From NCBI GenBank assembly GCA_008933795.1, contig WBUJ01000009.1:1-53001 (forward strand): a stretch of DNA of 53,001 bases, in the 5' to 3' direction. Shown here one piece after another: positions 1-53,001 of the stretch (position 1 is the first letter of the stretch; each line of letters begins with the position of its first letter). A program made the translations under genes and the position numbers. The DNA is from Candidatus Contendibacter sp. GTDB taxonomy: Bacteria > Pseudomonadota > Gammaproteobacteria > Competibacterales > Competibacteraceae. A model generated the notes under the pieces. It was not told the origin of the DNA, made no database searches, and saw only the letters and a list, made by a program, of their open reading frames with translations.

Positions 1-61
1 CGTGGCCGGTGGTGTCACGGGAACCGCAGGCCGGGCAAACCAGCATCGTCAGCGTCTTCAT
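1..61 (-). CDS. Possible N-terminal fragment of a CPxC zinc-ribbon protein (cut by window edge)
   Basis: An ATG on the reverse strand opens a frame that runs off the left edge after 20 codons. It contains a Cys-Pro-Ala-Cys-Gly motif at about residues 9-13, the first half of a zinc ribbon. Such a start is seen in IS1-like InsA proteins and in many other small zinc-ribbon proteins. The fragment is too short to assign, and no terminal inverted repeat could be established in the following 130 bases. Apart from this, bases 62-192 hold only the leader of the next gene. Confidence 0.25.
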   Translation of the reverse strand, partial: MKTLTMLVCPACGSRDTTGH

Positions 62-192
62 CGCCCCAGTAGAACTCACCCAACGACTCGACACAAGGGC
101 AAATCCAGTGGTTTAAGCCCAGTGCCAACTATTGATAAAAATCCCTATTATGCACGGCAACACGCTGCGGTTATTCTTGAGGAGTTGCCACC

Positions 193-396
193 ATGATGAA
201 AACATTCAGCTTTGCCTTGGTCCATGTCACCGTAGCATTCACGGTGGTGTATTTAATGACGGGTAGTATTTTAGCTGGCGGCTTGGTCGCCTTGGTGGAA
301 CCAGCCTGTAATACCTTGGCTTACTACTTCCACGAAAAAGTTTGGGCGGCCATTCGCCAGCGACGGCGGAGGGTGAACGATCCATTGTATGCGTGA
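193..396 (+). CDS. DUF2061 family small membrane protein
   Basis: This 67-residue protein fits the DUF2061 family of small predicted inner-membrane proteins. Two hydrophobic helices (roughly residues 5-22 and 27-45) flank a TGS turn. They are followed by the family-typical YYFHEKVW signature and a basic cytoplasmic tail (RQRRRR). The start is supported by a GAGGAG ribosome-binding site at 179-184, eight bases upstream; a second ATG follows immediately. The function of the family is unknown. The stop lies 8 bases inside the longest possible reading frame of cbiD, so the two may be co-translated, although no functional link to cobalamin synthesis is evident. Confidence 0.8.
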
Positions 397-1543
397 TAAT
401 GAGCGTAAGCCGTTTTGCGCTTGGTATTTTCCACCTTGGTTCGGTTTGATGCGCCCCGAAACCCCCGAAACCCGGCAACCCCTGCGTTACGGCTACACCA
501 CCGGCGCCTGCGCGACCGCCGCCAGCGTGGCGGCGGCGTATCGGTTGCTGGCGGGTCTTGAACTCGATCGGGTGGAAATCACGCTGCCGCGCGGCCAGCG
601 GCCCGTGTTCGGGTTGGAATATTGCCGGTTGACGGCGACGGGAGCCGAGGCGGCGACGATCAAGGACGCCGGCGATGATCCCGACGTGACGCATGGGGCG
701 TTGATTTTTGCCCAGGTGGCGTTGAGCGAATCGCCGGGAGTGCGTTTCCACGCTGGGCCAGGGGTGGGGACGGTGACGCGGCCCGGTTTGCCGATTCCAC
801 CGGGCGAGCCGGCCATCAATCCGACACCGCGCCGGATGATGACCGAACACCTGCTGCGACTGGCGACCGAGCAGGGCTATCGCAGCGGCTTCGAGGTGAC
901 CGTCGGAATTGAAAACGGCGCGGAACTGGCGCTGAAAACCCTCAATCCCCGGCTGGGCATCCTCGGCGGGCTGTCCATCCTCGGCACGACCGGCATCGTC
1001 CGACCGTTTTCCTGCTCCGCCTACGTCGCCTCCATCCAGCAGGCCATCGACGTGGCCCGCGCCAACGGTCTTACCCACGTTGTCGCCTGCACCGGAGCCG
1101 CCACCGAGCACGTCATGCGAACGCATTACCCGTTGCCGGACATGGCGCTGATCGAAATGGGCGATTTCGTCGGAGCGGTGCTCAAGCACTTGCGGCGCGC
1201 GCCGATTCCCCGTCTCACGCTGGCCGGTGGTTTTGGCAAGATCAGCAAGCTGGCGGCGGGCCATCTGGATTTGCACAGTCGCAGCTCCAGTGTCGATCTT
1301 GCGTTGTTGGCGGTCGAGGCAGCAACGCTGGGCGCGGACGGGGCCTTGCAGGAGGCGATGCGCGCCGCCAACACCAGCCAGCAGGCGTTGGCGCTGGCCC
1401 AGGCGGCGGGCTTGCCGCTGGGCGACCGGATTTGCGCGCTGGCCCGCGCCCAGGCCCGCGCCATCCTGCCGCCTGAAGTGGCGGTGGAAGTATGGGCCAC
1501 CGACCGCGAGGGCCGGTCGGTCGGTCACGCTGGTTTTGCTTGA
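389..1543 (+). CDS. cbiD: Cobalt-precorrin-5B C(1)-methyltransferase CbiD
   Basis: CbiD uses S-adenosylmethionine to methylate C-1 of cobalt-precorrin-5B in the oxygen-independent corrin pathway to vitamin B12. The [11 protein letters not shown] block near the N-terminus and the PxNPxPRRM stretch about 110 residues later are typical. The total length (364-384 residues) fits the family. Two starts are possible: ATG 389, which overlaps the preceding gene and has a distant GGAGGG, or ATG 449, which begins just before the conserved region and has no visible ribosome-binding site. Homology favours 449 for the mature N-terminus. cobK lies 0.75 kb downstream, so this is a small cobalamin cluster; the other cbi/cob genes are not in the window. 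Confidence 0.93.
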
Positions 1544-1580
1544 GCACTATAACCGGTCATGGCTTTCAGAGGGGGGTTGA

Positions 1581-2282
1581 ATGAAGGATGCTCTCAAGAT
1601 CACTTACACCTATGTCTTTCAAAACGGCATCGCCAAGACGTTCGACGTTTTCCTTGACCGAAAAACGCTTGGTCTTTTGACAGAGCCTCCCGTCCGGCCA
1701 CCATCCTGGACCTTTTTAAACCAAAATCAGTGCGCCAATTGTTCACTTGACGCGCGTGATCATCCGTTCTGCCCCGTGGCGTTGAACTTCGCGGAGATCG
1801 CCGAACACTTTACCCATGCGATGTCCTACGAAGAGGTGCGCGTCATCGTTACGACCGATGAGCGGGTTTATTCAAGGGATACCGCGCTTCAGCAGGGTTT
1901 GACTTCGCTCCTGGGCATCATCATGCCTACGAGCGGTTGCCCGATTCTGGAGCCTCTCAAACCCATGGTGCGGTTCCACCTTCCCTTTGCGACGATCACC
2001 GAGACGGTCTTCAGGATGGTTTCTATGTGTCTGGTCGCCCAATATCTGCGCCATGACGAGGGGATGCCTTTCGACTTCGGGCTCAAAAAGTTGGCGCAAG
2101 TTTATGCCGAGGTTGCGATCGTGAACCGGGACTTTGTGCGGCGCCTGCGCGATGCTTCGATGGAAGATGCCAACGTTAACGCGTTGGTGGGCCTTGACTG
2201 TTTCGCCACCATGGTTCCCCTGATCGCCGAGGATACGCTCAATGAAATCAGGCAATATTTCTCGGCTTTTCTCGAACAATGA
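1581..2282 (+). CDS. Uncharacterised protein with CxxC-x8-C cluster, between cbiD and cobK
   Basis: A 233-residue soluble protein. Near residue 51 there is a CANC motif, followed eight residues later by another Cys in a PFCPVALN segment, which suggests a metal- or cluster-binding site. Further on is an invariant-looking block with SGCP and MVRFHLPF. The layout resembles a conserved uncharacterised family that I recall as DUF6901; I cannot verify the name here. It starts 37 bases after cbiD and ends 9 bases before cobK on the same strand, so it is probably co-transcribed with the cobalamin genes. No enzymatic role can be assigned. Codon use looks slightly less GC-biased than that of its neighbours. 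Confidence 0.75.
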   Translation: MKDALKITYTYVFQNGIAKTFDVFLDRKTLGLLTEPPVRPPSWTFLNQNQCANCSLDARDHPFCPVALNFAEIAEHFTHAMSYEEVRVIVTTDERVYSRDTALQQGLTSLLGIIMPTSGCPILEPLKPMVRFHLPFATITETVFRMVSMCLVAQYLRHDEGMPFDFGLKKLAQVYAEVAIVNRDFVRRLRDASMEDANVNALVGLDCFATMVPLIAEDTLNEIRQYFSAFLEQ

Positions 2283-2291
2283 TGAGAAAAG

Positions 2292-3068
2292 ATGCGCATC
2301 CTGATTCTGGGTGGCATCGGCGAGGCGGTGGGGCTGGCGCGGATGCTGGCGCCGTCCCATGCCGTGACCTACAGCATCGCCGGCAAGGGCCGAGCGCCGG
2401 ATTTACCCTGTCCGGTGCGCGGCGGCGGTTTCGGTGGTGCGGAAGGTCTGGCGGCATTCCTGGGCGAGAACGGTATCGAACTGCTGATCGACGCCACGCA
2501 TCCCTACGCCGCGCGCATCAGCCGGAACGCGGTGCAGGCGGCGGGGTTGGCCGGTATTCCGCTCTGGGCCTACCGACGCCCAGCGTGGCAACCGGAACCC
2601 GGCGATGATTGGCGCTTTGTGACCGACTGGATCGAGATGATGATGGCGCTGCGGGAGTTCAAGCGCCCTTTTTTCACCATCGGGCTGGAACCCCTGCGCC
2701 ATGTGGCGGAAATCCCGCCGGAGCAGCACTGGCTGGTGCGCTGTCTGGCGGCGGAGCCACCCGTTTCGCCTCGCCTGACCTTGCTATGCGCCACCGGACC
2801 GTTCTTGCTGAAACAGGAAGCGACTTTGTTGCGGAATTATCGAATCGATGTGCTGGCAGCCAAGAATAGCGGAGGCGGCGCAGTCGTGGCCAAGCTGGCG
2901 GCGGCGCGGCGACTCCAAATTCCGGTGGTGATGTTGGATCGTCCGGCGTCGCCGGTAGCGGATCGGGAATTTATCGAGGTGGGACGATTGGCCGCCGAAC
3001 TTACTGCTTTTTCGTCTGATGGGTATTACACTTTGCGAGGTGGAGCTTCGCATCGAAAAGTGAAGTAA
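2292..3068 (+). CDS. cobK: Precorrin-6A / cobalt-precorrin-6A reductase
   Basis: CobK/CbiJ reduces the precorrin-6A macrocycle to the dihydro form using NAD(P)H, a mid-pathway step of corrin synthesis that follows the CbiD-type C-1 methylation. The N-terminus has a Rossmann-like MRILILGG start. A characteristic DATHPYAARIS block follows at about residues 75-86, and AAKNSGG occurs in the C-terminal domain; the length (258 residues) matches the family. The gene begins 9 bases after the stop of the Cys-motif gene. The CbiD partner suggests the anaerobic (cobalt-early) pathway, but CobK and CbiJ cannot be told apart from this sequence alone. Confidence 0.92.
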   Translation: MRILILGGIGEAVGLARMLAPSHAVTYSIAGKGRAPDLPCPVRGGGFGGAEGLAAFLGENGIELLIDATHPYAARISRNAVQAAGLAGIPLWAYRRPAWQPEPGDDWRFVTDWIEMMMALREFKRPFFTIGLEPLRHVAEIPPEQHWLVRCLAAEPPVSPRLTLLCATGPFLLKQEATLLRNYRIDVLAAKNSGGGAVVAKLAAARRLQIPVVMLDRPASPVADREFIEVGRLAAELTAFSSDGYYTLRGGASHRKVK

Positions 3069-3132
3069 AACAATTTATTCCCAGACAAGTACATCTACGG
3101 TTGACCCGAAAATCACGACGAGGAGGACGAGG

Positions 3133-3822
3133 ATGGACGTTCGCGCACTATTTGATCAACTTTTGCAATCGGGCCGCGAGTTGGCGAGCAAGGGCCAGAG
3201 TCTGGCGGAGCAGAAACTCAACATCCCCAGCCAGGGACCGGAACGCGAAGCCGCGTTGTCGAGCATGGGCAAGGGAGCGACCATTGCCGGCGTCGCGGCG
3301 CTGCTGCTGGGCACCAGCGCCGGGCGGGGCCTGACCGGCGTCGCGGTGAAACTGGGCAGCTTGGCGGCGGTGGGTGGGCTGGCCTACAAGGCGTTCCAGG
3401 ATTGGCAAGCCAAGCAAGAGGGAGCGCCCGCCGCCGCTCCGGGTCCGGCGGCGAATACCCTGAGCGGGCCGCAACTGGAGCAACGCAGCCTGGCTTTGTT
3501 GAGGGCCATGCTCGCCGCCGCCAAGGCGGACGGACATATCGACGAGAACGAACAGGCGAGGATTGATGCTTACCTGCAAAAACTCAATCTCGATCCCGAA
3601 GCGCTGCATTTCGTCAAGAATGAATTAGCCAAGCCGCTGAACGTCAAGGAAGTTGCTGCGGGCGCGGATTCACCCGCAGCAGCGGTGGAGATCTATCTCA
3701 CTTCCTTGCTGGCGATCAACATCGACAACGCCCAGGAATGCGCCTATCTGGACGAACTGGCCAAGGAATTGAAGCTGCCGCCAGAACTCGTCTCGGAACT
3801 GCTGGACCAAGCCAAGGCATAA
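3133..3822 (+). CDS. YebE-like DUF533 / TerB-fold inner-membrane protein
   Basis: This 229-residue protein matches the YebE (DUF533) family. It has an N-terminal amphipathic region, a Gly/Ala-rich hydrophobic stretch (about residues 50-80) likely to be membrane-embedded, an Ala/Pro linker, and a C-terminal helical TerB-like domain. That domain carries the AAAKADGHIDENE segment, in which acidic residues are arranged as in tellurite-resistance TerB folds. A GGACGAGGATG context precedes the ATG. The gene lies 64 bases beyond cobK and may have its own promoter. The molecular function of the family is unknown. Confidence 0.82.
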   Translation: MDVRALFDQLLQSGRELASKGQSLAEQKLNIPSQGPEREAALSSMGKGATIAGVAALLLGTSAGRGLTGVAVKLGSLAAVGGLAYKAFQDWQAKQEGAPAAAPGPAANTLSGPQLEQRSLALLRAMLAAAKADGHIDENEQARIDAYLQKLNLDPEALHFVKNELAKPLNVKEVAAGADSPAAAVEIYLTSLLAINIDNAQECAYLDELAKELKLPPELVSELLDQAKA

Positions 3823-3890
3823 GGTCGTGGGCGGTGAGTCCGAGCGTTGGAGAACTTAGGCGTTTTCCGATCAAAGACTTTACCGAACGG

Positions 3891-3967
3891 GGCAGGGTAG
3901 ATAAGCGCAGCGCAATCCACCATCATTGCTGGTGGATTGCGCTGCATAGCGCTTTATCCACCCTGCC
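3891..3967. repeat. Long imperfect palindrome, dispersed REP-like element
   Basis: The two ends (GGCAGGGTAGATAAGCGC and GCGCTTTATCCACCCTGCC) are inverted copies. They enclose a perfect inner inverted repeat of AGCGCAATCCACCA around a 7-base loop. The element sits between convergent genes and could fold into a long hairpin in RNA from either strand. From memory, elements of the GGGTGGATAAGCG type are widely dispersed in proteobacterial genomes; that cannot be tested in one window, which holds a single copy. Confidence 0.7.
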
Positions 3968-3982
3968 TGCCAAGCAGGTAGG
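3962..3982 (-). terminator. Small hairpin just after the aspartyl-protease-like gene
   Basis: CCTGCCTGC and GCAGGTAGG pair (one G-T) around a CAA loop, one base beyond the stop codon of the reverse-strand gene. There is no clear T-run, so termination is only plausible. It partly overlaps the end of the dispersed palindrome. Confidence 0.35.
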
Positions 3983-3983
3983 A

Positions 3984-4754
3984 TTATTCTGGATTCTGCT
4001 TTGCCTTATTCATCCGGGCAACTTGCTTTAACGGTTTGGCCATCATGCGCTTGAGCGCTCGCGTGACGGGATCGATGCCGATGCCAGCGTTTTCGAGCGC
4101 CGCCATGCCGAGGATGGGTTCCGCGTCTTCCGGGCCGAAAATGATCTGGGCCACTGTTTTTGATCCCATGAACGAGAGGCGGGAAAAACCATAAGGGTAG
4201 TTGAGGACTTCGCCATTGGCCATTTCGTAGACATCCCACCCTTCCACGGCAATGCCGGCTTGTTGCAGCGCGCTGGCGGGAGCAAGGCAATCTATCGCCC
4301 TCGTATCAACCAGAAATTCGTTCTCGTAAGGCTTGCCGGAGCGCGTCAGATTTTCGACGCGGACGGTGACCCGCGTGGGTCTCGTGACTCGTCTCGCGGA
4401 ATTGAGGATAGTGACGTTTTCCGCGCTGGGCGATGGAAGGACCGGTAAAGGCATTGAGGGTATGGTCGAGTCAATAGTGACAGGCTCATTGTCGTCCAGC
4501 AAAGGATCGCCTATCTGGAGTTCCCTTGGCTTGACCGGGTGCAGATTTTCTATCTTTTGAGTGAGGCTATTTAGATTGATGCGGGCATATTCAACGAGTT
4601 GCGGGTTTTTAGAATAAAATTTCGAATAGATGTCAATGATTTCCTGGTATAGCCAGGCCGCCTCGTCGTACCGTTTTTTATGATGGTATTTGAGCGCGAG
4701 CTGAAGTAGCCCATTGGTCTTTTCGTCATCTTGCCCGAGCAGCGCCATTGTCAT
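3984..4754 (-). CDS. TPR-like plus retropepsin-like aspartyl protease domain, DTG changed to DTR
   Basis: A 256-residue protein. Residues 13-70 form a tetratricopeptide-like helical repeat (LALKYHHKKRYDEAAWLYQ). A Pro-rich linker (about 98-112) follows, and then a clan AA aspartic-protease fold (about 126-240). Recognisable fold features are EFLVDTRAID at 146-155, the MANGEVL flap-like region and the EPILGMAALE strand near 212-221. Family members normally have D-T-G at the catalytic site; here it is Asp150-Thr151-Arg152 (codon AGG, one base from GGG). The protein may therefore be proteolytically impaired or a binding module. No signal peptide is seen. No convincing ribosome-binding site supports either ATG 4754 or ATG 4748. 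Confidence 0.7.
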   Translation of the reverse strand: MTMALLGQDDEKTNGLLQLALKYHHKKRYDEAAWLYQEIIDIYSKFYSKNPQLVEYARINLNSLTQKIENLHPVKPRELQIGDPLLDDNEPVTIDSTIPSMPLPVLPSPSAENVTILNSARRVTRPTRVTVRVENLTRSGKPYENEFLVDTRAIDCLAPASALQQAGIAVEGWDVYEMANGEVLNYPYGFSRLSFMGSKTVAQIIFGPEDAEPILGMAALENAGIGIDPVTRALKRMMAKPLKQVARMNKAKQNPE

Positions 4755-4839
4755 TGGGGCCTATGGCCGAGTCTATGCCAAGATGAAGCAGCCCGGATTT
4801 TCCACGAATATCCTGGAATTCATCCGGGCCGCCTCAAGT

Positions 4840-6969
4840 TTACGCCAAATACACCCGCTCCAACGCCCCGCGCGAGACGTTGCCCTTGCCGTCCTCCGCC
4901 TCGATGTAATAGCGCACGTCGCCCGCGCCGACCGGCAGTTTGGCGGTGAAATAATTCGCGGTGATGGCCGCGCCGGTTTGCGACGGATACGGACCGTTGT
5001 CGGTCATCGCCATGCGGGTTTCGCCCGTGGCGGCGCGCAGCACCAGCGTCACCCGCTTCAAGCCGCTGATGTCGTGGACGAAGGTATGCACCGTGCCCTC
5101 GCGCGGCGCGTCGAGCAGGCAGCCCTGGCCCCAGCGCTTGCCGCCGGGATTTTCCGGCGTGACCCACGGCGCGAAAATAGTCGGGCCAGTTTGGTCCTTG
5201 CCGGCGGACAGCAGCGCGTCCACCTCACTTTTGACCATCCCGTAACCGGCATTGGCGGCGTTGGTGACCTGTTGATCCCAAACGTGCTGGCCGGTCCAGT
5301 ACCAGTAGCAACTGGTCTCGGCGGTCAGCATCAGCCGGCTGATGTCGTCCAGCCACGGTTTGCCGGGCATGGCGTCCTCCAGCGCGTGCGCCACGTTCTG
5401 GAACGCCGTCAGCACCGCCCAGGAATTGAGGTCGGGCGAGTAGGGCTGGTCGTAACGGCTGAACCACTTCATGAACTGCGGATCGCCGTTGTCGGCGCCG
5501 CTCCAGGAACCGGGTTCGATGTGTGCGGCCTGCGCGGGATCGGGTGGGAAACGGTCCAGATAGTCGTGAACCGTGGTCAACTCGAAGCGTGGATCGCCTT
5601 GCAACCACTGCACCAGTTGGCCGGTGTTGTGGTTGTAATAACTGTCCGCGCCACCGCCGTGGTTGTCGCCGTCGGAGTGCAGCAGGAAAAACGGCGGATG
5701 CTTCGGATCGAAGCTGCCGGTATCCACGATCTGGTTGTAGACTTGGCCCAGCACGTCGGGATATTGCAGCGCGCCGAAGCCGCCCCGCGCGTCCTCGTTG
5801 CCGATGTAGCGCTCCGCCGGGACCGCGATGATCTTGTGAATCTGGCCGTCCGGGTCTTCGTATTGAACGTACTCCGGCCGCAGCAGGCTCGGCGAAATCC
5901 TGGACCCCGCCCAGATGTTGCGCAGTTGCAGCCAGTCGTTGACCGGCGGATTCACCTGCTCGGCGGGATTGGGCGGCAGCATCCCTTCGTTGATGCCGGC
6001 GTAGGGATAGTCCCGGCACGCCCGAAAACGGTGGATGGAGTCGTAAATCACCGCCTTGATCCCGGCCTGGTTCAGCGCCGGAATCATGCGGATGTGGAAA
6101 GCGGTTTCCGGCGGGAACATGACGCTGGACGCCTCGACGCCGAAGGCGGAACGAATGATGCCCCGATGCCACTCCACCTGCTTGACGATGTTGCGGGCCG
6201 GGGTCAACGCCATCAGCGGATGGAAAAAGCCGAAGGCCACGAAATCGACGCGCGGGTGGCCCAGCACTGTCTTTTCCTGGGCGACGGCGCGCAGTTCGTG
6301 GTTCCAGCCGCCGAACCGGCCACCGCACAGCCCATCGGCGGCGCAGCGGTCGAGTTGTTCGATCAGCGAGCCGCTCCAACTGGTGGACAGCCCGGCGTGA
6401 GGCAGGCCGCCGCCGAGGTACTGGCGGACGGCGGTCGGGATGAAATGGGTGTAGGGGCCGCCGCGCGCGCCGAAGATCGAATCCTTCTCGCCGTCCCAGT
6501 ACAGCCGGTCGGTGGCGTTGTAGTAGGGCTGGTGCATGTGCTTGTGGATGCCGAAATACAGCTTGACCGGCGCATCACCCGGTCCGGTCGCGACCCGGAT
6601 GACCGGCGTGACCTTGGCGTTCGGCGCGATCCGCAACGGGCGGAATTCCTTGATCCAGTCGCCGCCGCCAGACTGGCGGATATCAGCCTTGCGGCAGCCT
6701 TCCACCTGCACGTTGATGGTGTTGGGCCACAGCAGTCCGGCCGGAACGCTGGCGGCGTAGGCGTATTCGCCGCCGCTGCCGGCGCTGGCCTGGATCGCGT
6801 CGCCCTTGATCAGGTGTTGTCCGTCCGGCGCGTGCAGGATCACTTGCGGAAACGGAACCGCTCCGTCGGTGACGAAGCGGATCGTAAAAGCTGGGTTCTT
6901 GCCCGATTCGTCGCATTGCAATGCTTCGGGCAGATCGATTCGCAAAATGCGGGTAAATACGTCAGTCAT
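4840..6969 (-). CDS. Glycoside hydrolase family 57 protein, cytoplasmic
   Basis: This protein of about 709 residues carries the GH57 hallmark HKHMHQP (HxHQP, motif 1) after an N-terminal beta-rich domain of roughly 165 residues. A downstream FPPETAF segment probably holds the catalytic Glu, and a SDGDNHGGG segment fits the acid/base region. A C-terminal beta domain with DNGPYPSQ and YYIEAEDGKGN resembles a carbohydrate-binding or Ig-like module. GH57 enzymes act on alpha-glucans (amylase, branching enzyme, galactosidase); the exact substrate is not readable here. There is no signal peptide, so storage glycogen is a possible substrate. The start at 6969 has a GAGG ribosome-binding site about 8 bases upstream; an upstream ATG at 7014 lacks one. 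It is divergent from pyk. Confidence 0.82.
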   Translation of the reverse strand: MTDVFTRILRIDLPEALQCDESGKNPAFTIRFVTDGAVPFPQVILHAPDGQHLIKGDAIQASAGSGGEYAYAASVPAGLLWPNTINVQVEGCRKADIRQSGGGDWIKEFRPLRIAPNAKVTPVIRVATGPGDAPVKLYFGIHKHMHQPYYNATDRLYWDGEKDSIFGARGGPYTHFIPTAVRQYLGGGLPHAGLSTSWSGSLIEQLDRCAADGLCGGRFGGWNHELRAVAQEKTVLGHPRVDFVAFGFFHPLMALTPARNIVKQVEWHRGIIRSAFGVEASSVMFPPETAFHIRMIPALNQAGIKAVIYDSIHRFRACRDYPYAGINEGMLPPNPAEQVNPPVNDWLQLRNIWAGSRISPSLLRPEYVQYEDPDGQIHKIIAVPAERYIGNEDARGGFGALQYPDVLGQVYNQIVDTGSFDPKHPPFFLLHSDGDNHGGGADSYYNHNTGQLVQWLQGDPRFELTTVHDYLDRFPPDPAQAAHIEPGSWSGADNGDPQFMKWFSRYDQPYSPDLNSWAVLTAFQNVAHALEDAMPGKPWLDDISRLMLTAETSCYWYWTGQHVWDQQVTNAANAGYGMVKSEVDALLSAGKDQTGPTIFAPWVTPENPGGKRWGQGCLLDAPREGTVHTFVHDISGLKRVTLVLRAATGETRMAMTDNGPYPSQTGAAITANYFTAKLPVGAGDVRYYIEAEDGKGNVSRGALERVYLA

Positions 6970-7177
6970 CGAAAACCTCGCGTTGGTTTGTCTTGCACAA
7001 ATCAGTTTAATCAAGCTGGCGCGAATTGCCGCCCAATCTTGGGATCAACCCGATTCTTCGCGCAGACCGCTTTGAGGGCGGCGGCCGCATCCTTTACACT
7101 CCCCATGGGGAATATAAGAATAACCATTTGATTGTTTTGATTTAAAGAACCGTTTCGGCCGGAGGGCGATACCGAAC

Positions 7178-8653
7178 ATGGCGAAAATCATGAAGTTCAC
7201 CAAAATCGTGGCGACGTTGGGACCGAATTCCCGCAGTCCGGACACGGTGGAAAAACTGCTGCGGGAAGGGGCTGACGTCATCCGGCTCAACTTCTCGCAC
7301 GGCAACCACGAGGACCACGCCTTGTCGGTGCGCCTAGTGAAGGAAGCGGCGCAGAAGCTGAATCGATACATCGCCATCTTTCAGGATTTGCAAGGCCCGA
7401 AGATTCGGCTCGGCCAACTGGACGGCGATTTTCTGGACGTGGCGACTGGCGAAACCCTGGTGTTGACCACCGACGATCTGGTGGGTGGAATCCATGACGG
7501 CCTCAAAAAAGTGTCCATCGGCCATCGCGGTCTGCACGAGGAAGTGAAGCCGGGCGACCGGGTGCTGATCGACGATGGGCTGTTCGAGTTCATGATCGAA
7601 CGGATCGAGGGACGCGAGATTTTCACCCAGGTAGTCAACGGTGGCCGGCTCAAGCCGCGCAAGGGCGTCAACTTGCCCAACGTCAAACTGAAGATTTCGG
7701 CGATCACCGACAAGGACCGAGCGGATTTACAGTTCGCCTACGACCACTGGCTGGATTACGTGGCGCTGTCGTTCGTGCGGGACGCCGACGACGTCAAGGA
7801 ACTGATCGATATCATGCTGACCACCTACGGCCGCAAGATTCCGATCATCGCCAAGATCGAAAAACCGGAAGCGTTCCGGCACATCGAGGGGATCATCGCC
7901 GTGGCCGACGCGATCATGGTGGCGCGCGGCGATCTGGGGGTGGAAACCTCGCCGCAGGATGTGCCATTGATGCAAAAAACTCTCATCCGCCAGTGCAATA
8001 TCGCCGGCAAGCCGGTGATCACCGCCACGCAGATGCTGGAATCGATGATCGCCAATCCTCGGCCGACCCGAGCCGAGGCCAACGATGTCGCCAACGCCAT
8101 TCTAGACGGGACCGACGCGGTGATGCTGTCGGCGGAAACCGCTGCCGGCCAGTACCCGGTCGAGGCGGTGCGGATGATGAAGGACATTGCGATGAGCGTG
8201 GAGGCCAGCGCCATTTTCAAGACGCTGATGCACAAGAATGTACTGACCCAGGAAGATCTGCTGGCCAACGCCTGCCTGCGGATCGAGGATGCCGTGCATT
8301 TCGCCACCATGGATCTGGCCGACAAGGTGTGCGCCCGCTACATCGTCGGCTTCACCAACAGCGGAGCGAGCGTCCTCGGCTTGGCCAAATTCCGGCCGCT
8401 GGCGCCGCTGATCGCCTTCAGCCCGAAACTTGCCACCTTGCGCAAACTGGCCCTGGTCTGGGGGGTGACGCCGTTGCAACTGGGGATCGTGGTCACCTCG
8501 GTGGACGATCTGTTGAGTTCCGCCACCGAGTTTCTGCTCAACAAGGGCATGACGCGGGAAGGCGAGATCGTGGTGTTCACCGCCGGCGTGCCGGTCGGGG
8601 TGTCCGGCGGCGCCAACATGATCAAGGTGGTGAAGGTCGAAAAATCGGATTGA
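7178..8653 (+). CDS. pyk: Pyruvate kinase
   Basis: It converts phosphoenolpyruvate and ADP to pyruvate and ATP, the last step of glycolysis. The 491-residue protein has the N-terminal TKIVATLGP strand, the substrate-loop motif VMVARGDLGVE and the following MQKTLI helix. The LDGTDAVMLSAETAAG block and a full C-terminal alpha/beta domain are also present. A GGAGGG ribosome-binding site at about 7160 precedes the ATG. Upstream (7093-7118) there is a TTTACA box, a CCCCATGGGG palindrome and a TATAAG box, but the spacing is short, so no promoter is claimed. The neighbouring divergent GH57 gene would fit co-location of glucan breakdown and glycolysis. Confidence 0.96.
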   Translation: MAKIMKFTKIVATLGPNSRSPDTVEKLLREGADVIRLNFSHGNHEDHALSVRLVKEAAQKLNRYIAIFQDLQGPKIRLGQLDGDFLDVATGETLVLTTDDLVGGIHDGLKKVSIGHRGLHEEVKPGDRVLIDDGLFEFMIERIEGREIFTQVVNGGRLKPRKGVNLPNVKLKISAITDKDRADLQFAYDHWLDYVALSFVRDADDVKELIDIMLTTYGRKIPIIAKIEKPEAFRHIEGIIAVADAIMVARGDLGVETSPQDVPLMQKTLIRQCNIAGKPVITATQMLESMIANPRPTRAEANDVANAILDGTDAVMLSAETAAGQYPVEAVRMMKDIAMSVEASAIFKTLMHKNVLTQEDLLANACLRIEDAVHFATMDLADKVCARYIVGFTNSGASVLGLAKFRPLAPLIAFSPKLATLRKLALVWGVTPLQLGIVVTSVDDLLSSATEFLLNKGMTREGEIVVFTAGVPVGVSGGANMIKVVKVEKSD

Positions 8654-8668
8654 GAAGCTGTACAAAAA

Positions 8669-8694
8669 CCCCTCTCCCGCAAGCGGGGGAGGGG
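8669..8694. terminator. GC-rich hairpin after pyk, CCCTCTCCC-type repeat
   Basis: CCCCTCTCCCGC pairs with GCGGGGGAGGGG (one mismatch, G-U in RNA) around AA, 15 bases after the pyk stop. It is followed by CAGGGGTGAGGG. It lies between convergent genes, so it may end transcription from both sides. Sequences of this kind are commonly dispersed in GC-rich proteobacteria. A poor direct repeat (AGAAGCTGTACAAAAAC at 8653, AGAGGCTGTACGAAAAT at 8732) flanks it. Confidence 0.5.
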
Positions 8695-8771
8695 CAGGGG
8701 TGAGGGCTGTTTTTCGATCGGTTAGCTGGCCAGAGGCTGTACGAAAATGTCTCTGACTGGAGCGGGCCGGC

Positions 8772-11111
8772 TTATAACCCCGGTCCGTTCCAATCGCCGG
8801 CCAGCGGCTTCCAGCCCGCGCCCGGCGGGCCGTAGTTGAAGGTGAGGTCGGCGATGCCCTGGGTGTTGCTGTTGCGCAGGAAGAAGAAGCTGGTGGCGGG
8901 GTTGTACAGGCCGATGGTGGCGGTCCCATCGCCGTTCCAGTCGCCCGCGACAGGAATCCAGCCCGCGCCCGGCGGGCCGTAGCTGAAGGTGAGGTCGGCG
9001 ATGCCCTGGGTATTGCCATTGCGCAGGAAGAAGAAGCTGGTGGCGGGGTTGTACAGGCCGATGGTGGCGGTCCCATCGCCGTTCCAGTCGCCGACGATGG
9101 GTAGCCAACCCGCGCCCGGCGGGCCGTAGTTGAAGGTGAGGTCGGCGATGCCCTGGGTGTTGCTGTTGCGCAGGAAGAAGAAGCTGGTGGCGGGGTTGTA
9201 CAGGCCAATGGTCTTGGCGGCGGTGGGAGCGCCCACGGCACTGAAGGTGGCGGTGCAGGTGAGGTTGCTGGCCGGCATGGCGAAGCTGGCCGCGCAGGGG
9301 CTCGGACTCCAGCCCGCGAAGGTGCTGCCCGCATCCGGGGTTGCGGTCAGCGTGACCGGGGCGCCGGCGGCGTAGTTGCCGCCGCCGCCGACCGTTCCCG
9401 ATCCGCTGCCGGTCTTGGTCAGGGTCAGGGTGTAGGTAGTGGGGCCGCCACCGCCGGTGATCGTGATCGTATTCGTCGCCGTCAGCCAGTTGTTCGTTTC
9501 GTTGCTTTCGCCGATCACATCGAAAGGATCGGCAAACGCACGGAGATTATAAACACCTGGCGCCACGTTGGCGTTGATCGTGAACGTGTCCGAACAGGTG
9601 GTGGAGGCGCCAGGCGCCAAATTCAGACTGGTGTAGCAACCCAGGCCGCTATTGCTTGTGGAGCCAAGCCAGAACGAGACTTGCCACATCGAGCCGGCAC
9701 TGGCGGTGGCCGTGCCCTGGTTCTTGATAGTGGCCGTAACAGGGATATTGCTACCGGCGATGGCGCTGTTAGGTCCCGTTACCGATGTAACCACCAAATC
9801 GGGCAGGGCCGATTGAGAGAGGTTGAAGATGGCGGTGCAGGCGAGGTTGTTGGCTGGCATGGTGAAGCTGGGCGCGCACGGGCTGGGATTCCAACCGGCA
9901 AAAATGCTTTCCGCATTCGGGGTCGCGGTCAGGGTGACAGTGGCTCCAGCCGGGTAACTGCCGCCACCGCCGACCGTGCCGTTGCCCGTTCCCGCCTTGG
10001 CGAGGGTCAGCGTGTAGTTGTTCGAAGCCTGCTGCAACGTCCAACCCGTGTCCTTTAACAAACCCAGGGTTACGGGGCCAGGACTATGAGTGGATTCACC
10101 GCTGGGCAGGGAATAGGTCATCAAGGCGTTAGGGGTATTGTTGTAGCTTTCCGCCAGGTGCGCGTAGCTTGAACCCGGGCTCCAGGTTGCCGGCGCGTAG
10201 AGTGGCACCCGCGCGCCGCCGTTGCCGGCGTTGGCGTTGGCGCCATCAAAGTAGAGATCGTTACTGGTCAACTGAGTGGCCAGGACGGCGGATGGATTGG
10301 GAAACAGAGCCGTATTGAGCAGTTTTTGCCCCGATCCGTTCTCGGTGAAAAGGTCGTAGATAATGGGGTATGGCGTACCTAGTCCCCATGAACCCTGACC
10401 ACCGGAGACCTGCATGCTGCCCAGGAATCCCAAGCCATGGGTGATCTCGTGCAGGACCACGCTGGCGAAGTCAACTTGACCGGGAGGGGTATTGCCATCC
10501 GTTCCAAAGTACCAGTTGAAGGTGCTGCTGTAGGCGCTGTAGATATCCGATTGAGCAGGATCCAAATCGCTGCCGTGCAGGGCGTTGGCGACTGGTACGG
10601 CGTACCAGGTGTTGGTAACGGGCGCCCCCGAGAAATTCCGAATGAAATTATTGGCTCCGCCGTGTCCCAGCACCCCGGCGGGCAGGTTGTTCGCCCAGCA
10701 GGCGTCAATCGTGATGGGAGCGGGAGACTGTAATTGCGAAGCCCACAGATTGGCTGCGTAACTGAAGGCGGCCTTGGGCTGTTCGGGCCAGGTAAGGCAG
10801 TTGTCGCCACCTACCACGCCAGCGGGAAGAAAGTTGACGGTGATCGTCGCCTGTGCCGCCATCAACCCCTGTTGCTGCAAGGCCAATTCCAGCGGTGGTG
10901 GTACTCGCAGGGTGGATATGTAGGAGGGGTCGTGTCGCAAAATGATCCGTCGCGCCGGAGTCATGCTCTCGCCCACTTGGAGCAGGGAGACGGGGCGTGC
11001 GTCCGACGACGCGGCATCGTTGATTTCCTCGGCGGCGGCGGGGTTGTTCAAAAATGGAAGCAGCAAAAGCGAGGTGATGACTGTGCCAAGGTTAAGCTTG
11101 ATGAGTTTCAT
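8772..11111 (-). CDS. Secreted multidomain zinc metalloprotease with beta-repeat tail
   Basis: A 779-residue exported protein. A Sec signal peptide (about residues 1-28) ends near AAAEE. The catalytic domain contains HEITHGLGFLGS (HExxHxxGxxG, metzincin-like zinc site) at about residues 222-233. It is followed by two copies of an InlB-B/bacterial repeat (VTLTATP...FAGW) separated by a CARDB-like adhesion domain (LPDLVVTSV...). The tail is three 49-residue VCBS/FG-GAP-like blades, each ending GDWNGDG or similar. The modular tail suggests binding to cell surfaces or extracellular matrix while the N-terminal domain cleaves protein. Three blades are fewer than in a complete propeller. The gene is not obviously in an operon. 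Confidence 0.85.
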   Translation of the reverse strand: MKLIKLNLGTVITSLLLLPFLNNPAAAEEINDAASSDARPVSLLQVGESMTPARRIILRHDPSYISTLRVPPPLELALQQQGLMAAQATITVNFLPAGVVGGDNCLTWPEQPKAAFSYAANLWASQLQSPAPITIDACWANNLPAGVLGHGGANNFIRNFSGAPVTNTWYAVPVANALHGSDLDPAQSDIYSAYSSTFNWYFGTDGNTPPGQVDFASVVLHEITHGLGFLGSMQVSGGQGSWGLGTPYPIIYDLFTENGSGQKLLNTALFPNPSAVLATQLTSNDLYFDGANANAGNGGARVPLYAPATWSPGSSYAHLAESYNNTPNALMTYSLPSGESTHSPGPVTLGLLKDTGWTLQQASNNYTLTLAKAGTGNGTVGGGGSYPAGATVTLTATPNAESIFAGWNPSPCAPSFTMPANNLACTAIFNLSQSALPDLVVTSVTGPNSAIAGSNIPVTATIKNQGTATASAGSMWQVSFWLGSTSNSGLGCYTSLNLAPGASTTCSDTFTINANVAPGVYNLRAFADPFDVIGESNETNNWLTATNTITITGGGGPTTYTLTLTKTGSGSGTVGGGGNYAAGAPVTLTATPDAGSTFAGWSPSPCAASFAMPASNLTCTATFSAVGAPTAAKTIGLYNPATSFFFLRNSNTQGIADLTFNYGPPGAGWLPIVGDWNGDGTATIGLYNPATSFFFLRNGNTQGIADLTFSYGPPGAGWIPVAGDWNGDGTATIGLYNPATSFFFLRNSNTQGIADLTFNYGPPGAGWKPLAGDWNGPGL
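8787..9212. repeat. Three tandem 147-bp repeats within the metalloprotease gene
   Basis: Units start at 8787, 8934 and 9081 (period exactly 147 bp, 49 codons). Apart from a variable segment of about 15 bases, the copies differ at only a few positions, so they are recently duplicated or kept alike by recombination. They encode the C-terminal GLYNPATSFFFLRN blades. Confidence 0.9.
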
Positions 11112-11228
11112 GCAAACATCTCCTTCTTGATGCTATGTGACAACAGTCTCAAATGAAAAATATCCGTACATTAAATCAATGCATTGCGGAAGAAGTCCGA
11201 CGGATTTTCCGCTGTGGCGCGCACGGTC

Positions 11229-11996
11229 TCAATCCAAAATCGCCGCTTTCAACACCCCCGGCTCGGTTTGCAACGGCACGATGTCAACGCTGTCGAGCCG
11301 GGCGCAGTAATCCAGATCCTCCGCGCAGCCCAGCGCCGCCAGACCGCGCCCGTGATGAGCGTAGCGCAGCAGTTGCGGCAGCCGTTCCTGCCACTGCTCG
11401 AACAGCGCCACGGCGGCGATGGATTCGTCGTCCCCCGCGCAGTCGCTGTCGCGTTCGACGCTGAGCAGATGGCCGATGGCTCCGGCGCAGATCGTATCTT
11501 CCAGCGAGAAACCGCCGCGCCAGCCCGCCGCCACGATCCAAACGGTATGCGGCTGTTCTTGCAGCAAATAGCGTACCACCGCCGCGCGGTTGGTCAGCGA
11601 GGCGGTCATCAGGATGGGTACCCGCTGCACCCGCTCCAAGGCGCGGGTGCCGTTGGTGGTGCTCATGAACAGTCGCTTGCCGCCGACCCGCTCCGGGGTA
11701 CATTCCGCCGGCGAGTTGCCCAAGTCGAAACCCTCCAGCTTTTCGCCGCCGCGTTCGCCGGCTAGCAACCGCCGTTCCGCCGGCCAGCGTTTGCTGATCC
11801 GGAACAATTCATCAAGGTCATCAAAGACCTGGATTGCTTCCGCGCCGGACTCGAGCGCCGTCGCCATGGTGGTGGTGGCGCGCAGCACGTCGATGACGAT
11901 GGCGCAGGCGGGCAGGTCGAGTTGGAGGCCACCCTTGCGGGCCTTCTTGCTCAAGTCCGGGACTTGGTCGGGGGTGTGATAGACGAAGATTTCCAT
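11229..11996 (-). CDS. comB: 2-phosphosulfolactate phosphatase family protein ComB
   Basis: ComB removes phosphate from 2-phosphosulfolactate to give sulfolactate. It is known from archaeal coenzyme M synthesis and is also found in bacteria that make or degrade sulfolactate. The 255-residue sequence has the family motifs AIVIDVLRATTTM (about residues 31-43), GERGG near 80, FMSTTNGTRAL (about 109-119) and the AAGW..GFSLEDTICAGA block. A Mg-binding acidic set is plausible among these. No comA, comC, comD or sulfolactate-catabolism gene lies nearby, so the gene is an orphan whose pathway cannot be read from context. Confidence 0.85.
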   Translation of the reverse strand: MEIFVYHTPDQVPDLSKKARKGGLQLDLPACAIVIDVLRATTTMATALESGAEAIQVFDDLDELFRISKRWPAERRLLAGERGGEKLEGFDLGNSPAECTPERVGGKRLFMSTTNGTRALERVQRVPILMTASLTNRAAVVRYLLQEQPHTVWIVAAGWRGGFSLEDTICAGAIGHLLSVERDSDCAGDDESIAAVALFEQWQERLPQLLRYAHHGRGLAALGCAEDLDYCARLDSVDIVPLQTEPGVLKAAILD

Positions 11997-12230
11997 GGTG
12001 GTCCGGCGCGGGTTGGCGGTTGGCCTTTATGGGGTCGAGTCGGGGAAGAGGGTATCTGGCCTTGGTTTCGTTAAGGTTAATCCACGTCCGTGCAAAGCGC
12101 CATACGCGCCTCGTCGGGCAAGGCGCTCCAAGGCCAGGATGAACCCGCCGGAGACGTTCCCGGCGAAAGTTGTTTAAAATTGAAAAAAATTGTTCGAAAT
12201 TGAAGAACGTCCAACGCACGGGAACCCGCC
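11997..12230. other. Divergent intergenic region between comB and the Uma2 gene
   Basis: This 234-base gap becomes AT-rich over 12167-12205, where AAATTGAA-like words repeat (AAAATTGAAAAAAATTG, then CGAAATTGAAG). That stretch probably holds the promoter of the downstream Uma2 gene, but I could not settle on a -35/-10 pair. Nothing coding is seen. Confidence 0.4.
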
Positions 12231-12917
12231 ATGTCCGCTTTAGCGTTTGAAATCCTCTTTCTGGAAAATGGCGACCGCCTGACCCGCAAGGAATTCGAGC
12301 GGCGGTATCACGCCATGCCGCGACTCAAAAAGGCCGAACTGATCGAAGGAACCGTTTTCATGCCCTCGCCACTTCATTTCGAACAACATGCCAAGCCACA
12401 CGCACTCATTATGGGTTGGCTGGCGGCTTACTGGGCCGCTACTCCGGGCGTTGAACTGGCCGACAACGCCACCCTGCGGTTGGATGCCGACAACGAGTTT
12501 CAGCCCGACGCCCTCTTGCGCCTGCCGGAGCGAGCCGGCGGAGCCTCGCGCGTCAGCCGGGATGATTACCTGGAAGGCGCGCCGGAACTGATCGTCGAAG
12601 TGGCTTCAACCAGCGCCTCCCACGACCTGCACGACAAGCGCAAGGTCTATCGCCGCAACGGGGTGCGGGAATATCTGGTATGGCTGGTGTGCGAAAAGCG
12701 GCTGCTCTGGTTTATCTTGGAGGACGACGAATACTCACCGCTCCAGTTCGGAGCGGATGGGTTGTTACTCAGCCGGGTTTTTCCGGGATTGGCGCTGAAC
12801 GGCCAAGCCCTGCTCGACGGTGATCTGGCTCGGGTGTTGGCCGACCAGCAGCGTTGCCTGGGGCAAGAGGAACATCGGCGGTTTGTGGAGGCGTTGCGAC
12901 AAACCACCGATAAATAG
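12231..12917 (+). CDS. Uma2 family (DUF820) PD-(D/E)xK nuclease-fold protein
   Basis: A 228-residue member of the Uma2/DUF820 family, expanded in cyanobacteria and found scattered in proteobacteria. Features are an N-terminal Glu-containing EGTVFMPSP strand, FQPDALL (the nuclease-fold Asp, about residues 87-93), the APELIVEVAS strand (Glu as second catalytic residue) and the downstream helix with DKRKVYRRNGVREYLVW, which supplies the conserved Lys/Tyr. The family is annotated as putative endonuclease; its physiological role is unknown. It is a lone gene, commonly part of the flexible genome. It is convergent with the chaperone cluster. Confidence 0.85.
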   Translation: MSALAFEILFLENGDRLTRKEFERRYHAMPRLKKAELIEGTVFMPSPLHFEQHAKPHALIMGWLAAYWAATPGVELADNATLRLDADNEFQPDALLRLPERAGGASRVSRDDYLEGAPELIVEVASTSASHDLHDKRKVYRRNGVREYLVWLVCEKRLLWFILEDDEYSPLQFGADGLLLSRVFPGLALNGQALLDGDLARVLADQQRCLGQEEHRRFVEALRQTTDK

Positions 12918-12932
12918 CCGTTTCTGCTGGGG

Positions 12933-13214
12933 CTATTGCAGCAATCGCTCAAACCGCTGCCTTTCCTCGGCGACCAGTTCCCGACCGGCAAAGTCTCGTG
13001 CAGCGGCCGCCAGCGGACTGTGGCGCAGCGCCAGCGCCCGTTCGGTGGCCCGCCGCGCCTCGATCCATGCGCCGGCGGCCAGCAGGGTCACAGCCTCCCG
13101 TTCCCACGCGGCGGCCTCGGCTTCAATCGCCAGAAGTGGATTCAAATCCACCCCACAGCGATGGCAGATCGCTTCATCCCTGAAGCGGGCGCGGCAGACT
13201 GGGCAGCGTTCCAT
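12933..13214 (-). CDS. Small zinc-ribbon protein at the end of the Hsp70 operon
   Basis: This 93-residue protein starts with CPVCRARF...CHRCGVDLNPLL, a four-Cys zinc ribbon. An alpha-helical repeat follows (AREAV/ERALAL pattern) that looks like a short TPR. Its ATG shares one base with the Hsp70 stop (TGATG), with an alternative GTG at 13217, so it is translationally coupled and should work with the chaperone. It is not a recognised family; it could be a substrate- or Hsp70-tail-binding adaptor, which is inference. Confidence 0.7.
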   Translation of the reverse strand: MERCPVCRARFRDEAICHRCGVDLNPLLAIEAEAAAWEREAVTLLAAGAWIEARRATERALALRHSPLAAAARDFAGRELVAEERQRFERLLQ

Positions 13215-14971
13215 CACGACTCCAGATAGAACAGGATGTCGGACAACTCGGCCAGCGGTGTTTTCACGGCGGTAAAATCCTCGGCGGCCAGCGCATCGGT
13301 GATCTTTTCGATCAGATTGATGATGTCCTCGCGGTCATCCTCGCTGGCGTGATCCAGCAGACGTTGGGCCTTTTCCACCACCGCCCGCGCCTGGACCTGC
13401 ACCTGATGCTCGGTGGGGGCGGTGGCTAGCGCGACGGCTTCGCCCTCAATCGTTTCTCCGCTACCAAACAGGGCGTCCACCCGCGCCCGCGCGGTTTCCA
13501 GTTCGCCTTCCTGGAACCGGGTCAACACGTTGTCGATGCGGATGGATTTCTCCAGGCCGGTGACTTTCTCGCGCGCCGAGACCTGCATGATGCCGTTCAG
13601 ATCCAGCGCGAATTGCAGAACGATCGGATTACCTGCCGGGGCCTTGCTCAGGTGTTCCACCGTGAACTGGCCAATCTCGATATTGTTCAGGGCGTCCGGG
13701 TCCTCGCCCTGGTAAACATGCACCATCACCGTGTCCTGATGGTCGTACAGGGTAAAGAAGACTTCGCTCTTGGTCACCGGGATCGGGGTGTTCTTGTGGA
13801 TGAGCGGCACGTAGGTGAACGGATAGGGTATGCCGTCCCGCTCGCTCAGGGCGCTGGTGCCAAAGGTGTAGGGGGTGATGTCCACCAGCACCGCCGACAC
13901 CGCCTCGCCGGCCAGCATTCCGGCCTGAATCGCCGCACCGGTGGCGACGCACAAATCCGGGTTGACCTCGGCCCGCACCGTCAGCCCCAGTTCACTCTCC
14001 AACCGTTCGGTGATGACTGGCGTGCGGGTAGCGCCGCCCACCAGCAGCACTTCGTCGATGTCGGATACGGTGAGATCGGCTCCCTTCAGGGCAATATGCA
14101 CCGCTTCCAGAGTTTCGTCGATGTAGCCGGCGATCATGGCTTCGTAGTCGGCCCGCGCCAGTTCCAGGGACAGGTTAACCGGCGCCCCCGCCTTGTCCAG
14201 CAGATATTCCTCCTCGATCCGGGTGAAGGGCTGATCGGACAGGGCGATCTTGGCGGTTTCCGCCGCCCGGGTGATGCGGGCCATGGCCCGACGCGACCCG
14301 CTGGGGTCAGCCCCCTGCTTTTTCAGATGTTCGACGATGTGTTCAACAATCTTGGCGTCGAAATCATCACCGCCCAGGTGGTTGTTGCCGTGGCTGGCGA
14401 GCACCTCGACCACGTTGTCCTCGATGCCGACCACCGACACGTCGAAGGTGCCGCCGCCCAGATCGTAGACCAGCACCTTCTTGTGGCCCTGATGGTTGGC
14501 CTCGTAGGACAGCGCGGCGGCAGTCGGCTCGTTGATGATCCGCATCACTTCCAGCCCGGCGATTTCGCCCGCTTCCCGGGTCGCCTGACGCTGGGTGTCA
14601 GAGAAATAGGCCGGCACGGTAATCACCGCCTTGCGGACCGGTTCGCCCAGATGAGCTTCAGCGATGGTTTTCAGCCGGCGCAGGATGATGGCGGAGATTT
14701 CCTGGGGCGAGTACGTGGCGTCGCCCAGTTCGACCCGGTCGGCGCTGCCCATCCGCCGCTTGATGGATTTGATGGTGCGCTCCGGGTAGAGCACGTACTG
14801 ATTCTTGGCCGGCTCGCCCACCAGGATCGAACCGTCGTCGGCCAGACCGACGAAGGAGGGCAGGATCGGGTGATCCGGCGTGATGTCGATGACGATGACG
14901 CGACCGTCGTCCACCACCGCGACTTCGGAGTTGGTGGTGCCCAGATCGATGCCAATGATTTTTTCAGCCAT
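13214..14971 (-). CDS. Hsp70 family ATPase, DnaK/HscA-like, of a dedicated chaperone cluster
   Basis: A 585-residue Hsp70. The actin-like ATPase domain has GIDLGTTNS (phosphate 1, residues 7-15), VYDLGGGTFD (phosphate 2) and LLVGGATRTP (adenosine site). The beta-sandwich substrate domain includes NPIVLQFALDLNGIMQV. The helical lid is short, and the protein ends without the EEVD-like or acidic tail of housekeeping DnaK. It is shorter than DnaK (about 640) and HscA (about 615), and its partners are encoded in the same operon rather than iscU or dnaJ. It therefore looks like a specialised Hsp70 operating with the GrpE-like and J-domain proteins upstream. Gap to grpE 15 bases. Confidence 0.9.
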   Translation of the reverse strand: MAEKIIGIDLGTTNSEVAVVDDGRVIVIDITPDHPILPSFVGLADDGSILVGEPAKNQYVLYPERTIKSIKRRMGSADRVELGDATYSPQEISAIILRRLKTIAEAHLGEPVRKAVITVPAYFSDTQRQATREAGEIAGLEVMRIINEPTAAALSYEANHQGHKKVLVYDLGGGTFDVSVVGIEDNVVEVLASHGNNHLGGDDFDAKIVEHIVEHLKKQGADPSGSRRAMARITRAAETAKIALSDQPFTRIEEEYLLDKAGAPVNLSLELARADYEAMIAGYIDETLEAVHIALKGADLTVSDIDEVLLVGGATRTPVITERLESELGLTVRAEVNPDLCVATGAAIQAGMLAGEAVSAVLVDITPYTFGTSALSERDGIPYPFTYVPLIHKNTPIPVTKSEVFFTLYDHQDTVMVHVYQGEDPDALNNIEIGQFTVEHLSKAPAGNPIVLQFALDLNGIMQVSAREKVTGLEKSIRIDNVLTRFQEGELETARARVDALFGSGETIEGEAVALATAPTEHQVQVQARAVVEKAQRLLDHASEDDREDIINLIEKITDALAAEDFTAVKTPLAELSDILFYLES

Positions 14972-14986
14972 GAGAAGAAACTCGGT

Positions 14987-15700
14987 TCAGTTCGATGACG
15001 GTTGGGCTGGCGGCGGGACGGCGGGAGCGGGCGGTTCCATCTGGCGGTTGACCTTGACTTCGGCCAGTCGCAGCAGCTCGCCCTGCCAGAGGTAGCCCTT
15101 GCGCAGTTCCTCGGTGACGATGCCGTTGCCGATATCGCTACGTTGCTCGATTTCGGCGGCGCGCATGGTGTGCGGGTCGAGCGACTGGCCCAGAACCGCC
15201 AGCGTGGTCACCTGCTGGCTGTTCAGCAGTTGCTCCAGCCGGCGCAGGCTGATGTCCTGCCCCTGGGCGATGGCCTGCAACAGCGCCTGTTCCCGTTGTC
15301 CCAACCCGAACAGGCGACTCAACACGGTGGGCCGGTAGTTTTGCAGGACGCGCAGGCCACTTTCCAGCCGGTCGTACAGCTCCACCAGTTCCAGCAGCAC
15401 CGGTTTCAGGGCTGCCCGCCGCTGTTCCGGCAGCGCGGCGCGGGCGCGGTCCAACTCGCCGCCGAGTTGGGTTTGGCTGGTTTGCAGGGTCTCGAACACC
15501 GCCCGGAATTCATCCAGCGCGGTTTTAACTTGGCGCGATTCCAGCCGAACCTCGGTTTTCAGCGTCGCCAGTTCGGTGAATAGCGAATACAGATCGGTCC
15601 GACAATTTTCCTGGTCCGATTCGGCGAGGGCGGCATCGGGCAATTCGTCCAGATAGGCGCGGAAGCGCTCCAGCAGTTGTTCCCTGGTTTCGATGTTCAT
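14987..15700 (-). CDS. GrpE-like nucleotide-exchange factor
   Basis: A 237-residue protein. It has an N-terminal acidic helix, a long coiled coil (about residues 40-110) and a C-terminal GrpE beta-wing segment in which GNGIVTEELRKGYLWQGELLR matches the GrpE pattern of G-x-V-x-E-x4-G-Y. It should promote ADP release from the Hsp70 encoded immediately downstream. It is longer than standard GrpE (about 200) and has a Pro-rich C-terminal tail (PPAPAVPPPAQP). It lies 7 bases from the J-domain gene and 15 from hsp70. Housekeeping grpE is presumably elsewhere. Confidence 0.82.
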   Translation of the reverse strand: MNIETREQLLERFRAYLDELPDAALAESDQENCRTDLYSLFTELATLKTEVRLESRQVKTALDEFRAVFETLQTSQTQLGGELDRARAALPEQRRAALKPVLLELVELYDRLESGLRVLQNYRPTVLSRLFGLGQREQALLQAIAQGQDISLRRLEQLLNSQQVTTLAVLGQSLDPHTMRAAEIEQRSDIGNGIVTEELRKGYLWQGELLRLAEVKVNRQMEPPAPAVPPPAQPSSN

Positions 15701-15707
15701 GGGGGCG

Positions 15708-16016
15708 TTATTTTAAGCCGGTCAGGCGTTGGTTCAGCAATTGCCGCACCTGGGCCTCGGATGGGCGGCGGCGCGCGCCCGTGGGACGCAGGGCGGAAAC
15801 CGCCAGTTCCGCCAGATTGGGCGTTTCCTGATGGAACAGCCGGTAGCGTAGCCGGTCCCGGTGGGTTTTGATGGCTTCGTAGGCGGCGCGAATGGCCTGA
15901 AACCGGTCGGGATCACGCTCCGGCGGATGCTCGCGCACCCGTTGCAGATAGGCTTTCTTGATGGCGTCGTCATCGGCGGTTTCGGCGACGCCCAGCAGGT
16001 CGAAGGGATTGGGCAT
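15708..16016 (-). CDS. Short J-domain protein with HPP in place of HPD
   Basis: A 102-residue protein that is almost only a J domain: helix I NPFDLLGV, helix II AIKKAYLQRV, then the loop, and helix III FQAIRAAYEAIK. The loop reads His30-Pro31-Pro32, whereas stimulation of Hsp70 ATPase in canonical J proteins depends on His-Pro-Asp. HPPERDP variants are seen in a J-protein group associated with Hsp70 clusters, so this is probably a family feature and not decay. There is no Gly/Phe region or zinc finger. The gene is wedged between the TPR gene (2 bases) and grpE (7 bases), so it is surely co-expressed with them. Confidence 0.82.
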   Translation of the reverse strand: MPNPFDLLGVAETADDDAIKKAYLQRVREHPPERDPDRFQAIRAAYEAIKTHRDRLRYRLFHQETPNLAELAVSALRPTGARRRPSEAQVRQLLNQRLTGLK

Positions 16017-16018
16017 GA

Positions 16019-18496
16019 TCAGCTCCGGCGTTTGCCCCGGCCGCCCCGGCCGCCGGGGAACGGCAGGGGGAGGTTCTCGGGTAGCTCATCCAACAGATCC
16101 TCGATATTCCCGCCGAGCAGCATCATTTTCATGATGGCCCGTTGAATTTCCGGTGGGAACTCGTCATCGGGTGGCAGTTCGTCCAAAATTTGATCGAGCA
16201 TCCGGTCCCGCAGTGGCGGCGGCAATCGCTCCAGTTCCTTGCGGATTTCTTCCATCTCCCGCCGCATTTTGGGTGGCATCGGCATCGGCATCGGCATCGG
16301 CATCGAACCGCCGCCCTTGGGTCCAAAAGGTAGGGAGAACGGACTTTGACTGAGAAACCGGGTGATCGCGGTGGCGGCGCGATGATCCTTGGCGGCGGTA
16401 GCCCGTTCCATGGCCCGCTCCAGCCGGTCGTAATCGCGATCCTTGACCTGGTCCAGATCGCCCTCGGCGCGGCCGTAAATTTGGTAGTAGACGAACAGCG
16501 GCCGCTCCGGCTGGACCTCCAGCGCCCGGTTGGCGGCGTATTCCAGCAGGCCGTAATGCGGCGCTTGGTGCAGGCATTCGCATATCAGCAGCAGGTCATC
16601 CTCGCTGGTTAGCGCCTTGATCGCGCGTTGCAGGGGCTTTTCCAGGTCTTCCAGGACGGTATCGAGGTTTTTGACCTCTTCCTCACGATAGGCGTTGAAC
16701 AGTTGCGCCAGGGCCAGCAGGTCGGCGCGGTTGGCGCTCAGCTTGCGCGGGTCGCCCAGTTCGGCGTCGCGCCGAAAATCGGCCGGGTCCAGCTTCAGGC
16801 GCAGCGATTCCACCGCCAGCCGTACCCAGGCCAGCAGCGGGCTGCCAGCGAGGCGGACGCCTTCCCGCAACCATCGCTGCCCGAGGTTGCGCTGGCGTTG
16901 TTGCAGTGCCAGCAGACTCCGGTTGATTTCGATGATGCCGGTGCGGGCGTTGTCCCGTTCCAACTGGCCGGCGCTGTCCAGTTCCTTTTCCGCCAGCGCA
17001 TACTTGTCGCTCCGCATCAGCTTGCGGGCGTGGGCCAGATGAGCATTGATCAGGACGGTGCGGGCCTTGGTGTTGATCGGGTCCAGCTCCAGCACCCGGG
17101 CGGCGAAACCGGCGGCCTTCTTGTGGGCCTTGCGGGCGGTGGCGGTTTTGACTGCGGCCAGCAACACCAGAGGATCGTTGGGGAATTGCTTGACCGCCTG
17201 TTCGACCCAGTGGTGATACTCCTTGTCGTTGCCGGCGTCCTTATGCAGGAGCGCCAGTTGCAGGTAGGTATCGCGGTCGTTCGGGTCGAACCGCAGGCTT
17301 TGCTCCAGGCAGTCGCGGAGCCGCGAGCCATCGTCCCAGCCGTCGTCCCCCTTGTGCAGCAACTCGACCATGTAGCGCAGGATGAGCGCCGCCATCAGCC
17401 GGGAGTCCGGGTCGGTTTCGTGGCGTAGCAGATTGACGCACGCCTGCCAGTGACCCAGCGTATTGTCGAGGTCGTCGTCTTCCGCCCTTTCCGCTTGCAG
17501 CGCTTTCAGCCGTTGCGCCTCGAACGGCGGTAGCGGCCCAAACAGTGATGTGTAGGTTTTCAGCCCCTGCGGGTAGGCTACCAGTAGCGCCATACCGGCG
17601 CGGCGAGCCTGCTCCAGGTCGAACAGCGCCAGGTTGGCGACGATAAAATCGAACTTGGCCTTGTCGCCGGGAGCGTCGCCCAGCCGCGCCCAGTCCTTGA
17701 GCAGCTTGAGCTGGCGCGCGTCCAGACCGAGCAGACCACCGGCCAGTTCGCGCTGGGCCGGAGCGAGCGCCAACAACGCGCGGGCTGGATCGCCAGCGGC
17801 GCCGGCCCGAACCAGTTCGACCAGATCCTGGTAGGGGGAGGTCGGCGGAATGCGCTCGACCAGAGCTAAAGCGCCGGTCGGGTCGGTTTCCAGCTTGAGC
17901 AACGCTGCCAGCGCCTGGCGCAAATCCCGATAGGGCGAGCGAATCGAAATGGCCTTCAGGCGTTCGCGCACCGCATCTTCGGCTTCGCCTTGGCTGTAGG
18001 CGCGCAGCGCGTCCTGAGCGGCGGTCAACTGCGTGCGCAGCGGCGCATTCGGCGGGATGGCCTGGAGCACGTCTTTCTGCCCGGCGAGCGCCAGCGCGGC
18101 GAGCAGGGCTTCCAGTTCGCCAGCGGTGGACAGAGTGGCCGCGTGGCTGGCGTAGGCGCGCATGGCCTTGGCGTGCTGGCCGGAACGCAGCAGCCAATCT
18201 ATGTATAACTCGGGTTGGCGGGCCTGGCCGCAGAGCATGGGAATGTTCTCCCACAGCACGGCGGCTTCGCGGTGCATGGCTTTCTGCGCCAGTTGCCGGG
18301 CGCGCTCCAGATAGGCGATAGCCAGCGAGTCGCGCCAACCAGCCTCGGTTTGTGGCTCGCGCTTGACCAGCAGCTTGTAGACGTCGATGGCGTCCTTGTA
18401 GTCCTGGGCCGACAGCAGGGCCGCGCCCCGGGCGATCAGCTCCCGCGTGGGCAGATCGTCGAGGCGCGCGCGCGGTTGGGGGATCGGTTTACGCAT
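16019..18496 (-). CDS. Large TPR-repeat protein of the Hsp70 cluster
   Basis: A protein of about 825 residues made of helical tetratricopeptide-like repeats. Clear ones are near residues 20-55 (ALLSAQDYKDAIDVYKLLV) and around 400-520 (FDPNDRDTYLQLALLHKDAG). A Met-Pro run (MPMPMPMP) and an Arg/Gly-rich end (GGRGGRGKRRS) close the protein. I start it at ATG 18496 (MRKPIPQP) because the longer frame would overlap the M16 protease by 230 bases and its extra part looks like antisense sequence. It probably supplies client recognition or a scaffold for the chaperones encoded downstream. No signal peptide is seen. The function is unassigned. Confidence 0.82.
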   Translation of the reverse strand: MRKPIPQPRARLDDLPTRELIARGAALLSAQDYKDAIDVYKLLVKREPQTEAGWRDSLAIAYLERARQLAQKAMHREAAVLWENIPMLCGQARQPELYIDWLLRSGQHAKAMRAYASHAATLSTAGELEALLAALALAGQKDVLQAIPPNAPLRTQLTAAQDALRAYSQGEAEDAVRERLKAISIRSPYRDLRQALAALLKLETDPTGALALVERIPPTSPYQDLVELVRAGAAGDPARALLALAPAQRELAGGLLGLDARQLKLLKDWARLGDAPGDKAKFDFIVANLALFDLEQARRAGMALLVAYPQGLKTYTSLFGPLPPFEAQRLKALQAERAEDDDLDNTLGHWQACVNLLRHETDPDSRLMAALILRYMVELLHKGDDGWDDGSRLRDCLEQSLRFDPNDRDTYLQLALLHKDAGNDKEYHHWVEQAVKQFPNDPLVLLAAVKTATARKAHKKAAGFAARVLELDPINTKARTVLINAHLAHARKLMRSDKYALAEKELDSAGQLERDNARTGIIEINRSLLALQQRQRNLGQRWLREGVRLAGSPLLAWVRLAVESLRLKLDPADFRRDAELGDPRKLSANRADLLALAQLFNAYREEEVKNLDTVLEDLEKPLQRAIKALTSEDDLLLICECLHQAPHYGLLEYAANRALEVQPERPLFVYYQIYGRAEGDLDQVKDRDYDRLERAMERATAAKDHRAATAITRFLSQSPFSLPFGPKGGGSMPMPMPMPMPPKMRREMEEIRKELERLPPPLRDRMLDQILDELPPDDEFPPEIQRAIMKMMLLGGNIEDLLDELPENLPLPFPGGRGGRGKRRS
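16275..16304. repeat. Hexanucleotide (GGCATC)5 microsatellite
   Basis: Five perfect GGCATC units on the plus strand encode the Met-Pro run of the TPR protein. Because the unit is six bases, copy-number change would lengthen or shorten the dipeptide run without a frameshift. Confidence 0.85.
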
Positions 18497-18518
18497 CCAC
18501 GGGAATCCTGTGCCGGTA

Positions 18519-21425
18519 TCAGATCGTGATGATAGCCAAATCGGTCTGTTCCGCCAGCGTGCGCGCGTCGCTGAGCACCGCGCACCGGGCCTGTTCCGGT
18601 TGCAGCCAGGTGGCCGCCACCCGTTTGAGATCATCCAGCGTGACCGCCAGCACGCGCTGCCGATAGGCGCGGCGCTGTTCCGGGGTGCGGCCAAACAGCG
18701 CGCCGAAAAAGGCGCTGATCGCCTCGCCGGCGGGCGAGCCGGGTTTGTCAATCGCGGCGATGATGCCGAGGATGGCTTCTTCCAGAGTGCGCGCCGGATG
18801 GTCGTGGGTTCGCAACCAGTCCAGCGCCTGGTCGAAATCGGCCAGAGTGTCGGCCAGCCGGGGATCGCGGTAGGAATAGAACCGGAACGCGCCGCTGTCC
18901 GGGTGGTAGCCCGCGCCGCCGCCGTAGGCGCCGCCCTGCTCGCGGATGGCCCGGTGCAGGTAGCCGTTGCGCAGGAAATCGCCCAGCACGTGCAGGGCCG
19001 GTGCGTCGGGATGATTGGGCGCGACGGTCGGGTAAGCCTTGGCGCAGAAATTGACCTGGGTGTTGACCCGGAAACCTTGTCGTGCGGGTTGCATGTCGGG
19101 GGGAACCAGTGCGAACGGCTCTATCCCAGCGGGGTGACCGTCCCGCCAGCGGGGGGTCAGCGCCTCGGCGATGGCGTCCTGCCGCTCGGCTTCGCTGACC
19201 ACCAGCAGTTGCTGGGGCAGGCATTGCAGTCGGTCGCGCAGGCGTTCCAGCCGGGCGGCGAAGGCGGCCAGCGCCTCGGTCTCGTCCAGCGCCTCGTCGA
19301 GCGCCTTCAGGTTTTTCAAGCCTTGCAGCCCGTCCCAGCGATGATTCAGGGCCGCCACCGGACTCAAGCTCGATGTTGCGGCGGCCAGCGCCAGCAGGTG
19401 GCCGTGATCGGTGATCGCTTCCTCGCGCTGGGCGCGCATTTGGGCAACCAGCTCGCGCAGGCGCGGCAGTTCGTCGAAGCGGGCGCTGGTCAGGGTTTCC
19501 CAAAGCAGATCGGACAAGGCGGCCTGATTGCGGGCCAGCGCCTTGCCGGCGAGGATCAGGACGCCCTTGACCTGATCCACGTCGTCCACCCCGCCGCGCA
19601 CGGTGGCGCGGGCGCTGAGGCCGCCGGTCACCGCTGCCTGGCGGGCCTGCGTCGTCCGGTAATCGCGCCCGGCGCTGCCCACTTCGGTCAGACAGGCGCA
19701 GAACAGTGGCAGCAGATCCAGTTCATCAGGTTCCAGCGCCGGCAGGTCGAGAATGGCTTGCAGATAGACCATGCCGTTGGTGCCCTGGGCGTACCAGTGC
19801 GCGGGCAACACGCCGATTGGGCGGGCGACGCCTTCGGCGATTTTCAGATCCGGCGGCACGTCTTCCAGCCCCACCTTGGGCAGCAGTTCCGGGTCATCCT
19901 GGCGTTGCTGGCGTTCGGCGAGCATCCGAGCCTGTTCGACGAGGCGCGCTTGATCGGTTTCGGCCAGCGTGGCCCGAATGGCCGCCAGCTTTTGCTGTTC
20001 CGCCACAGCCTGTTTCGCGGCCAGCGCCGGATCGGGGGCCATGGTCAGCCGGACCCGGTGCGGGTTGTCAAGCAGCAGTCGCCGGGTCAGGTTGGGGATA
20101 AAGTCCGCCACCCGGCTTTCCACCCGCAACTGTTCCAGCAGCGGATCGCTGTCCAGCGCGGTGATCGGATCGCCACCGTGAATCGCGGGCGTCAGCGCTT
20201 CCATCAACAAGCGCAGTCCGTAGGGGAAGCCATCGCCGGTGATTTCCCGCTCGCTCAATTCCAACTGGTGCAGGGCGGCGTCCACCGCGTCCTGCGGCAC
20301 GCCCTCGGCGGCGACTTGTTGCAATACATCGAATACCTGTTTTTCGACCGCCTCGGCGTGTTCGGGGTTGGAGCCTTCCAGCCCGCAGACGAAGGTAGCC
20401 TCGCGGGTGGCGGTGTCGAAACCGCACAGCGGCGACGGGGCGGCGCCAAGTTTGGAGGTTTCCAGCGCGTGGCGCAGCGGCGAACTGCTGTTGTCCAGCA
20501 GAACATCGCTCAACAGCCGCGCCCGCAGGGTCGCCAGCGGGTCGGTGATCGGCCCCAGCAGCCAGCCCAGCACGATGTGGGTCTGGTCGCGCGGGTCTTC
20601 ACCGCCGTCGAGCGGGTAGTGGGTGAGGTCCACGAGTGGCGCGGCGTAGCGTCGTTCGGCGGGAATGGCCAAATCCAGCTTCAGCGCCTGGAACCGGTTG
20701 AGGGCCTGGGTCTCGAAGCGATCCTGATGTTCGGCGGCGGGAATGTCGCCGTAGGTCAGGAAGATGGCGTTCGAGGGATGGTAGTGGCGGGCATGGAAGG
20801 CTTTGAGTTGGTCGTAAGTCAGATCGGGAATGACCTCGGGATCGCCGCCGCTGTTGTGGTGATAGGTGGTGGTCGGAAACAGCCGGCTTTGCAAGGCCTG
20901 CCCCAGCCGTTGCACCGGCGAACTGAGCGCGCCCTTCATTTCGTTGAACACCACGCCCTTGAACACCAGTTCCGAATCGGGATCGTCGGGCTGGGCGAAT
21001 TCCAGCCGGTGGCCTTCCTGGGCGAAATCGCGCTCGTCCAGCAGTGGGAAAAACGTCGCGTCCAGATACACGTCCAACAGGTTGTTGAAATCCTTTTTGT
21101 TCTGGCTGGCGAACGGATAGGCGGTCCAGTCGCTGCTGGTGAAGGCGTTCATGAAGGTGTGGAGCGAGCGCCGGATCATCATGAAGAACGGGTCGCGCAC
21201 CGGGTAACGCTGGCTGCCGCACAGCGCGGTGTGTTCGAGGATGTGGGCCACGCCGGTCGAGTCCTGGGGCACGGTCAGGAAGGCGACCATGAAGGCGTTG
21301 TGCGGATCGTCGGCGGCGAGATGGAGATGCCGGGCGCCGGTGGCGCGGTGGCGGTATTCCTGAAATTCCAGCCGCAGGGCGGGGACAGGGTGACTGCGCA
21401 AGTGCTCAAAGGCGGGAGGGGTCAT
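18519..21425 (-). CDS. Insulinase-family zinc peptidase (M16C, PreP-like)
   Basis: A 968-residue protein with the inverted zinc motif His61-Ile-Leu-Glu64-His65 (HxxEH) followed by [15 protein letters not shown], the PreP/M16C signature. Both halves of the clam-shell protease are present; the C-terminal part includes NPDQ-like linkers and GGAYGGGA, the conserved substrate-binding region. PreP-type enzymes degrade short peptides in a closed chamber. No signal peptide is visible, so it is probably cytoplasmic. Its ATG overlaps the rfbB stop by 4 bases, and the TPR gene follows after 22 bases. Co-transcription with the chaperone genes suggests a protein quality-control link, which is inference. 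Confidence 0.9.
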
Positions 21426-22459
21426 GGATTCGGTTCGGTTGATGGGGAATCGGTGGCATGGCGTTCCAAATACCAGTCCACGGTTTTGGCGATGCCGGTT
21501 TCAAACGTCTCCAACGGGCGCCAGCCGAGTTCATCAGCCATTTTGCGGGCGTCAATGGCGTAGCGCCAGTCGTGGCCGGGCCGGTCGGTGACGAAACGGA
21601 TCAGCCGTTCGTGCGGAGCGTGCTCCGGGCGGCGCTCATCCAACAACGCGCAAATCTTTTTGACAATGTTGATATTCGCCCATTCGTTGCAGCCGCCGAT
21701 ATTATAGGTCTCGCCCAGCCGGCCCCGACGAATCACCGTCTCGATACCCCGGCAATGATCCTCAACGTAAAGCCAGTCACGGATGTTGCTGCCGTCGCCG
21801 TAGACCGGAATCGGCTGTTGCCGCAGGCAGGAGCGGATGACCGTGGGAATGAACTTTTCGCCGTGCTGGAACGGGCCGTAGTTGTTGGAGCAGTTGGTGG
21901 TGACCACCGGCAGGCCGTAGGTGTGGAAATAGGCCCGCACCAAGTGATCCGACCCCGCCTTGGAGGCGGAATAAGGCGAATTGGGGGCGTAAGGCGTGGT
22001 TTCGGTGAATGGCGGATCGTCGCGCTGGAGCGTGCCGTAAACTTCGTCGGTCGAAATATGATGGAACCGGCAATCTTCCGCCGTTTTCCCGTCCAGCCAA
22101 GCCGTGCGCGCGGCTTCCAGCAGGGTAAAGGTGCCAACCAGATTGGTTTCCACGAAGGCCGCGGGTCCGGTGATGGAACGATCGACATGGCTCTCGGCGG
22201 CGAAGTGGACGAGGGTATCAATCTGGTGTTCGCGCAACAGGCGGTCCACGAGCGCCCGGTCGCGGATGTCGCCCTGGACGAAAGTATGCCGGTTGGGATC
22301 GGGCAGATCGCGCAGGTTGTCCAGGGAACCGGCGTAGGTCAGCAGATCGAGGTTGACGATGCGGATGTCGGGATCGACGGCCAGCAGATGGCGGACGAAG
22401 TTGCAGCCAATGAAACCGGCGCCGCCGGTCACCAGCACGTTGCCAGGACGGTGTTCCAT
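21422..22459 (-). CDS. rfbB: dTDP-glucose 4,6-dehydratase
   Basis: It makes dTDP-4-keto-6-deoxyglucose from dTDP-glucose, the committed step to dTDP-rhamnose and other deoxysugars for surface polysaccharides. This short-chain dehydrogenase of 345 residues has [11 protein letters not shown] for NAD binding, [11 protein letters not shown], the catalytic STDEVYG (Thr-Asp-Glu) and YSASK (Tyr-x3-Lys). rfbA, rfbC and rfbD are not adjacent. It sits between xthA (gap 11 bases) and the M16 peptidase (4-base overlap), an unusual place for this gene. Confidence 0.93.
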
Positions 22460-22470
22460 GAGGGTGTGGT

Positions 22471-23247
22471 TCAGTTAAGGTCGGTGTCGAATTCGGCGAT
22501 CACGGGCGCATGATCGGACGGGCGTTCCAGCCGGCGCGGGGTTTTGTCAATCCAGCAAGCGATACAGACCGCCGCCAGCGCCGGGTTGACAAGAATGTGG
22601 TCGATACGCAGGCCAAGGTTGCGCCGGAAGGCTGCGGCGCGGTAGTCCCACCAGCTAAAGGTATGTTCTTCCTGCGGGAACAGGCGGAAAGCGTCTTTCA
22701 GCCCCAAATCCAGCAACCGTCGGAACGCCGCCCGTTCCGGGTCGCTGCATAATACTTGGCCGGCCCAGGCGGCGGGATCGTGCATGTCCTGGTCTTCCGG
22801 CGCGATATTGAAATCGCCCAGCACCACCAGCCGGGGATAGCGGGCCAGTTCATCGGGCAACCAATCGGCCAGTTTTTCCAACCAGGCGAGTTTATAGGCG
22901 TACTTGTCGGAGCCGACCGCCTGACCGTTGGGAACATAAAGATTCAGCACGCGCACCTTGCCGACTGTCGCGCCCAGCACTCGCCGCTGCGGATCGTCCA
23001 GTCCCGGCAGGTCGGTGACGATCTCGCCGGCGGGCAACCGGCTGAGAATGGCCACGCCGTTGTAGGTCTTTTGCCCGGAAAACACGGCGCTGTAGCCGGC
23101 GTTGGCGATATCCAAGGTGGGGAAATCGGCATCGGTGAGCTTGGTTTCCTGTAGGGCGAGGATGTCGGGTTGCCGTTCGCGCAGCCAGTCCAGCACCTGC
23201 GGCAGGCGCACGTTCAGTGAGTTAACGTTCCAGGCAGCTATTTTCAT
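22471..23247 (-). CDS. xthA: Exodeoxyribonuclease III
   Basis: An AP endonuclease and 3' exonuclease that repairs abasic sites and blocked 3' ends. The 258-residue protein has [11 protein letters not shown] at the N-terminus, LQETKL with the metal-binding Glu, [15 protein letters not shown] in the middle and the C-terminal DHAPV active-site His. It is the first gene of the long reverse run. About 90 bases upstream lies the end of the broken PIN gene. Confidence 0.95.
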
Positions 23248-23334
23248 GGGCTTAGAGCGAGTGCTCGCGGGTCATTCCTAAAAAGCCAGTTGCCAGCATC
23301 GAATCATATCATTTCGCAATTTGATGACTATAAG

Positions 23335-23433
23335 GAACCAGTTGACCGGCTGCTGGTGGCGCAGAGCCTCATCGAGCCGCTGATTTTCCTGGCGACCGAT
23401 GCCAAGCTGGCGCGCTACGGTTCCACGGTGCGG
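23335..23433 (+). pseudogene. Remnant of a PIN-domain (VapC-like) toxin gene
   Basis: Translated from 23335, the sequence EPVDRLLVAQSLIEPLIF and then LATDAKLARYGSTV matches the C-terminal third of PIN toxins. Those normally read DPFDRLLVAQA...LVTxD..... with the last acidic residues of the RNase site. No PIN-like sequence or start is found upstream, and the frame downstream is disrupted by an out-of-frame duplication. The antitoxin is absent. It is probably the relic of a toxin-antitoxin pair between xthA and the restriction-like gene. Confidence 0.65.
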
Positions 23434-23505
23434 GAGTATAGGTTTGATAGGTCTGGTCGCCCTTGGCGGATGCCAAGCTGGCGCGCTACGGTTCCACGGT
23501 GCGGG
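23398..23505. repeat. Pair of identical 37-bp direct repeats, offset 71 bp
   Basis: Copies at 23398-23434 and 23469-23505 (GATGCCAAGCTGGCGC...GTGCGGG) are identical. The offset is not a multiple of three, so the second copy is out of frame with the PIN remnant. A tandem duplication is the simplest origin. Confidence 0.9.
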
Positions 23506-23524
23506 TGGTATAGACGTTCGAAGG

Positions 23525-26500
23525 CTAGCGGGTGGCGCCAGACATGGCGTTGATGATGGCTTGGGTTCGCAGACTGACGGTGGTGATGCGTCCAAGCAGG
23601 TCGATGACCCTTTCCTTGTGGTCAGCGAAGCGGTAGACATCGAACCGGGTGCGGAGCGTGGGGTCTTTCGGTTTGCCTTCCTTGTACTGATCGAGAATGC
23701 ATTCCAGCGCCGAGCGGTTGCCCAGCCGGTATTGCCAGACTTCGGGCGGCAGACCGAGCAGTGTGGTTTGCGCGTCCAGCATAATCCGGCCGTTATCCGG
23801 GTCGGCCTTGAGCAGGGCTTTGGGCGGATGGTCAGCGGCGGGTAAATCAACCCGCTGAAGTGGGTACGGCTCGACCGTTTCATAGCCGATGTGCAGATCC
23901 ATCAATTCCCGGCCCCAGTCAGCCCATTGCCAGAAATCAGGGTGGAACGGGATGCGTGGAAACTCGCGTTTAAGATTCAAGGCGTATTTGTCGCGGTAGA
24001 CCGGATCGTGCAGCGCGCCATAGACGTAGTGAAAGATCGCTTCTTTGGTAATGGGCCGTTTGGGTCTGGCGCGGCCAGGTTTGTAATGCTTTTTGAACTG
24101 ATCGAGCGCCCAGTCGGTGATATTTTCCGTGCGATTACCCTTGGTGTCGTAACGATAGCGCGCTAGAGATTGAGTTTTTTCCAGGACATCATAGCAGGGC
24201 ACACAATTTGTACAAAGCGCTTGGAATGGTTTGTTCGAAGAGGAGCCACTTATCAAAATCACGCTGTTATCGAAGCCTACAGGAAATAGCTGTTGTTGCA
24301 AATAGCGCATTTCATTGAGTTGCTTGCTATAGTAAAGACTGCGGGTTACGAAGGGACGATACAGACTTCTTACGATGAGTTCACTGTCGTAGGTATAACT
24401 GATTCCCTTTTTTAGATCATCCTTCATGGCCCGCGTCCACTTGATCGAATAATCCAGCATATCAGCAAGATGATCGCTGTCCAGTACGCTCGATAGCTTC
24501 ATCAAGTCTGCATTGTATAGCTCGATGATGGTGCGCACCTTCTCTTGAAGTATTTTGGGATCATGGTCATAGACCCATTCATCTCGGGCCGTTACAACAC
24601 CAAGCGAAAACAGTTTGAAAATTGCTCTTTCCTGTGATGTCTGTTTCGCCGCCTTGGCTTCCCTGGAAGCCAGTGGAATCAGCCTGTCAAAATCATTTTG
24701 TGGCAGGTTAATCCAGTTGTGCTGAGGATCGGGACGAATTTCCTGGAACCGGCGATGCCAGATCGGGGTCGCCTGCAGGAATTCGCGCTTTTCATCCGCT
24801 TTCGCATAATCGCGCACCGCTTCATAGAAAATGCGGCAACCCTGCGCGCCTTGCTTTTTGACGCAGAAATAAATGGCGACGCCAACCCGAATCTGATTGT
24901 CAAACACGTTTCCGCCTTCCTGGCGGCGGCGTTCGCCACTGGTGCGGGCGTTGCCTTTGAGATCAACGATTCGGATTTCGTTGAATTCCTGAGTCAGGAC
25001 CTTGCGGAAACCGTCGAACGTGCGGCTGTCAATGAGCGATGAATTGTTGACGAAGGCGATGATGCCATTTTCCGCCACCCGGTCGCTGGCCCAGCGGAAA
25101 AACCGGGCGTACATGTCATACAGCTTGGTTTTCTGCGCGGTGCTGGCGGCAATGTAGGTTTCCCGGATGCGCCGGTCCACTTCCGGGTATTCACGATTTT
25201 TGTTGTTGTCGTTCTCGTTCAACTGATTGGCGTTGTACGGCGGATTGCCGATGATCACGCTGATCGTCCGGCTGTTCTGACGGCGGATGCGGGCAAAGTT
25301 TTCCTCGGTGATCGCGCCGAACAGGTCGCCCGTCGTTCCCCGCGCGGCGGTGTGTGGCCCTACGTTGTCGAGCGTGTCCACGAAACACAGATTGGTAAAT
25401 TCCTGATATTCGCCGGTGATCGCTGCGTAAGTCGCCTCAATATTCAGGTTGGCGACGTAGTACGGCAGGATGGCGACCTCGTTGGCGTGTAGCTCCTCGC
25501 GGTATTTCGCTTTCAGCTTGGCCGGCTGGCCGCGAAAGTGCTCCAGCAGTTCGCAGATAAACGTGCCGGTGCCAGTGGCCGGGTCGAAAATCTCGACATC
25601 GCGGTCAATCAGATTCCGGCCAAAATGGGTTTCGCACAGCCAGTCGGCGCTTTCGATCATGAAGCGCACGAGTTCGTTGGGGGTGTAGATCACGCCGAGC
25701 CGGTCGGCGGCCTTGATGTTGTAGACCCGGTAAAAGTTTTCGTAGAGAACCTTGAGGAAGGTTTGCTTTTCGTGGTGGGTGTCAATCCGCGCGGCGGCGG
25801 CGCGAATTGCGGCGTAGTACGGCGCCAGGCCCTTGAGCGTCTGGAACTTGGTGTTGCCGGTGAAAAAGACCCCTTCCAGCGCGTACAACTCGCGGGCGAT
25901 GTGATTGTCCCGGTGGAACAAGGCGCCGGGGAAGACCGCGACGAACAATTCCTCAGTCAGCACGTGCTGGATGAGCATTTCGCGCACGTCGGCAATGCCC
26001 AGGGTCGGGTTGATTGCCCCCCGCGCCTGATCGAGGAACGCTTGGGCCGCCGTCCGAAAGGTCGGATTGTCGGTGTGCGCCCGTTCGATCATGGCGCGCA
26101 ACGCGGCCAGCACCGCCGGCAGATCAGCCTTGAACTGCGCGACCGCCTGGCGGAATTCGGTGATTTCGGCCCGTTCGTAGGCGAAAAACCGCTTGAGCAG
26201 CTTTTCCAGTTGCGCCACGTCGCCCACCGCGCAGCGCATGACCTCGACCCGGTTCTGGATCAGGACCGCCCGGCTGGAGTCCTCGAAAATGATGTTGTCG
26301 CGCGGATAGCCGCGCTGGAATTTGAACGCGATCTCGGCGTCCAGATCGTCCCGCTCGTCCTTGGCTTCCCAGTAGCCGAACGGGATGCGCAGCGCGTGCA
26401 GCAAGGCGCCGTCCACGTAACGGCGCTCGCCGGCAGGCGTGGCAATCTCGTATTCCGGCACGAAAATCAGTTCATGCGACCGCGCCCAGCCCTTGAGCAG

Positions 26501-26602
26501 GTCCTTGAACGCCTCGCGCACCACCGATTCGCGCTGGCTGCCGGACGCCTGGCGCAGATCGTGAAGCTGGTTGAGATAGTGTTGAATCAGCAGTTGGCTC
26601 AT
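23525..26602 (-). CDS. Compact type ISP-like restriction-modification protein (nuclease plus N6-adenine methyltransferase)
   Basis: A 1,025-residue single polypeptide. Near the N-terminus Asp64, then Glu79-Ala-Lys81 (YWEAK) form a PD-(D/E)xK nuclease pattern. The methyltransferase core has motif I DPATGTGTF (340-348) and motif IV NPPY (453-456), typical of N6-adenine methylation. The C-terminal 400 residues resemble the type ISP specificity domain (DYSIKWTRAMK, SLYRPFVTRSLYYSK). Classical type ISP enzymes (about 1,600 residues) also have a superfamily 2 helicase between nuclease and methyltransferase; none is seen here, so this resembles a type IIG layout. It stands alone between a broken PIN gene and rsmE, and was probably acquired by transfer. 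Confidence 0.85.
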   Translation of the reverse strand: MSQLLIQHYLNQLHDLRQASGSQRESVVREAFKDLLKGWARSHELIFVPEYEIATPAGERRYVDGALLHALRIPFGYWEAKDERDDLDAEIAFKFQRGYPRDNIIFEDSSRAVLIQNRVEVMRCAVGDVAQLEKLLKRFFAYERAEITEFRQAVAQFKADLPAVLAALRAMIERAHTDNPTFRTAAQAFLDQARGAINPTLGIADVREMLIQHVLTEELFVAVFPGALFHRDNHIARELYALEGVFFTGNTKFQTLKGLAPYYAAIRAAAARIDTHHEKQTFLKVLYENFYRVYNIKAADRLGVIYTPNELVRFMIESADWLCETHFGRNLIDRDVEIFDPATGTGTFICELLEHFRGQPAKLKAKYREELHANEVAILPYYVANLNIEATYAAITGEYQEFTNLCFVDTLDNVGPHTAARGTTGDLFGAITEENFARIRRQNSRTISVIIGNPPYNANQLNENDNNKNREYPEVDRRIRETYIAASTAQKTKLYDMYARFFRWASDRVAENGIIAFVNNSSLIDSRTFDGFRKVLTQEFNEIRIVDLKGNARTSGERRRQEGGNVFDNQIRVGVAIYFCVKKQGAQGCRIFYEAVRDYAKADEKREFLQATPIWHRRFQEIRPDPQHNWINLPQNDFDRLIPLASREAKAAKQTSQERAIFKLFSLGVVTARDEWVYDHDPKILQEKVRTIIELYNADLMKLSSVLDSDHLADMLDYSIKWTRAMKDDLKKGISYTYDSELIVRSLYRPFVTRSLYYSKQLNEMRYLQQQLFPVGFDNSVILISGSSSNKPFQALCTNCVPCYDVLEKTQSLARYRYDTKGNRTENITDWALDQFKKHYKPGRARPKRPITKEAIFHYVYGALHDPVYRDKYALNLKREFPRIPFHPDFWQWADWGRELMDLHIGYETVEPYPLQRVDLPAADHPPKALLKADPDNGRIMLDAQTTLLGLPPEVWQYRLGNRSALECILDQYKEGKPKDPTLRTRFDVYRFADHKERVIDLLGRITTVSLRTQAIINAMSGATR

Positions 26603-26642
26603 GCGCTAATCCTAGCAAGTTTCCACTTTGAGCTATATCCAC

Positions 26643-27377
26643 ATGCGCATTCCCCGATTTTATCTGCCCGCGCCGCTGACCGTCGGCGCGACCGTGACGC
26701 TGGACGACAACGCTTTTAACCATGCGGTGCGGGTGTTGCGGCTCAAGCCTGGCGTGGCGCTGACGCTGTTCAACGGCGCAGGCGGCGCGTTCGCGGCAAC
26801 GCTGACGGATGTGAACAAACGGAGTGCCCAGGCGCGAGTGACTGAAGCCTTGCCCGGCGACGTGGAGTCGCCGCTGCGAGTGATGCTGGCGCAGGGGGTT
26901 TCGCGCGGCGACAAGATGGATTACACCCTGCAAAAAGCGGTTGAGCTGGGCGTCGCCGCCATTCAGCCGCTGTTGACCGAACGCAGCGGCGTGGACCTCA
27001 GCGGCGACCGGCTGACGCGGAAGGTTCAGCACTGGCGCGGGATTCTCATCGGCGCCTGCGAACAGTGTGGTCGCAACCGGCTGCCGGAATTGCGGGAGCC
27101 GCTGCCGCTGGCAACATGGCTCAACCAGCCGGTCGAACCGGGCTGGCGCCTGCTACTCGATCCGCTGGCGGAACGGGGCTTGCGCGGGTTGGAACGACCA
27201 GAGGGAGCGGTAACGCTATTGATCGGTTCGGAAGGCGGCCTGAGTTCGGCGGAAATCGCCCAGGCCCGTGCAGCCGGATTCGTCGGCGTCCGGCTTGGGC
27301 CGCGCGTGCTGCGCACCGAAACCGCCGGCGTGGCGGCGCTGGCGGCGGCGCAAGCCTTGTGGGGGGACTGGGATTAG
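26643..27377 (+). CDS. rsmE: 16S rRNA (uracil1498-N3)-methyltransferase RsmE
   Basis: A SPOUT-class methyltransferase that methylates U1498 of 16S rRNA using S-adenosylmethionine. The MRIPRFYLPAPL start, the N-terminal PUA-like domain, LLTERSGVDL in the middle and the C-terminal trefoil-knot motifs LLIGSEGGLSSAE and LGPRVLRTETA are all present. ATG 26643 is chosen because it begins the conserved MRIPR sequence; a TTG at 26628 would add five residues. Length is 244 residues. Confidence 0.94.
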   Translation: MRIPRFYLPAPLTVGATVTLDDNAFNHAVRVLRLKPGVALTLFNGAGGAFAATLTDVNKRSAQARVTEALPGDVESPLRVMLAQGVSRGDKMDYTLQKAVELGVAAIQPLLTERSGVDLSGDRLTRKVQHWRGILIGACEQCGRNRLPELREPLPLATWLNQPVEPGWRLLLDPLAERGLRGLERPEGAVTLLIGSEGGLSSAEIAQARAAGFVGVRLGPRVLRTETAGVAALAAAQALWGDWD

Positions 27378-27398
27378 CGTGGTGTTTCGATTGAGCCG

Positions 27399-27977
27399 TC
27401 AGGAACGGGGCTTGCGATACGCTTCCAAAGCGTCGTTGATTTCGTCGAGATCAAAACGCTCGGGATCAAAATCCTCCTCCAGCCATTCGCGCATGTCCTG
27501 GTATTCAGGATGCTTGGGATCCTGAATGATCGCGATCAGGTTTTCATACCCCCAGACGCCACCGCAATCTTCTGGCGGACAGGCGCGTTTTCCCTTGATG
27601 CAGCTTGGAATCATCATGGAGTCATCATGTGGCAGTATCTTTTCAAGGACGATCTTATGCTGCCAACTATCGCCAAAGTCATACTCGTAGGTCAGGGAAG
27701 CTTTTTCCTTTTTCAGGAGTTGGGACAGCTTGTATTTGGATTCATCCTTGAAGTCCATTTCAAAACCATGCGCCATATCCTCGTATGGAGCGCTATACGT
27801 AACGCCGCGCACTGTGAATTGATGCAGATGGTTATCAGTCCAGCCCATCACATCCTGAAGGATATTGTGAAACAGGCCCAAGTCCATATCGCTCGCAACC
27901 AGGATACGTCTCCAAATGGGAGGCTTGGATTCAGCCAGAGTCACTTTTAGTTGATAAATCGGCGATGGTTTTTTCAT
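27399..27977 (-). CDS. Plasmid pRiA4b ORF-3 family protein
   Basis: This 192-residue protein belongs to the pRiA4b ORF-3-like family. Recognisable features are YQLKVTLAESKPPIWRRILV at the start, the HNILQDVMGW and HLHQF segments, YEYDFGDSWQHKI in the middle, and near the C-terminus CPPEDCGGVWGY, a conserved Cys-containing block. The biochemical role is unknown; members are frequent on plasmids and in mobile regions. Its upstream flank leads into the cca end, and rsmE is convergent with it. Confidence 0.88.
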   Translation of the reverse strand: MKKPSPIYQLKVTLAESKPPIWRRILVASDMDLGLFHNILQDVMGWTDNHLHQFTVRGVTYSAPYEDMAHGFEMDFKDESKYKLSQLLKKEKASLTYEYDFGDSWQHKIVLEKILPHDDSMMIPSCIKGKRACPPEDCGGVWGYENLIAIIQDPKHPEYQDMREWLEEDFDPERFDLDEINDALEAYRKPRS

Positions 27978-28050
27978 GAATCTTACTCCGAATTCATCGA
28001 TTCGAGGAGAAGGAGTTATGGATGGAACCTTGAGCTGAAAAATTCGCCGG

Positions 28051-29292
28051 TCAAGCGTGGCGGCTGGCCTTGAATTCCCGCCGCGCCTCGGCGATCGCTG
28101 CCAGCCGATTCCGTTGCAGCGCCTCGGCCAGCGCCAAGCCGGCCAAACCCTGTTCCACCAGCGGCCGCGCCCGAACGCCCGCCGCCGCCTGGTGAATCTG
28201 GCGCATGAAATCCGCCTGCGCGTAATCGCGGTTTTCCAATCCCGATCGGCCCCGGGCGTCGGCTTCGCAGGCGACGAGGAACTGTTCGAATCGTTGCGGC
28301 TTGCGCAGCGCGTCCAGACCCTGCACGGTATTGAGCAGGGTCTTCGGGCGCAATTCCAGGGCGCGGTGGCAATGGGTATGGTAGCGCGCGGTCAACACGC
28401 CCAATTCGCGATACATGTTGGGGACGCGCAGGCGCTGGCAGAGCGAACGAACGGAATCCGCGCCGCGCTGTTCGTGGCCGAGATGGCGGGGCCATTCCCC
28501 GGGCGGCGTAGCGCCCTTGCCGAGGTCATGCACCAGTACCGCGAAGCGGGTGACCGGATCCGCGTTCAAGCGCGCCGCCTGTTCCAGCGCCAGCAGGGTA
28601 TGCACGCCGGTGTCGATTTCGGGATGGTGGGCGGGCGGCTGCGGCACCCCGAACAGCCGGTCCAATTCCGGGAAAATCCGCACCAGCGCGCCGCACTCGC
28701 GCAGCGTTTCGACGAACCGGCCCGGACAGGGTTCGCCGAGGGCGCGCGCGGTTTCCGCCCAGACCCGCTCCGGGGTCAGATGGTCCACTTCGCCGTGGGC
28801 CACCATGGTTCGCATCAGATCCAGCGTCTCCGGCGCGACCCGGAAGCCCAAAGGGGCGTAACGGGCGCTAAAGCGCGCCAGCCGCAGAATCCGCACCGGA
28901 TCCTCGGCGAAAGCGGGCGAGACATGGCGCAGCCAGCGGTTTTCGAGGTCGCGGCCACCATGGCATGGATCGATCAGCCGATCCTCGCTGTCGCGGGCCA
29001 TGGCGTTGATGGTCAAATCGCGGCGTAGCAGGTCGTCTTCCAAAGTCACGTCCGGAGCGGCGTAAAAGCTGAAGCCGTGATAGCCCGGCCCGGTCTTGCG
29101 CTCGGTGCGGGCCAGGGCGTATTCATCGCGGGTGTCCGGATGCAGGAAGACCGGGAAGTCCTTGCCGACTGGGCGGAAGCCGCGCGCCAGCAGATCGTCG
29201 GGCGTCGCGCCGACCACGACCCAGTCGCGTTCGCTGACCGCCCGACCCAACAACTCATCGCGCACCGCACCGCCAACCAGATAGATTTCCAT
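28051..29292 (-). CDS. cca: Multifunctional CCA tRNA nucleotidyltransferase (with HD domain)
   Basis: It adds or repairs the 3' CCA end of tRNA without a template. This 413-residue class II enzyme has [16 protein letters not shown] for nucleotide binding, the DEYALAR acidic site and [12 protein letters not shown]-terminal HD phosphohydrolase domain follows (VLVHDLGKG and HCHRALEL), as in E. coli-type enzymes with extra phosphatase and phosphodiesterase activities. The start is ATG 29292; an extension up to 30249 would run antisense to the next gene and is not credible. Confidence 0.95.
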
Positions 29293-29400
29293 CGTGGATA
29301 TACTCGCTCGATGCTGTTTCGCCGCTGCGCGGTCCGCCACCCAGCGGACAGACAGGCGCGCGCTACGCGGCTCGATAAACCATAGACCGTTTTGCCAACG

Positions 29401-30468
29401 ATGCGGCGAATCTTTCGGACGTTGATGACGGTAACCCCTCTTGCGCTGGCCGTGGCCGGTTGCGCCGATCTGGCCTATTACCGGCAGGCGGCGGCGGGTC
29501 AGTGGGCGTTGTGGCAGGCCCGCCAGCCGGTGGCGGAGGCGCTGGCCGATCCCGCCGCATCGCCCGCATTGCGTCGGCGGCTGGAAATTGCCCAGGCGTT
29601 GCGCGCCTTCGCCAGCACCGAACTGGCCTTGCCCGACAACGGTAGCTATCGGGATTACGCTAACCTCGGGCGACCCTGGGTGGTAAAAAATGTGTTCGCC
29701 GCGCCGGAACTGAGCCTGGAACCGCGCCGGTGGTGCTTTTGGATCGTCGGTTGCCTGAGCTATCGCGGCTATTTCGACGCCGAGGCCGCGCAACGCTTGG
29801 CCAATGAACTGCGGGCCAGCGGCGATGATGTCTACGTCGCCGATATTTCCGCCTATTCGACCCTGGGCTGGTTCGATGACCCCTTGCTGAATACGTTCAT
29901 CCACTGGCCCACCGGGCGGTTGGCGGAATTGATGTTTCACGAGTTGGCTCACCAACGGCTGTACATCGCCGACGATTCCGCTTTTAACGAGGCGTTTGCG
30001 ACCGTCGTGGGACGGCTGGGCGCGGAACGCTGGCTGGAACAGCGCGGCGCGGCGCGCGAGCGGGAAGACTACGCGACGGATTACCATCGGCGGCGGGGGT
30101 TTCTGCAATTGGTGGCGACCAGCCGCGAGCGGTTGGCGGCGCTTTACGCTTCTTCTTGGAGCGAGGCCGGGAAGCGGATCGGCAAGCGAGAGATCTTGGC
30201 GGAATTGCGCGACCGTTATCGGGTCTTGAAGCGGGAATGGGGCGGCCACGCGGGCTACGACCGCTGGTTCGATCAGGATTTGAACAACGCCAAGCTGGCC
30301 GGCGTCAGCACCTACTACCGGCTGGTCCCGGCCTTTGAGACCCTGTACGAACGGGAAGGGCGCGATTTCGCGGCGTTTTATCGGGCGGCGGAAGCTATCG
30401 GTCGGTTATCGCCCGCCGAGCGGGAGGCGCGGTTGCGGGAATTGCCGATGTCCGCAAAGGCGGAATGA
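29401..30468 (+). CDS. Predicted aminopeptidase, lipoprotein
   Basis: A 355-residue protein with a lipoprotein signal: a basic N-terminus, a hydrophobic stretch (PLALAVAG) and the lipobox-like AGC at about residues 19-21, so it should be membrane-anchored in the periplasm. The MFHELAHQ motif (HExxH, middle of the protein) and a downstream NEAFAT Glu suggest a gluzincin-type zinc site. It resembles the predicted aminopeptidase group COG4324. It is divergent from cca, with a 100-base gap that holds nothing else recognisable. The substrate is unknown. An ATG at 29392 is an alternative start. Confidence 0.83.
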
Positions 30469-30578
30469 TCGCGGCTTCCGCCGGCGCGCGGTCAAGCTGT
30501 TGTGGCGGCGATTTTTGGCAAGGGAAATTCGTGGACGGCCACCAGGGCGTTTCGGCGCTCGTTCCGTCCGCGGCGATT

Positions 30579-33500
30579 TTATCCGCCCGTATCCCCGGCC
30601 ATCAGCGCCGAGAGGTTCCACGCCTCGGGGTTTCGCCATTGGCGCGTCCAACCGGAAATCGCCTCGGCCGGCATCGGCCGGGCAATTCCGTAACCTTGCG
30701 CCTGATGGCAACCCAGTTGCAGCAATCGAATGCCATGTTCCACGCTTTCCACTCCCTCGGCGATAACCTCCAGCTTGAAAGCGGAAGCAAGACCGATCAC
30801 GCCACGCACGATGGCCAGATCGCCAGGGTCAGCCAGCATGCCGCGAACGAAGCTCTGATCGATCTTCAGGGTTTGAGTCGGTAGATGCCTCAAATAGGTC
30901 AGGGAGGAATATCCAGTCCCAAAATCGTCGATCGCAAACCGGACTCCCAGTTGCCGACACGCCGCGATGATGCGGGAAACTTGCTTGATTCCATCCAAGG
31001 CGGCGGTTTCGAAAATCTCCAGTTCCAGCCTCTCTGGTGGGATGCCAGGATAGCGGGCCAGCAAAGATTCGATCTGCGCCACGAAGTTTGGTTGTTGCAA
31101 GTGGCGCGCGGACAGATTGACGCTGACGGGCAAAGCGAGACCTTTGGCGGCCCAAGCCGTCATCTGTCGAAGGGCGGTCTCCAAGACCCAATGGCCCAGC
31201 GTCTGGGCGAAATCGGAGTTTTCCACCATCGCGATAAAGGCGCCAGGCGCAAGGAGTCCTTGCTCGGGATGTCGCCATCGAAGCAGCGCCTCGGCGCCGA
31301 TCACTCTCCCTTGACGCATGTCGACCTTGGGCTGGTAGTAGAGACAGAACTCCCCGGCGGCCAAGCCTTTCTGGGCGCGTTCCAGCAACTCCCGACGGGT
31401 TTGCGCACGCCGGTCGTATTCCGGGTCGAACAGATGGTAACGGTTGCGGCCCTCTTGCTTGGCCAAATACATGGCCTGATCGGCGTGCCGGATGAGAGCG
31501 TCCGGATCGGCGCCATCGTGCGGAAAAAAAGTAACCCCAATGCTCGCCGAGACCGTCGCTATCTTGGCGCCTATCGAGAACGGCGCCGACAACGCCTCCA
31601 AAATTCGCTGTAGCGCCTGTTCGCCATCGGCGATCGTTTGCAGGTCATCCAGCAGCACCACGAACTCGTCGCCCCCCAGGCGGGCCACCGTATCGTCGGC
31701 GCGCACGCGATTTTGGAGGCGTTGCGCCACCTGGATCAGCAAGTCGTCTCCCGCGGCATGCCCCCAGGCGTCGTTGACGGGCTTGAAGCCGTCCAGGTCG
31801 AGATAGCAGACGGCCAATATCCGCTGCTCGCGCTGGGCCTTGGCTAAGGCATACCGTAGCCGGTCGGCCAGCAAGGCGCGGTTGGGGAGTCGGGTCAGCG
31901 AATCGTAATAAGCCATTTGTTCGAGCCGCTGCTGGTTTTCCTTGAGGGTCGTGATGTCGGCGAACAGGCCCACGTAGTAGGTGATCGCGCCGTCAGCATC
32001 ATGCACGGCCGAGATGGATACATTTTCCGGATAGATTTCGCCGTTTTTTCGCCGATTCCAGATTTCTCCATGCCAATACCCGCGCTCCGCGAGCGTTTGC
32101 CACATTTGGGTGTAAAAAGCGGCGTCGTGGCGGCCGGATTTCAGAAAACTCGGATTGTGGCCTACCGCTTCCGCGCGCGAATAACCGGTGATTTCCACGA
32201 AGGCCTTGTTCACCTCGATGATCGTTCCGGTCGCATCGGCGATCATGATGCCTTCGTGGGCATGTTCGAAAACGGTTGCCGCCAGTCGCAGTCGCTCCTG
32301 GGCGCGCTTGAGTTCGGAGAGATCGACGTCCAGACAGTAGAACTCCGTGTCGTTATCCAGGGTGGTGATCGCCGCGTAGCTCGATAGCACCGTCACCGAC
32401 GAGCCGTCCTTGCGCACGAGCCGCAGTTCCTCGGCGGGACCCACTCTGGGGCGGGTCATGTTGTTCCGCACGGCCTCGCGCATCGGTGGCGGAACGAGCA
32501 AATCCAAAATGCTGCGTCCCACAGCCTCGTCAGCCGTGTAGCCGTAAAGATGCTCGCTGGCCTTGTTCCAATAACGGACGATCCCATCGGGTCCATAGCC
32601 TTGAACGGCGACGGAGGGAACTTCCTCAAACAGGTTGCGGAAACGGGTTTCGCTGCGTCGCAGCGCCTCCTCGCTCCGCTTTCTTTCCGTGATGTCTTGC
32701 AAGCTTTCCATGGCGGCGACGATATGGCCTTGGCGGTCACGGATGAGCGCGGCCGTGAAGAAGAGCCATTTTCCCACCGTCGGGTAATAACCTTCCCCTT
32801 CAAAGATGTGTTCGGCGGGGTTCGCGCTTCGAATGCTGGCGCCGTAATGCGTTGCGATTTCGCCAGGATCGGCGCCATCCAACACCAAATCCAGCAGGCA
32901 GGGACGCGGCGAGTCGTAAAACGGTCGCCAGTGATCCTTGGTGCCGATCATTTGCGCGGCGGACATTCCGGTCATCCGTTCACAGGCGCGGTTCCAGTGA
33001 GTGATTCGATGATTCCGGTCAATCACGAACAGCGGGATTGGACTGCCATCCAGAATGCTCCGCAGTCGCGCCTCGCTTTCCGCCAGCGCGCGCTCCGCTT
33101 CCTTGCGCTGGGTAAAGTTGCTGGCCGTGATCGCGACGCCCGCGAATTTCCCTTGGGGGTTGTGCAAAAGTTCGGCGCCCACACGAAACACGCCGGCGAT
33201 CCGGCCATCCTGGCGCAACAGTTCTTGCTCCTCCAGATAGCTACCCCGCCGGGCGATGGTTTCAATCCAGATTGAAGCGGACGTCACCCGCCGCGCTGGC
33301 AGGTCGCACTCGTGCGCGGCCAGTACCTCCGCCGGCAGCAGCGAATCTACGGCGATTCCCAGCAGCGCATCCTGATTAAAGCCCAGTTCCCGATACGCCG
33401 CCGCGTTGACTTGGACGATGGTTCCATCCGGATCGGTCACCACGAGCACATCCTGGATGCTCCCCAGCACCTGCCCCACGAATCTGGACAGTTCCCGCTC

Positions 33501-33701
33501 GCGCTTCACCGCTTGATCGAGACGATCCCGTTCCGACCGCACCTCCTCGATGATCTGATCCATGCGCCGGCTCAGCGACAGGAGCGCGTGGTCCCGCTTC
33601 GAGACCACGCTCCGCAGTGCCTCAATCTCTTCCTGCAACGGCAGATTGCTGGAAGGGATCGCCGAAGGTTGTGTTAGCCACCCCGAATTGGAATCGATCA
33701 C
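30579..33701 (-). CDS. Multi-PAS GGDEF-EAL cyclic-di-GMP protein coupled to a hydrogenase
   Basis: A protein of 1,040 residues starting at GTG 33701, which overlaps the TGA of the hydrogenase-maturation protease by four bases (GTGA). Order: coiled coil (about 20-70), four PAS/PAC units (about 75-580), GGDEF (about 590-750), EAL (about 765-1015). The GGDEF domain keeps its GGDEF motif with a RADD inhibitory-site motif five residues upstream. The EAL domain keeps EALLRW, DDFGTGYSSL and KIDQSF, so both activities look intact. A longer frame would overlap the protease by 300 bases and is unlikely. It has no transmembrane segment. Being last in the hydrogenase operon, it probably transmits the hydrogenase state to cyclic-di-GMP levels. 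Confidence 0.9.
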   Translation of the reverse strand: MIDSNSGWLTQPSAIPSSNLPLQEEIEALRSVVSKRDHALLSLSRRMDQIIEEVRSERDRLDQAVKRERELSRFVGQVLGSIQDVLVVTDPDGTIVQVNAAAYRELGFNQDALLGIAVDSLLPAEVLAAHECDLPARRVTSASIWIETIARRGSYLEEQELLRQDGRIAGVFRVGAELLHNPQGKFAGVAITASNFTQRKEAERALAESEARLRSILDGSPIPLFVIDRNHRITHWNRACERMTGMSAAQMIGTKDHWRPFYDSPRPCLLDLVLDGADPGEIATHYGASIRSANPAEHIFEGEGYYPTVGKWLFFTAALIRDRQGHIVAAMESLQDITERKRSEEALRRSETRFRNLFEEVPSVAVQGYGPDGIVRYWNKASEHLYGYTADEAVGRSILDLLVPPPMREAVRNNMTRPRVGPAEELRLVRKDGSSVTVLSSYAAITTLDNDTEFYCLDVDLSELKRAQERLRLAATVFEHAHEGIMIADATGTIIEVNKAFVEITGYSRAEAVGHNPSFLKSGRHDAAFYTQMWQTLAERGYWHGEIWNRRKNGEIYPENVSISAVHDADGAITYYVGLFADITTLKENQQRLEQMAYYDSLTRLPNRALLADRLRYALAKAQREQRILAVCYLDLDGFKPVNDAWGHAAGDDLLIQVAQRLQNRVRADDTVARLGGDEFVVLLDDLQTIADGEQALQRILEALSAPFSIGAKIATVSASIGVTFFPHDGADPDALIRHADQAMYLAKQEGRNRYHLFDPEYDRRAQTRRELLERAQKGLAAGEFCLYYQPKVDMRQGRVIGAEALLRWRHPEQGLLAPGAFIAMVENSDFAQTLGHWVLETALRQMTAWAAKGLALPVSVNLSARHLQQPNFVAQIESLLARYPGIPPERLELEIFETAALDGIKQVSRIIAACRQLGVRFAIDDFGTGYSSLTYLRHLPTQTLKIDQSFVRGMLADPGDLAIVRGVIGLASAFKLEVIAEGVESVEHGIRLLQLGCHQAQGYGIARPMPAEAISGWTRQWRNPEAWNLSALMAGDTGG

Positions 33702-34162
33702 AGGCTGTCTTTTGCTCCAAGCAGACGGGCGATGTTCGCCACGGCCACGGGAACCGCGCGCTCCACTGCGGGCGAAAGCCCGGTTTTGAAGACCTGGAGG
33801 GTCGTCACCGCCACCGCCACGAGGTAAGTTGGCGGGAGCGCGCCCCATTCGGCCTGCGCCGACCGCAGCGCAAACCGAAGATCCGCGGCGTGGCTGCTGG
33901 TCCAGCGCGTTTCCGCTTGGAGCATCTCTTCGGCGCGATGGACGGAAACCCGACCGGCGGGCGCGTCGCCACGCAATGCATCCACCAGCACGGCCGCCGC
34001 GCAACCCGTCAATAAACCGGGCAATTCCAGCACGTGAGCGCCCAGATCGAACACTTCAACATCCTCGGGCCATGGGAGTTGACGCAGCGCCTCGGCGACG
34101 CGCGACCCAACGCCATCGTCACCGTGTAGAGGATTGCCAAAGCAGAATACCCGTCGTCCCAT
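33698..34162 (-). CDS. [NiFe] hydrogenase maturation endopeptidase (HyaD/HoxW-type)
   Basis: A 154-residue protease that clips the C-terminal extension of the hydrogenase large subunit after nickel insertion. The family pattern is present: FCFGNPLHGDDGVGSRVAEAL at the N-terminus (with the Ni-sensing Asp/Glu), ..VLVDALRG with the second acidic residue, and a His-containing SSHAADL segment. It begins directly after the large-subunit stop (0-base gap) and overlaps the next gene by 4 bases. Its presence agrees with a large subunit that still carries an extension. Confidence 0.88.
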   Translation of the reverse strand: MGRRVFCFGNPLHGDDGVGSRVAEALRQLPWPEDVEVFDLGAHVLELPGLLTGCAAAVLVDALRGDAPAGRVSVHRAEEMLQAETRWTSSHAADLRFALRSAQAEWGALPPTYLVAVAVTTLQVFKTGLSPAVERAVPVAVANIARLLGAKDSL

Positions 34163-35680
34163 TTAAACTCCAAACCGAATTCGACGACCGGAATCGAGGC
34201 AGTGTACGGCGCAAGCCAGGCAGGGATCGTGAGAACGGATGACATGGCCGATTTCCAGCGGATCCTCGGGATCTTGCACGGGAACGCCGATCAGGCTTTC
34301 CTCCCAGTGGCCCCGGACGCCATCGCTGTCGCGCGGCGAGGCGTTCCATGCGGTCGGGGTGATCACTTGGTAACGGTCAAAAACGCCGTCGCGAATGCCG
34401 ATCCAGTGGCCCAGCGCGCCCCGGGCCGCAGTCAGCATCCCCGCGCCTTGCCCATCCCGCTTGGCGTCCGGTGGAACCGGAATCCTATGGGGTTCGCTGA
34501 TTCGCGTTGCCAACTGATCGAGCGTTCGACGCAGGAAGAGTAGCAGTTGGGACATGCGCCGCAGCCGCGCCAGTTGCCGCAGCCAGGCGCTGCCGCCCTC
34601 GCGGCGATAGAGGTCGACGACCAGCGGATCGCCGTCCACCACCAGATCGGCCAGTGGGCCGGTTTGCATCACCTCGCCGCCGTAGCGCGGCGCCTTGATC
34701 CACGAGTACCGCTCGCTGGCCGGCTGGTAATCGGGCACGGTTTCCCCTTCGAACGGGTGCTTGCCGCCGGGATGTGGCTTGAACCAGGAGTAGCGCACCT
34801 GCTCGCCGATTGCGCTCGGGTCGAGCGGAACCACGGGGGCATCGCTGCCAAAGCGTACTCCGGGAGCGAGCCAGTGGCTCCGGCCAACCATCGGCTCGGG
34901 CAAGGCAAAGGCGCCGAAGGACAGCAAATGAGGCGAACCGAAGCCCATGGTATGCAATCCGGCGAATCGGGCCGCCTGCGAAAGGAGCGTCAATGCGGCC
35001 TCGGGCCGTTCCAACACCCAGTTGCCGAATTCGTCGGCATGGGCGATCTCCAGCCAAGCCCCGAGATCGCCGCCGAGAATGCGCCGTTCCACCCAGCGCG
35101 TGAGTTCGGCGATGAGGCTCTGGCCATCGACGATCCGCCGCGCCGTCGCCGGGGCCGTAACGCCGCCCGGCATCATGTGGGAGGAATGTGGCCATTGCCC
35201 CGCGAACAGCGCCACGATCTCGATGACGCGCCGGGAGTAACGCAGGGTTTCAAGATGCATCCAGCCCTTGAAGGGGGTGAACGCGGCGCCGATCGCGTCG
35301 AACCGAGGCGACGCGGCATAACGGGCATGACAGAAATCCGGTGTGAAAAACAGAAAGGTTTGGCGCAAATCGCTTTGAATGATTTCCGCCATGAGGCTGA
35401 CATTGCGGATATGGACAGCGTTGGCGGGTGGCGCGATGTCCCAGGCGTCTTCCAGGGCGCGAACCGCTGCATACAGATGGGCCGTGCTGCATATTCCACA
35501 AATGCGCGGCGTGATGACCAACGCATCCATGGGCGTCCGGCCCAGCATGATTTGTTCGAAGCCCCGGTATGTCGTCCCGATGCAGCGCGCGTCGGCGACC
35601 CGCCCATCCTCGAGCTCCACCTGAAAGGTCAGGTCGCCCTCCACCCGGTTCAACTCCAGTTCCAGCGTGCGTCTCGTCAT
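34163..35680 (-). CDS. [NiFe] hydrogenase large subunit, cytosolic group 2-like
   Basis: Catalytic subunit of 505 residues. The NiFe site is formed by RICGIC (Cys61, Cys64) followed by His68, and by DPCLAC (Cys487, Cys490) with His493. The N-terminal NRVEGD (conserved Glu14) supports proton transfer. Behind His493 there are 12 residues (CLDSGRRIRFGV), a short extension that the adjacent protease would remove. Lengths and motifs fit group 2 (soluble uptake or sensory) hydrogenases. Regulatory HoxC/HupV types are reported not to need C-terminal processing, so this one differs. It is translated with the small subunit (gap 3 bases). Confidence 0.93.
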   Translation of the reverse strand: MTRRTLELELNRVEGDLTFQVELEDGRVADARCIGTTYRGFEQIMLGRTPMDALVITPRICGICSTAHLYAAVRALEDAWDIAPPANAVHIRNVSLMAEIIQSDLRQTFLFFTPDFCHARYAASPRFDAIGAAFTPFKGWMHLETLRYSRRVIEIVALFAGQWPHSSHMMPGGVTAPATARRIVDGQSLIAELTRWVERRILGGDLGAWLEIAHADEFGNWVLERPEAALTLLSQAARFAGLHTMGFGSPHLLSFGAFALPEPMVGRSHWLAPGVRFGSDAPVVPLDPSAIGEQVRYSWFKPHPGGKHPFEGETVPDYQPASERYSWIKAPRYGGEVMQTGPLADLVVDGDPLVVDLYRREGGSAWLRQLARLRRMSQLLLFLRRTLDQLATRISEPHRIPVPPDAKRDGQGAGMLTAARGALGHWIGIRDGVFDRYQVITPTAWNASPRDSDGVRGHWEESLIGVPVQDPEDPLEIGHVIRSHDPCLACAVHCLDSGRRIRFGV

Positions 35681-35683
35681 CGC

Positions 35684-36619
35684 TCAAGGCTCCATCTCGC
35701 GGCGGATGAGTCGCGCTGGCGTCGCCTCGTGCGCAAGGTCCTTATAGGCCATGTAATTGGCCCGCTGGACCCCGATGGGGAGCCGCAAGGGAATATGCCC
35801 GATCTTTTCGGTCAGGAACAGGTTGGTGTCGCGGGGAAAGTCTGGCGACGTGCAACCGAAGCAGGGAACGCCGACCCGGGTCTTGCTGCTGCGGCCATTC
35901 CATAATTCCTGATTGCAGGTCGCCAAGGTCAATGGTCCCTGGCAGCCGAGGTTGAAAAACAGACAGCCCCGGTCGCCGAGGATGGTATCCTCAACGTCAT
36001 ACTCATGATATTCGTTGCGCGAGCAACCCTGATGAACCGTGGTGCTAAAGAAGTCTGCTGGACGTTGTAGCTCGTCCAGCGTCACCGGTAAGCCACGGAG
36101 CAGAAACGCCAGAAACCTGGCAATGGTGTTCGGATGGGTGGGACAGCCGGCCAGATTGATGACGGGGAATCCGCTCCGGCTCCGCCAAGCGGCCGGCAGC
36201 AGCCCCCCGGGAGACGCTTTGTCGAACTGCATTCCGACACAGTCGGCGGGATTGGGCGGCGCGGCGTGAATTCCCCCGTAGGCGGCGCAGGTGCCGACGG
36301 CCAGGACATAGGTGGCGGCCTCGGCCAGTTCCGCGATCGCGTCCTTCTTGCCCCGATCCCGCAGCGAATCCCAAAGCCCGGTATTTCTCGGCCCGGCGAT
36401 CAGGCTACCCTCGACGCACAGGATATCCAGGGGAGTCCGACCGGTCGTAATGGCGTCGATGAGCCACTCCAGGTAGCGCGGCGGCGCGACGGAAAGCGAG
36501 GGATGCCAGAGCAACTCGAGACCTTCCTCGATCAGTTGTTCCAGGGTTGGATTGTCGGCGCATAGCAAGGACAGGGTGTCCCCACCGCACGCGCCCGCCT
36601 GCATCCATAATAGCCGCAT
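35684..36619 (-). CDS. [NiFe] hydrogenase small subunit without Tat signal
   Basis: Electron-transfer subunit of 311 residues. Residues 5-16 read WMQAGACGGDTL, so the first proximal-cluster Cys is Cys11. The usual second Cys of the CxxC pair is Asp14, as in other group 2 enzymes where Asn or Asp occurs here. The medial and distal cluster ligands lie in HQGCSRNEY, GCLFFNLGC, LATCNQELW and PCFGCTSPDF. No twin-arginine signal precedes it, so the enzyme is cytoplasmic. Start 36619 is preferred over 36643 because GGAGGG lies six bases upstream. Confidence 0.92.
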   Translation of the reverse strand: MRLLWMQAGACGGDTLSLLCADNPTLEQLIEEGLELLWHPSLSVAPPRYLEWLIDAITTGRTPLDILCVEGSLIAGPRNTGLWDSLRDRGKKDAIAELAEAATYVLAVGTCAAYGGIHAAPPNPADCVGMQFDKASPGGLLPAAWRSRSGFPVINLAGCPTHPNTIARFLAFLLRGLPVTLDELQRPADFFSTTVHQGCSRNEYHEYDVEDTILGDRGCLFFNLGCQGPLTLATCNQELWNGRSSKTRVGVPCFGCTSPDFPRDTNLFLTEKIGHIPLRLPIGVQRANYMAYKDLAHEATPARLIRREMEP

Positions 36620-36625
36620 GGTGTT

Positions 36626-36631
36626 CCCTCC
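36626..36631 (-). promoter_or_regulatory. Ribosome-binding site of the hydrogenase small subunit
   Basis: GGAGGG on the reverse strand, six bases from ATG 36619. It settles the start of the small subunit and argues against the longer ATG 36643. Confidence 0.75.
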
Positions 36632-36833
36632 GTTACCTCGCAAGAATTAAGGAGCCGCAATGGATCCGTGGCTGTCCGGCCCGATTCGACGGTTATTCTA
36701 CTGTAAGTTTTCCTGGCTGACGCAGCACTGGATTGCAGGAATTGCCGATCATCCGCCATCCTTCTATGCTGGTGCATGGACCATGAAGCGCAACCTGTTT
36801 ACGAAAGGCGCGTCTTGGCCATGGCGCATCCAA
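36632..36833. other. Divergent regulatory gap between the hydrogenase operon and the ABC transporter gene
   Basis: About 200 bases that should hold both promoters. I looked for a sigma-54 GG-N10-GC pair and a sigma-70 pair in either direction and found no convincing one. It could encode an N-terminal extension of the transporter gene, but no ribosome-binding site supports that. Confidence 0.4.
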
Positions 36834-38474
<1,641 letters not shown>

Positions 38475-38579
38475 AATGAACGACGCCGGATGTTGTCAAA
38501 ATCGAGCATGTTTACCGTGGGAAATCTTATAGATCCCATTTTCCTTGCACCCCTCACCACTTACCAAAAGGAAACCCTC

Positions 38580-38714
38580 TTGGCCAAGCCTAACTATCAA
38601 TACGAGAAGCGCCAGAAAGATCTTGCTAAGAAGAAGAAGCAGGAAGAGAAACGACAACGCAAGTTGGACAAGAGCGGCGCCCCGCCGACGGAGGCGCCGA
38701 CCCAGCAATCGTAG
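38580..38714 (+). CDS. Small Lys/Arg-rich protein of 44 residues, TTG start
   Basis: The peptide begins LAKPNYQYEKRQKDLAKKKK, a composition and pattern I recognise from short conserved hypothetical proteins in proteobacteria. The TTG at 38580 has an AAGGAAA ribosome-binding site 8 bases upstream; an upstream ATG at 38490 would add 30 residues not typical of the family. It has a highly basic coiled helix and an acidic-Pro tail (APPTEAPTQQS). Function unknown. It lies 105 bases downstream of the transporter gene and just before a strong hairpin. Confidence 0.65.
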   Translation: MAKPNYQYEKRQKDLAKKKKQEEKRQRKLDKSGAPPTEAPTQQS

Positions 38715-38739
38715 TCGGAGGCACGAAATTTCGGGCCAA

Positions 38740-38769
38740 CGACAAAGCCGGCGCAAGCCGGCTTTGTCG
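38740..38769. terminator. Perfect 13-bp stem, GCAA loop, between convergent genes
   Basis: CGACAAAGCCGGC and GCCGGCTTTGTCG are exact inverted copies around GCAA. It lies between the small basic protein (forward) and pckG (reverse) and could stop both, although neither side has a long T-run. Confidence 0.65.
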
Positions 38770-38818
38770 TGGTTAACCCCTAGAAGCGTGGTCTTGACGA
38801 TCCACGCTTTTCTGGAGC

Positions 38819-40672
38819 TTAAGCCGCTTCAACAACGCGCCACACTTCGGGGGCTTTCTCGGCGCGCTTCCCAAACTCCTGGCGCTGGATTTCGAGTTCC
38901 GGCGGCAGGTTCTGACCAAACTTGGCGAAAAATTCCTTGATTTCCTCGATCTCGCCGAGCGCCTCGGAACGGCTGATGCTGGTGATGGCGTCGAATTGTT
39001 CCTTGGAAAAATCCAGGCCCTGGAAGTCCATGTCCTCGTAGCGCGGCATGTAGCCAAACGGGCTTTCCGCAGCGCCGACATGGCCGCTGACCCGTTCCAC
39101 GATCCACTCGAGCACCCGCAGGTTCTGACCGTAACCCGGCCAGGCGAACTTGCCATTCGCATCCTTGCGGAACCAATTGGTGCGGAAGATCTTGGGCAGC
39201 TTGAGGCCTGCCTTCTTGCCCATGTTGATCCAGTGACCCCAATATGACGCCATGTTGTAGCCGCAGAAGGGCAGCATGGCAAACGGATCGCGCCGGATGC
39301 CGGTCACGCCGATGGCCGCTGCGGTGGCTTCCGAACCCATGGTGGCCGCCATGAACACGCCGTGGTTCCAATCGTAGGCCTGGTAGACCAGCGGGAAAGT
39401 TTTGGACAGGCGGCCGCCGAAGATAAAGGCGGAAATCGGCACGCCAGCGGGATCTTCCCAGGACGGGTCGATGGTCGGGCACTGCCCGGCGGGCGCGGTA
39501 AAGCGGGAATTGGCGTGCGCGCCTAGCCGGCCACTGTCCGGCGTCCAGTCGTTGCCCTGCCAATCGATGCCGTGCGCGGGCGCCGGCACGCCCATGCCTT
39601 CCCACCACACATCGCCGTCGTCGGTCAGCACGACGTTGGTAAAGATGCAATTGGCCTTGACCGATTCCATCGCCATGGGGTTGGAATCATAGGAGGTGCC
39701 GGGGGCCACACCGAAGAACCCGGCCTCGGGGTTGATGGCGCGCAGGGTGCCGTCGGGTCTGGGCTTGATCCAGGCGATGTCGTCGCCGACGGTCAGCGCC
39801 TTCCAGTTGCCGAAGCCCTTGGGTGGGACGATCATCGCCAGGTTGGTCTTGCCGCAGGCGCTGGGGAAGGCCGCCGCCACGTAGGTCTTCTCGCCCTTGG
39901 GCGATTCGAGACCGAGGATGAGCATGTGCTCGGCCAGCCAGCCTTCGTCGCGCGCCATCACCGAGGCAATGCGCAACGCCAGGCACTTCTTGCCGAGCAG
40001 GGCGTTGCCGCCGTAGCCGGACCCGTAGGACCAGATCTCGCGGGTCTCGGGATAGTGCACGATGGCCTTGCGGCCGATGTCCGGCTCGCACGGCCAAGGC
40101 ACATCCTTCTGACCGGGTTCAAGCGGCGCGCCGACCGAGTGCACGCACGGAATGAAGAAGCCGTCGCTGCCCAGCGCGTCGAGCACCTTCTGGCCCATGC
40201 GGGTCATGATCCGCATGTTGACTACCACGTAGGCCGAGTCGGTGATCTCGACGCCGATTTGCGCAATCGGGCTGCCGATCGGACCCATGCTGAAGGGAAT
40301 GACATACAGGGTGCGGCCGCGCATGCAGCCGGCAAACTGTTCCTTAAGCTGCGCGCGCATTTCGGCGGGCGGCGCCCAGTTGTTGGTCGGGCCGGCGTCC
40401 TCCTTCGACTCCGAGCAGATGAAGGTGCGATCCTCGACCCGCGCCACGTCGGACGGATGCGAGCGGGCGAGATAGGAGTTGGGCCGCTTCTCCGGATTCA
40501 GCTTGGTGAAGGTGCCAGCAGCGACCATTTCGGCGCACAACTGGTCGTTTTCTTCCTGCGAGCCGTCGCACCAGTGGATGCGGTCGGGCTGGGTTAGAGC
40601 GGCGATCTCATCCACCCATTTCAACAAGTTGGCGTTGCTGGTCCGGTTCTTGCCATCATGAGCGACTGTCAT
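38819..40672 (-). CDS. pckG: Phosphoenolpyruvate carboxykinase (GTP)
   Basis: It interconverts oxaloacetate and phosphoenolpyruvate with GTP, for gluconeogenesis or anaplerosis. The 617-residue protein fits the GTP family, not the ATP one of about 540. Features are the FPSACGKTN nucleotide loop, the [18 protein letters not shown] strand, the [10 protein letters not shown] segment and [23 protein letters not shown] near the C-terminus. An AGGAG ribosome-binding site lies about 9 bases before ATG 40672. GTP-type enzymes are less usual in enteric gammaproteobacteria. Together with pyk in the window it covers both directions at the PEP node. Confidence 0.95.
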
Positions 40673-40989
40673 CTAGGGACTCTCCTGTGGTTATTAAGTG
40701 GGATGGGGTTGAAGAGCCTTCAAAAGGGACTGGCTTGCCGCCGTCCGCGCGGGATATTGGTCGGGCGCGACCCTTGCAGGGCCGGTTTCACCATGGGAGT
40801 TAAGGGTATCATCAAGCCGTCCAGGATGCCACCGGAACGGCGCGGTTTGGCCATGGAAGGAGACTATGGCCGCCATAGTTTCTCGGCGAGGCAAAGCGGT
40901 TATCATTCCATCCATGGGGTGGGCTGACGTATCCGTGGAGCGGGCTGGTTCGATCCTGCCCCGACCGCTCCCAAGCAGCGAGGAGCATC
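40673..40989. other. 317-base divergent gap between pckG and rnhA
   Basis: It holds the pckG ribosome-binding site at its left end and the rnhA AGGAG at its right end. Short frames inside have no homology-like features. I see no tRNA, riboswitch or clear promoter; a weak CCCTTGCAGGG palindrome is the only structure. Confidence 0.5.
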
Positions 40990-41487
40990 GTGAACGGTAA
41001 AGACGATAGCGTGGAACCCGTCGCCGAGCAGGACGAGGTGATCCTGTTCGCCGACGGCGCCTGTTCCGGCAATCCCGGCCCCGGTGGCTGGGGCGTGTTG
41101 CTGCGCTACCGGGGGCGGGAAAAGGAACTGTCTGGCGCCGAACCGGCCACCACCAACAACCGCATGGAACTGCAGGCGGTCATCCACGGTTTGGAAGCGA
41201 TGAAGCGGCCGATGCGGGTGCGTATTTGCACCGACAGCCAGTACGTGATGAAGGGTATTACCGAATGGCTGGCGGCCTGGAAGCGGCGCGGTTGGAAGAC
41301 CGCCGACCGCCAGCCGGTCAAGAACGTCGATCTCTGGCAACGGCTGGAAACGGCCCTGGCCCCGCATCGGGTCGAATGGCAATGGGTGCGCGGTCATAAC
41401 GGCCACCCCGAAAACGAGCGGGTGGATCAACTGGCCACGGCCGCGCGCGGTCGATTGAAGTCAACCAGAAGCCGGGGCGATCAATAG
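40990..41487 (+). CDS. rnhA: Ribonuclease HI
   Basis: It degrades the RNA strand of RNA-DNA hybrids such as R-loops and primers. The four active-site acids are all present, in [30 protein letters not shown] and ENERVDQLA. The GTG start at 40990 has an AGGAG seven bases upstream; the N-terminus extends 16 residues before the first strand. It ends 3 bases before dnaQ, the usual gammaproteobacterial pairing. Confidence 0.95.
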
Positions 41488-41490
41488 CCC

Positions 41491-42225
41491 ATGAACGAAC
41501 GTCAAATCGTCCTCGATACCGAAACCACGGGTCTCGATCCCGCCCAGGGCCATCGGGTTATTGAAATTGGTTGCATCGAGTTGCTCAACCGGCGACTGAC
41601 CCGCCGCCAGTATCACGTCTACCTGCAACCTGATCGCGCCATCGATGCCGAGGCGATCCGGGTGCATGGCATCACCAACGAATTTCTCGCCAGTCAACCG
41701 CGTTTCCCTGACATCGCGGACGAATTTTTGCATTTCGTCCGGGATGCTGAACTGATCATTCACAACGCGCCGTTCGATCTGGGTTTTCTCAACCACGAAC
41801 TGCGGCGGTGCGGGCGCGGCCAGACGGTTTTGGAGCAAATCTGCACGGTCGAGGATACCCTGCTCATGGCCCGGCAGCGCCATCCGGGCCAGCGCAACAG
41901 CCTGGATGCGCTGTGCAAGCGCTACAACATCGACAATGCCCAACGCACCCTGCACGGCGCCCTGCTGGACGCGGAAATCCTGGCCGACGTCTATCTGGCG
42001 ATGACCCGCCAGCAGGATTCGCTGTTCGTGCCGGCGACCACTGATTCGGCGTTGAATCATGGCCAAGCCCGGCGCGCGGCGCTGCTTCGAGAGCGGCCGC
42101 CGCTGCCGGTGATTCGCGCCGACGCCGAGGAATGCGTCGCTCATGCGCGCTATCTGGACCTGCTGGACCAGAGCGGCGGTGGGCCATGCGCGTGGCGGCG
42201 GCTGGAAGCGGCGGAGTCCGGCTAG
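41491..42225 (+). CDS. dnaQ: DNA polymerase III epsilon subunit (3'-5' proofreading exonuclease)
   Basis: Proofreading subunit of the replicase. DnaQ-fold motifs: Exo[11 protein letters not shown], Exo[12 protein letters not shown], Exo[16 protein letters not shown] with the catalytic His-Asp. The C-terminus binds the alpha subunit. 244 residues, close to the E. coli length. It follows rnhA by 3 bases, and its stop overlaps the convergent epimerase gene by four bases. Confidence 0.94.
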
Positions 42226-43229
42226 ACCTGGTAATACTCTCGATACCAGGCCACGAAGCGGGCCACGCCGACTTCAATGGGCGTTTTGGGTTGGTAACCC
42301 ACATCTTGGACCAGCGCCTCGACATCGGCGTAGGTGTCGGGCACGTCGCCCGGTTGCATCGGCAACAGGTTCCTGATCGCCTTGCGGCCCAGGCAATCCT
42401 CCAGCACTTCGATGTAGCGCAGTAGTTCGATGGGCTGGTTGCTGCCGATGTTGTACAACCGATAGGGCGCGCGGCTGGTGGCCGGGTCTGGCGCATCGCT
42501 CGACCAGTCGGGATCAGGCGTCGCCACCCGGTCGAGCACCCGAATCACGCCTTCGACAATGTCGTCAACGTAGGTGAAATCCCGCCGGTGGTGACCGTAG
42601 TTGAATACGTCAATCGGTTCGCCGGCCAGGATGGCGCGGGTGAACAGGAACAGCGCCATGTCCGGCCGTCCCCACGGACCGTAGACGGTGAAGAAGCGCA
42701 AGCCGGTGGTCGGCAGGCCGTAGAGATGGCTGTAGGTATGGCCCATCAACTCGTTGGCTTTTTTGGTGGCCGCGTACAGGCTGAGGGGGTGATCCACGTT
42801 GTCGTGGACCGAGAACGGCATTCGGGTGTTGGCGCCGTACACCGAACTGGTCGAGGCGTACACCAGATGCTCAACCTCGTGATGACGGCAGGCTTCCAGC
42901 ACGTTGACGAAACCGACCAGGTTGGAATCCACATAGGCATGGGGATTCTGAATTGAATAGCGCACCCCGGCCTGAGCCGCTAGATTGACTACTCGTTGCA
43001 GCCGGTGGTGGACGAAGGTTTTGGTCAGCATCGTCCGATCTTCCAGGCTGGCCCGGACCTCGGTAAAGCCGGGATAAACCTGCAAGCGGGCCAGCCGCGC
43101 CCGCTTCAGATTCACGTCGTAATAATCGTTCAGATTGTCGAGACCCACGACCTCGTCGCCGCGTTCCAGCAGGCGCAACGCCAGCGTGGAGCCGATGAAA
43201 CCGGCGCTACCCGTGACCAGGATTTTCAT
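42222..43229 (-). CDS. UDP-glucuronate 4-epimerase-like NAD-dependent sugar epimerase
   Basis: A 335-residue extended short-chain dehydrogenase. The NAD loop [20 protein letters not shown], the STSSVYG catalytic Ser/Thr, the YAATKK pair and the [14 protein letters not shown] substrate region are those of UDP-GlcA 4-epimerase. It makes UDP-galacturonate (or the N-acetyl form) for capsule or LPS. Its start overlaps the stop of the upstream dehydrogenase by 4 bases, so the two are coupled. A TviC-like UDP-GlcNAcA epimerase role is also possible given the partner. Confidence 0.9.
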
Positions 43230-44503
43230 AGCCGGCCATCCACGGCATTAGCTGGCAGGAGGTACTTCACGTCGAATAGCACCGAATCCGGCTTGCCCAG
43301 CGCCCGGATGCGCTCGACGCCCATTTCCCGAAACTGGCGGTGCGCCACCGCCAGGATGATGGCGTCGTAATGACCCGGTTTCGGCTCCTGGATCGGTTCG
43401 ACGCCATACTCATGCATGGCTTCCCGCGGATCCACCCAGGGATCGTAGACGTCGACGCGGGCGTTGTAATCGCGGAATTCCTGGACGATGTCCACCACCC
43501 GAGTGTTGCGCAGATCCGGGCAGTTTTCCTTGAAGGTCAGCCCCAGGATCAACACGTTGGCGTCCATCACCGCGATCCGGCGCTGGTTCATCAGTTTGAC
43601 CACCCGTTGGGCCACGTAAGCGCCCATGCCGTCGTTGGTGCGCCGGCCAGCCAGGATCATTTCCGGGTGAAAGCCGATCTCCTGCGCCTTGTGGGTCAGG
43701 TAGTAGGGGTCCACGCCGATGCAGTGGCCGCCCACCAGCCCCGGCCGAAAGGGCAGGAAGTTCCACTTTGAGCCGGCGGCGAGCAGCACTTCCTCGGTGT
43801 CGATCCCCAGGCGGTTGAACAGCAGCGCCAGTTCGTTGACCAAGGCGATGTTGACGTCGCGCTGGGTGTTTTCGATCACCTTGGCGGCTTCCGCCACCCG
43901 GATATTCGACGCCCGGTGGGTGCCGGCGGTGATGATGCGCCGGTACAGGGCGTCCACGAAGTCGGCAACTTCGGGGGTGGAACCGGAGGTGACCTTGCGG
44001 ATGGTGGTGACCCGGTGTTCCTTGTCGCCGGGGTTGATGCGCTCCGGGCTGTAGCCGGCGAAGAAGTCCACGTTGAAACGCAGACCCGATTCCCGCTCCA
44101 GGATCGGCACGCAGACTTCCTCAGTAGCCCCGGGATAGACCGTGGACTCGTAGATCGCCAGGTCGCCCGGTCTCAGTAACCGACCCACGGTGGTGCTGGC
44201 GCCGATCAGCGGGCTGAAGTCCGGGCGCTTGTACTCATCCACCGGCGTGGGCACGGTGACGATGTAGACGTTGCAATCGGCCAAGTCCTCGACGCGGTGG
44301 GTGTAGCGCAGATGTTCGGCCTGCCGCAATTCCTCTGCGGCGACTTCCAGCGTGCTGTCAGTTCCGGCTTGCAGTTCGCGGATGCGCGCTTCGTTGATGT
44401 CCAGGCCCAGCGTGGGGAACTGCTTGCCGAATTCGACCGCCAGCGGCAGTCCCACATAGCCGAGACCCACGATGCCGAGGTGGGTGGTGGCGAGGTCAAG
44501 CAT
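43226..44503 (-). CDS. tviB: UDP-N-acetyl-D-glucosamine 6-dehydrogenase, TviB/WbpO-type
   Basis: A UDP-sugar dehydrogenase of 425 residues. Motifs are [17 protein letters not shown] (NAD site), [19 protein letters not shown], the [18 protein letters not shown] active-site helix and [12 protein letters not shown] with the catalytic Cys. It oxidises a UDP-HexNAc to the uronate, as in Vi antigen and O-antigen synthesis. The 4-base overlap with the epimerase gene suggests that a UDP-GalNAcA-type precursor is made. No glycosyltransferases lie next to it; metG is directly upstream. Confidence 0.92.
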
Positions 44504-44541
44504 CGGTTGTGCTCCAGGTCAAAAGTTATGAATGGCTCGGA

Positions 44542-46572
44542 TTATCTGACCCGCATCCCCGGTTCCGCGCCAGCGTCGGGGCCGAGCAGGTAAATTCCGC
44601 TACCGCCGGCGGCGGCCAGCACCATGCCCTCGGACACGCCAAAGCGCATCTTGCGCGGGGCCAGATTGGCGACTATCACCGTCAGCCGGCCCTGCAAATC
44701 CTCCGGTTTGTAGGCTGATTTGATGCCGGCGAACACCTGGCGGGTTTCGCCGCCGAGATCCAGTTCCAGCCGCACCAGCTTGTCGGCGCCGGTCACCGCT
44801 TCCGCTTTGGCGATGCGCGCCACCCGCAAATCCACCTTGGCAAACTCTTCAATGGTGACCGTCGGACTGATTGGATCGTCCACCAGCGGTCCAGCCGGTT
44901 TGGCGGCCTGCTCGGCGGCCGGATAACTTTCCTTCGAGTCCTCGACCATGGCGGTGATCTGGGCCATCTCCACCCGCTGCATCAGCGGCTTGAATTCGGC
45001 GATGACGTGCCCGAGCAGCGGCGCGTCGAGATCGGCCCAGCGCAGCGGCGGGATTTGCAGGAACTGTTCGACTTGAGCAGCCATGCCGGGCAACACCGGC
45101 TTGAGAGCAATCATCAGCGCCCGGAACAAGTTCAGGCCCATGCTGCACACGGCCTGGACCTCGGTCTCGGAACCGGCTTGTTTGGCCAGCGCCCACGGCT
45201 TCTTTTCATCAATGTACTGATTGGCGCGGTCGGCCAGCGCCATGATTTCGCGCATGGCCCGGCCAAATTGCCGTCCTTCGTAACCTTCGGCGATGGAAGC
45301 GCCGGCGGCGACGAATTCGGTGTATAGGGCGGGTTCGGCGAGTTCATCAGCCAGCCGGCCATTGAAGCGGCGGGTGATAAAGCCGGCGCAGCGGCTGGCG
45401 ATATTCACCAGCTTGCCGACCAGGTCGCTGTTGACCCGTTGCACGAAGTCTTCGAAATTCAGATCAAGGTCGTCGATGCCGTCGCTCAGCTTGCTGGCGA
45501 AGTAGTAGCGCAGATACTCCGGGCGCAGATGGTTGAGATAGGTGCGTGCCCTGATGAAGGTGCCGCGCGATTTCGACATCTTCTGCCCGTCCACGGTCAG
45601 GAAGCCGTGGCAATGCACCGCCGTGGGCTTGCGGAAACCGGCCCCGGTCAGTTCCGCCGGCCAGAACAGGATGTGGAAATAGGCGATATCCTTGCCGATG
45701 AAGTGATAAACCTCGGCGTCGCTTTCCGGGTTCCAAAAATCATCGAAGTTCAGGCCCGTGCGGTCGCAGTAGTTCTGAAAACTGGCCATGTAGCCGATGG
45801 GTGCGTCCAGCCAGACGTAGAAATACTTGCCGGGCGCGTCGGGGATTTCAAAGCCCCAGTAGGGCGCGTCGCGGGAGATGTCCCATTCCTGCAGGCCAGC
45901 GGTGAACCATTCGTCGAGTTTGTTGACCATCTGCGGCTGAATCGGCCCGCTGGCAATCCAGTCCTTCAGCAGGACCTCAAAGTCCTGGAGCTTGAAGAAG
46001 AAGTGCAGCGATTCCTTGAGGATCGGCGTTGCGCCGGACACCACCGAGCGGGGATTTTTCAGGTCGGTGGGTGAATAGGTCGCCCCGCAGTTCTCGCAAC
46101 TGTCGCCGTACTGGTCGGGGGCGCCGCAGCGCGGACACTCGCCCTTGATGAAACGGTCCGGCAGAAACATCTGTTTTTCCGGGTCGTAAGCCTGGGTGAT
46201 AACCCGGCGGCTGATGTAGCCGCCCTTGTCCAGCCGGCGGTAGATCAATTCGGCGTAATGACGGTTTTCCGGCGAATGCGTCGAATAATAGTTGTCAAAT
46301 TCGATCAGGAACTCGGCGAAATCGGCGCGATGCTCGCGCCAGACCCGCTCGATGAGCTGTTCCGGGGTGACGCCGTCCTGCTCGGCGCGCAGCATGATCG
46401 GGGTGCCGTGGGCATCGTCGGCGCAGACGTAGTGGCATTCGTGGCCGCGCAGTTTCTGAAAACGGACCCAGATGTCGGTCTGGATGTATTCGACCAGATG
46501 GCCGATGTGGATCGGGCCGTTGGCGTAGGGCAGGGCGCTGGTGACGAGGATGCGGCGGGTCGGGTGGCTCAT
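44542..46572 (-). CDS. metG: Methionyl-tRNA synthetase
   Basis: It charges tRNA-Met. The 676-residue form has [14 protein letters not shown] (HIGH motif), a four-Cys zinc knuckle [17 protein letters not shown], the KMSKSRGTF loop, and a C-terminal tRNA-binding domain (KVDLRVARI...) for dimerisation. ATG 46572 ([10 protein letters not shown]) is chosen; the GTG at 46587 would add five residues. It is divergent from the small secreted protein. Confidence 0.96.
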
Positions 46573-46684
46573 GGCGCGGGCAATCACGGTCGCTGAACGG
46601 GGAAGGGCGCTAAATTAGCAGTATTCCCACGCTCCCGCTACCCGTTCGGGCCGGGCGATGGTCTCGTCAATGAGGAGGTTAATC

Positions 46685-46975
46685 ATGAAAATCAAAATCT
46701 TATCCAGCCTGATCGTTGTGGCGGCGATGGCGACCGGCTCGGCGCGCGCTGGCATGGGGACGTTGGCCGAGGAAATCTGGAGCGAGAATTTTTGCGAACA
46801 GGCGGTGTCACTGGCAAGACAGCATGGCGAGTCCCCGGAACAACTCAATGTGGTGAGTTGCCGGCTGCTGAACTACTATCAGCCGTCCTATTGGCAATGC
46901 GTGATCGACGCCATGCGGGTCAATTCCAGCCTCAAGTTGGAGGCCGCGCGCCAGAAGTGCTTGGCCGAGTATTGA
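46685..46975 (+). CDS. Small exported protein with four cysteines
   Basis: A 96-residue protein with a Sec signal peptide of about 22 residues ending ARA-GM. The mature part has four Cys (FCEQ, SCRLL, QCVID, KCLAEY), which could form two disulfides in the periplasm. A GAGGAGG ribosome-binding site six bases upstream fixes ATG 46685. No family is recognised. The following 79 bases to apbC contain nothing else. Confidence 0.7.
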   Translation: MKIKILSSLIVVAAMATGSARAGMGTLAEEIWSENFCEQAVSLARQHGESPEQLNVVSCRLLNYYQPSYWQCVIDAMRVNSSLKLEAARQKCLAEY

Positions 46976-47054
46976 TCGAAGGCCCAAACAGGGCGACCGG
47001 TGGGTGGTTTTGCTGAAATCAACTTGTTTTTAATCTCAATTTTAAGGAATTCGA

Positions 47055-48149
47055 ATGATGACTGCCCTGTCGCGCGCCGACGTGGAAAGCACTCTCAAGG
47101 GTTACGTGGACTCTTATCTGGAGAAGGATCTAGTGTCTGCCAAGTGCGTCAAGGCGATCCGAACCGAGGGGGGACGGATCGAGGTGGAGGTGGAATTGGG
47201 GTTTCCAGCAGCCGGCTATCGAGACGCGCTGAGCGCCACGCTCCGCGACCGGCTGGCGGCGCTGCCGGGCGTTGGCGAGATCGCGATTCGGGTGGAGAGC
47301 AAGGTCATCTCCCACGAAGTGCAGAAAGGGCTGAAGCCGCTGCCGGGCGTCAAGAACGTCATCGCAGTGGCGTCCGGCAAGGGCGGGGTCGGCAAATCCA
47401 CCACGGCGGTCAATCTGGCGCTGGCGCTGAGCGCCGAGGGCGCGAACGTCGGGTTGCTGGACGCCGACATTTACGGTCCCAGCCAGCCACGGATGCTGGG
47501 TGCGAGCGAGCGGCCGGAATCGCGGGATGGCAAGTCGATGGAGCCTATCGTGAGTCATGGCCTTCAGTCCATGTCCATCGGTTATCTAATCGAGGAGGAA
47601 ACGCCGATGGTCTGGCGCGGGCCGATGGTGACCCAGGCGCTGGAGCAGTTGTTGCGCGACACCCGCTGGCAAGACCTGGATTACCTGATCATCGACCTGC
47701 CGCCCGGTACGGGCGACACGCAACTGACCCTGGCGCAGAAAGTGCCGGTCAGCGGCGCGATCATCGTCACCACGCCGCAGGACATCGCCCTGCTGGACGC
47801 CCGCAGGGGCTTGAAGATGTTCGAGAAGGTCGAGGTGCCGGTGCTGGGCATCGTCGAGAACATGAGCATTCACATCTGCTCAAACTGCGGCCACGAAGAA
47901 CACATTTTCGGCGAGGGCGGCGGGCAGCGCATGGCCGCGCAGTACAACGTGCCGTTTCTGGGTTCGCTGCCGCTGGACATCCGCATCCGCGAGGAAACTG
48001 ACGGCGGGCGGCCGACGGTAGTGGCGGAGCCGGACAGCCGTATCGCCGGCCTGTACCGGGACATCGCCCGCCGCGCCAGCGCCCGGCTGTCGTTGCAGGC
48101 GAAGAATTACAGCCACAAGTTCCCCAATATCGTGATCCAGAACACCTGA
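47055..48149 (+). CDS. apbC: Iron-sulfur cluster carrier ATPase ApbC/Mrp
   Basis: A P-loop NTPase that carries and delivers Fe-S clusters. The 364-residue protein has an N-terminal MIP18-like domain, the deviant Walker A SGKGGVGKST, GPSQPRML, and the cluster-binding CSNCGHEEHIF pair of Cys (CxxC). An AAGGA ribosome-binding site lies upstream of the tandem ATGs at 47055. It is followed 12 bases later by dcd. It could serve the Fe-S clusters of the hydrogenase, but it is a general factor. Confidence 0.94.
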   Translation: MMTALSRADVESTLKGYVDSYLEKDLVSAKCVKAIRTEGGRIEVEVELGFPAAGYRDALSATLRDRLAALPGVGEIAIRVESKVISHEVQKGLKPLPGVKNVIAVASGKGGVGKSTTAVNLALALSAEGANVGLLDADIYGPSQPRMLGASERPESRDGKSMEPIVSHGLQSMSIGYLIEEETPMVWRGPMVTQALEQLLRDTRWQDLDYLIIDLPPGTGDTQLTLAQKVPVSGAIIVTTPQDIALLDARRGLKMFEKVEVPVLGIVENMSIHICSNCGHEEHIFGEGGGQRMAAQYNVPFLGSLPLDIRIREETDGGRPTVVAEPDSRIAGLYRDIARRASARLSLQAKNYSHKFPNIVIQNT

Positions 48150-48161
48150 GGCTCGCCAATT

Positions 48162-48764
48162 ATGCGGCTGTGTGATCGTGACATCGAACGCTGTCTGGAC
48201 GAAGGTCGAATTCGCATCGAACCGCGCCCTGCGCCCGGCAAAATCAATGGGGTCAGCGTGGACCTGCATCTGGGCAACCGTTTCCGGGTGTTCAACGATC
48301 ACGCCGCGTCCCACATCGACCTCAGCGGCCCGCGCGAGGAGGTGGATCACGCCATCAACCGGATCATGAGCAAGGAGATCAAGATTGCCGAGGACGGGGC
48401 GTTCTTCATCCATCCCGGCGAGTTGGCGCTGGCGGCGACCGCCGAGACGATTACCGTACCTGACGATCTGGTTGGCTGGCTGGACGGCCGTTCCAGCCTG
48501 GCGCGACTGGGGTTGATGGTGCATGTCACCGCCCACCGCATCGATCCCGGCTGGAGCGGCGCCATCGTGCTCGAGTGCTTCAACAGCGGCAAATTGCCGC
48601 TGGCCCTGCGGCCCGGCATGGCGATTTGCGCCATCAGCTTCGAGACCCTGACCGGTCCCGCCATCCGGCCCTACTACAAGCGGCAGGACGCCAAGTACAA
48701 GCACCAAAGCGGCCCGACGCCGAGCCGGATCGGCAACGACGAACCGCTCGATAAAGGGCATTGA
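48162..48764 (+). CDS. dcd: dCTP deaminase
   Basis: It converts dCTP to dUTP for thymidylate synthesis. The homotrimeric family motifs are present: [10 protein letters not shown], the catalytic [13 protein letters not shown] with Arg/Ser and the following [13 protein letters not shown]lu. At 200 residues it is slightly longer than E. coli Dcd (193). It follows apbC by 12 bases, the usual gammaproteobacterial order, and is convergent with tsaD. Confidence 0.95.
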
Positions 48765-48846
48765 ACGAGTGATGGGTGGAGAAAAACCACATCCATATCT
48801 CGAGTTTGCGATGGATCGCAAGTCTTGGCGCTGGGTTGGAATAACC

Positions 48847-49863
48847 TCAATTCACCGCCGGCAAACGGTCCAGCGGCCAGCGCGGCAGCACCTCGATAGC
48901 CGCCTCCTCACGCTGGCCGCCCGCCAGCCGTCGCCAACCGGCGTAGGCGATCATCGCGCCGTTGTCGGTGCAGAACTCCAGCCGAGGATAGTGGACTTGC
49001 CCGCCCAGTTCCGCCGTCATTTCCCGCAGTCGCTCCCGCAAGCGCCGATTGGCGCCCACGCCGCCGGCAATGATCAATCGCTTCAGCCGGGTGGCCTGGA
49101 GCGCCCGCCGGCACTTGATCGCCAGCGTTTCCACCACCGCCTCCTCGAAGGCGCGCGCCACGTCGGCCCGATTCTCCGCCGTCGGTTCCAGCATCCGCCA
49201 GGTATTGATGGCGGCGGTCTTTAATCCGCTGAAACTGAAGTCACAGCCGGGCCGGTCGGTCATCGGCCGGGGAAATTTGAAACGCCCCGGAGCGCCCTGT
49301 TCCGCCAGCTTGGCCAGCGCCGGGCCGCCGGGGTAGGGCAGGCCGAGCAGCTTGGCGGTTTTGTCGAACGCCTCGCCGGCGGCGTCGTCCACCGACTCGC
49401 CCAGAATGCGGTACTGGCCGATGCCGTCCACCCGCACCAGCAGGGTATGGCCGCCGGACACCAGCAGCGCCACGAACGGGAACGCCGGTGGGTCCGGCTC
49501 CAGCATCGGCGCCAGCAGATGGCCTTCCATGTGATGCACGCCGATGGCGGGAACCTTCCAGGCCCAGGCTAGGCTGCGCCCGATAGCCGCCCCCACCAAC
49601 AACGCTCCGATCAGTCCCGGTCCCCGCGTATAAGCCACCCCGTTGACCTGGCGCGGTTCCACGCCCGCCCGCTGGAACAGCCCGCGCAGCAACGGCAACG
49701 TCTTGCGGACGTGATCGCGCGAGGCCAGCTCCGGCACCACCCCACCGTATTCGGCGTGCAGCGCGATTTGGCTGTGCAGGGCGTGGGCCAGCAGGCCGTG
49801 CTCGCCGTGATACAGCGCTAGGCCGGTTTCGTCGCAGGAGGTTTCGATGCCGAGAGTGACCAT
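48847..49863 (-). CDS. tsaD: tRNA N6-adenosine threonylcarbamoyltransferase TsaD
   Basis: With TsaB and TsaE it transfers threonylcarbamoyl to A37 of tRNAs that read ANN codons. The 338-residue protein has [14 protein letters not shown] at the start, [11 protein letters not shown] with two metal-binding His, SGGHTLL and the [15 protein letters not shown] region. The divergent promoter region towards rpsU is typical of gammaproteobacteria. Confidence 0.95.
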
Positions 49864-49878
49864 AGGAACTCACTGATT

Positions 49879-49907
49879 TTGCATTTAGCAACAGGCGTGA
49901 CTACAAT
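49879..49907 (+). promoter_or_regulatory. Candidate sigma-70 promoter of rpsU
   Basis: TTGCAT at 49879-49884 and TACAAT at 49902-49907, exactly 17 bases apart, 61 bases before the rpsU start. The -10 box is good; the -35 box is partial. Confidence 0.5.
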
Positions 49908-49968
49908 TCACCGTTTATCAATTCTTCAACCCGACATTGTACCTGACCATGAATGAGGTGATGGGTTA

Positions 49969-50184
49969 ATGCCTTCCGTGAAAGTCAAAGAGAATGAGCC
50001 GTTCGACGTCGCTCTGCGCCGCTTCAAGCGCTCCTGCGAGAAAGCCGGCGTCCTGTCCGAAGTCCGCCGCCGCGAGTCCTACGAAAAGCCCACCCAGGAA
50101 CGCAAGCGCAAGCGGGCCGCCGCCGTCAAGCGCCATTTGAAGAAACTTTCCCGGGAAATCTCCCGCCGCACCCGGTTGTTCTAA
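49969..50184 (+). CDS. rpsU: 30S ribosomal protein S21
   Basis: The 71-residue protein ([19 protein letters not shown]) with a highly basic tail is characteristic of bS21, which sits on the small-subunit platform and aids initiation on canonical mRNAs. A GAGGTG ribosome-binding site precedes the ATG. It is first in the macromolecular-synthesis operon with yqeY, dnaG and rpoD, so translation, priming and transcription initiation are co-regulated. Confidence 0.97.
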
Positions 50185-50225
50185 GCCGCCTCATCCCCGC
50201 CGCCACCGCCTGCGAGTTCGTCGCT

Positions 50226-50672
50226 ATGTCGCTCAAAGACCGCGTTCAGGATGACATGAAAGCCGCTATGCGCGCCAAGGACAAACAACGCCTCGGTGCG
50301 ATCCGTCTGATCCTGGCCGCCATCAAGCAGCGCGAGGTGGACGAGCGCATCGACCTGAACGACGTCCAGACGCTGGCCGTGCTGGAAAAAATGATCAAGC
50401 AGCGCCGGGAGTCGCTGGCCCAGTACCAGAGCGCGGGCCGCGAGGACCTGGCTGCCCAGGAATCCTTCGAGATCGAACTGATCCAGGCCTACCTGCCGGC
50501 GCCGCTGAGCGAGGCTGACCTCGATGCTCTGATCGCCCATGCCATCGCCGCGACCGGCGCCCAGTCGGTGCGCGACATGGGCAAGGTCATGGTGTTGATC
50601 AAGGATCAGGCGCAGGGCCGGGCCGACATGGCTGCGGTCAGCACCCGGGTCAAGGCCCGTTTCGGCGGTTGA
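50226..50672 (+). CDS. yqeY: GatB/YqeY domain-containing protein
   Basis: A 148-residue protein of the YqeY family, related to the tail of the amidotransferase subunit GatB. It has a helical N-terminal part, then PAPLSEADLDALIAHAI and GKVMVLIKDQAQGRADMA with the conserved basic C-terminus. It is usually found between rpsU and dnaG. Its precise role is unknown; tRNA-related amidotransferase binding is suggested by homology. Confidence 0.92.
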   Translation: MSLKDRVQDDMKAAMRAKDKQRLGAIRLILAAIKQREVDERIDLNDVQTLAVLEKMIKQRRESLAQYQSAGREDLAAQESFEIELIQAYLPAPLSEADLDALIAHAIAATGAQSVRDMGKVMVLIKDQAQGRADMAAVSTRVKARFGG

Positions 50673-50757
50673 ACCGACGCTGTCGCGCTTCCTGCCCTCA
50701 TCATTTATTGCGCCCGACCGCTGACGGTCGGGCGCGCGTCCGCTAGGCTTTGGGGCT

Positions 50758-52491
50758 ATGGCTGGCCGCATACCCCAGGAATTCCTCGATCAACTGCTGA
50801 GCCGGGTGGATCTCGTCGAGATCGTCAACAGCCGGACGCCGTTGCGCCGGGCGGGCCGTGAATTCATGGCCTGTTGTCCGTTTCACGCCGAAAAAACCCC
50901 CTCCTTCTCGGTCAGTCCGAGCAAGCAGTTCTACCATTGCTTCGGCTGCGGCGCTCACGGCAACGCCATCGGTTTCCTGATGGACTACGAGCGGTTGGAG
51001 TTTCTGGACGCGGTGGAGGAACTGGCCCGGCACGCCGGGCTGGAAGTGCCCCACGCGAGCGGCGGCGGGGATTCATCCCGAACATTGCTGGAGCGGGTCG
51101 CCCAGGCCGACCGGTTCTTTCGCCAACAACTGCGCGCCCATCCGGCCCGACAACGGGCGGTGGATTACCTGCGCCAGCGCGGCCTGACCGGCCAAATCGC
51201 CAGCGTCTTTGGCATCGGCTACGCGCCGCCGGGCTGGGAGAACCTGTGCCGCGCGCTGCGCGGAGACGGTGTTCCATCCGAGGACTTGCTGGCCGCCGGG
51301 CTGGCCAGCCGCGACGAGCAGGGCCAGTTGCGCGACCGCTTCCGCGACCGCATCATTTTTCCGATCCGCGACCGGCGCGGCCGGGTCATCGCCTTCGGCG
51401 GCCGGGCGCTGGCCAGCGATACGACGCCCAAGTATCTCAATTCGCCGGAAACGCCGCTGTTTCACAAGGGGTCCGAACTGTACGGTCTGTACGAGGCGCG
51501 CGCCCACAACCGGGCGTTGCCCCGGCTGATCGTGGTCGAGGGTTACATGGACGTGGTGGCGCTGGCCCAGCATGGCGTCGGTTACGCCGTCGCCACCCTG
51601 GGGACCGCCACCACCGCGGAACATATCGAGCGGCTGTTTCGAGTGGTCAACGAACTGGTGTTTTGCTTCGACGGCGATCGTGCCGGGCGGGTGGCGGGCT
51701 GGCGGGCGCTGGATGTGACGCTGCCGTTCCTGCGCGACGGCCGGCAGGTCGGCTTTCTGTTCCTGCCCGAGGGCGAGGATCCGGATACCTTGATCCGCCG
51801 GGAGGGCCAGGCGGCGTTCGAGCAGCGATTGGAACAATCGACGCCGCTGGCGGATTATCTGTTCGCCGAATTGCGCGGCCAGACCGATCCCGAAACCCTG
51901 GCCGGCCGCGCCCGGCTGGCCGAACTGGCCCGGCCGCTGCTGGAAAAGCTGCCCGATGGCCATTTCCGCGATCTGATGGCCGAACGGCTGCGACGGGAGG
52001 CGGGGTTGAGCGCCACCCGTCTGCGCCCGCCGCCCGCCGCCGCCCGGCGCCCCGACCACAACCCGCGATTGATTCGCACTCCGCTGCGCAAGGCGATTGC
52101 CTTGCTGCTCTATCGGCCGGAACTGGCGCAACAGACGATGGTCAACGACTCCACCCTGCTCGATCGCGGCGAGCCGGGGTTCAAGCTGCTGGCCGAGCTG
52201 ATTGAAATACTGCGCGATCGCCCCCAACTCAGCGTGGCCGCCCTGCTGGAGCGCTACCGGGACACCCCAGAGGGCGCGATTCTGGAGCGGCTGGCGGCGT
52301 GGGAGCCGGAAGCGCCGGCGGAGGGTTTTCAATTCGACGCGGAATTCGCCGACATCCTGACCTATCTGCGGCGGCGCGATGACCCGCGCGAGCGTCTGCC
52401 GGAAATTCTGCTGCGGCGTGGCGCACCCAGCGCGCTGAGCGCCGAGGAACGCGAGGCGTTGCGGAACTTGGGCAAGCCGCAAAAAATCTAA
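50758..52491 (+). CDS. dnaG: DNA primase
   Basis: It synthesises RNA primers at the replication fork. The N-terminal CHC2 zinc finger is complete (CPFHAEKTPSF...YHCFGCG). The catalytic TOPRIM part has VVEGYMDVVAL and FDGDRAG, and a C-terminal domain binds DnaB helicase. The length (577 residues) fits. The start ATG 50758 follows an extended intergenic stretch with a weak ribosome-binding site. Confidence 0.96.
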   Translation: MAGRIPQEFLDQLLSRVDLVEIVNSRTPLRRAGREFMACCPFHAEKTPSFSVSPSKQFYHCFGCGAHGNAIGFLMDYERLEFLDAVEELARHAGLEVPHASGGGDSSRTLLERVAQADRFFRQQLRAHPARQRAVDYLRQRGLTGQIASVFGIGYAPPGWENLCRALRGDGVPSEDLLAAGLASRDEQGQLRDRFRDRIIFPIRDRRGRVIAFGGRALASDTTPKYLNSPETPLFHKGSELYGLYEARAHNRALPRLIVVEGYMDVVALAQHGVGYAVATLGTATTAEHIERLFRVVNELVFCFDGDRAGRVAGWRALDVTLPFLRDGRQVGFLFLPEGEDPDTLIRREGQAAFEQRLEQSTPLADYLFAELRGQTDPETLAGRARLAELARPLLEKLPDGHFRDLMAERLRREAGLSATRLRPPPAAARRPDHNPRLIRTPLRKAIALLLYRPELAQQTMVNDSTLLDRGEPGFKLLAELIEILRDRPQLSVAALLERYRDTPEGAILERLAAWEPEAPAEGFQFDAEFADILTYLRRRDDPRERLPEILLRRGAPSALSAEEREALRNLGKPQKI

Positions 52492-52576
52492 CTGTTTTTT
52501 ATTCACGATAGTTAAATGCAGCATTCGTGATATCATTATAAGTTTACATTTTTCCTACCTCAGTCTGTGAAAGGTC

Positions 52577-53001
52577 ATGAGCGAGCAGCAACAGTCGCAA
52601 TTAAAGAAGTTGATCGCCCGCGGCAAGGAAAAGGGGTTTCTGACCTATGCCGAGGTGAATGACCATCTGCCCGATGACATCGTCGATCCCGAACAGATCG
52701 AGGACATCATCGCGATGATCAACGACATGGGTATCGAAGTGCATGAATTCGTGCCCGACACCGAGACTCTGTTGCTCAACGAGAACCCGGCCAGCGCCGA
52801 CGACGACGTGGTGGCCGAGGAAGCTGCTGCCGCGCTGGCGGCCGTGGACAGCGAGTTTGGCCGCACCACCGACCCGGTGCGGATGTACATGCGCGAGATG
52901 GGGACGGTCGAACTGCTGACCCGCGAGGGCGAAATCCAGATCGCCAAACGGATCGAGGAGGGCATGACCCAGGTGCTGTCGGCGCTGGCCAGCTATCCGC
53001 C
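52577..53001 (+). CDS. rpoD: RNA polymerase sigma factor RpoD, N-terminal part (window ends)
   Basis: The frame from ATG 52577 stays open to the end of the window (141 codons). Residues 1-80 are sigma region 1.1 (KKLIARGKEKGFLTYAEVND and DDIVDPEQIEDII). Residues from about 97 are region 1.2 (DPVRMYMREMGTVELLTREGE). The gene is complete only outside the window. Upstream, 52492-52576 is AT-rich, with a TCACGA/TCGTGA inverted pair after dnaG, and may carry an additional promoter. Confidence 0.95.
   Translation, partial: MSEQQQSQLKKLIARGKEKGFLTYAEVNDHLPDDIVDPEQIEDIIAMINDMGIEVHEFVPDTETLLLNENPASADDDVVAEEAAAALAAVDSEFGRTTDPVRMYMREMGTVELLTREGEIQIAKRIEEGMTQVLSALASYP

What the first reader, a model, noticed from the sequence alone, without database searches (positions are those of the whole stretch)
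30579..36619. Candidate H2-to-cyclic-di-GMP module: Tat-less [NiFe] hydrogenase operon ending in a PAS-GGDEF-EAL protein
Seen: small subunit, large subunit and maturation protease are nearly contiguous (gaps 3 and 0 bases). The protease overlaps the GTG of a multi-PAS-GGDEF-EAL gene by 4 bases, so the signalling protein is translated with the hydrogenase. No Tat signal and no membrane cytochrome are encoded. Known: group 2b hydrogenases (HupUV/HoxBC) sense H2 through a histidine kinase. I recall that a group 2c of hydrogenases linked to cyclic-di-GMP proteins has been proposed from sequence surveys, with little experiment. Inference: the hydrogenase reduces or docks to a PAS domain and so sets diguanylate-cyclase or phosphodiesterase output. 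It differs from HupUV/HoxBC in having a 12-residue C-terminal extension plus its own protease.
Basis: partly seen in the sequence, partly recalled or inferred. Interest (0 to 1): 0.85.

Follow-up and report, generated by a model that had tools for sequence, protein, structure and literature searches.

The report
Likely hydrogen-to-cyclic-di-GMP sensor operon
Four tightly packed genes encode a soluble hydrogen-splitting enzyme, its maturation protease and a protein with cyclic-di-GMP-making and -breaking domains; together they likely sense hydrogen gas and would turn it into a cyclic-di-GMP signal, a link that still needs a direct experiment.

Summary
The operon is real: SSU, LSU, protease and PAS-GGDEF-EAL genes, gaps 3 and 0 bases, overlap 4. 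The LSU falls in a 2c-type clade apart from 2a and 2b; HydDB already lists 2c as "Diguanylate cyclase-linked (putative)", so the module type is known as a proposal. Added here: (1) a signalling gene follows the hydrogenase in 61 of 64 2c loci, 0 of 15 2a controls. (2) Outputs swap (GGDEF-EAL, kinase, GGDEF alone; at least 3 changes) while an N-terminal coil stays; in clade A a coil model from GGDEF partners finds every kinase partner and the reverse. (3) In 398 genomes the clade-B coil occurs 6 times, each within 0.6 kb of a 2c LSU. (4) Some partners carry a Rieske domain; in three loci the protease is fused to the kinase. (5) Asp/Glu at the second proximal-cluster position in 62 of 62 readable 2c small subunits. 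Against: three relatives keep the cyclic-di-GMP gene (broken in one) without the hydrogenase. Docking, H2 sensing and any cyclic-di-GMP change are inferred.

The parts
35684..36619 (-). [NiFe] hydrogenase small subunit, 311 aa, no Tat leader
   Evidence: PF01058 and PF14720 over cut-off; nearest solved chain Huc small subunit 7uur_D, E 2.1e-78; both calls had one extra codon before the start
36578..36589 (-). Proximal-cluster motif Cys-Gly-Gly-Asp: Asp where HoxB has Cys and Huc-type rows have Asn
   Evidence: sequence; D/E in 34 of 34 clade-A and 28 of 28 clade-B small subunits that could be read, N in 13 of 13 readable 2a, C in 2 of 2 readable 2b
34163..35680 (-). [NiFe] hydrogenase large subunit, 505 aa, 2c-type
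   Evidence: PF00374; tree; 58% identical to the Ideonella plasmid protein
34166..34201 (-). 12-residue C-terminal extension CLDSGRRIRFGV after DPCLACAVH, expected protease substrate
   Evidence: sequence and alignment A1; cleavage itself inferred from the family
33698..34162 (-). Hydrogenase maturation protease (HycI family), 154 aa
   Evidence: PF01750 over cut-off, TIGR00072 over cut-off
30579..33701 (-). Multi-PAS GGDEF-EAL protein, 1040 aa, GTG start overlapping the protease by 4 bases
   Evidence: Pfam, junctions
33429..33638 (-). Candidate hydrogenase-docking module: long helix (residues 17-81) running into the first PAS
   Evidence: model A2 match E 2.7e-24, by construction; reciprocal HMM tests; AlphaFold2 helix
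33114..33458 (-). First PAS domain
   Evidence: AlphaFold2 model and Foldseek matches to PAS/LOV structures
31440..31913 (-). GGDEF domain, GGDEF signature and RxxD inhibitory-site motif intact
   Evidence: PF00990 E 7.8e-50; motifs
30675..31379 (-). EAL domain; the catalytic motifs searched for are present
   Evidence: PF00563 E 1.9e-69; motifs, recalled patterns

Best explanation
The four genes encode a cytosolic 2c-type [NiFe] hydrogenase, its maturation protease and a coil-PAS-GGDEF-EAL protein, and they are predicted to form an H2 sensor in which the hydrogenase likely docks on the partner's N-terminal helix and first PAS and would thereby switch cyclic-di-GMP synthesis or breakdown. Shown: the genes, their order and its conservation, the clade, the coil shared between partners with different output domains, and intact GGDEF and EAL motifs. 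Inferred: the protease trims the 12-residue tail; the mature dimer splits H2; electrons pass the small-subunit clusters to the docking face; the change reaches the output through the helix and PAS domains. In relatives with a Rieske domain ahead of the coil the wire would be direct; in the window, which lacks it, the signal would pass by redox change of a PAS cofactor or by conformation. The direction of the change is open; the two best-scoring named families are phosphodiesterases (below their cut-offs), so my bet is a change in net breakdown.
For: Clade: window in a 41-row set (SH-aLRT 100), inside a 71-row 2c set (98), apart from 17 2a-type and 6 2b-type rows. Context: signalling gene within 1.6 kb downstream in 33 of 34 clade-A and 28 of 30 clade-B loci, 0 of 15 2a controls (rule); loci were picked by the LSU alone. 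Coil, clade A: HMM from the 23-row GGDEF set finds all 15 kinase rows (1.6e-20 to 1.4e-5) and a 16th in a split frame; kinase-only HMM finds all 23 (1e-8 or better); apart from these and two HoxJ rows the best other ORF is E 0.94. Genome-wide: clade-B coil 6 matches in 398 genomes, all beside the 6 clade-B-like LSUs; clade-A model 27 matches in 369 genomes, 17 on one contig with a group-2 LSU (0.3-21.6 kb) and 20 within 13 kb of a PF00374 match, one of those below Pfam's cut-off; genomes with both 18 against 1.8 expected, P 4e-19 (the 18 includes the window's genome). Rieske motif in 15 partners, PF00355 over cut-off in 3 of the 4 scanned. Protease fused to coil-PAS-kinase in 3 loci, Pfam run on two. 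Precedents: complex formation with HoxJ is required for H2 sensing (PMC10073562, passages); HucE, needed by group 2a Huc, has a Rieske motif (PMC6883350, passages).
Against: No complex, activity or cyclic-di-GMP measurement exists here. Of 9 family genomes with a strong coil match, 3 have no intact 2c LSU: G038 keeps LSU and protease stubs, G014 a protease stub (its own GGDEF-EAL gene is also broken), G034 the first 14 residues of the small subunit ahead of the partner, whose coil start is missing. So the partner may act alone, or these are decaying loci. The window partner has no Rieske domain. The similarity to HoxJ sits mostly in the PAS start: coil columns 1-50 alone do not reach HoxJ (E 8.2 at best), columns 46-70 do (2.9e-4 at best); columns 1-50 also give two unrelated coiled-coil frames E 4e-5 and 3e-4. 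Of the 27 clade-A-model matches 7 are not near a hydrogenase gene. Coil clades A and B are not detectably related (hhalign probability 3.8). Extension and protease are not universal: 13 of 30 clade-B loci have no protease next to the LSU by the script and L069 has no extension. The window's L2 motif SHDPCLACAVH departs from the 2c consensus SFDxCLVCTVH quoted in PMC4853749.
Confidence: 0.6

Rival explanations
1. The hydrogenase is an energy-yielding uptake enzyme whose electrons go to metabolism, and the cyclic-di-GMP gene is only co-transcribed to adjust lifestyle when the operon is on.
For: Nearest solved relatives are Huc chains, an uptake enzyme; 12-residue tail and protease as in catalytic enzymes; the proximal Asp recalls Huc's non-Cys ligand (alignment).
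Against: It lies outside the 2a set; 2a controls have no signalling gene, 0 of 15; no membrane or quinone partner in the operon; partners with different outputs share one coil; the window's own genome has a Hyd-2-type enzyme elsewhere.
Confidence: 0.17
2. The PAS-GGDEF-EAL protein senses redox state or O2 through its own PAS cofactors, and the hydrogenase only supplies or drains electrons; H2 is not the signal as such.
For: Several PAS regions; the first PAS model matches heme and flavin PAS structures among others; the partner persists without the hydrogenase in three relatives.
Against: Clade-B partners L072 and L073 have the coil directly before GGDEF with no PAS seen (Pfam on L073 only), and the coil still tracks the hydrogenase.
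Confidence: 0.13
3. The flow runs the other way: the signalling protein, with the protease, controls assembly or activity of the hydrogenase.
For: Protease fused to the kinase in L031, L033, L055; 4-base overlap in the window.
Against: Fusion fits either direction; the sensory hydrogenase-kinase pair of group 2b runs from hydrogenase to kinase (PMC5665086, PMC10073562, passages).
Confidence: 0.06

Closest known systems
HydDB group 2c [NiFe] hydrogenases, 'Diguanylate cyclase-linked (putative)' (PMC5037454, table passage)
   Same: Group 2 large subunit, linked cyclic-di-GMP gene, role described there as undetermined; Methylobacter, reported to have 2c (PMC12810054 and PMC4853749, passages), falls in the same 100-support set as the window.
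   Different: The clade's partners are not only diguanylate cyclases: 16 of 34 clade-A and 24 of 30 clade-B loci have kinases. Shared coil, Rieske forms, protease fusion and the Asp/Glu cluster position were not in the passages read.
Group 2b HoxBC/HupUV with HoxJ/HupT
   Same: Cytosolic hydrogenase with a PAS signalling protein; PAS start and adjoining helix similar; small-subunit tail resembles HoxB by eye.
   Different: Output GGDEF-EAL instead of kinase; C-terminal extension plus protease; CGGD instead of CGGC proximal motif.
Group 2a Huc with HucE
   Same: Closest solved hydrogenase; non-Cys at the second proximal position; HucE has a Rieske motif (PMC6883350, passages).
   Different: Asn not Asp/Glu; no signalling gene in any of 15 loci; separate set in the tree.

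Membership tests
HydDB group 2c | Large subunit groups with 2c rows apart from 2a and 2b | tested here: met
   2c rows identified by genus named 2c in papers (Methylobacter), not by the HydDB classifier
HydDB group 2c | HydDB classifier verdict | not testable with these tools
HydDB group 2c | Linked diguanylate cyclase/phosphodiesterase gene | tested here: met
HydDB group 2c | L2 motif SFDxCLVCTVH as quoted in PMC4853749 | tested here: inconclusive
   Window has SHDPCLACAVH; many relatives SHDPCLVCTVH. The same paper assigned SHDaCLVCTVH to 2c
Group 2b HoxBC/HupUV | No C-terminal extension and no protease | tested here: not met
   12-residue extension and HycI gene
Group 2b HoxBC/HupUV | Histidine kinase partner | tested here: not met
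   Partner ends in GGDEF-EAL
Group 2b HoxBC/HupUV | Proximal motif CGGC (as in L010, L082) | tested here: not met
   CGGD
Group 2a (Huc/HupSL) | Large subunit inside the 2a-type set | tested here: not met
Bifunctional GGDEF-EAL protein | GGDEF signature and EAL catalytic motifs intact | tested here: met
Bifunctional GGDEF-EAL protein | Makes or breaks cyclic-di-GMP | not testable with these tools
   Needs enzyme assay
H2 sensor | Output depends on H2 | not testable with these tools
   Needs experiment
Rieske-bearing 2c partner | CxH-x-CxxH domain ahead of the coil | tested here: not met
   Absent in the window; present in 15 other partners and in G414

The most novel reading that the evidence does not exclude
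2c hydrogenases are a plug-in H2 sensor: one hydrogenase with a dedicated docking helix onto which evolution has hung cyclic-di-GMP enzymes, histidine kinases or a bare GGDEF domain, with H2 electrons led straight into the signalling protein, in some lineages through a built-in Rieske cluster. The window is the Competibacteraceae cyclic-di-GMP version.
Probability: 0.42. Interest if true: 0.85.

Novelty: new variant of a known kind. Interest (0 to 1): 0.66.

Why it matters
HydDB lists 2c with an undetermined role. The shared coil, the swapping outputs and the Rieske forms turn that guess into a precise test: which 70 residues bind the hydrogenase, and whether H2 reduces the partner. If true, cells read H2, an important gas in sludge, sediment and methane-rich water, into the signal that governs biofilm and motility, and the docking module could serve as an H2 input for other outputs.

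Tried and rejected
Rejected: (a) plain uptake enzyme of group 2a: tree and controls against. (b) The PAS alone as the shared part: clade-B partners L072 and L073 have the coil directly before GGDEF with no PAS seen (Pfam on L073 only), and clade-A columns 1-50 alone still find clade-A partners that are not in the model (G285 at 7.9e-11, the split L027 at 5.4e-17). (c) Clear homology of the coil itself with HoxJ: not supported, since columns 1-50 alone miss HoxJ; only the PAS start, with help from the helix, supports it. (d) One origin for both coil clades: no signal. (e) A sigma-54 site before the operon: 216 matches at 3 mismatches in the window against 235 expected, no information. (f) A solved relative of the coil: best E 0.034, coiled coils. 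(g) Direct structure match of the Rieske piece: Foldseek lists Rieske ferredoxins only at E about 1e-2, so Pfam and the motif carry that claim.

Rows dropped or set by hand: L074 left out of the tree; L014 labelled GGDEF-EAL although its partner is split into two frames; L092, L093, L095, L096 labelled GGDEF-EAL before their full genes had been read, later confirmed. 30 of 94 tree rows had no output label. The 23-row GGDEF set includes two PAS-only rows (L014, L032) and the family rows L092, L093, L095, L096 and L109 (partial genes at that time). Model A2 used 24 of 38 clade-A rows; A5 used 20 of the 24 clade-B rows found by pattern (six more clade-B coils came by HMM). A2 holds rows from G000, G013 and G038, so their matches are by construction; the genomes behind A5 rows may also be among the unnamed 398. 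In one search at most 16 candidates a genome were scored, at most 17, at most 4 and 3, so misses are possible. The overlap of 18 genomes was counted by eye and typed into. One search also gave 5 weak matches (1.6e-4 to 6.8e-4) in 4 family genomes, not followed except G022. Searches used a small-subunit reference one codon too long at the start.
Full report
WHAT IS THERE. On the - strand at 30579-36619 lie a hydrogenase small subunit (35684-36619), large subunit (34163-35680), HycI-type maturation protease (33698-34162) and a 1040-residue PAS-GGDEF-EAL protein (30579-33701, GTG start), with gaps of 3 and 0 bases and a 4-base overlap. The small subunit starts MRLLWMQ, so no Tat leader; the large subunit has 12 residues after DPCLACAVH. 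GGDEF, the RxxD site and the EAL motifs searched for are intact. Upstream is a divergent ABC-transporter-like gene, downstream an unrelated gene on the other strand (function by eye). The closest relative with an organism name is from a Candidatus Competibacteraceae bacterium (80% identity); I take the window to be of that family.

CLASS. Nearest solved chains are those of Huc. In a tree of 94 large subunits (quick method, SH-aLRT only) the window sits in a 41-row set (100), inside a 71-row set (98), apart from 17 rows of 2a type (support 86) and 6 of 2b type (100). Methylobacter, reported to have 2c (PMC12810054, passages; PMC4853749, passages), is in the 41-row set. HydDB calls 2c 'Diguanylate cyclase-linked (putative)', role undetermined (PMC5037454, table passage). 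Group labels of rows rest on this, on motifs and on HoxC of pHG1; the HydDB classifier was not run.

CONSERVATION. Of 39 family genomes, 6 have an intact 2c large subunit (74% identity or more, the window's own included) and G038 a fragment. Four-gene order: seen in own, G013, G033, G025, G026; G027 has SSU-LSU and protease-partner on two contigs, each at a contig end. Ideonella dechloratans carries the same four genes on a 709-kb plasmid.

PARTNERS SWAP, COIL STAYS. 80 loci were taken by large-subunit similarity, the Ideonella plasmid locus likewise. By clade, looking within 1.6 kb of the large subunit: clade A, 34 loci: 15 GGDEF-EAL, 16 kinase, 2 PAS-only (L014 split, L032 at a contig end), 1 none (L021, contig end); clade B, 30 loci: 24 kinase, 2 GGDEF, 2 PAS-only, 2 none (yet the clade-B coil HMM finds a coil frame in both); 2a, 15 loci: none. 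A protease follows in 33 of 34, 17 of 30 and 14 of 15. Three output changes are needed on the tree and starred branches force three for the kinase label. In clade A the partners share about 70 N-terminal residues, a long helix running into the first PAS: an HMM from the 23-row GGDEF set finds all 15 kinase rows (E 1.6e-20 to 1.4e-5) plus a 16th in a split frame; the kinase-only HMM finds all 23 (E 1e-8 or better); next come the two HoxJ rows (0.72 and 1.3 with the first, 0.0084 and 0.12 with the second) and then chance level (2.8; 0.94). AlphaFold2 gives one helix 17-81 then a PAS for the window (mean pLDDT 83.6).

GENOME-WIDE TEST. Model A2 (24 clade-A rows, no HoxJ) against 369 class genomes: 27 matches in 25 genomes. 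Three are 2c partners (one of them the window itself). Seventeen look like HoxJ/HupT by sequence (my reading). Seventeen of 27 share a contig with a group-2 large subunit at 0.3-21.6 kb; 20 of 27 lie within 13 kb of a PF00374 match, one of those below Pfam's cut-off; 7 do not. Genomes with both: 18, expected 1.8, P 4e-19. Eight of the 26 genomes with a group-2 large subunit have no coil match; some of these are 2a-like. The split test tempers this: columns 1-50 alone miss HoxJ (8.2 at best), columns 46-70 find it (2.9e-4 at best), and columns 1-50 also score two unrelated coiled-coil frames at 4e-5 and 3e-4. So the HoxJ link is the PAS start with help from the helix. For clade B (A5, 49 positions) 398 phylum genomes gave 6 matches in 5 genomes, each within 0.6 kb of one of the six large subunits of 43-47% identity, and no others; in the stretches held, their partners show 4 kinases and 2 GGDEF proteins. 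G414, found, has a clade-A coil 0.9 kb after its 2c gene.

RIESKE AND FUSION. Fifteen partners have CxH-x-CxxH ahead of the coil: nine of Methylobacter type (eight with GGDEF and EAL in one frame, L014 split) and six kinases. Pfam Rieske is over cut-off in L012, L026 and L075, below it in L040. G414 has the motif too. The model of L012 has a separate beta domain, pLDDT about 79-88. HucE, which Huc needs for activity, has a Rieske motif (PMC6883350, passages), a precedent for such a cluster at a group 2 hydrogenase. In L031, L033 and L055 protease and coil-PAS-kinase are one frame, with HycI, HisKA and HATPase over cut-off in L033 and L055. The window lacks the Rieske domain.

CLUSTER LIGAND AND TAIL. 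The second proximal position is Asp/Glu in 34 of 34 clade-A and 28 of 28 clade-B small subunits that could be read (7 and 2 not readable or not taken), Asn in 13 of 13 2a (4 not), Cys in 2 of 2 2b (4 not). Huc has three [3Fe-4S] clusters, a type with higher potential (PMC10017518, passages); the regulatory hydrogenase has [4Fe-4S] clusters, and replacing the 50-residue HoxB extension prevents the double dimer (PMC5665086, passages). The 2c tail IP-LP-GV-R-YMAYK-LA-AAP-R resembles HoxB more than Huc by eye. What the Asp does here is a guess.

AGAINST. Nine family genomes have a strong coil match but only six an intact 2c large subunit; G038, G014 and G034 have stubs. The hydrogenase is gone there while the partner gene remains, intact over GGDEF and EAL in G038 and G034 (G034 without its coil start) and broken in G014. 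Either the partner works alone or these loci are decaying.

OWN GENOME. HypD is present. C263 holds a HybA-like protein (over cut-off) and a large subunit nearest to hydrogenase 2 (below its cut-off); C200 holds another large subunit nearest to VhuA (below cut-off). PF00374 hits included no HoxBC-like gene that I could see, so the 2c enzyme is the only H2-sensor candidate of the [NiFe] type found.

LITERATURE. Searches in the held library showed, in listings and passages, no experiment on a 2c hydrogenase, no Rieske-bearing 2c partner and no shared coil. Many subscription papers are not held, Greening 2016 among the missing, so this is not proof of absence.

VERDICT. A real member of a class proposed before, with new anatomy that makes the proposal testable.

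Noticed in passing
L182 (G014:C231), L183 (G034:C523), L184 (G038:C213): Three relatives lost the hydrogenase genes by different deletions but keep the cyclic-di-GMP gene (broken in G014).
   Followed up: partly
L031, L033, L055: Hydrogenase maturation protease fused in frame to a coil-PAS-histidine kinase hybrid.
   Followed up: partly
L052, L054, L057: Loci that appear to carry two hydrogenase gene sets side by side.
   Followed up: no
L066, L070: Clade-B kinase partners with no PAS called; Pfam gives L066 a GAF domain after the coil.
   Followed up: no
L014, L027: Partner gene split over two reading frames; real break or sequence error not decided.
   Followed up: no
window 23525-26602, - strand: Large frame with an NPPY-like motif, by eye a DNA methylase or restriction-type protein; not searched.
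   Followed up: no
L206 (G414:C14): A Rieske-coil-PAS-GGDEF-EAL partner in a genome outside the window's class (same phylum), beside a 2c hydrogenase; the same genome also has a 2b-like large subunit with a HoxJ-like match 2.2 kb away.
   Followed up: partly
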